NCBI RefSeq assembly: GCF_024692365.1
Contig: NZ_JAILMR010000114.1
Span: 1-64,000, forward strand
Direction: 5' to 3'
Origin: Ruminococcus sp.
GTDB lineage: Bacteria > Bacillota > Clostridia > Oscillospirales > Ruminococcaceae
DNA length: 64,000 nt
A model generated the notes under the pieces. The model saw nothing but the letters and a program-made list of their open reading frames with translations. It was not told the DNA's origin and made no database searches. Below, in pieces: positions 1 to 64,000 of the stretch. Both the position numbers and the translations under genes were made by a program. Every line of letters starts with the position of its first letter. Position 1 is the first letter of the stretch.

Positions 1-112
1 GCTGTTTCTTTGAGTTCCAGTTTTCTGAACTAGTTGATCGCTTGTTCTCTTATCCCTAAGTTTCCTGCGTTCTTTCGCTCTCTTTCCTGTCTCTCTCGTT
101 GACAGCTTAATT

Positions 113-141
113 ATTATAGCACCATTTGCAGCTTTTGTCAA
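113..141 (-). promoter_or_regulatory. Consensus promoter reading out of the left edge
   Basis: On the minus strand TTGACA (136-141) and TATAAT (113-118) are separated by exactly 17 bases, a perfect vegetative promoter. It fires leftward, away from the sleB-like gene, so the transcript starts near base 105 and leaves the window. The about 100 transcribed bases show no coding frame that I trust. A leader of a strong operon, possibly rRNA, is a guess. Confidence 0.75.
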
Positions 142-250
142 GTAAAAGTAATCCAGCATTATCCAGATAATTGTATGCAAAATTGCCATATGAATAAACG
201 AACCATTTAAGTTAATACTAAGCTTATAAATTATCTATCGGAGGTTCATC

Positions 251-928
251 ATGAAGTCTGATGCAAAATATATTTGGAAGTCTTTAGCGGTAATACTATC
301 TCTATTACTGCTATCTGCATTGATTGGAAAGCTTGTTCCTCATGAGCAGGAAACCGTATCATCTCTTGGTTCTTATGGTAATGAAGTTCGTGCTATTCAG
401 GAAAAGCTCAGGGAGCGTGGGTTATTCAACGCTAATGTGACCGGTTATTATGGTGAGATAACCAGAAATGCAGTTCTCGCTTTTCAGAAGCAACAAGGAA
501 TCTCTCAGACAGGAACAGCCGGTCCTATAACCCTAAAGGCACTCGGCATTTCTGTGGGCGCTATTCCTGCCGCAACAGAGGCTAATATCAATCTGCTTGC
601 ACGTATAATTTCTGCCGAATCACGCGGTGAACCTTACGCAGGTCAGGTGGCTGTGGGCGCTGTTATCCTCAACCGTATCGAACATCCATCTTTCCCGGAT
701 ACTCTCTCAGGTGTTATCTATCAGGACGGTGCTTTTACCGCTATCGTTGACGGACAATTCAATCAGCCTGTTTCTGCATCGGCTTACAATGCCGCTCGTG
801 ACGCTCTGAATGGCTGGGATCCTACAGGCGGGTGTATATACTACTATAACCCTAATAAAACCTCTAACAAGTTCATGTGGTCAAGGCAGGTAGTTACAGT
901 TATTGGCAATCATAGATTCTGTCTGTGA
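251..928 (+). CDS. sleB: Spore cortex-lytic / cell wall hydrolase, SleB type
   Basis: A 225-residue wall hydrolase expected to cleave peptidoglycan outside the membrane. Residues 11-27 form one hydrophobic segment, an uncleaved anchor or signal peptide. Residues about 40-100 match a PG_binding_1 domain (repeated hydrophobic pattern with GYYGEITRNAV). Residues about 113-225 match the Hydrolase_2 (SleB/CwlJ) domain, with the invariant glutamate in SAESRGEP (Glu123). The start follows GGAGG at 5-base spacing. It stands alone, diverging from the promoter at 113-141. The order PG-binding then SleB domain is that of SleB proteins that break spore cortex in germination, but Clostridia also use paralogues in vegetative growth, so the sporulation role is inferred. 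Confidence 0.88.
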   Translation: MKSDAKYIWKSLAVILSLLLLSALIGKLVPHEQETVSSLGSYGNEVRAIQEKLRERGLFNANVTGYYGEITRNAVLAFQKQQGISQTGTAGPITLKALGISVGAIPAATEANINLLARIISAESRGEPYAGQVAVGAVILNRIEHPSFPDTLSGVIYQDGAFTAIVDGQFNQPVSASAYNAARDALNGWDPTGGCIYYYNPNKTSNKFMWSRQVVTVIGNHRFCL

Positions 929-960
929 AGCCTAAATACCCTCTGTTATATAAAAGGAAA

Positions 961-987
961 CGGCGCTTCCTGATTTTGGAAACGCCG
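961..987 (-). terminator. Intrinsic terminator after ychF
   Basis: Read on the minus strand, a 10-bp stem (CGGCGTTTCC with GGAAGCGCCG, one G-U pair) is followed by TTTCCTTTTAT. It lies just past the ychF stop codon. On the plus strand the wobble becomes a C-A mismatch and there is no T-run, so it serves ychF better than sleB. Confidence 0.8.
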
Positions 988-994
988 TACATTA

Positions 995-2089
995 TTATAC
1001 GTTGAATTTGAAAAGAACGATATCGCCGTCCTGCATTACGTATTCCTTGCCCTCCTGTCTTGCAAGTCCTTTTTCTCGAACTGCTGACATCGAGCCGTAC
1101 TGCATCAGGTCATCGAAACTTACAACCTCGGCACGAATAAAGCCGCGTTCAAAGTCTGAGTGGATCTTTCCTGCTGCCTGAGGTGCTTTTGTGCCCTTGG
1201 TGATAGTCCATGCCCTTACCTCTGGTTCGCCTGCTGTGAGGAAGGAGATAAGACCGAGAAGTGCATAGCCTTCCTTTATTATACGGTCAAGACCAGATGT
1301 TTCAAGACCAAGGTCGGAAAGGAACATAGCCTTGTCCTCGGCATCCATATCGGATATCTCAGCTTCTATCTGTGCGCATATGGGCAATACAGCTGCCTTT
1401 TCAGCTGTCGCTATCTCGCAAACCTTCTTGTAGTTAGCATTAGTGTCAATGTTGTTCCTGAAATCGTCCTCACAGAGATTTGCCGCGTAGATAACAGGCT
1501 TCAGCGAAAGCAGAGGTGTTTCTTTCAGCAGCTCCAGCTCGTCATCGGACATCTCAAAGCTTCTAGCCGAACGTCCTTCTTCAAGGTGAGCTTTCAGCCT
1601 TTCCAGAAACTCAACAACTGCCCCAAGGCTCTTATCGCCCTTCATGGCTTTCTTGGTGCGGTCGATACGTCTGTCGATAAGCTCGATATCCGAGAATATC
1701 AATTCGAGATCGATAGTTTCAATATCTCTTGCGGGGTCGATAGAACCATCAACATGGATTATATTATCGTCCTCAAAGCATCTTACAACGTGAACTATCG
1801 CATCGACCTCACGGATATTTGCAAGGAACTTGTTGCCAAGACCTTCGCCCTTTGATGCACCCTTTACCAGACCTGCGATGTCAACGAACTCCAGTGTTGC
1901 AGGAGTGAACTTCACAGGGTGATACATATCTGCCAGCGCATCAAGGCGCTTATCAGGAACGGATACTATACCCACATTGGGTTCGATGGTGCAGAACGGA
2001 TAGTTTGCAGACTCTGCCCCTGCGTTTGTAAGTGCGTTAAAAAGTGTTGATTTACCGACATTCGGTAATCCGACCATACCTAACTTCAT
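995..2089 (-). CDS. ychF: Ribosome-binding ATPase YchF
   Basis: A 364-residue Obg-family P-loop protein of the usual YchF length. The P-loop GLPNVGKST is at residues 7-15, and the [18 protein letters not shown] motif near residue 70 is characteristic of YchF. A helical insertion follows and then a C-terminal TGS domain (about 280-364). YchF binds ribosomes, prefers ATP to GTP, and is linked to stress responses and translation start selection. It is the last gene of a minus-strand run and ends at a strong terminator. Only 29 bases separate it from the small Cys-tailed membrane gene upstream. Confidence 0.96.
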
Positions 2090-2118
2090 ATTTGATTTAC
2101 TCTCCCTTTAATGATTTA

Positions 2119-2397
2119 TCAGTCAGCGCAGAAATTTCCGCAGCAATCCTCTTCTTCGTCGTTATTTTCTTCCTGCTTGGTGTTCTTGCAGAAAGGATTT
2201 GTTATCTTGCCGCTGTCTGTGCAGTTATTGCCGTTATTGCAGCCTATCTTGATGCCCTTCTTAATGGGGGCAAATGTGAATCCGATAATAACGCCCAGCA
2301 GGAATATTGCCAGACCTTTCCAGAAATAGCCCACCGAAGGTGTCTTTACCTCATTATCGATGATCTCTCTTACTGTTTCTCTGATCTTCTCTTTCAT
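2119..2397 (-). CDS. Small membrane protein with cysteine-rich acidic tail
   Basis: 92 residues, family not recognised. Residues 1-25 are charged and helical, residues about 26-46 form one membrane segment, and the remainder is polar with seven cysteines, ending in an acidic run (NDEEEDCCGNFCAD). The cysteine pattern (C...C....C...CC..C) could bind a metal or form disulfides, depending on which side of the membrane it faces. Start chosen after GGAGGT at normal spacing. It sits between the FtsX permease and ychF in the same direction and may be co-transcribed with ychF. Confidence 0.7.
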   Translation of the reverse strand: MKEKIRETVREIIDNEVKTPSVGYFWKGLAIFLLGVIIGFTFAPIKKGIKIGCNNGNNCTDSGKITNPFCKNTKQEENNDEEEDCCGNFCAD

Positions 2398-2476
2398 TGT
2401 TTGTACCTCCTAAATTATTATATTTTATGGGTGAAATTCCACCCGGATATACGTTTTTCTACATCCTACAATTATA

Positions 2477-5269
2477 TCATTCAACCGATTTCAGTGAACC
2501 GATCATATCAACTTTTTTCAAACTAAAATGCAGCACGCCATTGACTGCCAAGGTGAATCCCGCAGTAATCAAAGCGCCATACAGCATCGCAGAAAGTGAA
2601 AGCCTGTGGTCGAACATAAGTATATCGACCTCTGCCGTAACGGTAACAAAATAGTGCAGTATACGCCCCACAGGAAGACCTGCAAGTATTCCCACTGCTG
2701 ACGAGATAAGATTCTCGCGCAGGATATAGTCATCGGTCTCACGGTCAAAGAAGCCCAGCACTTTAACTGTGGCTATCTCTCGGTTTCGCTCTGTTATATT
2801 TATGCTTGCGAGATCATAAAGAACAACTGCAGCCAGAAGTCCCGCGCTGAATATCAGCACGCCGACAACGGTGTTAAGACTGTCCATGGAATTAAGGAAA
2901 CCTCTTGACTGATCGTCCTTATAAGTCAGACCATAGAAGCAGCTGCTTTTCAGGAACTCGTTGCGGAAAGTATCAATGTTTGCACCGCTTTGGATATCGA
3001 TAAAACTGATATTGTACACAGGTGCTCTGCCGAAGCTTTTTTCGTAGTCATGTGGCGTCACAAAAACATAGTGAAAAGCATAGTTTTTGCATATGTCTGC
3101 CACCGTAAACTCGGCTTTTTCGCCGTCAGTCTCTGTGATGGTGAAGACACTTCCCTTTATAAGGTGCAGATTTTCGGCAAGCTTTTGTGTGACGATTACA
3201 CTGCCGTCCTGCAGAACAAGCTTTTCGCCGCTATCGGCGTTCCTCAGAAGAACGAATTCTTCAAGCCTGTCAGTCTCGCTTGGAACACAGATATTCACCA
3301 TGCATTTCTGACCATCGACCGAAAGATCGACCTCATTATTCAGTGCTTGCATATGACCAGCAAGACTATCAGTTGATTCTATCTCATGTTCAAGTTCATC
3401 GTAGCTGAACCTGTTATTTAGTACGGCTATGCCATCATACACGAAGACCTCACCGAACTGTCTGTCAACCACCGAGCTTATGGAATTTTTAAGCCCAAAT
3501 CCGGTGATGATAAGCGCAGTACAACCCGTCACGCCCGCAAGTGTCATAAAGAAACGTCGCTTTGAGCGAAGCATATTTCTCGTGGTGACTTTACCCATGA
3601 AACTAAGTCTATCCCATACTGCGGGGCAGTTTTCAAGCAGTACTCTCCTGCCGGCTTTCGGGGGCTTGGGTCGCATAAGGCTACCTGGAACTTCTTTCAG
3701 ATCCCTCATACAGGTGTAGACTGTCACACCGCATATGCAAACAGCGGAAACAGCTGTACAAACAGCTATATAACCCCATCTGAGAGGTGTAGAGATATCG
3801 GGAATATTATACAATAATTTGTACCCGTGATAGATCATGCGTGGGAATATCTTCAATCCCACAGCCGAGCCCAGTGCTCCGCCTATTATTGCGGCAGTAC
3901 CCGAATAAATCAGGTATTTAGAAAGTATCTTTCCACGGGGATATCCCAGCGCTTTATACACGCCTATCAGTCCACGCTGTTCCTCGGTGAGCCTTGACAT
4001 TGTCGCAAGACATACCAGACCTGCCACAAGCATGAAGAACACAGGAAAAACCTTTGCTATCGAATCAACTTTCTTGCTGTCGCCCTCAAAAGATGAATAG
4101 TCGGTGCTTGCTTCAAACCTGTCATAGCTGTATATCATAGGTTTAGGAGTATCATTGAGTTCCTTCTGTGCAGCCTCTATCTCACTGCGTGCTTCATCAA
4201 GCTGTGCCTGATATTTCTCATGTGCCGAACCGTCTTCGTCCTCAGCTAGTTCTTTTGCTATACTAAGGGCTTTTTCAGCTTTTAACATTGCAGATTTTTC
4301 AAGATACGCACGCTTGCCTTTTTCGACCTCATCCTCATATATACGTCGTGTCTCAGCTGCCTTTTTCTCCCATTCGGGCATATTTTTCTGCAGTTCTTCC
4401 CTGTCCATATCAAGTACACCGTTAAGAGTGTCAGCGGTGTTTGTGGCAGAAGCTATCCTGTCTTCAGCCTGAGTATAAAGGTCGTTGAACCTCTCGTTCA
4501 CGCTTTTCTCAAAAGCCGCCTTAGCAGCCGCGCCTTTTTCTTTGACGCTCTCACGGTATTCTTCAGAGAACGGATCAGTCTCATCAAAACCTTCTAGGTC
4601 AACGAACATCTCAGTATAGTAATTGGTATAAAATTCCTCCTCGCGGAGAAAAACATTGCTGACGATAGTTCCATCGCCCTCGGTAGTACGGTCGCGCTCA
4701 TAGCCTATATATAAAGGTGAAGTCACTATGCCCACAATCTCAAAGGTGTCAGTTTGCAGGGTATCAGTCAGCTTTTTTGTGTCATCAGGGTCGCTGAAAG
4801 TCAGTTTCTCGCCTATCCTGAAAGTATCGGGCGAAGATATCTTGACTTCCACCGCACACTCGCCGTCCTTATCAGGAAGTCTACCTTCAAGAACATGAAG
4901 CTTATTCATAAGGTTAGGGCTTGAATCATCAAGACTGCTGTTGAATGAGATACATTTAACAACGATGTTCTTGTTCTCATGCAGATAGAAAACGTCCTTT
5001 GAATAGGCGGCGTGCACCCCGCGGACATTTTCTGCCATCTTGACAGCCTCAACGTCAGACGACCTTACGCCTATAGTGGACACAAGTTTCAAGTCCATTA
5101 ATCGATACTCATCGAAATAAGCCGCCGCTGAATCGACCATATCAGGCTTGGTTGCCTTTACACCCGAAAAGAATCCGCATCCAAGGGCGGCTATCAGCAG
5201 AACCGACAGATACCGCCCTTTTGAGCGAAGTATCTCACGTATAGTATCTTTAAAAAGTGCCGTCGTCAT
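2477..5269 (-). CDS. FtsX-family ABC permease, orphan
   Basis: A 930-residue membrane protein with a first helix at about 20-38, a large extracytoplasmic region containing a charged coiled coil (about 265-375), a first FtsX permease domain (about 405-530), a second extracytoplasmic region, and a second FtsX domain (about 800-925). This two-domain layout belongs to ABC exporters of the macrolide/lipoprotein/peptide type, which use a separate ATPase. No ATPase gene lies beside it: trpS is 26 bases upstream and a small membrane gene follows. The substrate is unknown. It either borrows an ATPase encoded elsewhere or works as a mechanotransmission partner, both inferences. The coiled-coil insert is longer than in typical MacB-like permeases. 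Confidence 0.85.
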   Translation of the reverse strand: MTTALFKDTIREILRSKGRYLSVLLIAALGCGFFSGVKATKPDMVDSAAAYFDEYRLMDLKLVSTIGVRSSDVEAVKMAENVRGVHAAYSKDVFYLHENKNIVVKCISFNSSLDDSSPNLMNKLHVLEGRLPDKDGECAVEVKISSPDTFRIGEKLTFSDPDDTKKLTDTLQTDTFEIVGIVTSPLYIGYERDRTTEGDGTIVSNVFLREEEFYTNYYTEMFVDLEGFDETDPFSEEYRESVKEKGAAAKAAFEKSVNERFNDLYTQAEDRIASATNTADTLNGVLDMDREELQKNMPEWEKKAAETRRIYEDEVEKGKRAYLEKSAMLKAEKALSIAKELAEDEDGSAHEKYQAQLDEARSEIEAAQKELNDTPKPMIYSYDRFEASTDYSSFEGDSKKVDSIAKVFPVFFMLVAGLVCLATMSRLTEEQRGLIGVYKALGYPRGKILSKYLIYSGTAAIIGGALGSAVGLKIFPRMIYHGYKLLYNIPDISTPLRWGYIAVCTAVSAVCICGVTVYTCMRDLKEVPGSLMRPKPPKAGRRVLLENCPAVWDRLSFMGKVTTRNMLRSKRRFFMTLAGVTGCTALIITGFGLKNSISSVVDRQFGEVFVYDGIAVLNNRFSYDELEHEIESTDSLAGHMQALNNEVDLSVDGQKCMVNICVPSETDRLEEFVLLRNADSGEKLVLQDGSVIVTQKLAENLHLIKGSVFTITETDGEKAEFTVADICKNYAFHYVFVTPHDYEKSFGRAPVYNISFIDIQSGANIDTFRNEFLKSSCFYGLTYKDDQSRGFLNSMDSLNTVVGVLIFSAGLLAAVVLYDLASINITERNREIATVKVLGFFDRETDDYILRENLISSAVGILAGLPVGRILHYFVTVTAEVDILMFDHRLSLSAMLYGALITAGFTLAVNGVLHFSLKKVDMIGSLKSVE

Positions 5270-5295
5270 GATCGGTCTTACCTTTCAGATCCTTA

Positions 5296-6309
5296 TCAGC
5301 GGTCAACAAAGCCGACCTTGCGGTAAACCTTTGAAACTACTCTTCTGGATATCAGCTGTGCCTTCTGTGCGCCATCGGTATAGCACTCTTTCAGGTATGC
5401 CTTATCATTCATCAGATCGTTGAACTTATTGCGAACAGGTGCAAGGTGATCTGCAACTGCTTCGCCAACTGCAAGCTTGAAATCGCCATAACCCTTACCG
5501 GCAAATTCCTTCTCGACCTCATCTAAGGTCTTGCCTGTGACAACGCTGTATATGGTCATGAGGTTGTTGATACCGTCTTTGCCCTCAGCGAATCTTACCT
5601 CTGTCTCGGAATCGGTAACGGCTCTCTTGAACTTTCTGATGATAGTGTCCTTATCATCAAGAATAAAGATGCAAGCATTAGGATTCTCATCGGATTTAGA
5701 CATCTTCTTTGTAGGATCCTGAAGACTCATGACCTTTGCACCCATCTTGGGGATAAAGGGCTCAGGCAGATTGAAAAACTCTCCGTAGCGCTGATTGAAT
5801 CTCTGGGCGATATTTCTTGCAAGCTCAAGATGCTGCTTCTGGTCTGCGCCTATAGGCACGAGATCGGCATTATATGCAAGTATATCAGCTGCCATCAGAA
5901 CAGGATATGTAAACAGACCTGCATTGATGTTATCAGCGTGCTTTGCAGACTTGTCCTTGAACTGGGTCATTCTGGAAAGCTCACCGAACTGTGTAGAGCA
6001 ACCAAGCACCCAGCTAAGCTCGGGGTGGTTGCAGTTATGGCTCTGGAAGAACAGAACGCTCTTTTCAGGATCCATACCGCAAGCGATCAGCAGCGCATAA
6101 GCCTGCAGAGAGTTCTTTCTCAGTGCAGCAGGCTCCTGTGTAACTGTTATAGAATGCAGATCGGCAACTGCATAAATGCAGTTGAACTCCTCCTGGAGAG
6201 GTCCCCAGTTTTTAACTGCGCCAAGATAGTTGCCCAATGTAAATGTACCTGTGGGCTGTATCATGCTCAGTATAAGCTTTTTGTCTTTTGAAAAATTCAA
6301 TTCACTCAT
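5296..6309 (-). CDS. trpS: Tryptophanyl-tRNA synthetase
   Basis: 337 residues, normal length for bacterial TrpRS, a class I enzyme that charges tRNA-Trp. The N-terminal signature PTGTFTLGNYLGA (residues 19-31) replaces HIGH as in other TrpRS, and KMSKS is at residues 202-206. The start follows AAGGAG. Only 68 bases separate it from the lipoprotein gene upstream and I see no T-box leader, so tryptophan-dependent antitermination is unlikely here. It appears to be translated from a longer transcript starting upstream of the aminotransferase. Confidence 0.97.
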   Translation of the reverse strand: MSELNFSKDKKLILSMIQPTGTFTLGNYLGAVKNWGPLQEEFNCIYAVADLHSITVTQEPAALRKNSLQAYALLIACGMDPEKSVLFFQSHNCNHPELSWVLGCSTQFGELSRMTQFKDKSAKHADNINAGLFTYPVLMAADILAYNADLVPIGADQKQHLELARNIAQRFNQRYGEFFNLPEPFIPKMGAKVMSLQDPTKKMSKSDENPNACIFILDDKDTIIRKFKRAVTDSETEVRFAEGKDGINNLMTIYSVVTGKTLDEVEKEFAGKGYGDFKLAVGEAVADHLAPVRNKFNDLMNDKAYLKECYTDGAQKAQLISRRVVSKVYRKVGFVDR

Positions 6310-6377
6310 AGTATTTTACTCCTTATATAAAACCTCCAAGCAGCTTGTGCTCGGGGTCTATTCATTTATGATACGGA

Positions 6378-7274
6378 TCAGGAAAGCTCATCATTTGAGT
6401 CAGTGTTATCTGCCGCACTTTCCGATCCATTATTTGCTGAGGTAGTTTCCGCAGGCAAGAGCATTGCATTATATGGAGCGGTATCCACTTCAGTGATCTG
6501 TGATATCTGTAGAGATACAGGATCAGATCTGTCATTTGAGATCGTGATCTCGCCGTCAAAATCCTCATCAAATATGCAGCCACCATTGCTTACCCTTATC
6601 TGACCCAGTTTTTTCTCTGGTTCATCGAAGTCGATAACGGTGTTCTTTTCATCTATTCTGGTATAGCTGTCATCGGCAAAATACCAGACGCTTGGCTCGC
6701 AGTTGATTTCATTTCCCATCAGCCTTCCTGCAAGTGATCTGTAATCTTCGAGAGGTGCGTCACAGTCATCGGTATAGATATCGACAAAACCGAGGGCACC
6801 TGACATAAGAAAATCTTCGTAGGTGGTATCAGCCGGAAGATTTCTTTTGCTCATCTCGGATTCAGTGTTAAGATAAAGCTTTACAGTCGGCTTATCGCCT
6901 TCAAATACAGTCTTCGCCAGCAGATTCAGGTCTGCCTGAGCCTGATGCTCGAATTTTTTTGGAACAAGATCGTCTAAAAATTCGGAACCGTCACTGCTGT
7001 ATACCACTATCTTGATATCGGGAAGCTGTTTGCAGGTCACGAGTATATTCACATAACTGTCCTGCTTGCCGAAAATACCTTCCGAACCCTCTTTTGTGTT
7101 GTCACTGTCATAAGTGAATTCAACACCGTATTTATTGTTCATATGTCTCAGTGCTTCGTTGATGTGAACTTTGCTGTTATAGTTGCTCTTGTTTCCGCAG
7201 GAACTGCACAAAGCAACCATCACAGCTGCCGCTGAGACCAATATACCGCATTTAATCATCCTGAATATATTCAT
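6378..7274 (-). CDS. Predicted lipoprotein of unknown function
   Basis: 298 residues from the chosen start at 7274. The signal peptide ends in a lipobox-like VALCSSC, so the mature protein would be lipid-anchored on the outer face of the membrane. Mature residues are mixed alpha/beta with an acidic, Ser/Asn-rich C-terminus (ESAADNTDSNDE). The longest frame starts upstream at 7352, but the GGGAGA site at spacing 6 and the signal peptide both favour 7274. It overlaps the preceding membrane-protein gene by 23 bases, implying translational coupling. I do not recognise the family. Confidence 0.75.
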   Translation of the reverse strand: MNIFRMIKCGILVSAAAVMVALCSSCGNKSNYNSKVHINEALRHMNNKYGVEFTYDSDNTKEGSEGIFGKQDSYVNILVTCKQLPDIKIVVYSSDGSEFLDDLVPKKFEHQAQADLNLLAKTVFEGDKPTVKLYLNTESEMSKRNLPADTTYEDFLMSGALGFVDIYTDDCDAPLEDYRSLAGRLMGNEINCEPSVWYFADDSYTRIDEKNTVIDFDEPEKKLGQIRVSNGGCIFDEDFDGEITISNDRSDPVSLQISQITEVDTAPYNAMLLPAETTSANNGSESAADNTDSNDELS

Positions 7275-7911
7275 TTTCATTCTCCCTGTCAATTTCTGCA
7301 TCTGTGGATAGATCCTCTTCTTCAAGACTGATATCAGCCTTAGCCTGCGCAAGGATATCCTCAGCTGTTCGTGGGTAATGTTCTTCGGCGATTATATCAT
7401 CTGCCGCTTTCATCAGTGCTGCCTTATCTTCCGATTCTGTATCTGTTTCTGTTTCGGCTTCTTCGACAAATTCGGTATCTTCACCCATGGCCTTTGTCTG
7501 AAAACAGTATACAATGCCTGCCAGAAGAAAACCGAACAGAGATGTAAAACATATAGCCCAGTTTGCACCGCGCCAGAACAGCGTACCCGCAAGCATCAGT
7601 ATCAGCACTATCGTGAGATCCAGCGTTACCATGCAGAAAAAAGTTCTGAGTGCGCTTACAGCGGGTTGTTTGTCACGATGTTCGTCTTTATCGAAAAGAT
7701 CGATATCGCCAGCCTTTACCATCAGCAAACTGCATATCACGCCTATGGTGATTACAAGCACCAGATTCGATATAACCGTGCCATGATTTACTGTGCCACG
7801 GTCGAACATCAGCAGAAAAACATCTCCGCCTGCGCAGAATATCAGCCCCGCACTGTTCAGTAGAGTAAGACCCAATTGAACAGGGGTCAACGGTAGCTTA
7901 GGATCATTCAC
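7252..7911 (-). CDS. Four-helix membrane protein with acidic cytoplasmic tail
   Basis: 219 residues from a GTG at 7911 that overlaps the stop region of the aminotransferase gene and follows AAGGAAA at suitable spacing. The longest frame starts 57 bases further up, inside the aminotransferase. Four hydrophobic segments occupy roughly residues 10-135, and the last third is a strongly acidic, probably cytoplasmic, helical tail (EEAETETDTESEDK and similar). No family recognised. The tight overlaps on both sides place it in one operon with the aminotransferase and the lipoprotein. Confidence 0.72.
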   Translation of the reverse strand: MNDPKLPLTPVQLGLTLLNSAGLIFCAGGDVFLLMFDRGTVNHGTVISNLVLVITIGVICSLLMVKAGDIDLFDKDEHRDKQPAVSALRTFFCMVTLDLTIVLILMLAGTLFWRGANWAICFTSLFGFLLAGIVYCFQTKAMGEDTEFVEEAETETDTESEDKAALMKAADDIIAEEHYPRTAEDILAQAKADISLEEEDLSTDAEIDRENENEYIQDD

Positions 7912-9097
7912 CGAACATTTCCTTTGAAAGCTTGCCAAGCATCTCGCAGCCAGCAACAAGCTGTTCATCGGTAGGTGTAGAGAAATTAAGTCTGAATGAA
8001 GTGGTGTGGTCGCTCTCGGATATCATGAATGCATTACCGGGAACTACTGCAACCTTAAACTCCTTAACTGCTCTTGTGCAGAAAGCTGTCATATCACAAT
8101 CATCAGGCAGTGTGCACCATACGAAAAGACCGCCCTCTGGTCTTGTGAAGCTGATCTTTGATGAGAAATTCTTCTCGATCTGTTCGATCATCAGCTGGCA
8201 CTTGTGACGATAGATAGCTCTCAGCTTTTCAAGATGCGCATTCATATCGCACTGTGTCATGAACTTGTATGCAAGCACCTGTGCCCAGATATTGGTATGA
8301 ACGTCGTCCACCTGCTTGCAGATGACCATCTTGTTAACGATCTCCTTGGGAGCGCTGATGTAGCCAACTCTGATTCCGGGTGCCAGTACCTTTGAAAATG
8401 TTCTGGAATAAGCTACGATGCCGTCCTTGTCCATGCTCTTGATGGAAGGAACATTCTCGCCTGTGAATCTCAGATCGCCGTAGGGGTTGTCCTCCAGGAT
8501 GATCGCGCCGTACTTCTTTGCAAGCTCGTAAGCGCCCTTTCTCTTTTCGAGAGAAGTAGTCAGACCTGTGGGGTTCTGGAAATTGCATATCAGATATATC
8601 AGCTTAACTTTGCCAGTCTTGAGAACTTCTTCCAGTTCGTCAAGATCGATGCCGTCCTCTTTTAGTGTAATGCCTCTGAGGTCAACATTATATGACTTGA
8701 AAGCATTAAGTGAACCGATGAAGCTGGGAGCTTCACAGCAAAGGATATCACCGGGATCACAGAGAACCTTAGCCATCATTGCATTTGCCTGCTGTGCGCC
8801 GCTTACGATAATGAGTTCATCTCTGTCGGGAACGAACTCGCCCTTCTTCTCCAGTTCCTTTTTCAGCAGATCACGCAGAGGTGTATAACCCTCGGAGATG
8901 CTGTACTGGAGTGCGAGTATAGGGTCTTCTTCAAATATCTCCTTGGAGATACGTGTGATCTCATCTACTGGAAAAGCTTCGGGCGCAGGGTTGCCTGCTG
9001 CAAGGGAGATAACGCCGGGTTCAGAAGTGAACTTCAGTATCTCTCTGATAGCGGAAGCCTTGATGTGTGATACTTTTTCTGAAAATCTGTAATCCAT
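7904..9097 (-). CDS. PLP-dependent aminotransferase, class I/II
   Basis: 397 residues of fold-type I aminotransferase. The cofactor lysine is Lys236 in SRTFSKVLAPGIRVGY; NPTG at about 175-178 and the ISLAAGNPAPEAFP N-terminal motif match the 2-aminoadipate / MocR-like aminotransferase group without the HTH domain. It transfers an amino group between an amino acid and a 2-oxo acid in the cytosol; aromatic, branched-chain or aminoadipate substrates are all plausible. It is the first gene after the promoter at 9139-9167, so it probably leads the run down to trpS or beyond. Confidence 0.9.
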   Translation of the reverse strand: MDYRFSEKVSHIKASAIREILKFTSEPGVISLAAGNPAPEAFPVDEITRISKEIFEEDPILALQYSISEGYTPLRDLLKKELEKKGEFVPDRDELIIVSGAQQANAMMAKVLCDPGDILCCEAPSFIGSLNAFKSYNVDLRGITLKEDGIDLDELEEVLKTGKVKLIYLICNFQNPTGLTTSLEKRKGAYELAKKYGAIILEDNPYGDLRFTGENVPSIKSMDKDGIVAYSRTFSKVLAPGIRVGYISAPKEIVNKMVICKQVDDVHTNIWAQVLAYKFMTQCDMNAHLEKLRAIYRHKCQLMIEQIEKNFSSKISFTRPEGGLFVWCTLPDDCDMTAFCTRAVKEFKVAVVPGNAFMISESDHTTSFRLNFSTPTDEQLVAGCEMLGKLSKEMFGE

Positions 9098-9138
9098 GAT
9101 AGTAAACCTCTTTCGTAAAAAAATAATTATACTTATAT

Positions 9139-9167
9139 ATTATAGCACACTTCTCCGATACTTTCAA
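9139..9167 (-). promoter_or_regulatory. Promoter of the aminotransferase operon
   Basis: TTGAAA (9162-9167) and TATAAT (9139-9144) on the minus strand with a 17-base spacer, about 45 bases above the aminotransferase start. Confidence 0.75.
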
Positions 9168-9294
9168 GCTTTGAAGAACCAAATTATTCAAGTTTTTTAT
9201 ACTAAATAGTCTTGTTTGATTATAAGTTTATAACAATTAAATAAAGTTTATAAATAAAGTACAAAAATATTCAACAAACCAGCTCGTCAACCTA

Positions 9295-9323
9295 TTGCTT
9301 TCATTAATAAGTTATGTTATAAT
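9295..9323 (+). promoter_or_regulatory. Promoter of the candidate small RNA
   Basis: TTGCTT (9295-9300), a 17-base spacer and a perfect TATAAT (9318-9323). No protein gene follows on this strand, which is why a non-coding transcript is proposed. Expected start near 9331. Confidence 0.7.
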
Positions 9324-9330
9324 AATTTAT

Positions 9331-9497
9331 AGTAAAAGAGTTGGTAAAGCATCACAAATATTAATCTAATTTGTAGATGTTCTAACAAATTGGGGCTGCC
9401 GTTTCCTCCTTGCGGCTGATAGTTTAACTACCTGATTCATTCAAATTACCACGAAACTTCGGCGCGGTTGAGTTTATCTTGACAGCGCCGTTGTTTT
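9331..9497 (+). ncRNA. Candidate small RNA, about 167 nt, class unknown
   Basis: A promoter upstream and a terminator hairpin at 9460-9497 bound a transcript with no credible coding frame. A first hairpin pairs GCATC-ACAAAT with ATTTGT-a-GATGT (about 9349-9380). A second short stem GCCG/CGGC (about 9398-9416) holds a pyrimidine-rich loop containing CCTCC, the complement of a Shine-Dalgarno site, which in known regulatory RNAs can base-pair with mRNA starts. Size and isolated position would fit 6S RNA or a trans-acting regulator, but I could not match the sequence to a family. Neighbours on both sides are minus-strand genes. Confidence 0.55.
9460..9497 (+). terminator. Terminator of the candidate small RNA
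   Basis: CGGCGC (9460-9465) pairs with GCGCCG (9485-9490) across a 19-base loop and is followed by TTGTTTT. Confidence 0.65.
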
Positions 9498-9530
9498 GCC
9501 TATCCGACTAAGCAAATCGAAAAATACACT

Positions 9531-9561
9531 AAAAAGCCGTCCTCTCACAGAGAACGGCTTT
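9531..9561 (-). terminator. Terminator of the glpAB-DUF1667 operon
   Basis: On the minus strand an AAAGCCGT/ACGGCTTT stem with further internal pairing is followed by TTTTTAGTG, just past the DUF1667 stop codon. Confidence 0.8.
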
Positions 9562-9564
9562 GAT

Positions 9565-9915
9565 TTATTGTACGGATTTTGTTACAGTTACCTGTGAACC
9601 TGTTCCGAGAAGATCATCAATAATGACCTGACCAACCTTAACAGGCAAATGAACTTCCGCCGCCTTGATAGCAGCTGTACATTCAGCGATCATGCCCTTC
9701 GGAACAGGCTGTGCTGTCTTCACAGGTACAGGTCTACCCTCAACAGAGATCACAGTGGTGGTTATAGTTCTTGTAGGATTTGAGATCTCACTTTCGGCAT
9801 AGATCTCGCCACGCTTGCAGGTGTTTCCGCTCACCGAGATAACTTTTCCGCCATCGAACTCTACGGTCAGTTCACAGCCCATGGGGCAATTTATGCAAAT
9901 AAGATTCCTCGTCAT
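9565..9915 (-). CDS. DUF1667 protein of the anaerobic glycerol-3-phosphate dehydrogenase cluster
   Basis: 116 residues. The N-terminus holds CINCPMGC followed by a further cysteine in GNTCKRG, a CxxC-x2-C...C pattern that resembles the Fe-S segment of molybdopterin oxidoreductases and is typical of DUF1667. The domain is found in Clostridia directly after GlpA- and GlpB-like flavoproteins, as here (3 bases after the GlpB-like gene). It probably carries electrons or stabilises the complex in place of GlpC, which is an inference from context. Confidence 0.88.
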   Translation of the reverse strand: MTRNLICINCPMGCELTVEFDGGKVISVSGNTCKRGEIYAESEISNPTRTITTTVISVEGRPVPVKTAQPVPKGMIAECTAAIKAAEVHLPVKVGQVIIDDLLGTGSQVTVTKSVQ

Positions 9916-9918
9916 GAC

Positions 9919-11178
9919 TCACACCTCCTCGATCTCAACTGTGATATCGCAGGACACGCTCTCAAGCTTCTCTTTTTTGATGATGATATCAAGCATCTCG
10001 CTTGGGACAAGTATCCTGCTTTTACGGCGCACAAGTTCGTCATCGCCCGCTTTTATGACGATCGAACAATCCTTGTAAACACCTGTTACCCTGAACCTTA
10101 TATGGACATCACCAAGCAAGTCAGCAGTGTGTATCTCCGCAGGAACTGTGTATCTTACGCCGTTTTTCGGCACAATTTTTATAGCAGACGTACTGTCAGG
10201 AGCACAGCCGCGCTTAACGAATGCAGCCGCACTCTCACCAGCTCTAGCAGCTTCTTCCGAAACAAAATCCACAAGGTCATGAACGTGCAGAACATTTCCG
10301 CAGGCAAACACACCATCAATATCAGTTTCAAGACCTTCATCAACGATGGGTCCATTGGTACGAGGATCGATACCAACGCCGCAATTTTTAGAAAGCTCAT
10401 TTTCGGGAATAAGTCCACAGCTGAGAAGCAAAGTATCACAAGGATAGAACTGCTCCGTACCTGCGATAGTCGTGTTTGTGCTATCAACTTCGGCGATAAC
10501 TACACCCTCCAGCTTTTCCTTGCCCTTGATATCAACGACTGTATGGCTCAAAAGAAGAGGTATTCCAAAATCATCAAGGCACTGAACGATATTTCTTTTA
10601 AGTCCGCTTGAATAAGGCATAAGTTCAGCAACTGCCGCAACATGAGCACCCTCCAGAGTCATTCTTCTTGCCATGATAAGACCTATATCTCCGGAACCCA
10701 GAATAACAACTTCCTTACCGGGAACATAGCCCTCACAATTGACCAGTTTTTGCGCTGTACCAGCCGTATAAACACCCTGTGGTCTGAATCCAGGAATATT
10801 CAGCGCCCCGCGGGGTCTTTCACGGCAACCCATCGCAAGAATGACAGCTTTTGCACGTATTTCCTCAACACCGCGATTACGGCTTAAAATTGTAACGACC
10901 CTCTCCTTCGAGATATCCAGAACCATCGTTTCTGTCTCGTAAGGAATGTTCATATCACGTACTTTTTCGGCATACCGCTCGGCGTACTCAGGACCCGTGA
11001 GTTCCTCTTTGAAAGTGTGTAGACCAAATCCGTTGTGTATGCATTGGTTGAGAATACCGCCCAGTTCATTGTCACGCTCGAATATAACGATATTCTCCAT
11101 GCCCTGTTCTCTAGCCGAGACAGCCGCTGCCATTCCCGCAGGACCGCCTCCGACTATGACGATATCAAACTCACGCAT
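9919..11178 (-). CDS. FAD/NAD(P)-dependent oxidoreductase, GlpB-like partner
   Basis: About 419 residues. The dinucleotide-binding motif VIVGGGPAGMAAA lies at the N-terminus, a second nucleotide-binding site (VVILGSGDIGLIMARR) near residue 165 binds NAD(P)H, and a third GxxxACGN motif (VFACGNVLH) near residue 300 contacts FAD. This is the pyridine-nucleotide disulfide oxidoreductase fold without a redox CxxxxC. ATG at 11178 is chosen because AGGAGG sits 9 bases upstream; a GTG at 11184 would be too close. It overlaps the GlpA-like gene by 8 bases. It likely accepts electrons from the GlpA-like subunit. Confidence 0.85.
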   Translation of the reverse strand: MREFDIVIVGGGPAGMAAAVSAREQGMENIVIFERDNELGGILNQCIHNGFGLHTFKEELTGPEYAERYAEKVRDMNIPYETETMVLDISKERVVTILSRNRGVEEIRAKAVILAMGCRERPRGALNIPGFRPQGVYTAGTAQKLVNCEGYVPGKEVVILGSGDIGLIMARRMTLEGAHVAAVAELMPYSSGLKRNIVQCLDDFGIPLLLSHTVVDIKGKEKLEGVVIAEVDSTNTTIAGTEQFYPCDTLLLSCGLIPENELSKNCGVGIDPRTNGPIVDEGLETDIDGVFACGNVLHVHDLVDFVSEEAARAGESAAAFVKRGCAPDSTSAIKIVPKNGVRYTVPAEIHTADLLGDVHIRFRVTGVYKDCSIVIKAGDDELVRRKSRILVPSEMLDIIIKKEKLESVSCDITVEIEEV

Positions 11179-12583
11179 CTTCACACACCTCCTGTCTGCC
11201 GTTCTTTTTTATATCTCCTATTCCGCAGCCCAGTTTTTCGGAAAGCAGCAGGATAGTCTTAGGCGAACAGAATCCTGCCTGACAGCGACCCATTCCAGCC
11301 CTTGTGCGGCGTTTCACTCCATCGAGAGTTGTTGCACCGAGAGGTCTGTTTATCGCATCAATTATCTCACCCTCAGTGATAGTCTCACAACGGCAGACAA
11401 TATTGCCGTATGCAGGATTCTCCTTGATAAGAGCGTTCTGCGATTTCCTGTCGAGTTCTGCAAAATGAACCAATCCTTTGCGAGTAGCTTTGTAGTTTTC
11501 TTTTATTTTAAGGTCTGTATTATTGGACAGTAATTCTCTCAACATCTCAGCTATGGCAGGGGCACTGGTAAGTCCCGGAGATTCAATACCAGCCGCATTG
11601 AAGAAATTCGTAGCGGCTTCTTCGATGATAAAATCGTGTGTATCTCCGACTGCACGAAGCCCCGTGAAGCTGGTTATCACCTTGTTGAAAGGAAGTCCCT
11701 CAACCGACAGCGAACCCTTTGCTTTGACTTCGGCTATACCCGAAGCAGTGGTCGCAGTGTTCTCCTTATCATCGATGTTTTCAGCTGTAGGACCTACAAG
11801 CAGGTTACCGTGAACTGTCGGCGTAACAAGGATACCCTTGCCCATTTTGGTCGGAAGTTGGAAAATAGTATGGCTGACAGTACTGCCCGCGTCCCTGTCC
11901 ATCAGCATATATTCGCCCTTTCTTGGCGTTATCGTAAATCGCTTTTCGGCTACCATTTCGCTGATATCGTCAGCGTAAACACCTGCACAGTTGAAAATTG
12001 CGCGAGTTTCAAACTCGCCCTTATCTGTGATGACTTTATAGCCGCCCGACATTTTTTCGATACCTGTGACCATGGTCGAAAGTTTGAATTCAGCACCGTT
12101 TTCAAAGGCATTTTCAGCGAATGCCAATGTCATCTCAAAGGGACAGACTATTCCCGATGTTGGAGCATAAAGTGCGTATTTTACATCAGCTGAAAGATTC
12201 GGCTCACTGGCGCGTGCTTCATCACCTGTAATTATTTCAAGACCCTCAACGCCGTTCTTTTTGCCTTTTTCCAGTAGCTTTTCAAGATCAGGCAACTGAG
12301 CTTCATCAAAACAGAGTACCATCGCACCATTCTGCTTGAATGCAAAATCCAGTTTTTTGTACAGTTCACGAATCATAGCATTTCCGCGGACATTCAGCTT
12401 AGCTTTCAGTGTACCTGGTTCAGCGTCAAATCCTGCATGGACTATGGCACTGTTCGCCTTGCTGGTACCCTCACATACATCGCTCTCTTTTTCGATAACG
12501 CATATACCGAGTTCGTACTTAGCCAGTTCAGCAGCAGCCGCACAACCTGTCACACCGCCGCCAATGATGATAACATCATACAT
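11171..12583 (-). CDS. glpA: Glycerol-3-phosphate dehydrogenase-like flavoprotein with BFD iron-sulfur domain
   Basis: 470 residues. An FAD-binding DAO domain starts at once (VIIIGGGVTGCAAAAEL). The C-terminal 80 residues form a BFD-like [2Fe-2S] domain with cysteines in IVCRCE and GRCQAGFC. This architecture matches anaerobic glycerol-3-phosphate dehydrogenase GlpA and related Clostridial 2-hydroxyacid oxidases. The start at 12583 has AGGTG at good spacing and begins at the FAD motif; upstream extension to 12643 would add residues without homology. First gene of a three-gene operon with the GlpB-like and DUF1667 genes. Substrate assignment beyond the family is not certain. Confidence 0.82.
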   Translation of the reverse strand: MYDVIIIGGGVTGCAAAAELAKYELGICVIEKESDVCEGTSKANSAIVHAGFDAEPGTLKAKLNVRGNAMIRELYKKLDFAFKQNGAMVLCFDEAQLPDLEKLLEKGKKNGVEGLEIITGDEARASEPNLSADVKYALYAPTSGIVCPFEMTLAFAENAFENGAEFKLSTMVTGIEKMSGGYKVITDKGEFETRAIFNCAGVYADDISEMVAEKRFTITPRKGEYMLMDRDAGSTVSHTIFQLPTKMGKGILVTPTVHGNLLVGPTAENIDDKENTATTASGIAEVKAKGSLSVEGLPFNKVITSFTGLRAVGDTHDFIIEEAATNFFNAAGIESPGLTSAPAIAEMLRELLSNNTDLKIKENYKATRKGLVHFAELDRKSQNALIKENPAYGNIVCRCETITEGEIIDAINRPLGATTLDGVKRRTRAGMGRCQAGFCSPKTILLLSEKLGCGIGDIKKNGRQEVCEDA

Positions 12584-12647
12584 CATATCACCTGCATTTC
12601 TAGTTTTTGTTAAATTATAAACAATTAAACGTTTATCTTTCATATAA

Positions 12648-12676
12648 ATTGTAGCATATATGCACGATTATGTCAA
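12648..12676 (-). promoter_or_regulatory. Promoter of the glpA-like operon
   Basis: TTGACA (12671-12676) and TACAAT (12648-12653) on the minus strand with a 17-base spacer. Confidence 0.75.
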
Positions 12677-12741
12677 GCTTTATTAACAAGTATAGTCTTA
12701 TCACATTACATACATTTATTATATGCACATTCATTCAAATA

Positions 12742-12762
12742 ATTTGAGAGTAGTTCTCAAAT
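12742..12762. promoter_or_regulatory. Palindromic candidate operator upstream of the zinc operon
   Basis: ATTTGAGA and TCTCAAAT form a perfect 8-bp inverted repeat around GTAGT. It lies 32 bases above the -35 element of the fur-family gene. A metal-dependent regulator of the Fur family encoded by the first gene could bind here and control its own operon. The half-site does not match the classic 7-1-7 Zur or Fur box, so the assignment rests on position and symmetry. Confidence 0.5.
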
Positions 12763-12794
12763 GTAAACTTTATGTTAAGTACACCGAAATGCCG

Positions 12795-12823
12795 TTGACA
12801 GCGTCGTTTTACTATGGTATAAT
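12795..12823 (+). promoter_or_regulatory. Promoter of the zinc uptake operon
   Basis: TTGACA (12795-12800), 17-base spacer, TATAAT (12818-12823): a perfect vegetative promoter 45 bases before the regulator gene. Confidence 0.85.
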
Positions 12824-12867
12824 ACAAAATTGAAATTTACTCTCGTTTTCAAAAAGGAGGTATCACC

Positions 12868-13278
12868 GTGGCAAAGTACAACACCGTCCAAAGGGGCGAA
12901 TTGCTTGAATTTATGGGCAGGCACAAATCTTCTGCTTTTACAGTTAAAGAGATAGCCGATATGATGCGCGCTGACAGTGAGATACCCAAACCTCCCGGAG
13001 AAAGCACGGTATACCGACTTATAAAGGAGCTTGTTGAGAGCGGTGAGGTGAAGAGGACTGTCCGCGGCAACAGTAGAACTTTCGTTTATCAGCTGACCGA
13101 CGGCGAGAACTGTCATCATCATCTGCATATGAAATGTATCTCATGCGGCAAACTTTATCATATGGACGACGAATCGAGTCGCGCTCTTGTTGAGCGTATT
13201 TTGCAGGAAGACAGTTTCGAGATAGACAGCAGCGCAGTGCTCCCCGGTAAATGCGGCGGGTGCAGAAGCGGCAAGTGA
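12868..13278 (+). CDS. zur: Fur-family metalloregulator, probably Zur
   Basis: 136 residues with an N-terminal winged helix (ESTVYRLIKELVESGEV, about 45-62) and a C-terminal dimer and metal domain. Two CxxC pairs (Cys90/93 and Cys129/132) make the structural zinc site, and a histidine cluster (His83-85, His87, His98) supplies the sensing site. GTG start after AAGGAGGT. Fur relatives include Fur, Zur, PerR and Mur; zinc is inferred because the next genes encode ZnuACB. Likely represses its own operon when zinc is plentiful. Confidence 0.88.
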   Translation: MAKYNTVQRGELLEFMGRHKSSAFTVKEIADMMRADSEIPKPPGESTVYRLIKELVESGEVKRTVRGNSRTFVYQLTDGENCHHHLHMKCISCGKLYHMDDESSRALVERILQEDSFEIDSSAVLPGKCGGCRSGK

Positions 13279-13334
13279 TGAAACACATTGCTGTACAACA
13301 ATTTGGATAGTATGACATCTGATGGAGGATATAT

Positions 13335-14321
13335 ATGATAAAAAAGATAATGAACGTTCTGGTTTGTGCTTCTATGCTCGGTCTTACTGCCTGCGGAGGT
13401 TCGGTTTTCGCACAGAGTTCTGCAAAAGACAATGGCAAACTAAGCGTTGTTTGCACAACTTTTTCGTGCTACGACTGGACTAAGGAGATAATGGGCGATC
13501 ATGTTGATGATGCTGATCTCACTTATCTTCTTGAAAACGGCACCGACCTGCACAGCTTCCAGCCATCTGCCGCTGATATAGCAGAGATAACAAGCTGTGA
13601 CGTTTTTGTATATGTTGGCGGAGAATCTGAGGAATGGGCTGAAGACGCTCTGAAAAATGCTTCCAACAAGGATATGAAGGTCATCAAGCTGATGGACGTT
13701 CAGGGCTTAAATACAAAAGAAGAAGAGATCAAGGAAGGTATGCAGGGCGAAGAAGAGGAAGAAAACGAACATTCCGAAGAACCCGAATACGATGAGCATA
13801 TCTGGCTTTCACCAAAGAATGCGCAGATACTCTGCGTAAGCATTGCAGATGCTCTATGTGAAGCTGATCCCGACAATGCCGAGGACTATAAGGCTAATCT
13901 CAATGGCTATTCAGAAAAACTGGACGAACTTGACAGCAAGTTTGAAGACGCTGCCGCAAACGCAAAAGTCAAAACTATCGTTTTCGGTGACAGATTCCCC
14001 TTTAGATATCTCTGTGACGACTACGGTCTGGACTACTTTGCAGCTTTCGTAGGCTGCTCGGCTGAAACAGAAGCATCTTTTGAAACTATTGCTTTTCTCG
14101 TAAATAAGACCGACGAACTCGGTGTAAATACGATTTTTACCATCGAGAATTCCGATGGCAAGATAGCACAGGCTATAATCAGCAATTCAAAGAATAAAAA
14201 TCAGAAGACTGCTGTTCTCAATTCTCTGCAGTCTGTAAGCGCAAATGATATCGAGAACGGCATGACTTACATCTCAATGATGGAAGAGAACTGCGAAGTT
14301 CTAAAAGCCGCTATCGACTAA
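13335..14321 (+). CDS. znuA: Zinc ABC transporter substrate-binding lipoprotein
   Basis: 328 residues of cluster A-1 metal-binding protein. The signal peptide ends in LTAC (Cys20 lipidated). His in TDLHSFQPS and in YDEHIWLSP are the first two metal ligands, with an acidic loop between them (EEEEENEHSEEPEYDEH), the usual zinc-collecting loop. At the position where many ZnuA proteins carry the third histidine the sequence reads GDRFPFRYL, so an aspartate may stand in; similar sequences occur in other Clostridia as far as I recall. It delivers Zn2+ to ZnuB. Confidence 0.9.
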   Translation: MIKKIMNVLVCASMLGLTACGGSVFAQSSAKDNGKLSVVCTTFSCYDWTKEIMGDHVDDADLTYLLENGTDLHSFQPSAADIAEITSCDVFVYVGGESEEWAEDALKNASNKDMKVIKLMDVQGLNTKEEEIKEGMQGEEEEENEHSEEPEYDEHIWLSPKNAQILCVSIADALCEADPDNAEDYKANLNGYSEKLDELDSKFEDAAANAKVKTIVFGDRFPFRYLCDDYGLDYFAAFVGCSAETEASFETIAFLVNKTDELGVNTIFTIENSDGKIAQAIISNSKNKNQKTAVLNSLQSVSANDIENGMTYISMMEENCEVLKAAID

Positions 14322-14344
14322 TAATAAATTATAGTACAGATTTC

Positions 14345-14371
14345 ACCCTTGTCCGTTATGCGTACAAGGGT
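14345..14371 (+). other. Intergenic hairpin between znuA and znuC
   Basis: ACCCTTGT pairs perfectly with ACAAGGGT over an 11-base loop. No T-run follows, so it is not a standard terminator. A processing site or stability element that sets a higher znuA level than znuCB is a reasonable reading. Confidence 0.5.
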
Positions 14372-14393
14372 AGTATAATGATGGAGAAGTAAA

Positions 14394-15113
14394 ATGGGCA
14401 AGCAGATAGAATGTAAAAACTGCACCTTAGGATATGAGGGCGTACCTGTAACGGAAGGAATAAATTTCACCGTTAACAGCGGCGATTATCTCTGTATCCT
14501 GGGTGAGAACGGTTCAGGCAAAAGCACGCTGATAAAGTCGCTGCTTGGGCTTAGACCTGTTATGAAAGGCGATATTGACTGGTGCGAAGCCAAGCACGGT
14601 GAGATAGGCTATCTACCTCAGCAGACGCTGGTACAAAGGGACTTTCCTGCTTCGGTAAGGGAGATAGTTATATCAGGCTGTATGGCAAAGGGAAAATTCC
14701 ACCCCTTTATTCTCAAAGAGGACAAAGAAAGAGCTGCAAAAGCTATGGAGCAGCTTGGTATCACCGACCTTGAAAAGCATTGCTACCGTGAGCTTTCAGG
14801 CGGTCAGCAGCAGAGAGTTCTGCTGGCAAGGGCGCTGTGTGCATCGGGAAAGATACTTCTTCTCGATGAACCTGTTACAGGTCTCGACCCCAAGGCACAG
14901 AATGACTTGTATGAAATGATAGCAAAACTCAACGCTGATGGGATGACCATAATAATGGTATCACACGATATCCATGCCGCAGTTAAGTACGCGAGCCACG
15001 TTCTGCATATTGGCAGCAAAAAACAGCTGTTTTACGGAACAAAGGAAGATTATGTAAACAGTAAGCTCGGACAGAGCTTCATCAATTCGGAGGAGGCAGA
15101 GCACGATGAATGA
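14394..15113 (+). CDS. znuC: Zinc ABC transporter ATPase
   Basis: 239 residues. Walker A GENGSGKST (about 37-45), the Q-loop, the signature LSGGQQQR (about 134-141) and Walker B LLLDEP with GLD following are all intact, and the switch histidine is in MVSHD. It powers uptake through ZnuB. Start after GGAG; the stop overlaps the znuB start by 8 bases. Confidence 0.96.
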   Translation: MGKQIECKNCTLGYEGVPVTEGINFTVNSGDYLCILGENGSGKSTLIKSLLGLRPVMKGDIDWCEAKHGEIGYLPQQTLVQRDFPASVREIVISGCMAKGKFHPFILKEDKERAAKAMEQLGITDLEKHCYRELSGGQQQRVLLARALCASGKILLLDEPVTGLDPKAQNDLYEMIAKLNADGMTIIMVSHDIHAAVKYASHVLHIGSKKQLFYGTKEDYVNSKLGQSFINSEEAEHDE

Positions 15114-16008
15114 AACTATCCAAACTCTGCTGACCTATTGGGATTTGGAATTTGTAAGGTACGCCGTTATAGTCGGTCTGCTGATAGCACTGTGTTCATC
15201 ACTGCTCGGCGTGACGCTTGTGCTGAAAAGATTTTCGTTTATCGGCGATGGTCTTTCACACGTAGCTTTTGGCGCTATGGCTATTTCGACTTTACTTTCT
15301 GTTACACTAAAACAAGCTTCTCATGGCAACAGTGTTTTCGCGAAATTTCTTGAAGACACCAATGGGATGGTGATAATTCTTCCCGTAACACTTCTTGCGG
15401 CTGTGCTGCTGCTGAGAACGGGTCAGAACACCAAGATAAAAGGCGATGCCGCTATCGCTATGATATCGGTAGGCTCGCTGGCACTTGGTTATATGCTTAT
15501 GAATATGTTCCCGGGTTCGGCAAACGTATCGGGCGATGTTTGCTCAACTTTGTTCGGCTCGACTTCGATACTCACGCTGACAAGCACTAAGGTAATAATT
15601 TGTGCAATACTTGCAGCTATCGTTATAGCCGTGTTCATTATTTTCTACAACCGAATATTTTCAGTTACATTTGACGAGAATTTCGCAAAGGCAAGCGGTG
15701 TGAAATCTGACGGATACAACCTGCTCATAGCTATAATTACCGCAACAATAATCGTGCTTGCTATGAATCTGGTGGGCTCACTGCTGATATCTGCACTGAT
15801 AATATTCCCTGCACTTTCGTCTATGAGACTTTTCAAGAGCTTCAAAAGCGTGGTAATATGTTCAGCTGTGATATCGGTAATATGCGCATTTGTTGGCATG
15901 GTAGTTTCGATACTGAATTCAACACCTGTCGGTTCAACGATAGTAACAGCCGACATCGCTGTATTCCTGTTGTTCAGCCTTATCGCTGCTGTTACAAAGC
16001 GAAATTGA
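15106..16008 (+). CDS. znuB: Zinc ABC transporter permease
   Basis: 300 residues of ABC-3 family permease with about eight to nine membrane segments spread over the whole length. The segment MNLVGSLLISALIIFPAL is the conserved cytoplasmic-loop region of this family. Overlap with znuC means coupled translation. It forms the channel for Zn2+ (manganese possible for the family, but the zinc set around it argues otherwise). Confidence 0.95.
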   Translation: MNETIQTLLTYWDLEFVRYAVIVGLLIALCSSLLGVTLVLKRFSFIGDGLSHVAFGAMAISTLLSVTLKQASHGNSVFAKFLEDTNGMVIILPVTLLAAVLLLRTGQNTKIKGDAAIAMISVGSLALGYMLMNMFPGSANVSGDVCSTLFGSTSILTLTSTKVIICAILAAIVIAVFIIFYNRIFSVTFDENFAKASGVKSDGYNLLIAIITATIIVLAMNLVGSLLISALIIFPALSSMRLFKSFKSVVICSAVISVICAFVGMVVSILNSTPVGSTIVTADIAVFLLFSLIAAVTKRN

Positions 16009-16024
16009 TATCGGAGGGATAACA

Positions 16025-16630
16025 ATGAAAAAATATGCTGCACTGCTACTGACAGTGCTTATGCTTGCGGGGTGTGGAAACACTTCACAAGTCGATAAGA
16101 TAAAAGAAGAAAGAGAAAAGACAGGAACCGGCGAAGTTACGCTCTCCCCTACTGATGAAGCTGTTGCAGCCGAGGCTGAAAAGGCTGTCAGCGAACAGCA
16201 GGAGAATATTACTGAGATCGTCACTTCTCAGCAGCCTGCGGTGCTTGCACCAGATGAAGATGAACTGAAAAACGGCGATATCGACATTGACCTTACTTCG
16301 CTGAATCCCAATATGCTTTATGCCGAAGTCTTTCAGATCACGGGTGACCCTGAAAAATATCAGGACATGAAGATCCGTGCCAAAGGAACTTTCAACTATA
16401 TGATGGACGATGGCACCGAATACTTCGCAGTATTTATGGCAGATGCAGCAGCCTGCTGTCAACAGGGACTTGAATTCCGCACATCCGAAAATCTTACCTA
16501 CCCCGATGATTATCCTGCAATAGGATCGCCAATCATCGTAACAGGCACATTCAATTGCTACAAAGAAGGAGTTTTCACTTACTGCGAACTCAAAGATGCA
16601 GTCATTGAGATTCCAGAAGATACGGAATAA
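16025..16630 (+). CDS. Lipoprotein of the zinc operon, unknown function
   Basis: 201 residues. Signal peptide with lipobox LAGC (Cys17). Residues 20-90 are a charged, low-complexity linker; residues about 95-198 form a compact beta-rich domain with AACCQQGLEF and a second region ending in GVFTYCELKDAVIEI, which reads like an OB-fold. Cys-Cys plus two further cysteines could bind metal. It follows znuB by 16 bases with its own GGAGG and precedes the operon terminator, so a role in zinc handling at the surface is inferred from position. Confidence 0.75.
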   Translation: MKKYAALLLTVLMLAGCGNTSQVDKIKEEREKTGTGEVTLSPTDEAVAAEAEKAVSEQQENITEIVTSQQPAVLAPDEDELKNGDIDIDLTSLNPNMLYAEVFQITGDPEKYQDMKIRAKGTFNYMMDDGTEYFAVFMADAAACCQQGLEFRTSENLTYPDDYPAIGSPIIVTGTFNCYKEGVFTYCELKDAVIEIPEDTE

Positions 16631-16687
16631 AAAAGTGAACAGCAAACAGATATGTCATATGACTCTTCTGTTTGCTGTTCACTTTTT
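16630..16687. terminator. Long bidirectional terminator
   Basis: A perfect 21-bp inverted repeat (16630-16650 with 16667-16687) around a 16-base loop, with A-runs and T-runs at the stem ends so that it works on both strands. It separates the zinc operon from the converging dockerin gene. Confidence 0.9.
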
Positions 16688-16731
16688 GGTTGTAAAAAAG
16701 CCCCCAGTATTCCGGGGACCAATTAACAAAT

Positions 16732-17064
16732 TTATCGAACACCTTTGATAATAGCGGAAAGAATTGTAATATCAGTGATATTCACAATACGATCTCCGTT
16801 AAGATCGGCAACCGAAATATCACCCAGTATTTTTTTACCTTTTATATGTGAAGCAACAACATTAATATCGTCAATATTGACCTTACCGTCGCCGTTTACA
16901 TCTCCGCGAACCTTCTCAGCAACAGTGTAAACCTGTCTCTCAGTTTCTTCAACGAGAACAGGCTTATCGAGAACGGTAGAAGCGTATGCAGATACGACTG
17001 CCGTACTCATACACATTATCGCTGCTGCAAGAGCCGAAATTTTCTTCACAATAGTCATGTTCAT
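16732..17064 (-). CDS. Secreted minimal dockerin protein
   Basis: 110 residues from the ATG at 17064, which follows GGAGGT at 7 bases; the longer frame from 17079 would place that site inside the gene. A signal peptide (about 1-27, ending VSAYAS) is followed by a 25-residue linker and a type I dockerin made of two calcium loops, DVNGDGKVNIDD and DLNGDRIVNITD, each followed by a helix. Dockerins bind cohesin domains and attach enzymes to cellulosomes. No catalytic domain is present, so this is an adaptor, a competitor, or a calcium-binding surface peptide. An upstream hairpin may control it. Confidence 0.88.
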   Translation of the reverse strand: MNMTIVKKISALAAAIMCMSTAVVSAYASTVLDKPVLVEETERQVYTVAEKVRGDVNGDGKVNIDDINVVASHIKGKKILGDISVADLNGDRIVNITDITILSAIIKGVR

Positions 17065-17122
17065 TCTGCATACCTCCATTCATCATTCAAGTCATTAATT
17101 CATTTAACAAAAGAAAGCTTAT

Positions 17123-17154
17123 AAAAAACCGCACCGCAAACCTTTCGCGATACG
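17123..17154 (-). promoter_or_regulatory. Terminator-like hairpin in the dockerin leader
   Basis: Minus strand: CGTATCGC (17154-17147) pairs with GCGGTGCG (17137-17130) with two G-U pairs, then G and six T. It lies between the promoter (17176-17204) and the start codon, about 14 bases after the predicted transcript start, so most transcripts could stop here unless the hairpin is blocked. Confidence 0.5.
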
Positions 17155-17175
17155 CTGACCTTCCTCACTGTAGTC

Positions 17176-17204
17176 ATGATACCACAACTCAGACTAAAAG
17201 TCAA
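17176..17204 (-). promoter_or_regulatory. Promoter of the dockerin gene
   Basis: TTGACT (17199-17204) and TATCAT (17176-17181) on the minus strand, 17-base spacer. Confidence 0.75.
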
Positions 17205-17424
17205 CAGTATAGTTTATACTTTGTATCAATTTACATAAAGATATTATAATTAGCCGACTTATATTGTACATTACGCAAAAATCGTTATCTTTCAGTTTTT
17301 ATAAATATTAGCATATTTATATTTCATATATAGAAAGTATAAAATATCTGAGATCAACTAATAATGTATAAGTAAACAAGCTATCTCAACTGCTGAAATT
17401 CAAATCAGATCAATTCCGCGACTA

Positions 17425-17455
17425 CAAAAAAACACTTCCCATGATTAGGAAGTGT
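17425..17455 (-). terminator. Terminator after the cyclase gene
   Basis: ACACTTCC (17455-17448) pairs with GGAAGTGT (17439-17432), followed by a run of T on the minus strand. The rest of 17205-17424 is AT-rich with no gene that I can support. Confidence 0.85.
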
Positions 17456-17462
17456 CTTTTCG

Positions 17463-18050
17463 TTATATTTCAATCAGATAAGCCCTGCACGGCGCACCAT
17501 CGCAGCCACCCAGATTTATTGGTGCAGCACTCAGGAAGTACGCCCCTTCCTCAACTCCATCAAGACGTATGCCCTCCAGCAGAACTACGCCGGCACCCAG
17601 CAATATAAGGTGTACTTCCATCGGTGCGTTTTCAGGTCCGACTGTCTGGCTTTCGTTTCCGATGAGTTTAAGTCCTGCATCAGCGAAAACCTTTGCGGCA
17701 TCGACAGTAACAGTGCATTTTCCGCCAATCAGGAGCCTTTCGCAGATATCATCGCATTTTTCCAACATCGTTTTCGCATCTTCTGCTGTGACATCACCAT
17801 CATGACGAAAAACATAGCATTTTCCAACAAATTTATTCAAAGGTATTTTATCAATAGTTACACCGTCATCCAAAAAATGATAAGGCGCATCAACGTGTGT
17901 TCCATTATGCGCACACATCGAAAACTCTGTCAGATTGCAGATATCACCTTTTTTGATGCTCATAGCAGTCTTTCTGACGGGCGGTTCATCTCCGGGAAAA
18001 ACAGCACAGCTGAAAAGTTCCTGTGAGATATCAATTATTCTTTTTTCCAT
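17463..18050 (-). CDS. Cyclase family / kynurenine formamidase-like hydrolase
   Basis: 195 residues from the ATG at 18050, 6 bases after AGGAGG. The family signature with metal ligands is clear: HNGTHVDAPYHF near residue 50, then the conserved C-terminal pattern. Members hydrolyse N-formylkynurenine or related amides using a divalent metal. No kynurenine pathway genes are nearby, so the substrate stays open; isatin hydrolase and arylformamidase-like activities are possible. Its own terminator and lack of close neighbours suggest a single-gene unit. Confidence 0.88.
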   Translation of the reverse strand: MEKRIIDISQELFSCAVFPGDEPPVRKTAMSIKKGDICNLTEFSMCAHNGTHVDAPYHFLDDGVTIDKIPLNKFVGKCYVFRHDGDVTAEDAKTMLEKCDDICERLLIGGKCTVTVDAAKVFADAGLKLIGNESQTVGPENAPMEVHLILLGAGVVLLEGIRLDGVEEGAYFLSAAPINLGGCDGAPCRAYLIEI

Positions 18051-18071
18051 ATGCGACCTCCTGTTAAGCAA

Positions 18072-18716
18072 TTGTAAACCAAATTCGAGCGATTTAAGGT
18101 AATTTCCAGTTTAAGACAGTACTTTTTACAACCAAAGGCTAATATATCGTTTTCGCATAAAACACCTTTGTGCAAATGATACAGGATTTATTATTTCAGT
18201 ATCAAGCAGTGACCTGTATTTAACAACCAAGAAATATAGTGTTCATATTTCGGAATAAAAGCATGAAATCAGTCATAATTTCCAGTATTTTCCACCTAAT
18301 TTTACAGTAATCGGTTAAAAACAGTTGTTTCTATAAATTTGCTTGTGCATAACTAACATATCTTAAGAGTAAACTGTAAAAAGAGTAAAAAATTGTATGA
18401 AATAACGAAACAATCTGTCAATAAATGTCAGATGTCACCAATTACAAAATCTAATTTCCATATATTTCCACAGCTTTTTAATCGAAAAGGTTAAAGACAA
18501 AGAAATTAAAAGTCACCTTTGTACACAATGTATAGGTTTAATATATTCTGGCATCGTATGAAAATCATTTTTAAAGCCTACAAAACAAAAAGTTCATATT
18601 TTGCAGACAACTTAAAACAGCCACCTGTATGAGATTATGGTAATTATAAACGATTAACCAGTAAATGTCAAGTACAAAGTTTTACCAAAAAATATCTCAA
18701 AGTTCATAAAAATATA
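18072..18716. other. Gene-free AT-rich stretch
   Basis: About 645 bases with many stop codons in all frames, no good ribosome binding site, no tRNA and no extended inverted repeat. I see only scattered AT-rich promoter-like sites. The regulated transcript of the LRR gene starts at its right end. Confidence 0.6.
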
Positions 18717-18745
18717 TTGACGGCACGGATATTAGCTGTTATAAT
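18717..18745 (+). promoter_or_regulatory. Promoter of the LRR protein leader
   Basis: TTGACG (18717-18722), 17-base spacer, perfect TATAAT (18740-18745). Transcript start expected near 18752, leaving a leader of about 374 bases before the LRR gene. Confidence 0.8.
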
Positions 18746-18751
18746 TGTAAA

Positions 18752-19125
18752 GGAAAGTTATCTTGAAAAATCTGCTGTCGTCGGCAGCATGAAAAGGCTT
18801 ATGTGAACGAATTTCAATCGTTATCGTTTTATTAGTCTAAAATGCATTTTATTCAGGACATTTCACGAAAAAACTGTGTTATCGGAACAGCACAAAACAG
18901 TTTTTTCGGTCTGTGTTTGAAGACGTTTTCAAACAGAGTTCCGACGGCAGATTTTCAGTATCTCAAAAGATATAATTTTTTTCACTTATCTGATCGGGTC
19001 AGATCTGGAATACCCGACCATGAGGATCTATACATTTTACCAAATATCGACCACGTGCTTGACAAGTATCCGAATGTCACGATCGGGCAAGTAATATCGG
19101 ATGCTTGAGGAAGGAGATGCGCTTG
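18752..19125 (+). promoter_or_regulatory. Long structured 5' leader, candidate cis-regulatory RNA
   Basis: CTGCTGTCG (18772-18780) can pair with CGACGGCAG (18942-18950). Inside, TCGGAAC (18882-18888) pairs with GTTCCGA (18938-18944), and TCTG-TTTGA (about 18910-18920) pairs with TCAAACAGA (18929-18937). A competing hairpin AAAAAACTGT (18868-18877) with ACAGTTTTTT (18897-18906) has an intrinsic-terminator appearance and cannot form together with the second pairing in a simple fold. Mutually exclusive folds of this kind are the mark of riboswitches and attenuators. No ligand class was recognised. Confidence 0.5.
18842..19108 (+). CDS. Possible small ORF in the leader
   Basis: An 88-codon frame ending four bases into the LRR gene region. 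The first half runs through the predicted RNA stems and has no ribosome binding site at its ATG. The second half (about residues 50-88, ending PNIDHVLDKYPNVTIGQVISDA) reads like genuine protein with acidic and hydrophobic spacing. It could be a short gene using a later or non-ATG start, or the remnant of a larger one. No family recognised. Confidence 0.3.
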   Translation: MHFIQDISRKNCVIGTAQNSFFGLCLKTFSNRVPTADFQYLKRYNFFHLSDRVRSGIPDHEDLYILPNIDHVLDKYPNVTIGQVISDA

Positions 19126-20886
19126 ATGGCTAATGAAAATTTTACGATACTTGACGGTGAACTAATCTCTTACAGCGGTGATGATACCATCGTTACCGTT
19201 CCTGACGGGGTTAAAAGCATTAAGGATGGTGCTTTTCTTGGCTGTGTTCACATCAAGGAAGTAAAACTACCCGAAGGTCTGACAATAATTAAACATAAAG
19301 CATTCTGGGGTTGTGCACGTCTGAAAAAGATTAAATTGCCGAGTACTCTTCGCTCTATTGAATTCGGTGCTTTCAGGGAATGTGAATCTCTCGGCGAGAT
19401 AACTATCCCCGACGGCGTGACTGTAATGGGTGACTCTGTATTCCGCAGCTGCGATTCACTCGCTAAAGTATATCTTCCCGATTCTCTTAACGAGCTAAGA
19501 ACCAGCACATTTTCCGAATGCTTTCTGCTGAGTGATATACGTCTTCCCGAAACTCTTGAAAGGATCCCCGTAAGCTGCTTTGAAGGCTGCGCTTGCCTGA
19601 AATCCATCACAATTCCCGAAAGCGTTAAAACGATCGGCAAGAATGCATTCAGTGGCTGTACATCACTGGCTGATGTCAAACTCCCCTCGGGTCTGAAAGT
19701 CATCGAAAAAGAATGTTTTGAAGACTGCAAAAAACTTATGAAGCTTGATGTTCCCGACAGTATCGAATACATCGGCGCAAATGCTTTCAATAAAAGCGGT
19801 CTGATGACTTACTGCTTCTCGGATTACCTTATTATGGGACACGTACTTGTGCGCTACATGGGCAAAGATGAAACTACTGCCATTCCAAGCGGGATACGTT
19901 CCATCGGCGACCACGCTTTTGCTAATAACGAAGAATTAAAGAACATCACTTTCCCTGAAACTGTTACAGAAATTCATGATAACGCATTTGAGGGCTGTCC
20001 TCTGCTGAAAAGTGTTGAACTGCCCCTTAGTCTGAAAACTATTGGTGATGGTGTATTCACTGATTGTGAATCTCTTATCCACATTGAATTCCCGCCTAAC
20101 ATCGAACGTATCGGTAAAAAGGTATTTTCTGGCACGGGCTTTGAAAAGTATAATAGAGATGAGCTCAATATCCTTTCAGGCAAGTATCTAATAAGTTTCA
20201 GCGGTACAGCTGATGAACTTTCTATACCCGCAGGTGTAAGAGTCATTGCTGATGAAGCATTTGTTGAATGCGGTGGTGTAAACTCCGTCACACTGCCATA
20301 CGGTCTTAAAACTATCGGCGACGGTGCTTTCCAATGGAGAAGCGAGCTGAAAAAGATCAGCATTCCTTCCACAGTAAACTATATCGGCGAAAATGCTTTT
20401 GCAAGCTGTCACGAACCCGATATCAGCATAATTAACCCGAAAGCACGCCTGTGCGAAAATGGGTTCCCTGACGGTGCAAGACTTAGGATAGTTGACGGCA
20501 CTAAGGTACTGAATGTTAAACTGAAATGGGGTATCAAAGCGGGCGACTGTCCCGAAAGACGTATGTGGAATTTCCTATGCGGAAGATCCTCAACAAATTT
20601 CGCAATGCTTGATAAACCTGAATATAAGATACCATGTGCGATCTTCTACTACGATGTCGAAGAATACTGCAAAGATTATATCCACAGGAATATAGTTGAA
20701 GCCGTTTGCTTCGCTGCTTCTCAGGAAGATGATTACCTTCTTGAACGTGTTCTTTCTTTTGGTATCCTTGATAACTTACAGCTCCAGGAATGCATAAACT
20801 ACGCTATCGAACACAAGCTCACTGTTCAGCAGCTGACGCTCATGCGTTATCGCTTCGAGCATCTGGCGGAACCTGAAGAACAGTAA
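19126..20886 (+). CDS. Cytoplasmic BspA-type leucine-rich repeat protein
   Basis: 586 residues from the ATG at 19126, preceded by GAAGGAG. There is no signal peptide, membrane segment or sorting signal. Residues about 10-455 consist of LRR_5 (BspA-like) repeats of 22-24 residues with the pattern IPxGVxxIGxxAFxxCxxLxxVxLP. A separate helical domain (about 465-586) contains two tryptophans and several cysteines (KAGDCPERRMWNFLCG) and looks ankyrin-like or alpha-helical. BspA repeats usually sit on secreted adhesins, so the intracellular form is unusual and suggests protein binding inside the cell. A structured leader precedes it. Confidence 0.82.
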   Translation: MANENFTILDGELISYSGDDTIVTVPDGVKSIKDGAFLGCVHIKEVKLPEGLTIIKHKAFWGCARLKKIKLPSTLRSIEFGAFRECESLGEITIPDGVTVMGDSVFRSCDSLAKVYLPDSLNELRTSTFSECFLLSDIRLPETLERIPVSCFEGCACLKSITIPESVKTIGKNAFSGCTSLADVKLPSGLKVIEKECFEDCKKLMKLDVPDSIEYIGANAFNKSGLMTYCFSDYLIMGHVLVRYMGKDETTAIPSGIRSIGDHAFANNEELKNITFPETVTEIHDNAFEGCPLLKSVELPLSLKTIGDGVFTDCESLIHIEFPPNIERIGKKVFSGTGFEKYNRDELNILSGKYLISFSGTADELSIPAGVRVIADEAFVECGGVNSVTLPYGLKTIGDGAFQWRSELKKISIPSTVNYIGENAFASCHEPDISIINPKARLCENGFPDGARLRIVDGTKVLNVKLKWGIKAGDCPERRMWNFLCGRSSTNFAMLDKPEYKIPCAIFYYDVEEYCKDYIHRNIVEAVCFAASQEDDYLLERVLSFGILDNLQLQECINYAIEHKLTVQQLTLMRYRFEHLAEPEEQ

Positions 20887-20929
20887 ATTGAATAGTTTTC
20901 GTAAGGAAAGCTCCTTGATTCACACAATT

Positions 20930-20968
20930 AAAAAAGTGCGTTCACCTTTAAGGCGGACGCACTTTTTT
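20930..20968. terminator. Bidirectional terminator between LRR gene and alarmone synthetase
   Basis: Perfect 12-bp stem AAAAAAGTGCGT (20930-20941) with ACGCACTTTTTT (20957-20968). It serves the converging genes on both strands. Confidence 0.9.
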
Positions 20969-20970
20969 CA

Positions 20971-21762
20971 TCAATATATCGGAACATCAAAATTCTTTAT
21001 CTTCTCAAACAGGATATCATCCTCGGAGGGGATATCGGCTGCCATTTCTATTTCACTGCGGATGCTCAGCATCTCGCGGTCAGTATTTGAGATGACCTCT
21101 GCACATTCGCGGAGCCTGTCAACGATTTCCTGCTCATTTTCGACCGCCTGCTTGTATTTCAGCTGATGTTCAAGGCTTGCCCAGAAATCCATAGCAATTG
21201 TACGTATCTGCACCTCAACACGCATATCGCGCTTTTCTTCGGCAAAAAATACAGGCACACTGACTATCAGATGCAGACTGCGGTAACCATTAGGCTTAGG
21301 AGATGCTATGTAATCCTTGCGGGCAATCAGCGTGATATCGTCCTGCTGTATAAGAGCATCGGCGATGGAGTAGATATCATCGATATAAGCACAAATGACC
21401 CTTACGCCTGCCACATCGCTGAGGTTATGTTCGATATTATCAGGAGTCATAGCAAGACCTTTCCGCTGGAGCTTTTCAGCAATACTGGAAGTCCTTTTAA
21501 GACGTGTGCTGATAAACTCGATGGGATTTCTGCGGTAACGCACATTGAACTCGGTGTTCAGCACATCGAACTTCGTCTTGACCTCTTTGATGGCACAGGT
21601 GTACATCATCATTAGTTCCTTGTACTCAACCATTGTACCGATTATCTGCTTTGTGTGACTGTATACCATTCTCACTTCATCGGAACTGAGTGCAGGCAGT
21701 TCAAGTTCTGGTGAATTTATCACCTCGCTGAACAGGTCATCGAATTTTTGCTCGCGGCTCAT
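20971..21762 (-). CDS. Small alarmone synthetase (GTP pyrophosphokinase)
   Basis: 263 residues with a RelA/SpoT synthetase domain: RLKRTSSIAEKL (substrate loop), DVAGVRVIC (catalytic Asp), and KPNGYRSLHL with VEVQIRT and EHQLKYK downstream. No HD hydrolase, TGS or ACT domain, so it is a stand-alone synthetase of the YjbM/YwaC group. It makes (p)ppGpp from ATP and GDP/GTP in the cytosol, and such enzymes are usually controlled at transcription under wall or alkaline stress. The C-terminal 50 residues form an amphipathic helix likely used for oligomer contacts. Start follows AGGAGGT. Confidence 0.93.
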   Translation of the reverse strand: MSREQKFDDLFSEVINSPELELPALSSDEVRMVYSHTKQIIGTMVEYKELMMMYTCAIKEVKTKFDVLNTEFNVRYRRNPIEFISTRLKRTSSIAEKLQRKGLAMTPDNIEHNLSDVAGVRVICAYIDDIYSIADALIQQDDITLIARKDYIASPKPNGYRSLHLIVSVPVFFAEEKRDMRVEVQIRTIAMDFWASLEHQLKYKQAVENEQEIVDRLRECAEVISNTDREMLSIRSEIEMAADIPSEDDILFEKIKNFDVPIY

Positions 21763-21886
21763 AACATACCTCCTGTTCTTATCGTAAAAGCTGAAAGCTT
21801 TCTCGAAACTGTCGTTATTTTATCATAATACCACGCCTATGGGTGAACAAGGCGTTATTTATCTGAATTATCTGTGAAAACTTTCC

Positions 21887-22687
21887 TTATTTTTCCAAGC
21901 CAAAGAACTCAGCCACCTTATCATTGAATTCAGGCTGTTCATATGCACCATGACCGTAGGCTTCTGTCATGTAAAGCTCACAGCCAAGTTTCTCGGCTAT
22001 CTCTTTTGAAGCTTCGGGTGTAACTATCCTGTCTTGCTTGTCACCTATGACCAACACGGGACATTTTATCTCATCAAGCCTGTCATAAGTCTCGCAAGTA
22101 AGACAAGCTTTTGTCATGCGGGCAAAACTTTTCGTATCTTTCGGGTGCCCTGCCTTTACCAGCGCAGGCATGATAAACTTGAATTTTTCAAGCCGTTCGG
22201 GTGGATAATTATACTTCATCGTACTTATGACCAGTCCGTCTAAGTCGCCTTTTTCTGCAAACCCGACCCACTCATCAACAGCATTTCGTACCACATCGTT
22301 GTTACGTGAAAGCGTAACGCCCAGTACAAGCTTCTTTACAAGTTCGGGGTGTTTTATTGCAAGGTACTGGGCTGCCATACCTCCCTGAGATACACCAAGC
22401 ACACAGGCATTCTCCAGCCCTAGTTCCTTCATTGAGGCAGCGACTTCATCACAAATATCCTCGGCAGTATAGTTTTCCGGTATCTCTTTTCTGCGGTCGA
22501 AAATGTATATACGGAACTTTTTCGTGAACTGTCTGTACATCACCGCAAGAGTAAATCCAGTGCCCTTAACCCGTTTCAGAGAAAGTCCGGGAATCAGAAC
22601 CATGACTTCTTCACCGCTGCCGAAAACGGCATAGTCTATACTCATTCCATTTATATTTAGAGTATCTTCCTTTACATTGTATAACAT
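21887..22687 (-). CDS. Alpha/beta hydrolase
   Basis: 266 residues. The nucleophile elbow GVSQGG (about Ser120), a catalytic aspartate near GDKQDRIV (about 220) and a histidine in AYGHGAYE (about 247) make the full triad. No signal peptide; cytosolic. Family members include esterases, carboxylic ester hydrolases and dienelactone-type enzymes, and nothing here fixes the substrate. It is followed by a small membrane-protein gene upstream at 22722-23021 in the same direction (34-base gap), so a two-gene unit is likely. Confidence 0.88.
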   Translation of the reverse strand: MLYNVKEDTLNINGMSIDYAVFGSGEEVMVLIPGLSLKRVKGTGFTLAVMYRQFTKKFRIYIFDRRKEIPENYTAEDICDEVAASMKELGLENACVLGVSQGGMAAQYLAIKHPELVKKLVLGVTLSRNNDVVRNAVDEWVGFAEKGDLDGLVISTMKYNYPPERLEKFKFIMPALVKAGHPKDTKSFARMTKACLTCETYDRLDEIKCPVLVIGDKQDRIVTPEASKEIAEKLGCELYMTEAYGHGAYEQPEFNDKVAEFFGLEK

Positions 22688-22721
22688 TATTTGTCTCCTG
22701 TATTTTTCTATTTAAAATATT

Positions 22722-23021
22722 TTACTTGAACAGCTGCATTATCATACCCAGCAGACCCATCAGTATATTCACAACATACAGCACAGCAGCGGTACACTGC
22801 AGCAGCACTCCAACGCCACAGCCTATCGCCGCAAGCTTATGTCCTGCAGCAAAGTTTTCTTTTACCGACTGTGCCGAAACAGCGATACCTATTATTATCA
22901 GCAGAACCATCGCCGAACTTATCAATATAATATTAAGCTTAGTACACAAAAGCACCAGCAGGATATTTATCACCCCGAATATGATATCGCCTTTCCATGA
23001 TGCCTTATTCTCTTTCTCCAC
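22722..23021 (-). CDS. Small membrane protein
   Basis: 99 residues starting at GTG 23021 after AGGCGGT. Three hydrophobic segments (about 11-30, 33-50 and 62-95) separated by short polar turns. The composition is like the small integral proteins (DUF-type) that accompany enzymes in Clostridia. No recognised family and no catalytic residues. Lies directly upstream of the alpha/beta hydrolase gene. Confidence 0.65.
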   Translation of the reverse strand: MEKENKASWKGDIIFGVINILLVLLCTKLNIILISSAMVLLIIIGIAVSAQSVKENFAAGHKLAAIGCGVGVLLQCTAAVLYVVNILMGLLGMIMQLFK

Positions 23022-23050
23022 TTGTCATACCGCCTTTTAACAATCTTTAT

Positions 23051-23080
23051 AAAAAAACGGCTGCCTTTTTCTGGCAGCCG
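23051..23080 (-). terminator. Terminator after the 41-residue membrane protein gene
   Basis: CGGCTGCC (23080-23073) pairs with GGCAGCCG (23065-23058), then seven T on the minus strand. Confidence 0.9.
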
Positions 23081-23085
23081 AAAAT

Positions 23086-23211
23086 TTACCGTTCTACGGA
23101 ATAATACTTATTCAGCTTTGTCTTGAATATCTCCGTTAATACATCAGCAGTCACTATCGCCGCAACGACCGACACAAAAACGATAATAAATACTTTCAGA
23201 CCCTTGCTCAT
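23086..23211 (-). CDS. 41-residue single-pass membrane peptide
   Basis: A short gene between a terminator and its own ribosome binding region (GGAAGG and GGCGGA upstream of the ATG at 23211). The peptide begins MSKGLKVFIIVFVSVVAAIV, a lysine-positive N-terminus plus one membrane helix, followed by a polar tail ending NKYYSVER. The terminator placed just past its stop supports a real expressed gene. Function unknown; small peptides of this kind often modulate membrane transporters or kinases. Confidence 0.6.
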   Translation of the reverse strand: MSKGLKVFIIVFVSVVAAIVTADVLTEIFKTKLNKYYSVER

Positions 23212-23285
23212 AATGTTCCGCCTTCCTTTCTTTAGTCTGGGTTACATTTCTCTTGGGTATATTATACACTATTTTTTTTAGAATT

Positions 23286-23861
23286 TCAAGTACCTGCGCC
23301 GAAATAATTGCAGATATCGGATTTTGCAGCTGACATTATCTTTTCAACATCAGCGCCCCATATATCAAGCCCCTCTGCCTTGAACATGACGCACTCCCCT
23401 ATTCCATAGAAATCCTTAGCGAGTACTTTTACATACCCGAATCCGTATTCTTCCGAAAATATTTTTCCTCCCGCCGTGGTGACATAAAACAGTTTCTGAG
23501 CTTTACAAAGTCCCCCAAAACTTCCGTCAGATCTGCACTCAAAGGTCAGCCCTGCTACGGTTATCTCTTCAAAAAACTGTTTCAACGCTGCAGGGAAAGA
23601 CATATCCCAGAAAGGTGCCGCAACTACAATAACATCAGCATCTGCAAAAAGCTTCGCGTGATAAAACATCACATCTGAAAAATCTCCCGACGCACAGGCT
23701 TTGTCCCTTTTCGCAAGATAAGCCGCATTTGTTTTCGGAAAATCATACTCGCAAAGCTTAACACGAGTAACTGTCCCGCAAAGTTTTTCAAGTACAAGTT
23801 CACCCAGCAAAGCAGTTCTGGAGTTTTCTCTTACAGTCGCATCGATATATATCACTTTCAT
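23286..23861 (-). CDS. FMN-dependent NAD(P)H oxidoreductase, flavodoxin fold
   Basis: 191 residues of Flavodoxin_2 type. N-terminal beta strand and phosphate loop (IDATVRENSRT), and the flavin loop AAPFWDMSFPAALKQFFEE near residue 85 typical of AzoR/quinone-reductase proteins. Expected to reduce quinones, azo or nitro compounds with NAD(P)H in the cytosol, giving protection against electrophiles. A CxxxY motif and extra cysteines (Cys28, Cys37, Cys56) are not conserved landmarks. Start after a G-rich ribosome binding site. Confidence 0.85.
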   Translation of the reverse strand: MKVIYIDATVRENSRTALLGELVLEKLCGTVTRVKLCEYDFPKTNAAYLAKRDKACASGDFSDVMFYHAKLFADADVIVVAAPFWDMSFPAALKQFFEEITVAGLTFECRSDGSFGGLCKAQKLFYVTTAGGKIFSEEYGFGYVKVLAKDFYGIGECVMFKAEGLDIWGADVEKIMSAAKSDICNYFGAGT

Positions 23862-23928
23862 ATTTCGCCCCCCTTTTTATACAAAGAAGAGCGGAAATGC
23901 ACTGCACTTCCGCCCATATAATCAATCA

Positions 23929-25398
23929 TCACAGCCCGTATATGGACATCGACATAAGTATACTTCCGACTGTACCGCGAAGTTCAGCTATAACGTCAGG
24001 CGTGGTATCGACTATCAGCTTCCAGTCGCCGTTTACAGCAGCTTCTTCCAATTTAGCCGCCCTCTCGCTTATCGCCATAGCGCCTATCGTTTTTGAAGCA
24101 CTTTTCAGCGAATGAACATATACCCTGTATTGCTCGGAATTTCCACAGGCTATACACTCTTCAAGATGCCTTATCCTGTCATCGGAACTTCCTGTATATT
24201 CCGTCAGCATCTCCGCATAGAACTCGGTATCGTTCATGCAGTACTTCATGCCGATAGCGGTGTCAAGTCCGCCTGCTTCCAGCATTGACAAAAATCCGAA
24301 AACGAAATCCTTATCGGCATTGCGTTCACTTTCAACAGTGATACCGTCATCACCCACGCGGTAAGAATCAGGATCCTCTCTCATACTGTACTCGGTATCC
24401 TCATCGATCATATCAAGCATTATCTGCGCAAACTTCGGATCAAACTGAGTTCCCATATTATTCACGAACTCGCTCCTGATATACTCCTGCGCATAAACAT
24501 CATGATAGCTTCTTCTTGAACTCATCGCGTCATAAGCATCAGCCACGGTGATTATGCGGACTTCCATCGGGATATCCTCACCTTTAAGACCATCGGGATA
24601 ACCTGTACCATCATACCTTTCGTGATGCCATCTTGCCGCAACAGCAAGCTGGGGCATTTCGCTGATATTTTTCAGAATATCATAACCGACCCCGGGGTGA
24701 GTTTTGATGATATCGAATTCCTCGGGAGTAAGCTTTGTCGGCTTGTTTATGACATAATCGGGAACACCGATCTTGCCGATATCATGCAGAAGACCCATCA
24801 TGTAGATCTTCTCCTGCTCCTTCTCCGAAAGCCCCGCACTTCTCGCTAACTCCCTTGAATATTCAGCAACTCTTGTAGAATGACCGTTTGTATACTTATC
24901 CTTCGCATCAACAGCCCCCGCAAGGGTCTGCACCACCTGCATGGATAATCTTTCATTCCTGCGGTGTTCCTCGATAATATTGGAGCTGAGTTTTTTAGCC
25001 TCAGATTTAAGGTCACGCTGAAGCTTGTTAAGCTCAATAGTATTCTTAACCCGCAAAAGCAGTACCGAAGCCACAAAAGGTTTGCCCACAAAATCAGCCG
25101 CACCTGCCGTCAGCGCTTTTGTTTCGGTATCCGAATCGCTGTCAGCCGTAAGTATTATAACAGGAATATCCCTGACCTCATGGTTAGATTTCAACTTCTG
25201 CAAAGTCTCAAAACCGTTTATACCTGTCAGATGTACATCAAGCAAAATAAGATCGGGCTTGTTTTCCTTGACATACTCAAGCAGTGCTTCGCCTGAATCA
25301 AGGCAATCAACAATATACCCATAAAGACTGAGTATACGATCTGCGATCTTTAGATTTCCCCTGTCATCGTCAATAACAGCTACTCTGTAATGCTCCAT
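23929..25398 (-). CDS. Response regulator REC-HD-GYP-HPt
   Basis: 489 residues. Receiver domain 1-125 with phosphorylatable Asp54 (LLLDVHL). HD-GYP domain about 150-335 with HD at 205-206, HHERYDGTGYPDG and GYP at 266-268, so the c-di-GMP phosphodiesterase motif is intact. C-terminal HPt domain about 385-489 with the phospho-accepting His429 in HSLKSASKTIG. Such proteins hydrolyse c-di-GMP under control of a kinase; the HPt domain suggests phosphorelay to or from another receiver. The next gene, a lone receiver, is a likely partner. No kinase gene is adjacent. Confidence 0.93.
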   Translation of the reverse strand: MEHYRVAVIDDDRGNLKIADRILSLYGYIVDCLDSGEALLEYVKENKPDLILLDVHLTGINGFETLQKLKSNHEVRDIPVIILTADSDSDTETKALTAGAADFVGKPFVASVLLLRVKNTIELNKLQRDLKSEAKKLSSNIIEEHRRNERLSMQVVQTLAGAVDAKDKYTNGHSTRVAEYSRELARSAGLSEKEQEKIYMMGLLHDIGKIGVPDYVINKPTKLTPEEFDIIKTHPGVGYDILKNISEMPQLAVAARWHHERYDGTGYPDGLKGEDIPMEVRIITVADAYDAMSSRRSYHDVYAQEYIRSEFVNNMGTQFDPKFAQIMLDMIDEDTEYSMREDPDSYRVGDDGITVESERNADKDFVFGFLSMLEAGGLDTAIGMKYCMNDTEFYAEMLTEYTGSSDDRIRHLEECIACGNSEQYRVYVHSLKSASKTIGAMAISERAAKLEEAAVNGDWKLIVDTTPDVIAELRGTVGSILMSMSIYGL

Positions 25399-25417
25399 AT
25401 ACCCACACTCCTTTATA

Positions 25418-25780
25418 TCAGATATTTATTCTGCCAAGTATTTCCATTAATTCGGGTGCCGAAACAGGCTTGCTTATAGACCCTACCGCACCAAGCTTTT
25501 CAGCCCTTTCACGCAAATCATCGGTCATAGTGCCCGACATCAGACAGACCTTTGCATCGCTTATATCACTGTCACCGCGGATAGCTTCAAGCACATCAAG
25601 ACCGTTTTCACCGGGCATCTCAACATCGAGAAGCACGAGATCGGGCTTTTCGTCTTTAAGCATCTGAATGCCCTGCGCTCCGCTGAATGCGCCTATACAC
25701 TCGTGACCAGTTTTTTTCAATATAAATCCAATCATTCTGACAGCCATGCTGTCATCATCGACTACCAAGATCCTTGACAT
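25418..25780 (-). CDS. Single-domain response regulator
   Basis: 120 residues, one receiver domain without output. Acidic pocket DDDS at the N-terminus, phosphorylation Asp in LLLDVEMPGENG (about Asp53), Thr/Ser in MSG and Lys in SKPVS. CheY-like in structure; it may pass phosphate to the HPt domain of the gene 19 bases downstream, or bind a partner protein. Transcribed ahead of the HD-GYP gene in the same unit. Confidence 0.9.
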   Translation of the reverse strand: MSRILVVDDDSMAVRMIGFILKKTGHECIGAFSGAQGIQMLKDEKPDLVLLDVEMPGENGLDVLEAIRGDSDISDAKVCLMSGTMTDDLRERAEKLGAVGSISKPVSAPELMEILGRINI

Positions 25781-26233
25781 TTTTATACCCCCGAAGCGGT
25801 CAGATTAAACATAAACATAAATATTCGTGCTCTATAATTATATCACATTCAATAAAAATAATCAAGAGGTTATTAATGAACTATTTTATGGTTAAATTTT
25901 TTTGATATGAGAATTATCTTGCATAATGGCATAGAAAACATCCTTTCTGCCTGACCTCAATTCTTTCGGAAGTGAAATCAATATCCCATGCATATTCTGA
26001 AAGCCAAAATTGAAGGAGTTCTTCATTAAATCGCAGATTAAACGCCGTTATTCATCACAAACCACTATACAAAGTCTAAGTACTCACCTGTTCATATTCT
26101 GTAATCACCCCTGCTTTTACATTATTATACCATAAACTTACACAGGTTTCAATAGTTGTCGCAGATTTTTAAAAAATACCTTTTGCACAACAATATTCCG
26201 CAATTTTTGGTAAGTATTTTCATATAGCCGCTA
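25781..26233. other. Gene-free region before the nucleotidyltransferase
   Basis: About 450 AT-rich bases. A 44-codon minus-strand frame (25892-26026) reads like protein but has no ribosome binding site; I rate it a possible remnant. No RNA gene or repeat seen. Confidence 0.5.
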
Positions 26234-26262
26234 TTGACAAACATTATAAAATATGCCATAAT
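26234..26262 (+). promoter_or_regulatory. Promoter of the nucleotidyltransferase gene
   Basis: TTGACA (26234-26239), 17-base spacer, CATAAT (26257-26262). Confidence 0.75.
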
Positions 26263-26318
26263 ATCTTAAAAGAATATTTTTATAGTATAAAAATAATTAA
26301 TAAAGGAGATCAATCATA

Positions 26319-27227
26319 ATGAGTGCAACTCTTGTAATAATGGCAGCAGGACTTGGTTCAAGATTCAAAGGCGGTATAAAGCAGCTGGAACCTTTTGGTC
26401 CTAACGGTGAGATAATAATGGATTACTCCATATTCGATGCAGTACGCGCAGGTTTCGATAAAGTAGTATTCATCATCAGACGTGATATCCGCGAAGCATT
26501 TGATGAGATGATAGGTAACCGCATAGGTGCGCAGGTAAAGGTAGATTACGTCTATCAGGAACTCGACTGCCTACCCTCGGGCTACAATGTTCCCGATGGC
26601 AGAGTTAAGCCCTGGGGTCACGGACACGCTGTGTGCTGCTGCAAGGGTATCGTAAACGAACCCTTCGCCGTTATCAATGCTGATGACTTCTACGGCAGGG
26701 AAGCTTTCCAGAAACTGCATGATTATCTTTGCGAAGGACAGACAGGTGACAAACTGAAAATGTCCATGGCAGGATTTGTTCTGAAGAACACACTCAGCGA
26801 CAACGGTGCCGTAAACAGGGGCGTATGTAAGGTAGACGGCAACAATATGCTGGTAGATGTTGAAGAAACTTACAATATCCGCCGAGAAGCTGACGGCAGA
26901 GTTCTTTCGGGCAAGGAAGATACCAAAGAACTCAGCGAGGACAGCTACGTTTCAATGAATATGTGGGGCTGCCCCGCAGGCTTCATAGACAGACTGAACA
27001 GCCGTTTTGAAGAATTCCTTGAAAAGAACGGCACAAGCCTGACAGCGGAATTCCTTCTTCCCGAGGGTATCGACTACATGATAAAGCACGATGAAGCTGA
27101 CTGCAAACTGCTTGAAAGCCGTGACAAATGGTTCGGCGTTACCTATGCCGAGGATAAGCCCTCTGTAAAAGCTGCTATTTCACAGCTTATTTCTGATGGT
27201 GCTTACCCCGAGAAGCTCTGGAAATAA
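26319..27227 (+). CDS. Nucleotidyltransferase, sugar-phosphate type
   Basis: 302 residues. N-terminal MAAGLGSRFKGGIKQL is the nucleotide-binding loop of the NTP_transferase fold, and INADDFYG carries the metal-binding aspartate. The family activates sugar phosphates to NDP-sugars (glucose-1-phosphate thymidylyl- or uridylyl-transferase) or couples NTPs to other phosphates. The C-terminal half has no left-handed beta helix, so it is not a GlmU type. It stands alone between its own promoter and terminator, so substrate cannot be fixed from neighbours. Confidence 0.85.
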   Translation: MSATLVIMAAGLGSRFKGGIKQLEPFGPNGEIIMDYSIFDAVRAGFDKVVFIIRRDIREAFDEMIGNRIGAQVKVDYVYQELDCLPSGYNVPDGRVKPWGHGHAVCCCKGIVNEPFAVINADDFYGREAFQKLHDYLCEGQTGDKLKMSMAGFVLKNTLSDNGAVNRGVCKVDGNNMLVDVEETYNIRREADGRVLSGKEDTKELSEDSYVSMNMWGCPAGFIDRLNSRFEEFLEKNGTSLTAEFLLPEGIDYMIKHDEADCKLLESRDKWFGVTYAEDKPSVKAAISQLISDGAYPEKLWK

Positions 27228-27238
27228 CTATCAAAAAT

Positions 27239-27270
27239 TGCGCTCGTAAATTTAAGCGGGCGCATTTTTT
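27239..27270 (+). terminator. Terminator of the nucleotidyltransferase gene
   Basis: TGCGCTCG (27239-27246) pairs with CGGGCGCA (27257-27264, one G-U pair) and six T follow. Confidence 0.85.
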
Positions 27271-27297
27271 ATTGGTATGATTTACCACTTTAGACAC

Positions 27298-27332
27298 AAA
27301 AAATGCGGATACCGCCATTGCAGTACCCGCAT
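27298..27332 (-). terminator. Terminator of the leuCD cluster
   Basis: Minus-strand stem ATGCGGGTAC with GTATCCGCAT (one G-U pair), followed by a T-run, just downstream of leuD. Confidence 0.85.
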
Positions 27333-27340
27333 TAAAATTC

Positions 27341-27820
27341 TTATTTCAGTGAGTTCAGCAGACCGTTCGAGTTGATTATCTTGATAAGGAACGCGGGGAA
27401 GGACTGACCCTGATAAGTTTCATTCTTGGTCTTGTTTGTGATAACGCCTGAATCGAAATCGATCTCAACCTCGTCACCAGCCTCGATCTTTTCGGAAGCC
27501 TCCTCACACTCGATTATCGGCAGACCGATGTTGATGGCATTTCTGTAAAAAATTCTTGCAAAGCTCTTTGCGATAACGCAGGAGATACCACTTGCCTTTA
27601 TGGAAGCAGGGGCGTGCTCTCTGGATGAACCGCAGCCGAAATTGGCTTTAGCTACCATAATATCGCCTTTCTTGACGTTCTTTGCAAAATCTATGTCGAT
27701 ATCCTCCATGCAGTGCTGAGCCAGCTCCTCCATGTTTGCAGTGTTCAGATATCTTGCAGGGATAATAACATCTGTATCAACGTTATCCCCGTACTTATGT
27801 ACTTTTCCGCAAGCCTTCAT
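27341..27820 (-). CDS. leuD: 3-isopropylmalate dehydratase small subunit
   Basis: 159 residues, HacB/LeuD short type. Conserved [17 protein letters not shown] and [11 protein letters not shown] are both present. With LeuC it isomerises 2-isopropylmalate to 3-isopropylmalate in leucine synthesis; the short two-subunit form can also serve homoaconitase or methylmalate pathways. Start after AAAGGAG. Separated from leuC by an unknown gene. Confidence 0.95.
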
Positions 27821-27841
27821 TCTATGAAAACTCCTTTCAAC

Positions 27842-28228
27842 TTACTCAATATATCGGTCGGAATTGAAGACATTCTCACCTGCTGCCTGCTTACGCAGTT
27901 CTTCATACACCTGTTCAAGGTAGCTTGTATCCATCTTATCCTTGGTACGGGTGATAAAGTAGCAGACCTTTGCCTTTCCGAAAAATCCCTCTTTAACAAG
28001 ACGGAAGCAGGATACGCCATTGACCTGATCGGTGTAAAAATTGTTGAAGCCTTTTTTGTCGATTATTGCTTGTGTTTGCTCGATTGTGAATACATTTCCG
28101 ACTCTCAGTTTATCGATGAAATCCAGGATCTTTTCTCTGCGCTGATCATCAGTAAATGCTGAACCGTACTTTTGTGTGATGATACCGGATACAGTATCAT
28201 AGAAAATATCTACCAAATAGTTAGTCAT
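27842..28228 (-). CDS. Unknown protein between leuC and leuD
   Basis: 128 residues, no membrane segment, no recognised family. Charged N-terminal helix (TDDQRREKILDFIDKLRVGNVF), then an alpha/beta region with VCYFITRTKDKMDTSYLEQVYEELR. Good ribosome binding site (AGGAGGCGGGTT). It is embedded in the same operon as the two isomerase subunits, 51 bases after leuC and 21 before leuD, so an accessory role for the dehydratase is suggested only by position. Confidence 0.7.
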   Translation of the reverse strand: MTNYLVDIFYDTVSGIITQKYGSAFTDDQRREKILDFIDKLRVGNVFTIEQTQAIIDKKGFNNFYTDQVNGVSCFRLVKEGFFGKAKVCYFITRTKDKMDTSYLEQVYEELRKQAAGENVFNSDRYIE

Positions 28229-28279
28229 AACCCGCCTCCTATCTGCTTAATTCAAATTACCCGAAGTATGGGCTGTAAA

Positions 28280-29542
28280 TTACATAACGTCCGCAGGCTG
28301 AGCAATACGTCCCGCCACTGCAGAAGCAGCTGCAACGTAAGGTGAAGCAAGGTATACCTCAGACTCGGGATGACCCATTCTTCCTACGAAGTTTCTGTTA
28401 GTAGTAGCGACTGCCTTTTCACCCGCTGCGAGAATGCCCATGTGTCCACCCAGACACGGACCGCAGGTAGGTGCTGAAACAGCGCAACCTGATTCAATAA
28501 ATATCTCCAGCAGACCCTCTTTCATCGCTGTAAGATAGATGTTCTGTGTTGCGGGGATAACAATGCATCTTACATGGCTTGCAACACGCTTGCCCTTGAG
28601 TATTTCTGCCGCAGCTCTCAGATCTTCTATTCTGCCGTTTGTACATGAACCGATGACTACCTGATCGATCTTGATCTCGGGGATATCATCAAATGTTCTT
28701 GCATTCTCGGGCAGATGAGGGAATGCCACTGTGGGCTTGATGGTGCTGAGATCGATGGTGTATTCCTCATCGTACTCGGCATCAGGATCAGCCTCATATA
28801 CTTTATACTCTCTGTCAGTTCTGCCCTTGAGGTATTCCTTAGTAACCTCATCAACAGCGAAGATGCCGTTCTTTGCACCTGCTTCGATAGCCATATTAGC
28901 CATGCAGAGTCTGTCTTCCATTGTCAGGTTCTTCAGACCCTCGCCCATGAACTCCATCGAACGGTACAGAGCACCGTCAACGCCGATCTTGCCGATTATA
29001 TGCAGGATAACGTCCTTTGCGGAGCTGTACTTGGGCAGCTTGCCTACGATATTGAACTTGATGGCAGAGGGCACCTTGAACCAGGTCTTGCCGGCAGCCA
29101 TGCCCGCACACATATCGGTAGAACCAACGCCGGTGGAGAATGCACCCAGCGCACCGTATGTACAGGTATGAGAATCCGCACCGATAACTGCATCACCGGG
29201 AACTACAAGTCCTTTTTCGGGAAGCAGTGCGTGCTCAATACCCACATCGCCTACATCGTAGTAGTGTGTGATATCATACTTCGACGCGAACTCACGGCAC
29301 TGCTTGCACTGCTGTGCAGCCTTGATGTCCTTGTTCGGCGTGAAGTGATCCATCACCATAGTGATCTTATCCTTATTGAAGATATCGCTGAATCCAGCCT
29401 TGTTGAACTCATTAATAGCAACGGGTGTTGTAACGTCGTTGCCCAGCACAAGGTCGAGGTCAGCCATAATGAGCTGTCCTGCCTTGACCTCGTCAAGCCC
29501 TGCATGGGCAGCGAGTATCTTCTGTGTCATTGTCATAGCCAT
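28280..29542 (-). CDS. leuC: 3-isopropylmalate dehydratase large subunit
   Basis: 420 residues, the shorter HacA/LeuC type of Clostridia and archaea. The [4Fe-4S] cysteines are in [13 protein letters not shown] and in [25 protein letters not shown] is also conserved. It forms the aconitase-fold catalytic subunit with LeuD. Starts after AAGGAG at slightly long spacing, 45 bases from the promoter. First gene of the leuC-unknown-leuD operon. Confidence 0.95.
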
Positions 29543-29586
29543 GATAGTGATCTACTCCTTATAAAACAATATTCTTATACAATTTT

Positions 29587-29615
29587 ATTATACCGTATTT
29601 TTGCAGAAATGTAAA
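29587..29615 (-). promoter_or_regulatory. Promoter of the leuC operon
   Basis: Minus strand TTTACA (29610-29615), 17-base spacer, TATAAT (29587-29592). The stretch 29616-29850 above it is AT-rich and empty apart from the next gene's leader; no T-box or leucine leader peptide was seen. Confidence 0.8.
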
Positions 29616-29868
29616 GTGATTAACACAAAAAATTTTAATAAATTTTCCGTAGGTTTTTGTGAGATATATCAAATACCGATTAATTTTCTAAACAGTATCT
29701 GTAACCTTCATGCAATATATAAAAAATTAACAAGTTAATATTTCCAGTATCGATCATGAAATGCTGACCATAATATTATAGTAAGCGCAATTAATTTCGT
29801 TTACCATAACAGGACATCTTTGCAGCACACAGCAATTGTCATTACTAATTCGGAAAGGAGATGTATAT

Positions 29869-30042
29869 ATGATTGGAAGATCACTGATGACAGGCATATA
29901 CGCAGGAGTAACTATGGGCACTCTTGCGTATGGAATCTCACGCAAAGCTCAGCGCGGAAAGCGTAAGCTGAAAGCCCGTGCAGGCAGGGCTCTGAAAAAC
30001 ATGAGCAGCTTCATGGACGACCTTTCGGATATCATGAGATAG
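29869..30042 (+). CDS. Small basic membrane-associated protein
   Basis: 57 residues from the ATG at 29869, 8 bases after AAAGGAG. Residues 1-20 (MIGRSLMTGIYAGVTMGTLA) form one hydrophobic segment; the rest is rich in lysine and arginine with an amphipathic C-terminal helix (MSSFMDDLSDIM). It resembles the small YtxH-like proteins but is too short to assign. Start upstream at 29836 lacks a ribosome site. Confidence 0.65.
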   Translation: MIGRSLMTGIYAGVTMGTLAYGISRKAQRGKRKLKARAGRALKNMSSFMDDLSDIMR

Positions 30043-30044
30043 CT

Positions 30045-30085
30045 TATCGCAGGCTGTCGCGCATTTACGCACGGCAGCCTGTTTG
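30045..30085 (+). terminator. Weak terminator after the small basic protein
   Basis: CAGGCTG pairs with CAGCCTG around a GCGC-containing loop, followed by TTTGCTG. The T-run is poor. Confidence 0.4.
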
Positions 30086-30197
30086 CTGTACAAGAATTTG
30101 GTCGCATAAAAATATCGTCACAAAAAATATACATATCCGACCCTTTTTACAGTGCAAAATTTGTTAAAGATTTTTTCTTAAAAAACAAGTGCGATAC

Positions 30198-30227
30198 TAG
30201 ACAAATCAATAATGTTTGTGGTATAAT
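30198..30227 (+). promoter_or_regulatory. Promoter of the L,D-transpeptidase gene
   Basis: TAGACA (30198-30203), 18-base spacer, TATAAT (30222-30227). Confidence 0.65.
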
Positions 30228-30286
30228 AAACTATATAAATTAAGGAATAATGTCGTTTTGTGTTTATGTAAGGAAGGAAAATACTA

Positions 30287-31789
30287 ATGGGCGCAGATGC
30301 TGCAGGTTACGGCAAAAAGCTCTCATCTGCCGGGAGCAAGAAACGCGGCAGAAAAAAAGTTAAAAATCAGACCGTTCTGATATGCGGTACGGCTATCGCT
30401 GCACTGATAGGGGCAGTAGCTATTGCATACGGTGCAGGCAGAGTTTATTACAGAAACAAATTTCTGGCTGATACTTACATCAATGGTATCGATGTAAGCG
30501 GAAAGACCTACGATCAGGCTGTCAAGGCACTTAAAGCCGACACCATTCCCAAAGAGTTCAAGGTCACTACCATCGACGGTGAGAATGTTGTTATCTCCCC
30601 TGCTGATTTTGGTTACACCCGCAACGCCAAGGACGAGGTAAAGAAACTTTATGATAAGGTAAATCACGGTGCATGGTTCCTTGGATATTCAGGAAGAACT
30701 GACTACAACTACAACGAGGAATCCACCTATGACAGCGATAAGCTTAAAGCACTTCTCAGCGAACAGGACTGGGGAGATGTTGAAACTCAGGACGCTGCAC
30801 TTGAACTGACTGACAAAGGTTATGTCATCAACGAAGAAGTTCAGGGTAATAAAATAACAAATATGGAAAAGCTGGAGAATGCCGTTATTGATGCACTGGG
30901 CAAAGGCGAGTTTGAAGTAAAGCTTAACGGTGGTACAGGCTGCTATGATATCCCCCAGATCACATCTGATACTTTCAAGGATCAGTGTGAAGCGCTGAAC
31001 AAGGTGTTCAACATTTCCATAACATATGATTTCGACTATACAACCGAAACTATCACAGGTAAGACCCTGCTTGATCTTATCGATATGGACGATATGGGCA
31101 ACTATGTCGTTGACAGAAAAGCTGTCACAAAATATGTTGAGGGTCTGGCAAAGAAGTATGATACTCTGAAGACCACCAGAACATTCAAATCCACCAAACA
31201 GGGAAAAGTCAAGGTTGATCCCGGTGATGACGGTCTTTACGGTTGGTGGATCTGGCAGGACGCTACTGTTGAGCAGTTGGAAAATCTGCTGGAAAAAGGC
31301 GAAAGCGTTGAATCTATCGACCCGATATACTACAGTGACGGTTCATTTGAGTATACAGGCGTTGAATCTGCACGAACTGCTAAAGATGATATTGGCAAAA
31401 CTTACATTGAGATCGACCTCACCTATCAGCATATGTGGTATTACAAGAAAGGCAAGTTAAAGTACGAATGCGACATCGTTTCCGGTCAGACAACTTCCTT
31501 AGCAAGAACTACACTTGAAGGCGTATACAAGCTGTGGTCGAAAGAGACCAACAAGCGTATGAAGGACAGCAATGCCGACGGTGAACAGTGGGATACAACT
31601 TGTAACTACTGGAACAATGTTTCCCTTTGCGGTATAGGTATGCATGACTCCACATGGAGAGGTGCATTCGGTGGCACCATCTATCAGTGGAACGGCTCTC
31701 ACGGCTGTATCAATATGCCATATGAAGGCGCACAGTACGTTTACGAGAATGTAGAACTCGGAACACCTGTTGTAATGTTCTACGACTGA
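30287..31789 (+). CDS. L,D-transpeptidase with PG-binding domains
   Basis: 500 residues. A basic N-terminus precedes one membrane helix (about 28-52), so it is anchored with the catalytic part outside. Two PG_binding_4-like repeats occupy about 60-330, and the YkuD catalytic domain is at about 360-500 with the catalytic cysteine in SHGCINMP. These enzymes form 3-3 cross-links in peptidoglycan or attach proteins to it. Start after AAGGAAGG. Single-gene unit bounded by its promoter and terminator. Confidence 0.92.
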   Translation: MGADAAGYGKKLSSAGSKKRGRKKVKNQTVLICGTAIAALIGAVAIAYGAGRVYYRNKFLADTYINGIDVSGKTYDQAVKALKADTIPKEFKVTTIDGENVVISPADFGYTRNAKDEVKKLYDKVNHGAWFLGYSGRTDYNYNEESTYDSDKLKALLSEQDWGDVETQDAALELTDKGYVINEEVQGNKITNMEKLENAVIDALGKGEFEVKLNGGTGCYDIPQITSDTFKDQCEALNKVFNISITYDFDYTTETITGKTLLDLIDMDDMGNYVVDRKAVTKYVEGLAKKYDTLKTTRTFKSTKQGKVKVDPGDDGLYGWWIWQDATVEQLENLLEKGESVESIDPIYYSDGSFEYTGVESARTAKDDIGKTYIEIDLTYQHMWYYKKGKLKYECDIVSGQTTSLARTTLEGVYKLWSKETNKRMKDSNADGEQWDTTCNYWNNVSLCGIGMHDSTWRGAFGGTIYQWNGSHGCINMPYEGAQYVYENVELGTPVVMFYD

Positions 31790-31808
31790 TAATAAAAGAT
31801 AATATTTA

Positions 31809-31841
31809 ACGGACAGTTCTGTTTGAACTGTCCGTTTTTTT
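31809..31841 (+). terminator. Terminator of the L,D-transpeptidase gene
   Basis: Perfect 11-bp stem ACGGACAGTTC / GAACTGTCCGT with a 5-base loop, then seven T. Confidence 0.92.
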
Positions 31842-31861
31842 GTATCCAAATCGAAATAACA

Positions 31862-31890
31862 AAAAATAAGTCGGGGAGAATTTCCCCGAC
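31862..31890 (-). terminator. Terminator of the coiled-coil/coaD/rsmD unit
   Basis: Minus strand GTCGGGGA (31890-31883) with TCCCCGAC (31877-31870), then TTATTTTTTG. Confidence 0.88.
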
Positions 31891-31899
31891 CGTAATGTA

Positions 31900-32493
31900 T
31901 TACTGTTCACTAAGCTTCAGGATTGCATCTCTCATGCGGTTAACGTCATCAAGGCTCTTGGAAAGTCTGTTAACGTCAGACTGCAAAATTTCGGAAGCTT
32001 CACCCAGTGTAGCATTGATGTTTGCTATCATAGCATCAAGAATGCTCTGTCTTTTATTGTTTGCATCTGCGATTATATTTTCAGCCTCAGCTCTTGCCTG
32101 ATTGACTATATCGGTAGCGTCCTGATTTGCTCTGTCAACCTGCTCCTTAACATACTGCTCAGCTCTGGCGATTATAGCTTCCTGAGAAACAAGCTTGTCA
32201 GCCTCAGCTCTGGCTTCATTCATTAAGCTTTCTTTTTCGCTTGAAGCAGAATTCTTGATAGCTTCAGCTTCCTGCTTGGCGTTTTCAAGGATAGCCTTTC
32301 TCTGAACTTCCAGCTCCTGAGCTCTCTTTATCTCGGGAGGGATACTCATTCTAATCTCATCTACCAGTTCGTGCAGTGTATCTCCGTCAACCATTTTCTT
32401 ATTTGAAAAAGGTACAGTCGCGCCGTTATCAATGGTTTCGTCTATTCTTTCCAGCAGATCGTTCAGGGGGGTATAATCCTTGTTTTCGCTCAT
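31900..32493 (-). CDS. Coiled-coil protein similar to ATP synthase b/H subunits
   Basis: 197 residues from the ATG at 32493 after AAAGGAAG; the longer frame adds six residues without support. A short N-terminal domain is followed by a long helix with alanine and glutamate heptads (residues 60-190), e.g. QEAEAIKNSASSEKESLMNEARAEADK. The pattern matches the V-type ATPase subunit H / DivIVA-like proteins often found beside coaD and rsmD in Clostridia. A scaffold in cell division or envelope organisation is the usual guess. No membrane segment. Confidence 0.72.
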   Translation of the reverse strand: MSENKDYTPLNDLLERIDETIDNGATVPFSNKKMVDGDTLHELVDEIRMSIPPEIKRAQELEVQRKAILENAKQEAEAIKNSASSEKESLMNEARAEADKLVSQEAIIARAEQYVKEQVDRANQDATDIVNQARAEAENIIADANNKRQSILDAMIANINATLGEASEILQSDVNRLSKSLDDVNRMRDAILKLSEQ

Positions 32494-32531
32494 AGTAATA
32501 CTTCCTTTCATTTGCCCCGTACTTCGCGGGG

Positions 32532-33026
32532 TTATTTATCCTCAGGCTTATAAAGCCTGTTTTTTATCAATTCCAGTATCTCGGGTGAAACAAAGCCCGA
32601 AATATCGCCGCCGAAGCTTGCTATCTCCTTCACCACACTGGATGAAAGGAACATATTCTCTCCAGCAGTGGTGAGAAATACTGTTTCGGCACCATTGTAA
32701 AGCTTCTTGTTGGCAAGCGCCATCTGAAATTCGTATTCAAAATCAGATACCGCACGTAGACCCTTAACAATGACCTCAGCACCTGTCATTTTCAGATAAT
32801 CAGCCAGCAGACCGTCATAGCAGTCAACCACCACATTATCCAAGCCCTTGGTCACGTTGATTATCATCTCCATCCTCTCTTTGGTGGAGAATACAGCCTT
32901 GTTCTTGCTTCTGTTAAAACTTACCAAAACTATGACCCTGTCAAATAGCTTTGAAGCGCGTTCGATTATATCCAGATGTCCCAGCGTAATAGGGTCAAAA
33001 CTACCCGGGCATACAGCGATCTTCAT
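32532..33026 (-). CDS. coaD: Phosphopantetheine adenylyltransferase
   Basis: 164 residues, typical CoaD length. N-terminal GSFDPITLGHLDII contains the TxGH nucleotide-binding motif. Catalyses the fourth step of coenzyme A synthesis (ATP plus 4'-phosphopantetheine). Gene lies two bases after rsmD and 38 bases before the coiled-coil gene, a well-known Gram-positive arrangement with rsmD. Confidence 0.97.
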   Translation of the reverse strand: MKIAVCPGSFDPITLGHLDIIERASKLFDRVIVLVSFNRSKNKAVFSTKERMEMIINVTKGLDNVVVDCYDGLLADYLKMTGAEVIVKGLRAVSDFEYEFQMALANKKLYNGAETVFLTTAGENMFLSSSVVKEIASFGGDISGFVSPEILELIKNRLYKPEDK

Positions 33027-33028
33027 AT

Positions 33029-33577
33029 TTATTCTTCCTCTGTTGGTATTTTAAAAATAGTAACAGCTATCTTGCCGTACTTATAACGCTTGTGTTTTTT
33101 CAGCCTGCCATATTCTTCGGCAAGTTCAAGCTCTTTTTCATGCTCACAGACAACAATCGCTCTGTCGCTGAGATGAGCGTCAAGCGCACCCAGAACTTTC
33201 TCGATTATCCCCTTGTTGTAGGGCGGATCCAGCAGAACGATATCGAACTGACCCTTTGCCACTTTGAGATAATCAAGACTATCCATATTCAGCACACGGG
33301 ATTCCGCAACAAGCTTGCAGTCGGAGATATTCTCCTTAATAACAGCAACTGCCGCAGGATTATTGTCAACAAAAACGCAGTGCTTCGCGTCACGGCTGAG
33401 GGCTTCAATGCCCATCTGACCGCTGCCCGCAAAAAGGTCAAGAACCTGTGCACCGGGCACATCAAACTGTATCGCAGAAAAAACTGCTTCCTTGACCATA
33501 TCTGTGGTCGGCCTTGTATCGAGATTTTCAAGCGTTTTCAGCTTTTTTCCTCTTCTTGAACCGGTTATAACTCTCAT
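33029..33577 (-). CDS. rsmD: 16S rRNA (guanine966-N2)-methyltransferase
   Basis: 182 residues. SAM-binding motif VLDLFAGSGQMGIEAL and the catalytic DPPY motif (VLLDPPYNKG) are both intact, along with the family N-terminus GSRRGKKL. It methylates G966 of 16S rRNA in the 30S subunit. First gene of the rsmD-coaD unit with its own promoter. Confidence 0.95.
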   Translation of the reverse strand: MRVITGSRRGKKLKTLENLDTRPTTDMVKEAVFSAIQFDVPGAQVLDLFAGSGQMGIEALSRDAKHCVFVDNNPAAVAVIKENISDCKLVAESRVLNMDSLDYLKVAKGQFDIVLLDPPYNKGIIEKVLGALDAHLSDRAIVVCEHEKELELAEEYGRLKKHKRYKYGKIAVTIFKIPTEEE

Positions 33578-33605
33578 AATAACTCTCCTAGACTCTGATA
33601 TTACT

Positions 33606-33634
33606 ATTATACATTATTTCTCGCCTTTTGTCCA
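33606..33634 (-). promoter_or_regulatory. Promoter of the rsmD-coaD unit
   Basis: Minus strand TGGACA (33629-33634), 17-base spacer, TATAAT (33606-33611). Confidence 0.7.
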
Positions 33635-33718
33635 GTATATTTTTCACTTTTTTTATAATTTTCACAAACTTTCCCCGATATAACTCCAATAGCACGTTTC
33701 TTAACCAAGATTTCCCAC

Positions 33719-33748
33719 AAAAAGGCACTCCCGAACCTCAGGAGTGCC
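33719..33748 (-). terminator. Terminator of the short-chain dehydrogenase gene
   Basis: GGCACTCC / GGAGTGCC stem over a 9-base loop followed by TTTTT on the minus strand. Confidence 0.85.
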
Positions 33749-33820
33749 CCTAAATTTTAGCTTAAAACTGCTTTAAATTAAGTATGTTAAGTTTGCTAAG
33801 ACAAAATTCAAAAAGTTTCG

Positions 33821-34579
33821 TCATACTTTCTTGCCTGACTGTAACTGTCCTGTCGCTGCAATAATAAGACGGCGCGGAGGAAGCTGCGCTGCCTTAGTTG
33901 CAAGAGCAAGTGTTCTTTCGGGAACGATTATCATTTTACCCGCGAACATACCCTCAACTGCACGTCTTGCACAGTATTCTGCTGATATCGACTTAACGCC
34001 GAACTGAGCATTCGCCACCGAATTGAATTCTGTATCCACAGGTCCGGGACAAAGGGCTGAAATCTTCACGCGACTGCCCGACATTTTAAGTTCCTCATAA
34101 ATTGCACCCGTCAGGCTAGTGACATAGGCTTTTGTAGCGTAATAAGTCGCCATGAGCGGACCACCTGGCATAAGTCCCGCCGATGATGCAACGTTGAGGA
34201 TATATCCCCTGTCCTCCGCTTTAAAATCCTGCAAAAACAGCTTTGTCAGGATATGCACCGCAGTGACATTAGTATCTATCATTCGGAGCTCGTCTTCCAG
34301 CGGAATCTTATCGAAGTCGCCAAGCTTGCCAAAACCTGCGTTGTTTACCAGAACCGTGACTCTCTCACCCTTGACCTCTTCATGAAGACGCTTGCATTCG
34401 TCCTCCCGTGAAAGGTCGCAGACTATCACCCTGCTATCATGGAGTTCAGCCGCAAGCTCACGAAGTCTGTCCTCGCGGCGTGCTGTCAGTATAACTCTGA
34501 AACCTCGGTTATCCAGTTCTCTTGCTATCTCTTTGCCAATACCTGAGCTGGCACCTGTAACTAAAGCCGTCCTTGCCAT
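33821..34579 (-). CDS. Short-chain dehydrogenase/reductase
   Basis: 252 residues from the ATG at 34579 (AAAGGAC upstream); the longer frame's 20 residues lack a signal or conservation. The Rossmann motif TGASSGIG and the catalytic Tyr-Lys pair (ATYYATKAYV) plus NNAG (about 77-80) identify a classical SDR. NADP preference is suggested by the arginine-rich region after the second strand (TARREDR). Substrate unknown. Single gene bounded by a terminator. Confidence 0.92.
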   Translation of the reverse strand: MARTALVTGASSGIGKEIARELDNRGFRVILTARREDRLRELAAELHDSRVIVCDLSREDECKRLHEEVKGERVTVLVNNAGFGKLGDFDKIPLEDELRMIDTNVTAVHILTKLFLQDFKAEDRGYILNVASSAGLMPGGPLMATYYATKAYVTSLTGAIYEELKMSGSRVKISALCPGPVDTEFNSVANAQFGVKSISAEYCARRAVEGMFAGKMIIVPERTLALATKAAQLPPRRLIIAATGQLQSGKKV

Positions 34580-34690
34580 ACTATCAGTCCTTTCATTATA
34601 ATATAAGTAAATTATACAACCCAAAGTACTGAATGTCAACAGTTATCGGCTTCTAATTAAATAACCTTACAGAATATTAACACCACATAC

Positions 34691-34724
34691 AAAAAGACAC
34701 CCTTGCCATCCAAGCAAGGGTGTC
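34691..34724 (-). terminator. Terminator of the anchored surface protein gene
   Basis: Perfect 11-bp stem GACACCCTTGC / GCAAGGGTGTC and a T-run on the minus strand. Confidence 0.92.
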
Positions 34725-34763
34725 GTAATATCGATTATTAAGTCTGATATTCCTAGTCAGCTA

Positions 34764-36386
34764 TTATGCAGGCTGATTAGAAGTATTCTCGGACTCTTCC
34801 TCAAACTTATCCCAGTCAAAATCGTCATCCTCATCGATCTGGCTGCTGCTGTAAGAAGATGAAGAACTACCCATAATAGAATTGTACATCTCATCGCCCA
34901 GAGTTTCCTTGAGCTTGTTCATGAAGCCTTCGGTATCGCAAGTTGACAGATACTCGTTCATCTGCTCCTCATCAAGAGCATTGTAGACCTTTGCATCGCT
35001 ACTGATCTTGTCAACGTCGGAAGCCTCAGTCTTTTTGCTGGTCATAGTCATTGTGAATGCATTTTCGCCACCGAAACCGAAGTCGAAAGAAACATTTACA
35101 TCATCAGCAGTAGATGTGGACTTGATCTCAAGCCAGCCTGAATTAGCACTGTTTTCCTCGTTCTCGCTGATATCGATCCTTATTGTACCTGCAAAGTTCT
35201 CGCCAACGTTCTTCATATCAGTAACAGTGTAAACGACCTTCATGGTCTCCTTGCCGTCCTCAGTAGAAGAAATTGTGTAAGAACCGTTAACTGTATCATT
35301 CTCGCTCTTCAGTGCGCCGTGTGCGCTCATAACTTCGCCGTCACCTGAATCGAAAGTCATATCCAGACCTTCAGCATTTTCATCGCTTACAGTAACGATC
35401 TTCAACTCACCCTCTTCATCGGAAGGCTTGAGGTAGAAACCTGTGAACTCACCATCGCTGTTCTCATATGTCTCAAGAACAACAGAGCTTTCATCGTTGA
35501 TATCACCGTTAACTTCTTCAAGCATCTTGTCGATAGCTTCTTCATAGCTGGGTGTAGAGGATTCTTCACCATACTTAGCCATAGACTGATTTGCAGCGTC
35601 AACGCCCTGCTCATACAGCTTTTTGAAGTTCTCATCGCCCTTAGCCTTTTCAAGAACAGCCTTAGCAACCTTCTGAGCGTCAGCTGCTGTCAGGTCATAG
35701 GACTTGGAAGTGTATTCATAAGTAAGACCGTCGATGTCGCCGCTCTTCTTGCCTTCCTCCTTAGCCTCGGGGAAGTTATCCTTAACGACCTTCTCATAAT
35801 CCTTGATATCAGCCTCGAATGCCTCAACATCGAAATCGATGCTCTCAGCAGTCTTAGCGTATTCGCTGAGATCTACGCCAACAGAATCTGTCACATACTT
35901 CTCAGCTTCATCCTTATTTACCTTGATATAAGCTTCGGACAGTTCGGGAACTCTTACATACATTTCCTCGCTGTTCTCTCTGCTGTATATCTGATTTACA
36001 GTTACGACTTTCTCGCCGCCGTATGTCAGAACGATATCGCCGCTCTCATTTCCGTCTTTCTGCTTGCTGGATACAGTCATGCCGAAATCCTTGGGAGCTG
36101 TGGGCATCTCTTTTGTCAGAGCAGGACCAAAGCTTACATTGAAAGAACCCTCATAAGCGTAGTCAACATCGCCCTTAGCGATACCGGCTGCTCTGTCGAG
36201 AGTATTGCTGATGTTCTCAGCCATAACGCTCAGCTTAGGAGAAACTTCAACTGTGCTGTTGCTCTTTGTCTTCTCATTTTCCTTATCTGCGTTCTTGTTC
36301 AATACAAAATAACCAACGCCGGAGCCGACAACTGCGACACCGAGTACACCTGCAAGTACGGGTGTAAGTACATTCTTCTTTACCAT
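34764..36386 (-). CDS. Membrane-anchored surface protein, unknown
   Basis: 540 residues from the ATG at 36386, six bases after GGAGGT; the longer frame starts in unrelated sequence. One N-terminal helix (PVLAGVLGVAVVGSGVGYFVL) without a clear cleavage site anchors it outside. The body is acidic and rich in Ser, Asp and Glu with beta strands, a long helical stretch (about 170-290), and a C-terminus with SSSSSYSSS and an acidic tail. Family not recognised with certainty. Single-gene unit with its own promoter and terminator. Confidence 0.75.
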   Translation of the reverse strand: MVKKNVLTPVLAGVLGVAVVGSGVGYFVLNKNADKENEKTKSNSTVEVSPKLSVMAENISNTLDRAAGIAKGDVDYAYEGSFNVSFGPALTKEMPTAPKDFGMTVSSKQKDGNESGDIVLTYGGEKVVTVNQIYSRENSEEMYVRVPELSEAYIKVNKDEAEKYVTDSVGVDLSEYAKTAESIDFDVEAFEADIKDYEKVVKDNFPEAKEEGKKSGDIDGLTYEYTSKSYDLTAADAQKVAKAVLEKAKGDENFKKLYEQGVDAANQSMAKYGEESSTPSYEEAIDKMLEEVNGDINDESSVVLETYENSDGEFTGFYLKPSDEEGELKIVTVSDENAEGLDMTFDSGDGEVMSAHGALKSENDTVNGSYTISSTEDGKETMKVVYTVTDMKNVGENFAGTIRIDISENEENSANSGWLEIKSTSTADDVNVSFDFGFGGENAFTMTMTSKKTEASDVDKISSDAKVYNALDEEQMNEYLSTCDTEGFMNKLKETLGDEMYNSIMGSSSSSYSSSQIDEDDDFDWDKFEEESENTSNQPA

Positions 36387-36489
36387 AATGCTACCTCCAA
36401 AAGTTTTGTCTGTGTTATTCTCTCTTTCTTGCCTACCGACAGCAGACACCAGTTCTCGCAAAGCGGAGTCTGCGTCTTTCTGCAACTTA

Positions 36490-36518
36490 AATATAACACA
36501 TTTTCAATATACTGTCAA
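36490..36518 (-). promoter_or_regulatory. Promoter of the anchored surface protein gene
   Basis: Minus strand TTGACA (36513-36518), 17-base spacer, TATATT (36490-36495). Confidence 0.75.
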
Positions 36519-36631
36519 TAGTGAATATATTACAAATTATCTCTTATTACTAACCTGAATTAGGGCAATTTCGGGCATTTCCGACAACGATGCGACATCA
36601 AAATGATAGCAGAGTGACAGTTTTGTGACGG

Positions 36632-39151
36632 TCACTGATTGACCTCTACACCGTAGCTTGCACACAGTGTTTGCAGGGCAAGTTTGTAACCCAGACCGAT
36701 AGTCTTTGCCTTCCAGCCGTTCTTGTTGTATATCTCCATAGCTACTACCGAGCGTTCATCATTAAGACCTGTTATCTCATAATTGCAAAGCTCTTTACCG
36801 CCACAGCTTATGTGGACGGTAGGCTTGCTTACATGGCTGAAATCCTGACCTTCCTTGTCACCATAGATAGCGAAAGCCACTGCCAGCCTTGTTATATCCG
36901 CATCGAGTTTTGAAAGCTCGACCGTGAACATTCTTGTCATCTGAGGATGATTGTTCACCGCCTTGTCAACAGAAACTTTCTGACCGAAGAAAACCAGATC
37001 TGCATCGCTCCTTACCTTTCTGGTGTCATTCAGCAGGAATACGTAACCGTCAATATCAATACCCTCTTCCGCCTGATAATCCATATCGATGACCAACATC
37101 TGAGAAGCATAGTCGTTAAGGTTGAATCTTGCACCGCTCACCAGCTTGACAGCACCATTATCCTCATCAGCCGTGATATTCTCAGGTGCCACATCGATTA
37201 TCTCGTCATCGGCAGTATTGTTCTGCTCACCGACTACTTCTGCAACAGCTTCGGGGATAGTTTCAACTTCAGGTTCTTCGGTCACGATTTCATCAGATTT
37301 TTCCTCAACCGCGGGTTCAGCTTCCGCTATTTCGGGTTCAAACTCAGGTACAGAAATCTCTTCAACAGCGGGTTCTTCTGCAACAATTTCAGAAGAAATT
37401 TCCTCAACAACAGGAGCAGTTTCCGCTATTTCGGGTTCAACCTCGGGTACAGAAACATCCTCAATAACAGGTTCTTCTGTCTCAATTTCAGCAGAAATTT
37501 CCTCAACTACGGGTTCATTTTCCGCTATTTCGGGTTCAATCTCGGGTGCAGAAATCTCTTCAACAGCAGATTCTTCTGTCACTATTTGAGCAGATGTTTC
37601 CTCGACTACGAGTTCTGTTTCCGCTATTTCTGGTTCTAACTCGGGTACAGAAATCTCTTCAACAGCAGGAACATTTTCCACTATTTCAGGTTCAATCTCG
37701 GATGCAGAAACGTCCTCAACTGCACTCTCGACCTTTGCGGGTATAGCCTGCGGAACAGCCGATACGCTAGGTTCGGTTTTACCGCCAAAGCGTACACTCT
37801 CACCAAGCTGTTTCATTCTAGCGAACATTGCCTTAGCCGCACCTTTTTCAATATCATCGGCACTGAACTGCTTCTCGGCGTGTATGCAAATAATTGAATC
37901 TGCATGGTCTATTTCCAGTACACAACAGAAAATATCCTGCTGAACAGAACTCTTCATCATCGTCGCCTTGATGTATCCGTTCCTGTCGTTGCGTACAGTA
38001 TCGGTGTCTATCATTTCTCCGAAATTGCCAAGCTGTGCAGTAAGTCCCGATTCTGCCGCCTCAGCTTTAGTCATTGTTATTATCTCACAGTCGAAATCGT
38101 CAGTACAGTTTTCATAAGATGTGAATCCCACATCGTTAAGCGTGAGAGCGTTTTTGTTCTCGCCCCTCAGTACAGAATAGTCGTCTGATATTACACAAAC
38201 TTCGTCCGCAATTTCCAACTCCATAGGCTTGCGCTCGGGTTCTTCAAGCAGCAGGAATTCTGCGCCGTTAGATTCAGCATAGAGTTCAGCGGTACTTCCC
38301 TTGCAGCCGCCTATCACAACATCTTTACCCGCAAATCCCCTGCCAAGAACGATGTTCTTTTTTATGATATCGACTTCTTTCAGTGCGGGACACTCCGTCA
38401 GCGCACCCTCGCTTATCTCCAGAAAAACAGGCAGCAGAGTGAGCTTTTCAAGATTTTTGCAGCTGAGTTTTTCAAGCACCGTCACGTCGCCGATAGCCGA
38501 CGCATCATTCAGCGACAACATGAACTTTTCAATCTGACCATTTTCCCACTCAATTCCGTTCCTGTCAGTTATTGAAAGTCTGCCGTCCTTTAACAGCAGA
38601 GCCGCATTTTCCTCAGCAAAACTACCGCCTGCATAATTCAGCTGCCAGAAGACCTGACTGCCGTTTTTGAAACCTTTGCGTTCAAAACCAAAAGCATTTG
38701 ATGTTTGTTCACCCTCTGAATAAGAACTGCGTGTCACAGTGATATCCAGCTTATCTGCGATATCGGTATTAGAAAAAAGATCAGCTACCGCTTTCAGCTT
38801 GCTTTCGGCAGAATCATCAACAGCCGATACTATCTTATAAGAAAGACAATCAGCCCTGCCCTGTGCGCCAAGACTGCACTTCATATCGTCAAAGATCTGT
38901 CTGTCATCAGCACTCAGAGATGCAGGATCACTGCCCGACCATGCCATAAACAGCATCTGCGGAAGTTCAAACTCACCGCCCTCTTTAGCAAAAATCAGCC
39001 CGTCATCATCACGAACTACCCTAACACCCGATGTACTGTCAAACCCGACACCGGTGATGCCGTTATTTGCAAATACCTGCGCAAGTACATCATCATTTAT
39101 TTTATATGTTATGAGTTTGCACTGTGTTTCGTTCAGATTAATGTTTTCCAT
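36632..39151 (-). CDS. TerD-domain protein with repeat linker
   Basis: 839 residues from the ATG at 39151 with GAGGAGG 9 bases before it. Residues 1-460 are an alpha/beta region with one LRR_5-like part (LEKLTLLPVFLEISEGALTECPALKEVDI). Residues about 470-640 are acidic tandem repeats of 33 residues. Residues about 660-839 form a TerD domain (calcium-binding, tellurium-resistance/stress family) with DIDGYVFLLN and the YEITGLNDERSVVAMEIYNKNGWKA block conserved. TerD proteins act in membrane-linked stress complexes, often with TerC or kinases. No ter partner genes are here. The extra N-terminal half is not part of canonical TerD. Confidence 0.82.
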   Translation of the reverse strand: MENINLNETQCKLITYKINDDVLAQVFANNGITGVGFDSTSGVRVVRDDDGLIFAKEGGEFELPQMLFMAWSGSDPASLSADDRQIFDDMKCSLGAQGRADCLSYKIVSAVDDSAESKLKAVADLFSNTDIADKLDITVTRSSYSEGEQTSNAFGFERKGFKNGSQVFWQLNYAGGSFAEENAALLLKDGRLSITDRNGIEWENGQIEKFMLSLNDASAIGDVTVLEKLSCKNLEKLTLLPVFLEISEGALTECPALKEVDIIKKNIVLGRGFAGKDVVIGGCKGSTAELYAESNGAEFLLLEEPERKPMELEIADEVCVISDDYSVLRGENKNALTLNDVGFTSYENCTDDFDCEIITMTKAEAAESGLTAQLGNFGEMIDTDTVRNDRNGYIKATMMKSSVQQDIFCCVLEIDHADSIICIHAEKQFSADDIEKGAAKAMFARMKQLGESVRFGGKTEPSVSAVPQAIPAKVESAVEDVSASEIEPEIVENVPAVEEISVPELEPEIAETELVVEETSAQIVTEESAVEEISAPEIEPEIAENEPVVEEISAEIETEEPVIEDVSVPEVEPEIAETAPVVEEISSEIVAEEPAVEEISVPEFEPEIAEAEPAVEEKSDEIVTEEPEVETIPEAVAEVVGEQNNTADDEIIDVAPENITADEDNGAVKLVSGARFNLNDYASQMLVIDMDYQAEEGIDIDGYVFLLNDTRKVRSDADLVFFGQKVSVDKAVNNHPQMTRMFTVELSKLDADITRLAVAFAIYGDKEGQDFSHVSKPTVHISCGGKELCNYEITGLNDERSVVAMEIYNKNGWKAKTIGLGYKLALQTLCASYGVEVNQ
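37263..37722 (-). repeat. 99-bp tandem repeat coding a 33-residue acidic unit
   Basis: Four to five imperfect copies of 33 codons in the TerD gene with the core EPEIAE-x-P-VVEE. The alternation of EPE and VVEE blocks is likely an extended, repulsive linker. Bounds are approximate because the first and last units are degenerate. Confidence 0.85.
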
Positions 39152-39226
39152 TGTCGTTTTCCTCCTCATTCTGCGAGAAAAATTTTTTTCTGCCCGCTTT
39201 ACTGCGGCAAAAAGCTTATCATTTGT

Positions 39227-39255
39227 ATTATATCATAATCCATAACAAAAGTAAA
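39227..39255 (-). promoter_or_regulatory. Promoter of the TerD-domain gene
   Basis: Minus strand TTTACT (39250-39255), 17-base spacer, TATAAT (39227-39232). Confidence 0.75.
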
Positions 39256-39536
39256 GATATTGTGAAAAAAATATTGAATTTTGTTTGTGAAAACAAACGT
39301 AGGTCAGAATGCCAAAGAGGAGAGCTTTTGGTCAAGCTTTTCGCGAAAAGATTGCGGAGAGCTCGAGAGGCAGAGCCTCTCGGTCAAGGTGCAAAGGCGA
39401 TGTGGCAATAATGTTACTAATAGAAAAGTGAAGATGTGTTCCTGTCAAAAAAATGCGCGGGCAATACCAAATTGTACGAGCGTGTACCAAAGTATACGAC
39501 CGTATCTTTTGGTATGCGTAAATATTGACCGCGCAT

Positions 39537-39566
39537 GAAATCGGACAGCGAAGCGAATCCGATTTC
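39537..39566 (+). repeat. Conserved-loop hairpin, copy 1
   Basis: Stem GAAATCGGA / TCCGATTTC (9 bp, perfect) around the 12-base loop CAGCGAAGCGAA. Confidence 0.85.
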
Positions 39567-39707
39567 TCGACCCGAGGTACGAGGGGCGACAAACCCGCAG
39601 TACGTCTATCTAAAGCACGAACCTTTGATAGGCGAACTGCATGATAAATGTGTTCTTATCAAAGGTACAGCGATGGACAGTTTCGCCCCTCTCTACGTTC
39701 GGGTCGA

Positions 39708-39737
39708 GTCATCGAATTCGCTTCGCTGTCCGATGAC
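39708..39737 (-). repeat. Conserved-loop hairpin, copy 2
   Basis: On the minus strand: stem GTCATCGGA / TTCGATGAC (one G-T pair) around the loop CAGCGAAGCGAA. Confidence 0.82.
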
Positions 39738-39965
39738 GGCGCGGGCGGTCTGTGCGCCCAGCTGGAAAGTGAATGTCGATGATTTTCTGCTCCGTCGGAT
39801 TTTTGTGACCGCCCGCTTTTTGACATGGCGTGGAGGTAGTCAGCTATTGAATTGATTGTGGTCGCGTCGCTTTCGTGCCTCTCGAGCTCTCCGCAAGCCT
39901 TTCGCGAAAGGCTTGACCCAAAGCTCTCCTCCTTGGCATTCCTCACTCATTTTCTGCACCCCATA

Positions 39966-39997
39966 CAACAAAAAACCCCGACATAAGTCGAGGTTTT
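39966..39997 (-). terminator. Terminator-like hairpin right of copy 1
   Basis: Minus strand AAAACCTCGAC / GTCGGGGTTTT (one G-U pair) then TTTTG. No minus-strand gene upstream of it was found in 40000-40300, so what it stops is unclear. Confidence 0.5.
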
Positions 39998-40284
39998 CTG
40001 CGAAGTATAGAAGTATATATGAAGAAAAAATATGAGGATCGCTTGATCATTTTTCTGCCTGCTTTCCCTCGTCCCGCCATAGCTTTGAACCATGGTCGAG
40101 ACGAAAGAAGAGGTGGAGAAATTGGAGAAAAAAATATATGAAAAAAAGTTATTTATCTAATGCTTTGCTACTGTTCTTTAGCTTGTTTATATCATACTCT
40201 TTTTATTTGATAATTGTGTGAAAACTTAAAAAAATATAAGCGAAAAAAGATCAGACATTTCCCATAAAAAAGCATAAAAATCTC

Positions 40285-40313
40285 TTTACAAATCAGCAAT
40301 GATTTGGTATAAT
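40285..40313 (+). promoter_or_regulatory. Promoter of the DUF5662 gene
   Basis: TTTACA (40285-40290), 17-base spacer, TATAAT (40308-40313). The 40000-40284 stretch left of it is AT-rich with one hairpin (TCGTC / GACGA near 40069-40106) and no gene. Confidence 0.75.
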
Positions 40314-40384
40314 AGATGGAGAAAAGTGCCTATACGGCGCGAAATCACGAAAATCATCACGAAAAATTAAGGAAGTGTTCAGCT

Positions 40385-40927
40385 ATGGACAGTGTCACCC
40401 GTGAAAAGGCACTGAAACATTTCAAGACAGTTGCACGTCACCGCCATGAGGTTATGAAGAACTGTTTCCGTGCAGGTATTCCCCTTCAGGGTCTGACCCA
40501 CGATCTGTCTAAATTTTCAATTGAAGAATTCTCTTACGGAGTAAAATATTTTCAGGGTAACCGCTCACCTCATGAGGGTGAAAGAGATGCATACGGATTT
40601 TCCTATGCATGGATGCACCACAAGGGTCGCAACAAGCACCATTTTGAGTACTGGACTGACTACGATCCTGTCACAAGGGTCATGAGTCCCGTAAAGATAC
40701 CGCTGAAATATGTCAAGGAAATGTTCTGCGACAGAGTTGCGGCAAGCAAGATATATATGAAAGAAAAGTACAACGACGGTTCTGCGCTGGCGTATTTCAT
40801 GAAGGGCAAAAGCACCCGCATGATCCACCCCGAGACCTCTGCACTGCTGGAAAAACTTCTGGTGATGCTGAAAAACAAAGGCGAACGCCGAACTTTCGCG
40901 TATATCAGAAAGCTAAAAGATTACTGA
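40385..40927 (+). CDS. DUF5662 family protein
   Basis: 180 residues from the ATG at 40385 after AAGGAAG; the longer frame adds 23 residues that overlap the promoter region. Histidine- and aspartate-rich: LTHDLSKFS near residue 40, MHHKGRNKHHFEYW near 78 and HPETSALLEKLL near the end. The HD pairs resemble a metal-dependent phosphohydrolase without the full HD-domain pattern. Members are sometimes mislabelled catalase; no evidence supports that here. Single gene, followed 40 bases later by the GGDEF gene. Confidence 0.8.
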   Translation: MDSVTREKALKHFKTVARHRHEVMKNCFRAGIPLQGLTHDLSKFSIEEFSYGVKYFQGNRSPHEGERDAYGFSYAWMHHKGRNKHHFEYWTDYDPVTRVMSPVKIPLKYVKEMFCDRVAASKIYMKEKYNDGSALAYFMKGKSTRMIHPETSALLEKLLVMLKNKGERRTFAYIRKLKDY

Positions 40928-40967
40928 TCTGTCAAACAAGAATAATACAATCAGAAGGATGACTGCC

Positions 40968-42860
40968 ATGAGTAATAATCACAAGATCATCGGTATAATC
41001 TGCGCCGGCATACATGATTCGGGAACACAGAATTCTGTGCTTTCTCTGATACATGAAGCCGATAAACGCGGATACAGATCCGTTGTTATCAGCAATTTCA
41101 CATATTATGGAATCGATTACACCCGTGCCGAATCCGAGGTATTCAGCCTGATGGATTCGCCTGTGTTCGATGGTCTTATCCTCATGCCCGAAAGCATAAA
41201 GAGCGAGCAGCTGTGGCAGAAAGTTCTCGAACACGCAAAGGCATCTGGTAAGCCCTTTGTCTGCGTTGACCGTGATGTTCCCGATTGTTTCAGCGTGACT
41301 TTCAGCTACGGAAGTTCCTTTGAACAGGTCGTAAGGCATATGGTGGAAGTTCACAAACCCAAACGTCTGAATTTTATAGGAGGAATGGAAAACAACAGTT
41401 TTTCGGAAGAAAGGCTGAATGTTTTTAAAAAGGTACTGGCTGAGAACGGACGTGAATTTCAGCCCGAGCGATTTGGTTACGGTCAGTTCTGGGAGAAACC
41501 TACCCTTCAAGTACTGGACAAATTCTACAACGGCGAAACTGAGCCCCCCGATGCAATAATCTGTGTCAACGATACAGAAGCCATGACATGCATAAACTAT
41601 CTCAGAAGCAAAGGCATCGATGTGCCGAAAGACGTTATCGTAAGCGGATTTGATGGCATCGACGAGGAAAGATATATTCTTCCCCGCCTGACCACTGCCG
41701 CCTGTGAACCCGACCAGATGAGCGGAAAATCATTTGATATGCTCGAAGAGATGATGGCAGGCAAAACGCCCGAAGAACGGCTGATAGTCATTCCATACAA
41801 GCTGAGGGTTTCACAGTCATGCGGCTGTATCCCCCACGGTGAAGCAGACAAGATGAGCAAGCTGATGGAGCTGTTCATTTCAATAAAAAACAGTGAAAGA
41901 CACGAGCGCAGTATGTTTGAGTACGGCTCTCACGCAGGTGAACTGAACAGCTACGAACAGTTCGCAAGAATGATACCCAATTTCTGCGAGTGTCCTTCAT
42001 GGTGCTGTATCGACCCTAAATTTCTGAAAGATGACGACAGTGAAAGTGCGGAAGATACTGTATCAGGCGACGAGATGCTGATGTTCGTACATTGTGATAA
42101 CTGCGGAGAGATCGCTTCTCCCGAAACATATACTTTTGATATACCATTTTATCAGAAAGAGCTTCTGCCTGACCTCGATAAAGTGCTTGATAAATACTCG
42201 GCGCTGTTGATCTCACCCCTAAGTTACCGCGGCAACAGCATGGGACATCTTGCCGCCGCAATGGACAGCGAGGGCTTTGATTTTCTTTTCACCCAGAGAC
42301 TGATCAGCAACACCAACGAGATATTTGAAACGCTGAAAACCAAGATACGTCTGCAAAAAGCCTATGCCAAGGTAGCGGATATGCATATGCGCGACCCCAT
42401 GACAGGTATATACAACCGCAGGGGCTTCTATATGCGCATGGATGAACTCAGCAAGAGCGGCATTACCAACTTTGAGCTGTTTTCGATAGACCTTAACAGG
42501 CTCAAATACATAAATGATACCTTCGGGCATTATGCGGGCGACAAAGCTATAATCACAACTTCAGATATCATAAGCAGCACGGCTGGAAATAGTGCGGTGT
42601 GTGCGCGGTTCGGCGGAGATGAGTTCATTGTGGCGATACCCGTAACGGATAGTATTTGTTCTGCCCCCAAATACATGAAGAGCGTTGAGGAAGCGGCAGA
42701 AAGATTCAATTCCGAAGACAACGAACCTTTCAGACTTTCGCTGAGCATCGGTGATGCCTGCCTTAAAGTGTCCAGCAGAGAAAACATCGATCTTGCCATG
42801 AAAGCGGCAGACGAAAAAATGTACGAGTGCAAGCGAAGACATCACGCAGGAAGATGCTGA
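40968..42860 (+). CDS. Diguanylate cyclase with LacI-like sensor domain
   Basis: 630 residues from the ATG at 40968 (GAAGG upstream; an in-frame ATG at 40959 is too close to it). Residues 5-285 match a periplasmic-binding-protein type sugar sensor (Peripla_BP_3) as in LacI repressors but without the DNA-binding HTH. A middle domain of about 290-460 resembles a GAF-type module with cysteines. Residues about 465-630 are GGDEF, with FGGDEF at about 548-552, so the catalytic site is intact; I see no RxxD inhibitory site just before it. No signal peptide or membrane helix. A cytosolic sugar-responsive c-di-GMP synthase is the likely role. Confidence 0.9.
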   Translation: MSNNHKIIGIICAGIHDSGTQNSVLSLIHEADKRGYRSVVISNFTYYGIDYTRAESEVFSLMDSPVFDGLILMPESIKSEQLWQKVLEHAKASGKPFVCVDRDVPDCFSVTFSYGSSFEQVVRHMVEVHKPKRLNFIGGMENNSFSEERLNVFKKVLAENGREFQPERFGYGQFWEKPTLQVLDKFYNGETEPPDAIICVNDTEAMTCINYLRSKGIDVPKDVIVSGFDGIDEERYILPRLTTAACEPDQMSGKSFDMLEEMMAGKTPEERLIVIPYKLRVSQSCGCIPHGEADKMSKLMELFISIKNSERHERSMFEYGSHAGELNSYEQFARMIPNFCECPSWCCIDPKFLKDDDSESAEDTVSGDEMLMFVHCDNCGEIASPETYTFDIPFYQKELLPDLDKVLDKYSALLISPLSYRGNSMGHLAAAMDSEGFDFLFTQRLISNTNEIFETLKTKIRLQKAYAKVADMHMRDPMTGIYNRRGFYMRMDELSKSGITNFELFSIDLNRLKYINDTFGHYAGDKAIITTSDIISSTAGNSAVCARFGGDEFIVAIPVTDSICSAPKYMKSVEEAAERFNSEDNEPFRLSLSIGDACLKVSSRENIDLAMKAADEKMYECKRRHHAGRC

Positions 42861-42872
42861 TGTTCATGTCGA

Positions 42873-43142
42873 TACCAAACGCAAACAAAAAATACCAACG
42901 ATGAAAAAATCTTACCAAACAATACGCGACCGTATCAAAATGTGCGGTCGTATTTTTTTGTACTCAGTGGTACAAATCGGAATACGCAGTACGGTATGAT
43001 CAAACAGTTTCATACCAAAGGATGGGAACTTATACCAAAGGAGAACAAACAGTACCAACGATAAAACGATCATACCAGACCATACCACTGTATACCAAAA
43101 TATACAATCGTATTTTTTCGTATGCGGTGGTACAATTTGGTA
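42873..43142. repeat. 20-bp phased TACCAAA array
   Basis: TACCAAA/C heptamers begin at 42873, 42893, 42913 and 42933 (TATCAAA), then at 43013, 43033, 43053, 43073 (TACCAGA), 43083 (TACCACT) and 43093, so the register is exactly 20 bp over 220 bp with an 80-bp (4 x 20) gap of degenerate sites. Spacers of 13 bp are not conserved. An inverted TTTGGTA ends at 43142. The stretch 42921-42954 also forms a hairpin (AATACGcGACCG with CGGTCGTATT). It lies between converging genes and has no coding content. Confidence 0.85.
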
Positions 43143-43158
43143 TGCTACTGCATATAAT

Positions 43159-43186
43159 AAAAAAGAACGCACCAACAGGTGCGCTC
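43159..43186 (-). terminator. Terminator of the phosphodiesterase gene
   Basis: Minus strand GAGCGCACC / GGTGCGTTC (one G-U pair, 4-base loop) followed by six T. Confidence 0.88.
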
Positions 43187-43189
43187 GCA

Positions 43190-43669
43190 TCATAGATTAA
43201 CAAAATTATGGATCACTCCATGAGGAGTGATGTCAAGCCATGCATAACAAGGCGGCTTTTCGTCACGAGGCTGACCCGCACTGCCGGGATTGAGTATCAG
43301 CATAGTACCGCGCTGTTCGTAATAGCGCTTATGGGTGTGTCCGAAAAGAGCAAACTGACATTCTTCCTCTTTAGCTTTCTCGTAAATATTATCAACAGAG
43401 AAATTAACGCCCCATTTATCACCGTGGGCAAGGAACATACGCTTGCCGTCGGGCAGAACATATACCATGCTTTCGGGAAGTTCCTTATCGAAATCGCAAT
43501 TTCCCTTGACACATATCATATTATTATCCAGATAATGGTTTTTCAGCTTGCGAAACTCCGAGAGACCGTCACCTAAGAATATAAAAAGGTCTGCATCACC
43601 ATTACGCTTTATGATCTTTTGCATAGCGGCAAAATTACCGTGTGTATCCGAAAATACGATGATTCTCAT
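43190..43669 (-). CDS. YfcE/MJ0936-type metallophosphoesterase
   Basis: 159 residues. Metal-binding motifs are complete: SDTHGN (N-terminus), GDGLSE, GNCDF and FGHTHKRYYE. The family hydrolyses phosphodiesters in a two-metal site, with cyclic nucleotides, NMN-type or nucleotidyl substrates reported. Cytosolic. Single-gene unit ending at the terminator at 43159. Confidence 0.93.
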   Translation of the reverse strand: MRIIVFSDTHGNFAAMQKIIKRNGDADLFIFLGDGLSEFRKLKNHYLDNNMICVKGNCDFDKELPESMVYVLPDGKRMFLAHGDKWGVNFSVDNIYEKAKEEECQFALFGHTHKRYYEQRGTMLILNPGSAGQPRDEKPPCYAWLDITPHGVIHNFVNL

Positions 43670-43780
43670 GGACAGTTCCCCCCTCCCACATTATTGATTA
43701 TTATATCACATTTGAAATAAAAAATCAAGAGAACTTGTACAAATATGTGAATATTTACAAATTATTAAGGAGGTCACTAT

Positions 43781-44029
43781 ATGACTGATAACAGACAGAC
43801 TCACGAGAATATGCGACCCTTACTTGAGGAAGCTGCAAAAAAGCTCGGCGTTACGCCCGAAACCCTTGCAGGACAGATCAGCAGCGGCGATATCGGCAAT
43901 GTGCTGAAAAAACTTCCCGCCGATCAGCAGAATAAACTTACAAAAACTTTAGCGGACAAAACTGCTTGTAAAAAACTGCTGGAAACACCGCAGGCACAGG
44001 CACTTATGCGGAAACTTTCGGGAAAATAG
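43781..44029 (+). CDS. Small cytosolic protein 1 of a three-gene operon
   Basis: 82 residues, helical and charged (MRPLLEEAAKKLGVTPETLAGQISSGDI) with no membrane segment. Middle and end resemble a helix-turn-helix-like or coat-type repeat, but no family is recognised. Strong ribosome site AAGGAGGT. Followed 18 bases later by the second small gene; the three products share short helical runs, so they probably assemble together. Confidence 0.72.
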   Translation: MTDNRQTHENMRPLLEEAAKKLGVTPETLAGQISSGDIGNVLKKLPADQQNKLTKTLADKTACKKLLETPQAQALMRKLSGK

Positions 44030-44047
44030 CACAGCAAGGGGGACAAT

Positions 44048-44407
44048 ATGGACAACATGATGAACAAGCTTCAGGACGTACTGAACGATGAAGAAAGCAT
44101 GAAACAGCTTAGGGAGCTTGCGGGTATGTTTAGCGGTGAAAGATACGATAGTATGCCTGCTGCGCCTGCTGTTTCGTCCGATACAAGCGGCATAGATACA
44201 GTCAAGCTGATGCATCTGGGTCAGATTTTGCAGACAGCATCACAGGACGATGACCATATCCGACTGATGTCGGCACTTCGCCCGCTTTTAAAGGAAGAGA
44301 CCCGCGCAAAGCTGGACAGAGTGATAAAGATATACCGCCTGATGAACATTTATCCCGCCCTTAAAGAAAGCGGTCTTGGAGGAGGCGGACTTCTTGGCTT
44401 CATCTGA
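44048..44407 (+). CDS. Small cytosolic protein 2 of a three-gene operon
   Basis: 119 residues. The first half has an amphipathic segment (NKLQDVLNDEESMKQLRELAGMFSGE), then a glycine- and proline-rich linker, then a region TVKLMHLGQILQTASQDDDHIRLMSALRPLLKEETRAKLDR that resembles part of a coat- or filament-protein repeat common in Ruminococcaceae. Hydrophobic glycine-rich C-terminus. No family assigned. Good ribosome site; overlaps the next gene by 14 bases. Confidence 0.7.
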   Translation: MDNMMNKLQDVLNDEESMKQLRELAGMFSGERYDSMPAAPAVSSDTSGIDTVKLMHLGQILQTASQDDDHIRLMSALRPLLKEETRAKLDRVIKIYRLMNIYPALKESGLGGGGLLGFI

Positions 44408-44657
44408 CAGCAATTTCAGCAAAATGCAGGAAGATGCCATGCGCCGCGTTCTGGAAATGCAGCAGCGTTCACGTGACGCTGTGGCACCCACCGATAAGAA
44501 AAATGAAAGATCTGAACCCGCCAGCGATATCGCAGGACTTCTGAGCGGGATAAAGATAGACGAAGAAAAAGCTCTCATCGCTATGCTGATATTCATACTC
44601 TACAAACAAGGCGCTGACATAAAACTGCTGATGGGACTTGCATATCTGCTACTATAA
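44394..44657 (+). CDS. Small cytosolic protein 3 of a three-gene operon
   Basis: 87 residues starting at TTG 44394, 8 bases after GGAGGAGG; the longer frame starts at 44376 inside the site. Charged N-terminal half with LEMQQRSRDAVAPTDK, and a hydrophobic C-terminal 25 residues (ALIAMLIFILYKQGADIKLLMGLAYLLL) that would insert in the membrane or pack against the partners. Overlap with protein 2 indicates coupled translation. Function unknown. Confidence 0.65.
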   Translation: MASSDSNFSKMQEDAMRRVLEMQQRSRDAVAPTDKKNERSEPASDIAGLLSGIKIDEEKALIAMLIFILYKQGADIKLLMGLAYLLL

Positions 44658-44695
44658 AAGCTGCCCGTTCACCGTGAACGGACAGCTTGATTTTT
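44658..44695 (+). terminator. Terminator of the three-gene operon
   Basis: AAGCTG-c-CCGTTCAC pairs with GTGAACGG-a-CAGCTT, followed by GATTTTTTA. It also works in the reverse direction for the C39-like gene. Confidence 0.85.
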
Positions 44696-45693
44696 TATCT
44701 GAGAACTATCATGCCTTTGTGTGCATCATCTACAAGATTTGCAGACTCAACAAGAGTATCCGCGCTGACTGAAACAAGACTTCTGCCGCCTGTACCGTAG
44801 AATGGGTCACAACAGTAGAACAGTATACCGCCCTCTTCTTCGACCTCATAACCGCATACGACCACGTACTGCGTACCCGAGTTTATGCCGTAGTAATCGC
44901 TGTAATCGAAATCGGCGATACCGTCATAATAACGAACAGCAAGCAGGACACGTTTGCCATTGTCTATATAGTCAGCGAGGTCTTCGGCGCTGACTGATGT
45001 TTTTTTCTCGGCGATAAGGTCACCGCCCGAATATTCTTCTATCAGCTTTGCATAATCGTCGCCTGTGCCCAGAACACCTGCGGCATCTTTCAGTTCATAT
45101 TTATCCCATTTATAAAGCTTCTGGCAATTGACCAGCGCAGCAGCAGCAATAAATCCGCTGTCTTCGGCATCACTTGGGAAAACTCCGTTATTTCCATCAG
45201 TTTTCATGCTGTTGCCTGCCGTCGGAAGAACTGTTGCCGCCAGAATTTCAGAAAGATCATCAGCAGGAAGATAGCCTTTCTGTGAGAGATAATCTACCTC
45301 TATCTGCTTGCCTGAACCGAACTGCGAAATATCGAGTTCATCATAGGAAGAAAAAAGCTCGCCCTCTCCTGCTGCACCTATATAGCTTCCGTCCTTATCG
45401 GTAACGGTAGTATCAGCGGCAACACGATAAAGATGTCCAACGGGTCTTTCACGAGTATCTACCCATTCTGAATCATCATCGCTCTGTTCAGCCACCGTCT
45501 TTTCAGTACTGCCCTGTACAGCCGATGAATTTTTATCATCTTTAGCAGATTTTTTTGTCTTAGGCGCGATACCATAAAATACAACGCCTATCACTATGAC
45601 CGCACCGAGAACTATGCCGACCATCAGCCTTGATGCTTTGGCGATATCGTTGCGGTTATCATTCATTATTTTTTTTATCTCATTGTTCTTCAT
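44695..45693 (-). CDS. Membrane-anchored C39-like protein lacking the catalytic cysteine
   Basis: 332 residues. One helix (about 22-42) anchors a linker (acidic, Ser-rich) and a C-terminal domain that matches Peptidase_C39_2 in spacing: the VLLAVRYYDG strand, the QYVVVCGYEVEEEG region and YCCDPFYGTGGR. In active family members a PTGCESVSA-type motif holds the nucleophile; at the matching position here the sequence reads FPSDAEDSGFIAAAALV with no cysteine. Probably a binding protein rather than a protease. Next to a lipoprotein gene 28 bases upstream. Confidence 0.72.
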   Translation of the reverse strand: MKNNEIKKIMNDNRNDIAKASRLMVGIVLGAVIVIGVVFYGIAPKTKKSAKDDKNSSAVQGSTEKTVAEQSDDDSEWVDTRERPVGHLYRVAADTTVTDKDGSYIGAAGEGELFSSYDELDISQFGSGKQIEVDYLSQKGYLPADDLSEILAATVLPTAGNSMKTDGNNGVFPSDAEDSGFIAAAALVNCQKLYKWDKYELKDAAGVLGTGDDYAKLIEEYSGGDLIAEKKTSVSAEDLADYIDNGKRVLLAVRYYDGIADFDYSDYYGINSGTQYVVVCGYEVEEEGGILFYCCDPFYGTGGRSLVSVSADTLVESANLVDDAHKGMIVLR

Positions 45694-45720
45694 TGAAAAT
45701 TATCCGCTTTCTTATACATA

Positions 45721-46740
45721 TTATTGTTTGCACATAAGCAGAGTACATCCGTATTTATCACGCCAGTAAGGGTCGTGAAGTTCATAAGCGTCAAGATAAC
45801 GGTTGTACGAAAGATAAGTCGTCATACTGTCACTGCCTTCGGGAAGTTCAAATTCCACCGAATCAGATGTTTCGGTATAAGCCATCTCAACACCTGTTTT
45901 AAAAGTACCGTTACCATCGGCAGAAGAACCGTCAGTCTGCTGACATTCAACTTTCACCTTGCCGTCCTTGAAAGTCAGCACAGGGTAAGCCTCACCCTCA
46001 GGAAGCTGATCCCAGCTTTCCATACCTTTCAGCATTACTTTAGGCACAAGGGTACAGCCCTCGGGGGAATACTTCTCGTAATTTTCCCTGAACTCAAATA
46101 TTTCATCGTTGACCTGACAAAGAAGCATAAGATCGTCATTGAGATACATGACAGCCAGTACCATATTTCCCTTGCCGTCAAAATAGAACCTCAGACCTGC
46201 ATACTGTCCAAGTCTGCCCGAGCCCTCGGGGAAAGGATATTTATAATCGAAATAATGCTCTGCGTGAGCTATATTGAGCAGAAAAGGCTCATTATTTATG
46301 ATCTTCGCAAACTGCCAAATCTTGTCTTCATCTTCAGATACGGGTCTTGATTTGCCGCCATAATATTCAGCAATATCATAGGGTGTACAATCGTAAGGTG
46401 TGCGATGGAAAAAACTTAAGTTGCGATACTTTTCGTCATTCTCGTCATAAGCACCCCAGTAGGTGTATGTCCAGACATCCTGCTGTTCATTAACGTGCTC
46501 GTCAAGATAATTAAAATCGTCCCCGACTGAGAAATCATCGTGAACAAGTGAACCGCCATTTTCCCATTCTTTATTATCCGGCTCGATGTGTGCGGGCAGC
46601 ACTTCGGGAGAAACCTTTTTTTCATCTTCATACTCCCTTGCAACGGGCTTATTGCTATTGTTTTTTTCAGCCTGGGGAGTAACAGTACACCCGCAAAGCA
46701 TCACCGCTGCCAGCAATACCGACGCTGCTTTTATCCTCAC
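45721..46740 (-). CDS. Lipoprotein of unknown function
   Basis: 339 residues from GTG 46740 (AAAGGTGG 8 bases before), giving a clean signal peptide MRIKAASVLLAAVMLCGC with a lipobox. The earlier ATG at 46773 adds 11 residues with no ribosome site. The mature part is rich in Tyr, Trp and acidic residues and ends in a beta-rich segment. No family recognised. Same direction as the C39-like gene and close to it (27 bases), so one operon. Confidence 0.75.
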   Translation of the reverse strand: MRIKAASVLLAAVMLCGCTVTPQAEKNNSNKPVAREYEDEKKVSPEVLPAHIEPDNKEWENGGSLVHDDFSVGDDFNYLDEHVNEQQDVWTYTYWGAYDENDEKYRNLSFFHRTPYDCTPYDIAEYYGGKSRPVSEDEDKIWQFAKIINNEPFLLNIAHAEHYFDYKYPFPEGSGRLGQYAGLRFYFDGKGNMVLAVMYLNDDLMLLCQVNDEIFEFRENYEKYSPEGCTLVPKVMLKGMESWDQLPEGEAYPVLTFKDGKVKVECQQTDGSSADGNGTFKTGVEMAYTETSDSVEFELPEGSDSMTTYLSYNRYLDAYELHDPYWRDKYGCTLLMCKQ

Positions 46741-47000
46741 AGAGCAAGCCACCTTTCTTATAAGATATATCATTAATTAGTATATCACACTTTCCAGCAA
46801 ATGTAAAGATAGTTCTGTACAATTTTTTACATTCCGACATCAGCTAATGCCACAGTAAATAATTGGAAATTTCAAGAAAATCATACTCCTAAAGTATTAC
46901 AAAATATCAGCGTGAATAATTTTAACTTTGCAGTTTTTACAAAAATTCTTCATATATGTGGCAGCATACCGCTATATAGTTGAAAATTATGTGATGTACC
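46741..47000. other. Gene-free stretch before the clostripain gene
   Basis: About 260 AT-rich bases with no reading frame or repeat that I can support. It separates divergent genes. Confidence 0.6.
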
Positions 47001-47029
47001 TTTACAAATTATCTTTATTGTGTTAAAAT
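47001..47029 (+). promoter_or_regulatory. Promoter of the clostripain-LRR gene
   Basis: TTTACA (47001-47006), 17-base spacer, TAAAAT (47024-47029). Confidence 0.65.
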
Positions 47030-47118
47030 ATCTGATGGTAAAATTAATTTAAGTGATCATAAAGCATCGGTGCTGAAAAACAAATAGCGTCCGATGGTAA
47101 AACAACAGGAGGGTTCCG

Positions 47119-50100
47119 ATGAAAAACAAAAAGTTCATCAGTGCTGTAACTGCACTGGTGCTCACAGCCTCACTTATGGCGGGCTGCAGCGACAAACCTG
47201 CTGAGGACAGTTCCTCAGCAGCTGACACTTCTTCTAAAGCACAAACTGCGGAAAAAGAAGTAACATCAGAAGAAACAACTTCGGACGAAACAACGTCCGA
47301 CAGCGAGACGACCGACGATGAAACCACCGATGACGAAAGCAACATTAATCTCATCGACCTTGCAGGCGACGGCACAATTGCCGATAATATGAGACTGACT
47401 TCTCTTTCGACTTTTGAACGTGGTGCTGAAAGAACTACTTCCGATAACCGTGTCAGCGCAAGCACTTCGGGCAAGGCTAGAAAATGGTCAGATAAGAAGA
47501 AAGAGGATAAGAAAAAGCTGACCATAATGGTATATATGGTAGGCTCAGACCTCGAAAGCAAACAGGCATCTAAAGCCGCTACTGCCGATATCAGCGAGAT
47601 GATATACAGCGGTCTTGACGACAAGGACGTTAACCTGGTAGTATACTGCGGCGGCGCACAGACCTGGTGGGTTCCAGGCTATCCCGCAGGAAAGAACGCT
47701 TATATCGAGTACAAGTCAAAGGGTGCTGATATCACTGCCGATAACGGTTCAGGCATCAACATCTACGAGACCGAGAAGAAGAACATGGGTAAGGCTGATA
47801 CTTTCAGCAGCTTCCTCAACGATGCGTCCGCTAAATATCCCGCTGATAACTATGCACTGATATGCTGGGATCACGGCGGAGGACCTATACTCGGCTACGG
47901 TTCAGACGAGTTGAACACAGACAGCACTACTCAGATGGGCGACAGCCTTACTCTCGATGAGATGAAGACTGCCCTCGACAAGACCGACCTCAAGAAGAAC
48001 AAGCTGAAATTCGTGGGCTTTGATGCCTGCGTTATGTCTTCCATCGAAGTCGCTGACCTTTGGCAGAACTACGCAGATTATCTGGTCGCATCGGCAGATA
48101 CCGAACCCGGCTGCGGCTGGAACTATGAGTTTCTCAAAGACGTCAAGGGTGATACCGACACTACGAAGATCTGCAAGGACATTGTCAAGACCTACTTCGA
48201 CTATCTTTCAGATGTAAGCTACAGCTGTTACATATCCGATGTTACCCTTACTGCCTTCGACCTCAAAAAGACCGATGGTGTAAAAGACGCACTCGGTGCT
48301 GTTTGCAAGGCTATGAACGATGATCTTGCACACGGCGATAAAAAGTCCTACGAGAAATTTCTGAACGATGTTCACACCTATTCAGGTCTTGATCTGGCAG
48401 ATATGGGTACTGTTGTGACTTCCCTTTCAGGCTCTTATACAGATGAGGCAAAGAAACTGAAATCCGCACTTAATTCTATGATAATCGATGGAACTACCAC
48501 CATCAAGAACACCTGCGGTATGTCGGTTTACTTCCCGCTTTCAAACAGTGCGGCTGATCTCCAGACCAGCCTTGTTCTGCTGAATTATTTCGGCGGTAAG
48601 GATTATATCCAGAACGAGCCCATCAATGCTGAATATCAGACGCTGATGAACACTCTGCTGAGTGAGAGCGAGGGCGGAAGCACTACTCCGTCTTCCAAGC
48701 CCGACAGCAGTTCTTCAAAGAAAGACAGCAGCAGTTCTTCCAAGACTGAATCCAGTTCATCGAAGAAAGAGGAAAGCAGTTCATCTAAGGCTGAGTCAAG
48801 TTCCTCCAAGAAGGAAGAAAGCAGCTCTTCAAAGAAGGACAGCAGCAGCTCTTCAAAGACAGATTCGACTTCTTCCAAGAAAGACGAGAGTTCTTCCAAA
48901 CCCGATAGCGGCTCAGGAAATTCCCACACCAATCCAAAGCTTGAAAAGCTCGATCTTGAAGTAGTTGAAAAGGGTGCTAAGTCCTCCAACAAGGATTTCA
49001 AGGACGACGGTTACGCTTATTCACAGCTGCCCAAGGAAGAACTTGGAAATATCCGCGGCGTTTACTACACTGTACTCAAAAATATAGGTCTTAGTGAAGA
49101 TAAAAAAAGCTGGGCTCCCTACGTGCTGTATATCCCTGCCGCGGTAGATGAAAAGGGCATCGCAAAGATGGATCTCGAACCTACCATGATCGGAATTGTT
49201 ACCGATATGGACGCAGAGCCAAATCTCTGCCCCTCAAAATATCTGGGCGAAGGCAATTACCGTTCCGCAGGTACTCTCAGTGCTACACGTGATCTGGCTG
49301 ATGAGTATATGTACGTTAATATAACTTCCCGCGTTAGCAATAAGGGCAAAGCCTCCATTACAGGCGTTACCGCTAACCAGACATCTTCCAACGGTGTGCC
49401 TATAACATCTAAGGACGAGATAGACCTGAACGAGTGGCTGGCTTTCGCTTCGCCTATTGCAGGTTATACCCCCGATAAAACGGATTCACACGAGCATTAC
49501 AGCGAATGGCATAAGGGTACATTCGGCGGAGAGTTCAGTCTGCTGGGCAACAACTTCGACGTAAAGGCTTGCAAGCCCTCAGAGATATCGGGCGAATATG
49601 CCGTACAGATGAGTGTATTCACCATCGACGGTAAGGAATATTGCAGCAACATCGGCAGCTGGGAAATAAAGTACGGCAACACCGAAAAGCTGAAAGAAGA
49701 AAAGGTTGACAAGGGCGTACTGAAATTTGCTGTACTGGACGACCATGCAGAACTGGTCAAGTTTGAAAAATCAGGCAAGGACGAGACCAAGAAGCTGACT
49801 ATCCCCGAAAAGGTCGGCGGCAAGAAAGTCACCGTTGTTCGTTCAGGCGCATTCACTGATACAAACCCCGAAGAGATAATCTTCCCCGACAGCGTCGAGT
49901 ACATAGGCTACCTTTCAAACAATTCCTGCTCCACAAAGAAGATCAAACTGCCCAAGAACTTAAAGAGCATCTCCGATCAGATGTTCAGCTTCTTCTCCAA
50001 CCTTGAATCTATCGAGATACCTGCATCTGTAGAGTCTATCGGCGCTTTTGCATTTGAAAGAACAAGCATCAAGGAGATAAAGATACCCAAGAGCGTGACT

Positions 50101-50676
50101 TACATCGGCGAGGGCGTGTTCCACGACTGCAAAGACCTCGAAAAGATAACAGTTGAAAGCGGAAACAAGAACTATACCGCCGATGGTAACGTTCTCTACA
50201 CTGCCGACAAGAAAAAGCTTCTTGCATTCACAGGTCTTTCCCATAAGGAATTCACTGTTCCCGAGGGTGTTACCGAGATATGCCGTTACTCATTCACAGG
50301 AAGCTTTGATAAGGGTCTGAGCTTCGGCGATGACGATGCCGATGAAGAGGGTCTGAAGAAGATCACATTCCCCAAGACCCTTGTGAAGATAGACGACTTC
50401 GCATTTGAGGGCTGTACAGGATTCAGCGAAATAGTTCTTCCCGACAGTCTTGAATATCTTGGTTCAGGTGCATTCGGGATAAACTTCATGCAGACTGCCT
50501 CAAAGGAGATCACACTGAAACTTGGTCCGAATGTCAGAAGAATACGCGCTTGTGCATTCTCGGGATACAAGATAAAGAAGATCGAAGTTGACAAGAAGAA
50601 TACCTGCTTCAAGACTGACGGCAAAAAGCTGACAAGTATCGACGGTTCTGCTATTATCCATCTGACCAAAGATTAA
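47119..50676 (+). CDS. Clostripain-family peptidase fused to leucine-rich repeats, lipoprotein
   Basis: 1185 residues. Lipobox LMAGC after the signal peptide. A Thr/Asp-rich linker leads to a peptidase C11 domain (about 134-460) with catalytic His252 (DHGGG) and Cys304 (FDACVMS), so the caspase-like dyad is intact. A serine-lysine repeat linker (about 517-610) and an unassigned beta-rich domain (about 620-870) follow, and then LRR_5 repeats (about 880-1185) of BspA type. Clostripain cleaves after Arg or Lys. The LRR part likely binds a partner or substrate on the surface. Start after AGGAGG. Confidence 0.9.
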   Translation: MKNKKFISAVTALVLTASLMAGCSDKPAEDSSSAADTSSKAQTAEKEVTSEETTSDETTSDSETTDDETTDDESNINLIDLAGDGTIADNMRLTSLSTFERGAERTTSDNRVSASTSGKARKWSDKKKEDKKKLTIMVYMVGSDLESKQASKAATADISEMIYSGLDDKDVNLVVYCGGAQTWWVPGYPAGKNAYIEYKSKGADITADNGSGINIYETEKKNMGKADTFSSFLNDASAKYPADNYALICWDHGGGPILGYGSDELNTDSTTQMGDSLTLDEMKTALDKTDLKKNKLKFVGFDACVMSSIEVADLWQNYADYLVASADTEPGCGWNYEFLKDVKGDTDTTKICKDIVKTYFDYLSDVSYSCYISDVTLTAFDLKKTDGVKDALGAVCKAMNDDLAHGDKKSYEKFLNDVHTYSGLDLADMGTVVTSLSGSYTDEAKKLKSALNSMIIDGTTTIKNTCGMSVYFPLSNSAADLQTSLVLLNYFGGKDYIQNEPINAEYQTLMNTLLSESEGGSTTPSSKPDSSSSKKDSSSSSKTESSSSKKEESSSSKAESSSSKKEESSSSKKDSSSSSKTDSTSSKKDESSSKPDSGSGNSHTNPKLEKLDLEVVEKGAKSSNKDFKDDGYAYSQLPKEELGNIRGVYYTVLKNIGLSEDKKSWAPYVLYIPAAVDEKGIAKMDLEPTMIGIVTDMDAEPNLCPSKYLGEGNYRSAGTLSATRDLADEYMYVNITSRVSNKGKASITGVTANQTSSNGVPITSKDEIDLNEWLAFASPIAGYTPDKTDSHEHYSEWHKGTFGGEFSLLGNNFDVKACKPSEISGEYAVQMSVFTIDGKEYCSNIGSWEIKYGNTEKLKEEKVDKGVLKFAVLDDHAELVKFEKSGKDETKKLTIPEKVGGKKVTVVRSGAFTDTNPEEIIFPDSVEYIGYLSNNSCSTKKIKLPKNLKSISDQMFSFFSNLESIEIPASVESIGAFAFERTSIKEIKIPKSVTYIGEGVFHDCKDLEKITVESGNKNYTADGNVLYTADKKKLLAFTGLSHKEFTVPEGVTEICRYSFTGSFDKGLSFGDDDADEEGLKKITFPKTLVKIDDFAFEGCTGFSEIVLPDSLEYLGSGAFGINFMQTASKEITLKLGPNVRRIRACAFSGYKIKKIEVDKKNTCFKTDGKKLTSIDGSAIIHLTKD

Positions 50677-50697
50677 AATTTGATACTATCTATGTAT

Positions 50698-50734
50698 AAT
50701 GAGGGACTGTGTACCGCGCAGTTCCTCATTTTTT
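50698..50734 (+). terminator. Terminator of the clostripain-LRR gene
   Basis: AATGAGGGACTG pairs with CAGTTCCTCATT (one G-T pair) then TTTTG. Confidence 0.85.
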
Positions 50735-50746
50735 GTGCAAAAAGCC

Positions 50747-50775
50747 TTGACATTGTCGTTTCAGTGTGATATAAT
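50747..50775 (+). promoter_or_regulatory. Promoter of the TrpB2 gene
   Basis: TTGACA (50747-50752), 17-base spacer, TATAAT (50770-50775): perfect consensus. Confidence 0.85.
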
Positions 50776-50824
50776 GTCAAAGGTTGATAATTTTTCAATA
50801 TAAAAATAAGGAGTTTTATGAATC

Positions 50825-52192
50825 ATGGACAAAAATATACCTTACAAGACTTATCTTGAAGAAAGTGAAATGCCAAAGCAGTGGTACAATGTCAGGGCTG
50901 ATATGAAGAACAAGCCCGCTCCCCTGCTCAATCCCGCTACACTAAAGCCTATGACAGCCGAAGAGCTTGGCGTGGTTTTCTGTGATGAACTGGTACAGCA
51001 GGAGCTGAACACTACCGATGCTTATATCGATATTCCCGAGGAGATACGCGATTTCTACAAGATGTACAGACCCTCTCCACTGGTAAGGGCTTACTGTCTT
51101 GAAAAGGCACTGGGTACTCCCGCTAAGATATACTACAAGTTCGAGGGTAACAATACCTCGGGCAGCCATAAGCTGAACAGCGCTATCGCTCAGGCTTACT
51201 ATGCTAAAAAGCAGGGTCTGAAGGGTGTTACCACAGAGACAGGTGCAGGTCAGTGGGGTACAGCACTTTCTATGGCTTGTGCATATTTCGGACTGGACTG
51301 CAAAGTCTACATGGTAAAGGTAAGCTACGAGCAGAAGCCTTTCCGCCGCGAAGTTATGCGTACTTACGGCGCTTCTGTTACACCTTCACCCTCTGATACA
51401 ACCAACGTGGGCAGAAAGATACTGGCAGAACACCCCGGCACAACAGGAAGCCTTGGCTGTGCAATTTCCGAAGCAGTTGAAGTTGCAGTAGGTTCAGAAG
51501 GCTACCGCTATGTTCTGGGCTCTGTGCTCAACCAGGTACTGCTGCATCAGTCTGTGATCGGTCTTGAAAGCCTTGCTGCATTTGAAAAACTGGGCGAAAA
51601 GCCTGATATAATCATCGGCTGCGCAGGCGGCGGCTCCAATCTCGGCGGACTTATCTCGCCTTTCATGGGTCAGAAACTCCGCGGCGAAGCTGACTACCGT
51701 TTCATCGCAGTTGAACCTGCATCATGCCCAAGCCTTACCCGCGGTAAGTACGCTTACGACTTCTGTGACACAGGTATGGTTTGCCCTCTGGCAAAAATGT
51801 ACACTCTGGGCAGCGGATTCATCCCCTCTGCTAACCACGCAGGCGGTCTGAGATACCACGGCATGAGCAGCACACTTTCTCAGCTGTATGATGATAAGCT
51901 GATGGAAGCTGTATCCGTTGAGCAGACAAAGGTATTCGAGGCTGCACAGCAGTTCGCACGTATCGAAGGTATCCTCCCCGCACCTGAGTCCAGCCACGCT
52001 ATCCGCGTTGCTATCGACGAAGCACTCAAGTGCAAGGAAACAGGCGAAGAGAAGACCATCCTCTTCGGTCTGACAGGTACAGGCTACTTCGATATGGTAG
52101 CATACCAGAAGTTCAATGATGGTGAGATGAGCGACTATATCCCCACCGACGAAGATCTGGCTAAGGGATTTGCAGGTCTGCCCAAGGTATAA
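50825..52192 (+). CDS. trpB: Tryptophan synthase beta chain, TrpB2 type
   Basis: 455 residues, longer than classical TrpB (about 400), as in TrpB2 proteins. The PLP lysine is in NTSGSHKLNSA (near residue 113), and GAGQWG and CAGGGSNLGG phosphate-binding loops are present. It makes tryptophan from indole and serine; TrpB2 works without TrpA and can salvage indole. No trpA or other trp gene is adjacent, in line with this type. Single-gene unit with its own promoter and terminator. Confidence 0.93.
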   Translation: MDKNIPYKTYLEESEMPKQWYNVRADMKNKPAPLLNPATLKPMTAEELGVVFCDELVQQELNTTDAYIDIPEEIRDFYKMYRPSPLVRAYCLEKALGTPAKIYYKFEGNNTSGSHKLNSAIAQAYYAKKQGLKGVTTETGAGQWGTALSMACAYFGLDCKVYMVKVSYEQKPFRREVMRTYGASVTPSPSDTTNVGRKILAEHPGTTGSLGCAISEAVEVAVGSEGYRYVLGSVLNQVLLHQSVIGLESLAAFEKLGEKPDIIIGCAGGGSNLGGLISPFMGQKLRGEADYRFIAVEPASCPSLTRGKYAYDFCDTGMVCPLAKMYTLGSGFIPSANHAGGLRYHGMSSTLSQLYDDKLMEAVSVEQTKVFEAAQQFARIEGILPAPESSHAIRVAIDEALKCKETGEEKTILFGLTGTGYFDMVAYQKFNDGEMSDYIPTDEDLAKGFAGLPKV

Positions 52193-52205
52193 TACAAGAA
52201 TCCTC

Positions 52206-52239
52206 GTGCGTTCACGGTTATTCTGTGAACGCACTTTTT
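52206..52239 (+). terminator. Terminator of the TrpB2 gene
   Basis: Perfect 10-bp stem GTGCGTTCAC / GTGAACGCAC, then five T. Confidence 0.92.
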
Positions 52240-52317
52240 GTTTATTCAGACCATTGAAAATCACCAGAAATTGGAGTATAATGGTAATTGTGATTTTTTT
52301 CGGGAACGGTGATATAA

Positions 52318-53688
52318 ATGTCAAAAAGAACAATGACGGAGGGCACTCCGTGGAAACATATAATCAGCTTCGCCCTGCCTGTGCTGGCGGGTTCGCTGTT
52401 ACAACAGCTTTACAATACCGCCGATTCGGTGATAGTCGGCAGAAATGCGGGACAATCCGCACTTTCGGACGTTGGAACTACGGGAACGTTTTCGTTTCTG
52501 TTTCTGGCGATAGCCATAGGCTTCTCATCGGGCAACAGTGTTGTCATAGCACAGCACTACGGCGCAGGAAATGAAAAAGCAGTCCGCAGAACAGCATCAA
52601 CAGGCATTATCTTTTTGCTGGGACTTGGTCTTGCTTCAACTTTGATAGGCATAGCCGTCAGTGAACCCGCACTAACGCATTTAGTCGGCGTAAAACCAGA
52701 ATATCATGACTACGCCCTGCAATACTTCCGATGGTACTGCCTTGGTCTTATCTTCCAGTTCGGCTACAATATCTTTTCATCGATACTCAGGGCAGTTGGC
52801 GACAGCAAGGCTACTCTGTACTTTCTGCTGATATCCTCGGTCATCAACATCGCCCTAGACCTGCTTTTCGTAAGTGTATTCAAATGGGGAGTTTTCGGGG
52901 CAGCGATAGCTACGGATATATCCCAGGCAGGTTCATTCATCGCGGCATATATCTACATGATAAAAAAGTACCCTGTATTCCGTTTCAAACTTAAAGAATT
53001 CGTCTGGGACAGCAAAGCCGCAAAAAGAACTGTCATAGTCGGTACCCCCATAGCACTTCAGCTTGTTATAGTTTCTATCGGTCTGACTTTGATCCAGCGT
53101 GCAGTCAATGATTTCGGAGAGAATATGACAGCATCGTTCACAGTAGGTTCCAGAATAGAAATGTATCTGAACCTCCCCTGCAACGCTTTTCAGACTACTC
53201 TTGCCACTTACACGGGTCAGAATTACGGTGCGGGAAAACCCGAGCGTATCAAGCAAGGCGCGCGCCAGACGATACTTATTTCTGTCGGCATAACCCTGAT
53301 CATCTCGGCAGTTATACTGCTTACTTCCCAGAACATCATCGACCTTTTCAAACTGAACAAGACCGCATCAGGCTACTGTATACAGCATCTGCGTACGATA
53401 GCACTGGTCAACGTAGTTCTTTCGGTGTATATCCCGCTTTTCGGAGTATTCCAAGGAACGAACCACAGCGGAATGCCCACTATTGTCGCCACCTGCGCAC
53501 TTTCTGTCCGCCTGATAGTGACCTACCTTTTCAGGTACAGCGACTATTTCGGCTACAGCATAATCTGGTGGAACGGTCTTTTCGGCTTCGGAACTGGCTG
53601 TACAATTACATGGACAAACTATCTGAACGGCTGGTGGCTTAAAAGTTCAAAGGTTCCACTTGAAAAGATACCCGAAAAAGAACGATAA
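52318..53688 (+). CDS. MATE-family efflux transporter
   Basis: 456 residues with 12 predicted membrane segments in two homologous halves, and family features PVLAGSLLQQLYNTADSVIVGR and FGGAIATD-like repeats. MATE pumps expel cationic drugs or metabolites using a Na+ or H+ gradient. Weak ribosome site (AACGGTGAT). Stands alone; substrate open. Confidence 0.92.
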   Translation: MSKRTMTEGTPWKHIISFALPVLAGSLLQQLYNTADSVIVGRNAGQSALSDVGTTGTFSFLFLAIAIGFSSGNSVVIAQHYGAGNEKAVRRTASTGIIFLLGLGLASTLIGIAVSEPALTHLVGVKPEYHDYALQYFRWYCLGLIFQFGYNIFSSILRAVGDSKATLYFLLISSVINIALDLLFVSVFKWGVFGAAIATDISQAGSFIAAYIYMIKKYPVFRFKLKEFVWDSKAAKRTVIVGTPIALQLVIVSIGLTLIQRAVNDFGENMTASFTVGSRIEMYLNLPCNAFQTTLATYTGQNYGAGKPERIKQGARQTILISVGITLIISAVILLTSQNIIDLFKLNKTASGYCIQHLRTIALVNVVLSVYIPLFGVFQGTNHSGMPTIVATCALSVRLIVTYLFRYSDYFGYSIIWWNGLFGFGTGCTITWTNYLNGWWLKSSKVPLEKIPEKER

Positions 53689-53733
53689 GTAATGTATGAC
53701 ATTGTCTGAAAAAACGATTTTTTGGCAAATCTA

Positions 53734-53762
53734 TTGACTTTTCAGGATATAAATGTTATAAT
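53734..53762 (+). promoter_or_regulatory. Promoter of the lipoprotein gene
   Basis: TTGACT (53734-53739), 17-base spacer, TATAAT (53757-53762). Confidence 0.8.
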
Positions 53763-53869
53763 AATGTCGCAATTCCGCAAAGGTTAATTCATTTTTTTGC
53801 AATTTACATCTGCGGAACTCAATTAAATGAGGAATTTATAATTACCAACAAAGAAAGGATAATTGAATC

Positions 53870-54832
53870 ATGAAAAACAAACTGATACTTATGCTCTGCG
53901 TAGCTGCACTCAGCCTTAGCTTTGCATCTTGCGGAGATACCGACAAGGGCTCAAACGACACTGCTTCTTCTGCTGCTTCTACTTCTGCAGCTGCTGATAG
54001 CGAGGCTGCAACAGAGTCCGCTGCTGAAGCTGAATCTGTTGCTGAAACAGAGAGCGCAGCTGAAGAGTCTGCTGCTGAAACAGAGTCAAAGGCTGATGAA
54101 AATAAGACTCCTGCTTCTAACGAAGAGCTCACCGAGCTGCTCGCTAAGGTAAAGGAAAAGACCGCTGATAACAGCAACTGCGAAATGACCGCAAAGATGG
54201 ATATCGATATGGCAATGACCATGAGCGGTACTAACACTAATATCAAGACCACAAGTGATATTACTTCCAAGACTAACGGCAAGAATTCTCATACAATAAC
54301 TACCACCACTACCGATCAGGGTACAGGTGCTATGAGTGAAACTCAGGAGATCTATCAGACCGAAGATGGTACAAACTATGTTAGCATCGACGAAGGCAAG
54401 ACCTGGACAAAGACCACAGGTGCTTCATCTTCATTTGATGCAAGTGCATTCTCCGGTGATATCATGGGTGAGGACGCTGTATTCCAGAATGCAACTCTCG
54501 AAAAGGACGGCGATAACTATGTTATCACTGTTTCCTTCAACGATCTGCTTGCAAACGCAGGCGAAGCTGCTGAATCTCTCCTTGGTATGACAGGCGGCGC
54601 AGAAGCAGAGGGCAACGTTATACTGACCATCGGCAGCGATTACTATCCTGTAAGCATGACAATGGAAAATATTTCCTTTGATATGTCCGAGCTGCTGAGT
54701 GCACTGGCTTCTGAGGACGCTGGTGATGCATCGATCGACATGAAGATGAACATGACTATCAACTTCGTAAGCTGGGGCACCGTTTCCGATGAAGATGTAG
54801 CTGTTCCCGAGGCAGCACTTTCTGCTGAATAA
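53870..54832 (+). CDS. Lipoprotein with low-complexity linker and lipid-carrier-like fold
   Basis: 320 residues. Lipobox FASC after the signal peptide; residues 25-85 are Ala/Glu/Ser low-complexity (AESVAETESAAEE). Residues about 90-318 read as a beta-rich sheet with repeated MxxDxxMxMxG patterns and an ISFDMSELLS segment, similar to LolA/LppX-like lipoprotein carriers or DUF6612-type proteins. Substrate unknown. Start after AAAGGA. Confidence 0.78.
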   Translation: MKNKLILMLCVAALSLSFASCGDTDKGSNDTASSAASTSAAADSEAATESAAEAESVAETESAAEESAAETESKADENKTPASNEELTELLAKVKEKTADNSNCEMTAKMDIDMAMTMSGTNTNIKTTSDITSKTNGKNSHTITTTTTDQGTGAMSETQEIYQTEDGTNYVSIDEGKTWTKTTGASSSFDASAFSGDIMGEDAVFQNATLEKDGDNYVITVSFNDLLANAGEAAESLLGMTGGAEAEGNVILTIGSDYYPVSMTMENISFDMSELLSALASEDAGDASIDMKMNMTINFVSWGTVSDEDVAVPEAALSAE

Positions 54833-54849
54833 TCTAAAGCATAATATAA

Positions 54850-54887
54850 AGACTGTGTGATCAAAACGATCGCACAGTCTTTTTTTG
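54850..54887 (+). terminator. Terminator of the lipoprotein gene
   Basis: AGACTGTG-TGATC pairs with GATCG-CACAGTCT with one wobble, then seven T. Confidence 0.88.
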
Positions 54888-54890
54888 TAT

Positions 54891-56123
54891 TCAGCTTTTG
54901 CGGCACACGGCTGTTACGCTCATATAACCGTCGCTCACATCGGCGAAGATATCGCCGTGCATACTGTTCATCAGCCTGCGGCATATATACAGCCCAAGTC
55001 CGCTTCCCTGCTTGCCGTTTGTGTTAGAACCTCTCCAGAAGCTGTCAAATATGTGGTCGAGTTCGTTCTTCGGAAGTTCACAGCCGCTGTTCTTAACTGT
55101 CACAAGACGGCAGTCCTCTTCGTCAGAAAAACTGACAGTGATTTCCCTGCCATCACCATACTTTATGGCGTTCTCGATGATGTTCTGAAGCACCTCGGTA
55201 AGTCTGTCGGGGTCGCCGTATATAATGCAGTCGGAGTAATCTTCAATCGTGAACTCGGTACCGTTCAGCGAAAGCTTGCTGTTGTAAAAAGCCCCGATAC
55301 CGTCAATCACCTGCGACAGATAATATTCGCGGTTCTCAACTTCAAAGCTGAGAAAATCATCAGAGGAATGTTTGATTATCTCTTCAAGATAACGCTCGAT
55401 CTCGTCAGCCTTTTCACCGATGCTGCCGTAGACCTCGTCCAGCTTCTTAGGGTCAGTGTACAGTCCCCTTGCCAAAGCCTTTGAATACAGCTTGATAGAC
55501 GACAGCGGAGTTTTGATATCATGGGAAAGTGAAAGTATCATGGTCTTTTCGGCTTTCGCGTGTTCATACTCTTTCTGCTTTGAGGATTCCAACTTCTCCC
55601 TAAGCATATCAAGTCCCCAGACAAATTTGCCGAAATATCTGCTTTTGTCCTCTTTGAGAGGGTCAGTCAGATTGCCCTTTGAAAGTTCATAGGGCAGTTC
55701 GCTTATACGGTTGAAAGGCTTTATCATCTTACTTCTGAGATACAGGAGAACAGCCAGCACAGTTACCGTAACAGCACCAAAAGCAATATTCACCGCCGCA
55801 AAGACTTTACTGCTGCCGCTATCTTTCCTGTCGTCATATTCGATACGGTAAAACCTTCCGCCAGCCTTGCAGATAACGTACTCGCTCTTGCTTTCAAAAG
55901 CAGATTCATCATCTGCATCGATCTCGCAGATACCTGTTATGGCAGTGTAATCATCTGCGCTTACTTCCTCACCTGCATCAAGCCGATGTTTCACCCTGTT
56001 GACCTCAACAAGGTAATACCCCGAAGTCTCACCGCGGTCTATGATCAGGATATGATCAACGGAAGCTGTCAGCACTATCATTATCACAACGAAGAATACT
56101 ATAAGCTTGTCGAAGCTTTTCAT
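54891..56123 (-). CDS. Sensor histidine kinase
   Basis: 410 residues. Two membrane helices (about 7-27 and 112-132) flank an extracytoplasmic region with DYTAITGICEID; a HAMP-like linker and coiled coil follow. The H-box is SLSHDIKTPL (about His203), and N, G1 and G2 boxes are present (NIIENAIKYG, GSGLGLYICR). It phosphorylates the response regulator encoded one base upstream. Start after GGAGGG. Confidence 0.93.
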   Translation of the reverse strand: MKSFDKLIVFFVVIMIVLTASVDHILIIDRGETSGYYLVEVNRVKHRLDAGEEVSADDYTAITGICEIDADDESAFESKSEYVICKAGGRFYRIEYDDRKDSGSSKVFAAVNIAFGAVTVTVLAVLLYLRSKMIKPFNRISELPYELSKGNLTDPLKEDKSRYFGKFVWGLDMLREKLESSKQKEYEHAKAEKTMILSLSHDIKTPLSSIKLYSKALARGLYTDPKKLDEVYGSIGEKADEIERYLEEIIKHSSDDFLSFEVENREYYLSQVIDGIGAFYNSKLSLNGTEFTIEDYSDCIIYGDPDRLTEVLQNIIENAIKYGDGREITVSFSDEEDCRLVTVKNSGCELPKNELDHIFDSFWRGSNTNGKQGSGLGLYICRRLMNSMHGDIFADVSDGYMSVTAVCRKS

Positions 56124-56124
56124 A

Positions 56125-56790
56125 TCAGCCCTCCCAGCGGTAGCCCTTTCCCCAGACCGTCAGTATGCGCTTTGGTTCTTTTGGGTCGGGCTCGATCTTC
56201 TGGCGGAGCCATTTGATGTGTACGGTCAGTGTCTGTATCTCTGATTCACTGTCAGACCCCCATATCCGATTGAAGATGAACTCCTTGGTAAGGGTCTGCC
56301 CCTTGTTCTCGATGAATAGCCTTAACAGCTCGAACTCCTTTGCCGTCATCTGTAAAGGCTCACCGTTTTTGGTAACAGTTCCGCCTGTAAGGTCGAGAGT
56401 GATATCACCGTCGGATAAGTCGTCCATCGCAAGGCGGCGCTTGAATATGCCCTTGACCTTGGCTATGAGAATATCGATATCATATGGCTTTTCAATGTAA
56501 TCATCAGCACCAAGGATAAGACCGTTCAGCTTGTCTTCCCTGTCGATCCTTGCAGTAAGTATCAGTATCGGAGTATTGCTCTGCTCGCGGATACGCCTGC
56601 ACACGGCAAAACCGTCAATGCCGGGGAGATTGATATCCAGCAGGACAAGTCTTGCGCCGTATTTTTCAAAAAACGTCAGAGCTTTCTCTCCGCTTTCGGC
56701 AGTGCTGACGGTGTAACCCTCAGCCCTGAGAAAATCACAAAGCAGAACGCTCAGTTCCTTGTTATCTTCAACTATCAGTATATCGACCAT
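56125..56790 (-). CDS. OmpR-family response regulator
   Basis: 221 residues from the ATG at 56790 (GAGGTG upstream); the longer frame adds 44 residues without a conserved domain. Receiver domain with Asp in VLLDINLPGIDG (about Asp50), Thr and Lys in TAR and EKPYD, and a C-terminal winged helix (LTMTAKEFELLRLFIENKGQTLTKEFIF). It binds DNA direct repeats of target promoters. Forms a unit with the kinase gene, one base apart. The orphan FtsX permease gene close by may be a target, given common bacitracin-type systems, but the element at 56896 lies between them. Confidence 0.93.
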   Translation of the reverse strand: MVDILIVEDNKELSVLLCDFLRAEGYTVSTAESGEKALTFFEKYGARLVLLDINLPGIDGFAVCRRIREQSNTPILILTARIDREDKLNGLILGADDYIEKPYDIDILIAKVKGIFKRRLAMDDLSDGDITLDLTGGTVTKNGEPLQMTAKEFELLRLFIENKGQTLTKEFIFNRIWGSDSESEIQTLTVHIKWLRQKIEPDPKEPKRILTVWGKGYRWEG

Positions 56791-56836
56791 ATCACACCTC
56801 GCAAAGAACATTCCACGAAAGCACCGCGGTACTATT

Positions 56837-56865
56837 ATTATACTTCTTTTTTGGCAGTACGTCAA
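56837..56865 (-). promoter_or_regulatory. Promoter of the two-component operon
   Basis: Minus strand TTGACG (56860-56865), 17-base spacer, TATAAT (56837-56842). It lies 31 bases from the left end of repeat element copy 2. Confidence 0.8.
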
Positions 56866-57113
56866 CTGCAAAAAATCCAAACAAAGTTGTGAGATATGCC
56901 AAGGAAGAGAGCTTTTGGTCAAGCTTTTCGCGAAAAGCTTGCGGAGAGCTCGAGAGGCAGAGCCTCTCGGTCAAGGGGTAAAAGCGACGTGACCACAATC
57001 AAAATAATAGCAGGCTATCTTCCCGACCACACGGCGCGGGCAATCTCAAAAATCCGAGCGTATGCGAACGTATGCATACGCTCAAACTATCTGCGTGAAT
57101 ATTGCCCGCGCAC

Positions 57114-57143
57114 GCCGTCAAACAGCGGAGCGTTTTTGACGGC
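57114..57143 (+). repeat. Conserved-loop hairpin, copy 3
   Basis: Stem GCCGTCAAA / TTTGACGGC (9 bp, perfect) around loop CAGCGGAGCGTT. Confidence 0.85.
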
Positions 57144-57283
57144 TCGACCCGAACGGAGAGAGGGGCGACTTACCCGCAGTACGTCTATTTAATGCACACG
57201 CGAATCTTCTACCAACGAACTGCGTGATAAACGTTTTCTTATCCAAAGAACTGCGTTGGACAGTGTCGCCCCTTACGGGTCGA

Positions 57284-57313
57284 GAAATCGGATTCGCTCC
57301 GCTGTCCGATTTC
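57284..57313 (-). repeat. Conserved-loop hairpin, copy 4
   Basis: On the minus strand: stem GAAATCGGA / TCCGATTTC (perfect) around loop CAGCGGAGCGAA. Confidence 0.85.
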
Positions 57314-57544
57314 ATGCGCGGGCAATTTCTACGCATACCAAAAAGTACGGTCGTATACTTTGGTACACGCTCGTACTGTTTGGTATTGCCCGCGCATTTT
57401 TGGTATAAGTTCGTATCACGCTTGTAGAGTGTGGTACATTTGGGTATCGTGCCTTGGTGATTGAGGGCTCTGCCCTCAAACTCCCGCAAGCCTGCTAGCG
57501 CGAGGCATATGCCGACGCAGTCGCATAAACCGCGCGCTTTATTT

Positions 57545-57584
57545 CGCGGCAACAATTTGATAAAGACGTTCAATTGTTGCCGCG
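57545..57584. repeat. Perfect 13-bp inverted repeat at the 3' end of the FtsX gene
   Basis: CGCGGCAACAATT pairs with AATTGTTGCCGCG over a 14-base loop. No T-run follows on either strand, so it is not a normal terminator; it could be a processing or mRNA-stability hairpin for the FtsX permease gene. Confidence 0.6.
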
Positions 57585-57591
57585 AATATCT

Positions 57592-59961
57592 TTATTCAAT
57601 GCTAGCAGTATCCGAAGCCCTCACCTTCCCCGTATAAAGCGAAGTAAGAAGCACACTAACCACAGTAGCCGCCACGATCACAGCAGGATAAATAACAAAC
57701 ATCGAAAGGATATCAAACTTATACTCAACACTGTTCATAACACCCATCATACCAAATATAGGATCCATTGTCAGCTTGGTGAAAGGTACACAAAGCGCCG
57801 CAGAGATCACAACCGCAAGTATCGAAATGACCAAGAATCGCAGTGTGTGATGCGCCACTACCGAACGTTCCTTGAATCCGATTGCTTTCATCAGCGCTAT
57901 CTCCGACCTTTCCTTTGCGATAAATGAACGCTCCATAAGCACGCTTATCAGCACGATGATTATCACCGCAAGCACCAGCGCAAGATCTCTTACCGTTGCC
58001 ATGGTATCTCCCACGCCCATGCTGCTCTTCGTAAATTCTCTTGAATCCTCGACAATATTGGTACCCATAATGTCCTTCAGCTTTTCTCTGCGCTGATCGA
58101 TAATTTCCTTGCTCGGATTGTCATCGAAATCTATCTGGAAAGCGAATAAGGAAGAAGGTGCTGTTTCATTTATCTCGATATCCTGATGCAGTCTGCCCAC
58201 CATGCCCATCTGGTCAAAACTCTGGAACAGTGCGGATACCACGTATTCATCAGTACTGCCATCAATAGTTATCCTGACTGTGTCGCCTATCTTAACGCCA
58301 AGCTTCTCTGCGGCAGCCTCGGCAAAAGCCACCTCGTTGGTATACATAGGCGCTGTGCCGTCGGTATACTCATAATCAGTAGTTTCGGTTTTGCCGCACT
58401 GCAGAAAGCTGAGATTTGTGTTCTTGCCATCAACCTCAACGTTCAGCTGATACCAGGGTTCTACCCATACCTTTCCTGGCATATCGTTTTCGGCAAGTAT
58501 CTTTTCTATCTCTGCCGAAGCTTCATCTGACGTTTTTATACCGCCTATTATCTCCATGCCGCGCTCACTGTCGGTAAGATAAACATCACTCCGCTTGACA
58601 CTCAGCAGATACAGCAGTGAATCGCTGTCGATAGTATTCGCGGTAGCTGTCAGTATCATTATCAGCAGGGTGAACAACACGAATATAAAAGTTATAATAC
58701 CGTACTGCCTTGGTGCGCTGAGTATATCGTTCACGGATAAGAAGCCTGTGCTGCCAAGCTTGCTCTTGCTTAAACTCATCACACTGCGCTTTTTGAAACG
58801 CTCACCTGTCTGACCGTTGCGCACAGCGTCAATGGGAGAAAGCTTGTTAATCTTAGCTGTGCATCTCCAGCAGAACAGCATTATCATCCCAACTACTGCC
58901 AGGCAGCAGGCTATGCCTATCAGCACACTGTTATCACTGCCAAGCACCATGTTATCGCTGACGCTTTTGAGAAGTGCCGCACCGAAAGGTACACTTATGA
59001 TATATCCAACCGAAGCTCCAAGCACTGCAATGCCAAGGTACTTCACCATGTACATTCCCCTGATGGAGCTGTTTTTAAGACCGACCGCTTTCATAACGCC
59101 TATCTCTCTGAACTCTTCGGAGATGGTAAAACCGATGGTGAATCTCAGTACCACAAATGATACTACCAGCAGACCAATGCTAAGCACCATAAGTATCGCC
59201 GCCACCAGTATGTCCATTATGTAAGTCATCCTGATAAGGCTCTTATCGAAGTTCAGCTGAAGATAAGGTGCGTTTTTTGCAGAAGCATCTTCAAAGGCTT
59301 TTTCATCGGAGATATTGAAATAGTACATATTTCCCGCAAAATCAGCCTTTATTGATTCGTTCTCCGCGAACACCTTGTAATCCTCGCTGTTTATAATGTA
59401 TCTGGGATTCGCCATCATCGAAGAACCGTAAAGAGCGTCCTTAACAAACCCAGCAAACTCGAATTCCTTAGTAACGCCTTCAAGCTTGATGGTTATCTTG
59501 TCGCCGACCTCAAGATCGGTCTTTTTGATCTCCTGACCCGCAATGTAGATCTTGCCTTTTTCGACCTCGGTCAGAATCTCATCATTGCTGTCAAACAGAT
59601 TTATGCCCACCGTATCAATCTTGTTGAGCATACCAACTCTGTCAAGGTCACACAGTTCCTCACCATCACGCTCCAGATTAGATGATATGAGGTAGATAAC
59701 GTCCTCGCGCCTGTAATCGGTGACGTATTCACTCTCCTGCAAAAAATCCTCGATGTACTCCGATTTCTTTTCGCCTCGTGTAGCATAAAATACATCTGGC
59801 ATATTCGCTTTCTCGAAGAAGTAATCCAGCCCGTTCACCACCGACAGGATATTGTTCACACTCGATGCCGCGAACATTGCAGAAAGTATCACGAACAACA
59901 GAAGAATGATGTTCATTGTCTTTTTTCTTTTCAGGTCTTTCTTTAATATTCTAAGATACAT
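57592..59961 (-). CDS. FtsX-family ABC permease, second orphan
   Basis: 789 residues. N-terminal helix (about 17-37), a large extracytoplasmic region (about 40-240), a first FtsX domain of four helices (about 245-395), a second extracytoplasmic region (about 440-640), and a second FtsX domain (about 650-785). Start after GGAGGC. As with the gene at 2477, no ATPase is next to it. The two share the layout but not obvious sequence identity. It lies beyond repeat copy 2 from the two-component operon, an arrangement that recalls BceAB-type resistance modules, but lacking the ATPase. Confidence 0.85.
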   Translation of the reverse strand: MYLRILKKDLKRKKTMNIILLLFVILSAMFAASSVNNILSVVNGLDYFFEKANMPDVFYATRGEKKSEYIEDFLQESEYVTDYRREDVIYLISSNLERDGEELCDLDRVGMLNKIDTVGINLFDSNDEILTEVEKGKIYIAGQEIKKTDLEVGDKITIKLEGVTKEFEFAGFVKDALYGSSMMANPRYIINSEDYKVFAENESIKADFAGNMYYFNISDEKAFEDASAKNAPYLQLNFDKSLIRMTYIMDILVAAILMVLSIGLLVVSFVVLRFTIGFTISEEFREIGVMKAVGLKNSSIRGMYMVKYLGIAVLGASVGYIISVPFGAALLKSVSDNMVLGSDNSVLIGIACCLAVVGMIMLFCWRCTAKINKLSPIDAVRNGQTGERFKKRSVMSLSKSKLGSTGFLSVNDILSAPRQYGIITFIFVLFTLLIMILTATANTIDSDSLLYLLSVKRSDVYLTDSERGMEIIGGIKTSDEASAEIEKILAENDMPGKVWVEPWYQLNVEVDGKNTNLSFLQCGKTETTDYEYTDGTAPMYTNEVAFAEAAAEKLGVKIGDTVRITIDGSTDEYVVSALFQSFDQMGMVGRLHQDIEINETAPSSLFAFQIDFDDNPSKEIIDQRREKLKDIMGTNIVEDSREFTKSSMGVGDTMATVRDLALVLAVIIIVLISVLMERSFIAKERSEIALMKAIGFKERSVVAHHTLRFLVISILAVVISAALCVPFTKLTMDPIFGMMGVMNSVEYKFDILSMFVIYPAVIVAATVVSVLLTSLYTGKVRASDTASIE

Positions 59962-60064
59962 ATTGCTGCCTCCTTTTCTTTGTTCACATTATAGCACGGC
60001 ACTTATTAAATAATCCTTAAATCAAATAGTGATGTTTTTTCATGCCCTCAGGAACAACAATATC

Positions 60065-60096
60065 AAAAAAGCTGCGCAGACTATCATCTGCACAGC
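60065..60096 (-). terminator. Terminator of the large Ig-like gene
   Basis: Minus strand GCTGTGCAGA with TCTGCGCAGC (one G-U pair), then TTTTTTG. Confidence 0.85.
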
Positions 60097-60109
60097 TTTG
60101 TATGATTGT

Positions 60110-63100
60110 TTACTTATTGGAGAGTCTGCGGCGTCTTCCTCTTGCTACTGCCGTTACACCGCCTACCGTCATGATAAGCATAGCTGCACCGGTGCCGATC
60201 CATATTCTCTGGTTGCCCACCGAGAAATGCTCAACTTCGGTGATAATACGCATATTACCTGCCTTATCAACAAGCTTAGCGCCTATCGAATAAGTACCCG
60301 AAGGAAGTGTCACGCTCAGCGAATCGTCCTTAGCATTATAAGCTGCTACGACCTCCTTGCCGTCAACAGCTGCCCTGAGACCGTTTGCTGTGACCTCCTG
60401 ACCGTTGATGTAAACAACAGTCTCCTTCTCGTCAAGTATCTCGCTTATGTTCGAGAATGTAATTGTCTTCTCACCTGAACCTCTGAGCCAGCCCCAGTTT
60501 GAAAGGTAATCGGGAACTGCGCACTCGGGCTTGGTGTTGTCGATGTACATCTCGCCCAGGTCGACATATTCGCCGTTATTTTCGGCTCTCAGATACAGTC
60601 TTGTGTCAGTATCCTCAGTGAAGTTTGTTGCGAAGTATTCGCCCGAAAGCTTATACTTTGTTGCATCGACCATGTAAAGCTCGTCCTCGATGAGACTCAC
60701 ACCGTCAGCAGTTGCATGAGTATCGGTCTCAGCTTCTGTATCCTTATCTACCAGAAGCAGCTTAGGTGCAGAACCTGCCTTTGAGAACATAACTATGTCG
60801 AGGTCATCAAAACTTGTAGGCTGTTTCGAGATAGGACCATACTCTTCATCCTCGAAGGAGTACCAGCCTGTACAATTTACCTTGTTGCTGTTCTCGATAT
60901 AAGCCAGCATCGAGGTGTTCATCATACGGACATAGGTATTATCGCTTATCTCACTCTTATTTCCCGCCATATCGACTGCATACAGCTTTACAGCGTAAAC
61001 GCCGTCCTCTTCAAAATCAGGAACTGTATATCTGATAACATCCTGTTCAAGTGCCTTATCGGATTTAGCGATGTCAATTGCCTTATCCTTTTCAAAAGCA
61101 CTGTACTTCTCATCAGACTTTTTCTCCTCGGGGAGTATCTTGCCTATCTCTCTGCCGCCGCTGTAAGTTGGCTTAAAGGTAGTCATTTCATATTCCAGTC
61201 TGTAGAGGTTAGTATCTGTGAATTCAACGTAAGGTGCTTCATCTTCAAATCTGTCGATATCGTACACTGCAAGTGCTTTGTACTTATCTTCAGTAAGTTC
61301 GGAATAATCACCTTCGTTACGTGCGCCCAGAACAGGTGCTGTTGTATCGACCTCAAATATATCGGTCTTAGTGTCAGAACCTTCTGCCAGCTCGCCCTGG
61401 TTGCCTGCACGGTCAACAGGTGTGACTTCTATCTTGTATACGCCGTCCTCTTTGAGTTCAAAACTCAGGCGGTGAGAATCCTTAGCGGTATCGTGAGTCC
61501 ATGTGTACTCGGGACGAGTTTCAAACCACTCTTCATCTTTGTTTTCCTTGTGAGAGCTTCCTGCGCTCTTGCTGAAAACTCTGATGTTCAGGTCTTCTTC
61601 AACAAAGTTCTTCTCGGTAACATTGATCTCGAAAGCGGCTTTTCTGTCGCCCTGATTGTTATAGTAAAGCTCGGTGCTGCCGCTGATCTCATCGGGAGTG
61701 CCTGTCTTGAAATCAGCAAAGTTATTTGTTATAACAGGCTTGGTCTTATCGATTATGAAGTGCTGACCGGGATCGTATGTGCCGGGGTTGCCTGCCAGAT
61801 CTTTGTACTCGACTTTGATGTTGTACTCGCCGTCTTCCGTAAGATCGACTTTCGCAGTATGTGTAAGACCGTTGCCTGAATCGTCACCGCTCCATGCAAC
61901 TTTCTGCTCAACGCCGTTTACCAGCACCTTTGCGTCAGAGCCGTTAAAGTTTTTCTCAACGATGGACAGATTCACCTGCTGATCCTTATCGTAGTACATA
62001 CCGTTCTTAGCATCATTGTTGCCAAGAGATGTGCTTACAGCAGGCGCTGTCAGGTCAAGAGAGTATTGCGCAGAACTTGACATAGTATTGCCTGCGTTGT
62101 CTGTCATAGTGACATTAACAGGATTGTCGCTTTCATCAGCCTCAACAAGAAGCTGGAATGATACTTCTGTTATCAGGTTAGCATCAGTGCTGACAATCTT
62201 TTCATCAACAGGCTGATCGCTTATCAGCGACATATCATAAGTCGAAGCATTCAGATGACCGCTCTTGTTGTCCTTGCCTATCGACCATTCGATGTTGGAA
62301 ATACCCGAGAAGGTATCCTTGACAGTGACATTGAGAGCCAGTGCATGATTGTAGAATCCGTTTACAGACTCACCCAGAGGTGTGATAGTAACAGTAGCGT
62401 GCTCGGAATGGAGCTGATCGTCCTCGACAACAGCACCGTCAGGACCCAGCTTTTCTGAATGGCGTCCCACATTATCAAACACCTCAGCAGCAATATGACC
62501 CTTGAATCCCTTGGGTATCTGGAATTCAGCATACTGTCTGTTATTGTCGCTTTTCAGCATAGTACGGTCAACAGTCCAATTAATTTCATTGCCACCGGCT
62601 TCATTTTTATAAAGAGTTACATAAGCTATACCGGATGAATTGCCGGGGTCGTTAACATAAACTCTTATAGTAGCGTCATTCTTAAAGAAATAGCCGTAAG
62701 TATCGTCATGAACGAAAGGTGCTTTTTCAGATGTTCCGTTTATGATGAATTCAGTTATCTCGGGGTTGGTTTTATCAATATTGATACTCTTTGTTTTCCT
62801 AGAAGAGTTGCCCGCATTGTCCACTACTTCCGCTGTCAGTATATAATTACCTTCTTCGGAAATTTCATATGAGTACTGTGCAATGTCGTTTGAATATCTG
62901 ACATCTTCAAATTTTACTTCTTTATTTCCGTCATTATATGAAGTTTCAGTAATGAAAGGATTTTCTGGATTTATAGCATCATTGTAAACATTTACTTCTT
63001 TAAGACCAGACCTGTATACACCTCTGTCCCTTACGACAATTTTATAAGGAACATTGTTATCATACCATTGCTTTCCATCGACATCAATGCCTTTATCGAC

Positions 63101-64000
63101 TACAAGATCGACCATAGCTTTTTCATTCTCCATCATCAGTGACACACGCTGGTCTGCTGTTTCAGGATCTTCAATAATGAGTTCGCCGATATTGGTTTCT
63201 AAGGAGTTCGCAGTGAAATAGTAGGTATTTTTGTTATCAAATTTATCCCATACAATTATCTTGGGCACAGCATTATAAGGAGGCAGATTTATACCTCTGA
63301 ATACACATTCACCTGTTTTGTCGTCAAGAGTTCCTAGGTATTTATTACTGCCCCAAACAAGTTCTGCTCCCGCTACACCGCAGCCATACTCGTTATCCTT
63401 TACAGTGATGGTGATATTGATCTTTTCATTGCCAAAAAGTCCGTAATTTCTAAAAGTCAGATGAGGTTTTTCATCTTTCTTTTCGCCTTGATCGTTTTTG
63501 GCTTTAGCGATATTTTTAAGGATCTTGTTCTCCTTGGTCTGAGATTTCTCTTTATCCTTTTCTTCTTTATCCGTCCATATAGTATACTGAGCTCTGTTAT
63601 ACTCTGCATCACATATGGTTGGAGCATCAGCGTCAACATAGAATGCACTATATTGATCACCAAGTTCTTGTACTGCAACATCTATTCCCGGAAGGTTAAT
63701 TACATTTCCTGAGATGTCATACTTACCTGTTGGCAGACCCTCTATAGGAATAGCGAAGCTATCATCTTTTACGGCATTTTTTCTGTCATACTTCTCACTA
63801 TGATTGGTTATTGTTTCTTCTTTACCATTTTCGTCATTTTTCTTTGTTATATCGATGTTATGAGATACAAGACCATTATTATCATGTAGTGAAAAAGTCA
63901 GCTCACTATCTTTTGAATTACCAAAGAGAAAGTATTCATGGCCATCAACAACAATTTTATCCGCATTTTTGCCCGATTGTCCTATAGTGACAACAGGTCG
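60110..64000 (-). CDS. Giant surface protein with Ig-like repeats, 5' end missing
   Basis: At least 1296 residues are visible; the frame stays open through 64000, so the start lies outside. I read it across 63269-64000, where no ATG, GTG or TTG occurs in frame; the GTG at 63268 is internal. At least five domains of about 110-130 residues contain the core DxAGN and DKTxPxI (for example DLAGNPGT, DNAGNSSR, DRAGNQGE, DMAGNKSE, DKAGNMR), typical of bacterial Ig-like folds on surface proteins. The C-terminus has a membrane helix (IWIGTGAAMLIMTVGGVTA) and a basic RGRRRR tail, without LPXTG. Adhesin, envelope or carbohydrate-binding roles are likely; not tested. Confidence 0.88.
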   Translation of the reverse strand, partial: RPVVTIGQSGKNADKIVVDGHEYFLFGNSKDSELTFSLHDNNGLVSHNIDITKKNDENGKEETITNHSEKYDRKNAVKDDSFAIPIEGLPTGKYDISGNVINLPGIDVAVQELGDQYSAFYVDADAPTICDAEYNRAQYTIWTDKEEKDKEKSQTKENKILKNIAKAKNDQGEKKDEKPHLTFRNYGLFGNEKINITITVKDNEYGCGVAGAELVWGSNKYLGTLDDKTGECVFRGINLPPYNAVPKIIVWDKFDNKNTYYFTANSLETNIGELIIEDPETADQRVSLMMENEKAMVDLVVDKGIDVDGKQWYDNNVPYKIVVRDRGVYRSGLKEVNVYNDAINPENPFITETSYNDGNKEVKFEDVRYSNDIAQYSYEISEEGNYILTAEVVDNAGNSSRKTKSINIDKTNPEITEFIINGTSEKAPFVHDDTYGYFFKNDATIRVYVNDPGNSSGIAYVTLYKNEAGGNEINWTVDRTMLKSDNNRQYAEFQIPKGFKGHIAAEVFDNVGRHSEKLGPDGAVVEDDQLHSEHATVTITPLGESVNGFYNHALALNVTVKDTFSGISNIEWSIGKDNKSGHLNASTYDMSLISDQPVDEKIVSTDANLITEVSFQLLVEADESDNPVNVTMTDNAGNTMSSSAQYSLDLTAPAVSTSLGNNDAKNGMYYDKDQQVNLSIVEKNFNGSDAKVLVNGVEQKVAWSGDDSGNGLTHTAKVDLTEDGEYNIKVEYKDLAGNPGTYDPGQHFIIDKTKPVITNNFADFKTGTPDEISGSTELYYNNQGDRKAAFEINVTEKNFVEEDLNIRVFSKSAGSSHKENKDEEWFETRPEYTWTHDTAKDSHRLSFELKEDGVYKIEVTPVDRAGNQGELAEGSDTKTDIFEVDTTAPVLGARNEGDYSELTEDKYKALAVYDIDRFEDEAPYVEFTDTNLYRLEYEMTTFKPTYSGGREIGKILPEEKKSDEKYSAFEKDKAIDIAKSDKALEQDVIRYTVPDFEEDGVYAVKLYAVDMAGNKSEISDNTYVRMMNTSMLAYIENSNKVNCTGWYSFEDEEYGPISKQPTSFDDLDIVMFSKAGSAPKLLLVDKDTEAETDTHATADGVSLIEDELYMVDATKYKLSGEYFATNFTEDTDTRLYLRAENNGEYVDLGEMYIDNTKPECAVPDYLSNWGWLRGSGEKTITFSNISEILDEKETVVYINGQEVTANGLRAAVDGKEVVAAYNAKDDSLSVTLPSGTYSIGAKLVDKAGNMRIITEVEHFSVGNQRIWIGTGAAMLIMTVGGVTAVARGRRRRLSNK

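Follow-up and report, generated by a model that had tools for sequence, protein, structure and literature searches.

Plasmid iteron and centromere arrays (parC/ParR, omega heptads) consist of short phased direct repeats that a single protein reads one after another. REP/BIME elements are palindromes of 20–40 bp that are tagged with GTAG or CGTC and accompanied by a RAYT transposase, and the iterons of phage lambda are about 18–19 bp long. According to an excerpted account of lambda (PMC7466680), iterons lie in the middle of the O gene beside an AT-rich region, and extra iterons lengthen the protein. The excerpted account of phage SPP1 (PMC6316719) describes gp38 as binding direct repeats inside its own gene, beside an AT-rich tract, with oriL lying inside gene 38 and a second origin, oriR.

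We analyzed a 64,000-nt stretch (contig NZ_JAILMR010000114.1, positions 1 to 64,000; hereafter the window) of the genome of a rumen bacterium close to Ruminococcus albus, in which an array of short phased sites lies between two genes. Among the matches listed in searches of the openly licensed literature, there was no description of such arrays or of the protein family DUF6291, with which we associate them here.

The array in the window

The array is flanked by a plus-strand gene encoding a periplasmic-binding-protein-like part and a GGDEF domain (40959–42860) and by a convergent minus-strand gene encoding a Metallophos_2 phosphoesterase (43190–43669). As first annotated, the region between the GGDEF stop codon (42860) and the phosphoesterase gene holds no likely gene; a mechanical 93-aa open reading frame on the minus strand (42912–43193) was taken as spurious. 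All nine TACCAA-like sites reported in the initial annotation were recovered on the plus strand, four in the first half of the array (42873–42939; sites at 42873, 42893, 42913, and 42933) and five in the second half (43013–43108; sites at 43013, 43033, 43053, 43073, and 43093). Site 42933 reads TATCAAA, with one mismatch, and site 43073 reads TACCAGA. One 20-bp phase was common to all nine TA[C/T]CA[A/G] sites of the 329-bp gap, which none of 5000 dinucleotide shuffles matched, and TACCAA-N14-TACCAA with at most one mismatch occurred 11 times in the window against 0.19 expected. These shuffles, together with the backward-pattern and 21-bp-spacing controls given below, rule out a chance origin of the array. 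A simple tandem repeat was also rejected, 42873–43142 not being reported by Tandem Repeats Finder. Elsewhere in the window, a 99-bp tandem repeat of 4.1 copies (37262–37669) lies within an 845-aa reading frame.

The spacers between the sites had been described as unrelated, which is only partly right. The array halves are diverged duplicates (42872–43143, plus strand), 42872–42983 being copied as 43032–43143 at a distance of 160 bp, with 75.4% agreement over 114 columns. A terminator-like hairpin and T run (42926–42961, plus strand), built from array units and located downstream of the GGDEF gene, close the first half; the fold of 42912–42965 had a free energy of −15.4 kcal/mol (z −3.25). The second half ends in a fold-back of inverted units (43070–43150) that forms a long hairpin on either strand (plus strand, −34.3 kcal/mol, z −8.22; minus strand, −31.2 kcal/mol, z −6.02). 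Three terminator-like sites were found in 42700–43800 against 0.8 expected. Inspected by eye, the orthologous gap in strains AR67 and KH2T6 contains no array and instead has a hairpin with a T run.

Repeat unit and register

Exact TACCAA pairs at 20-bp spacing numbered 93 in the whole genome, against two in the backward control, and those at 21-bp spacing numbered four, against one in the control. The difference between 93 and four pairs shows that the register is not the coincidence against which the initial annotation had cautioned. The 20-bp register that it described is real as a phase, but the unit is 10 bp: the free middle of the 93 pairs again reads TAC[G>C]A (82 pairs for each of T, A, and C; G in 70 or C in 18; A in 81), and the unit is the decamer ATAC[C/G]AA[A/C]NN. 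Three successive ATACSA words in 10-bp register were found 123 times genome-wide and never in the backward control. The window array has lost most of its alternate decamers, so that a 20-bp period was what the earlier reader saw; the alternates are mostly decayed in the first half, and those at 43083 and 43103 are among the ones kept in the second. Almost no constraint falls on the two positions that follow TACCAAA (0.08 and 0.06 bits), and 78 distinct decamers occurred among the 202 units that have a next unit.

At the fetched loci, which had been picked by 10- or 20-bp patterns so that the count of 20- versus 21-bp pairs serves as the unbiased control, direct spacings were 10 (120 pairs), 20 (130), 30 (75), and 40 bp (82), with few at 41 (11), 39 (5), 21 (4), 31 (4), and 29 bp (3). 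Inverted pairs at these loci had spacings of 24 (34 pairs), 34 (21), and 44 bp (32).

A cooperative DNA-binding protein had been proposed to read the sites on one face of the helix. That the arrays are read at the DNA level is supported by direct spacings of nearly only 10, 20, 30, and 40 bp and inverted ones of nearly only 24, 34, and 44 bp, by the lack of strand preference of arrays relative to their neighbors, and by the frozen codons where the word lies inside phage genes (see below). In this respect the proposal is partly supported, but the repeat unit measures 10 rather than 20 bp and the halves are duplicates of one another. One turn of B-DNA is about 10.5 bp, so the strict spacing of 10.0 bp is not exactly one turn, and in long arrays the sites would gradually rotate away from a single face.

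Distribution of the arrays

With our own scorer (score ≥40) and gene calls from a home-made script, 67 arrays were identified in the fetched stretches of the window's genome, 60 of them intergenic, four in reading frames, and three across gene ends. The same scorer returned eight chains of score ≥40 in 310,611 bases of reversed sequence, and a small number of the 67 may hence be false positives; it is the exact-pattern controls, not this scorer, that carry the main claims. Both neighboring genes were called for 58 intergenic arrays, of which 22 lie between divergent, 30 between co-directional, and six between convergent genes. In the co-directional gaps, 14 arrays run along and 16 against their neighbors, indicating no strand preference. 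The AT-rich tract of a replication origin was absent beside the 36 intergenic arrays of score ≥55 (AT 0.59 before and 0.58 after the array; window mean 0.56), and we therefore do not regard the chromosomal arrays as origins but take them as probable sites of binding or titration.

Two further arrays of the same word in the window, at 39465–39500 (plus strand) and 57350–57415 (minus strand), lie inside copies of a composite dispersed element. The first copy (39307–39941) is a MITE-like element of approximately 635 bp with the array in its middle and 66-bp inverted ends that are 92% complementary; the second copy is at about 56880–57400, and others occur at many fetched loci of the window's genome. 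This element carries many arrays and other arrays stand alone; the array at 42873–43142 resembles other loci only over 47–86 bp of array-like DNA. In the coding frames of unrelated proteins, arrays were observed at L038 (1948–2053), L044 (1908–1993), L047 (1914–1989), and L062 (2104–2179), the reading frame at L047 being a DUF6291 gene. At these in-frame arrays, the decamer is open in all three frames and encodes linkers such as IPNDTKxYxx.

Three successive ATACSA words were present in four of 29 genomes of the genus (123 in the window's genome, 26 in the presumed KH2T6 genome, and two each in those presumed to be R. albus 7 and AR67) and absent from the other 25. Four successive words were found, among 391 genomes of the class, only in the window's genome and in G211, where both arrays, detected without reference to the protein, have DUF6291 no more than 400 bp away. 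One array is common to the window's genome, R. albus 7, and KH2T6 at a locus read as chorismate mutase. By eye, the array and hairpin behind a gene shared with AR67 look better conserved than their flanks, and a third orthologous array pair, shared with KH2T6, is no better conserved than its flanks. The KH2T6 genome also contains an array of some 43 decamers on which a 40-bp repeat of higher order is superimposed (L076, 1634–2059).

DUF6291 genes of phages

Viral contigs scanned for the array alone yielded at least 120 loci, and among the matches listed were phage genes whose linker is the array. The product of these genes was DUF6291 (PF19808), a family of unassigned function, in four of four proteins. 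PHROGs assigned replisome organizer to two of three proteins (4e-15 and 3e-12) and, weakly, primosomal protein to the third, and NCBIfam gave no match for three proteins. Among the viral array loci listed, 19 of 120 have DUF6291 within 400 bp and 101 do not; many of the latter resemble simple repeats. Five loci (L112, L123, L127, L186, and L214) show the same layout as the DUF6291 loci with no DUF6291 hit. In many viral contigs (L100, L101, L105, and L113 among them), TTGTCAA or TAGTCAA comes after a string of three ATACGATTAT-like decamers; no DUF6291 was found near such strings, which are perhaps a promoter or other site.

In many phages the decamers stand directly behind the "KRW" end of the DUF6291 domain. 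A protein search, of which the best 80 of 197 relatives were used, gave 41 distinct viral linkers, and the top lag was 10 in all 41, which are related genes and hence not independent cases. A lag of 10 is not a multiple of three, so a protein-level repeat would not produce it. In a set of 37 distinct genes out of 79, the value for four-fold synonymous columns was 0.99 in the linker (5 columns) versus 0.39 in the domain (11 columns), so synonymous choice in the linker is almost fixed. AT content was 0.74 behind the arrays versus 0.63 in the domain; for 50 of 54 viral genes it exceeded that of the domain. In six of seven annotated phages, the DUF6291 gene is adjacent to, or one gene removed from, a gene for a helicase loader, helicase, primase, or replication protein.

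Arrays are not present in every DUF6291 gene. The top lag was 10 in only five of 19 DUF6291 linkers of the genus, and the only clear linker array among the seven annotated phage genes was that of Flavobacterium phage tooticki, whose score was reached by six of 200 codon shuffles. For Vibrio phage 1.265, five of 200 shuffles reached the score, but the repeat lies inside the domain; the five remaining annotated genes gave 38 to 142 of 200, and four initiator genes without DUF6291 gave 36, 168, 195, and 177 of 200. A Porphyromonas phage record (L338) encodes an initiator with another N-terminal part that ends in "TRW" before a linker with a weak, nonsignificant 10-bp tendency (36 of 200 shuffles); the layout may hence extend beyond DUF6291.

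The resident DUF6291 gene of Ruminococcus albus

DUF6291 was detected in 18 of the 29 genus genomes versus none of 14 control genomes. The window's genome has a single copy, located outside the window (G000 contig 72, about 58020–58838), whose neighbors are an HlyD-like gene, an ABC ATPase, and a MacB-like permease. The HlyD-like neighbor stands beside DUF6291 in all four R. albus genomes examined, and the R. albus 7 copy lies on a plasmid record of 352,646 bp. A prophage location was rejected because no phage gene was recognized in the gene calls of a 19.5-kb stretch, the Pfam scan covering five neighbors. No helicase loader or other replication gene was recognized beside the gene. The dN/dS of the domain ranged from 0.07 to 0.26 (six pairs, some with saturated dS), and by this sequence measure the R. 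albus gene is under purifying selection.

The C-terminal part of the resident protein matches phage proteins annotated as replication initiators or replisome organizers, and the eight annotated phage records that match the protein include no Ruminococcus phage. The linker of the gene holds seven decamers in the window's genome and four in KH2T6, and those in R. albus 7 and AR67 are decayed. In the window's genome, AT content beside the repeats is 0.69 versus 0.55 for the whole gene. In G019 and G024, the stop codon of DUF6291 is immediately followed by a different decamer word, the pattern of which has no other match in those two genomes. The predicted structure is mostly helical (mean pLDDT 71.5, pTM 0.36), and comparison with the PDB gave nine matches (best E 3.2), none being a solved fold that fits; structure was dropped as evidence of DNA binding.

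Discussion

We hold with about even confidence that the arrays are iteron-type sites for a DUF6291 protein, dispersed over a single chromosome. The window array is one of dozens of 10-bp-phased arrays of ATAC[C/G]AA[A/C]NN sites in this genome, and it also provides the GGDEF gene with a terminator-like hairpin. The linker arrays of DUF6291 genes would correspond to the iterons of a phage origin that lies within the gene for its own initiator. The resident R. albus DUF6291 protein, a candidate reader by association only, would be the most likely protein to coat the arrays, probably with one protein per decamer, and the chromosomal arrays away from its gene would serve as binding or titration sites. 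Binding by DUF6291, its cooperativity, and any chromosomal effect of binding are what we infer from these patterns, and such binding may act in regulation, in chromosome structure, or in titrating phage initiators, or may serve no useful purpose. More tentatively, a phage-type initiator may have become resident in R. albus and its origin iterons may have multiplied into a chromosome-wide binding system. Against the iteron reading count the missing AT-rich tract beside the chromosomal arrays, the many DUF6291 genes with no clear array, the viral array loci at which no DUF6291 lies nearby, the resident gene's lack of a recognized helicase loader beside it, and the predicted model's lack of a matching solved fold. 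R. albus 7 and AR67, too, have the DUF6291 gene, yet only two exact matches each to three successive ATACSA words.

Another host protein, either nucleoid-associated or an OmpR/PhoB-type regulator, could read the arrays, with the phage DUF6291 genes exploiting its word. OmpR/PhoB-type regulators use direct repeats of about 10–11 bp, and such a protein would suit both the direct repeats with dyad register and the mostly intergenic position of the arrays, often between divergent genes (22 of 58). We nevertheless consider it unlikely, since the word behind DUF6291 varies by lineage, that of G019 and G024 occurs only at the DUF6291 locus, and three successive ATACSA words are missing from 25 of 29 genus genomes.

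Passive dispersed repeats of the REP or MITE kind, spread by copying and binding nothing important, would explain why many arrays lie inside a composite element with 66-bp inverted ends, why counts vary strongly among related genomes (123, 26, 2, and 2), and why one orthologous array pair is, by eye, no better kept than its flanks. They would not account for arrays that vary in length and sequence and yet keep the word, with positions 8 and 9 after the T nearly free, the others held, and 78 distinct decamers among 202 units, nor for phage genes that hold the word against synonymous change. This explanation is likewise unlikely.

A decoy function, in which the arrays titrate the initiator of invading DUF6291-type phages, is in our judgment improbable. 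The cell keeps its own conserved DUF6291 gene, and no Ruminococcus phage is among the eight annotated phage records matching the resident protein; in favor of a decoy are the occurrence of the same word in phage genes (e.g., L173) and an excerpted report that a plasmid-borne fragment with lambda iterons blocks lambda replication, although the block also needs oop RNA (PMC3349717). An RNA-level element acting in transcripts as hairpins or terminators would agree with the hairpins at 42926–42961 and 43070–43150, but it is very improbable and disfavored as the main role, given the missing strand preference (14 along, 16 against, 22 between divergent genes), an exact 10-bp register that RNA does not need, and the lack of any Rfam match in the window above the gathering score.

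Under our preferred reading, in which a DUF6291 protein occupies the arrays, a phage-type initiator protein may bind at many places on a bacterial chromosome. DUF6291 would gain a role open to testing, along with a DNA word and a footprint that spans phages and the chromosome, and, if this is true, a phage initiator and its origin sites would have been turned into a chromosomal system. A single protein and one short DNA would suffice to test the question directly.

Among known systems, plasmid iteron and centromere arrays differ in standing at one or few plasmid loci, compared with dozens of arrays on the chromosome. REP/BIME elements and MITEs resemble the arrays of the window's genome in being dispersed and mostly intergenic with palindromic ends, some arrays riding in an element with inverted ends; the arrays differ from them in varying in length while holding a 10-bp register, and they are not one copied unit. 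The lambda origin, as far as the excerpted account describes it, is alike in having iterons inside the initiator gene with an AT-rich region adjoining, but its iterons are longer than the 10-bp unit of the DUF6291-type arrays. The likeness to SPP1 gp38 extends, within the excerpted account, to repeats inside the initiator gene, an adjoining AT-rich tract, and replication genes nearby; the domain and the word are others than in DUF6291 genes, and SPP1 is described there with two origins, whereas the window's genome has dozens of chromosomal arrays without an AT-rich tract. The array-bearing DUF6291 genes themselves combine DNA-level repeats, an AT-rich tract, and adjoining replication genes, and thereby share the layout of an intragenic initiator origin with putative binding of the repeats by the encoded protein.
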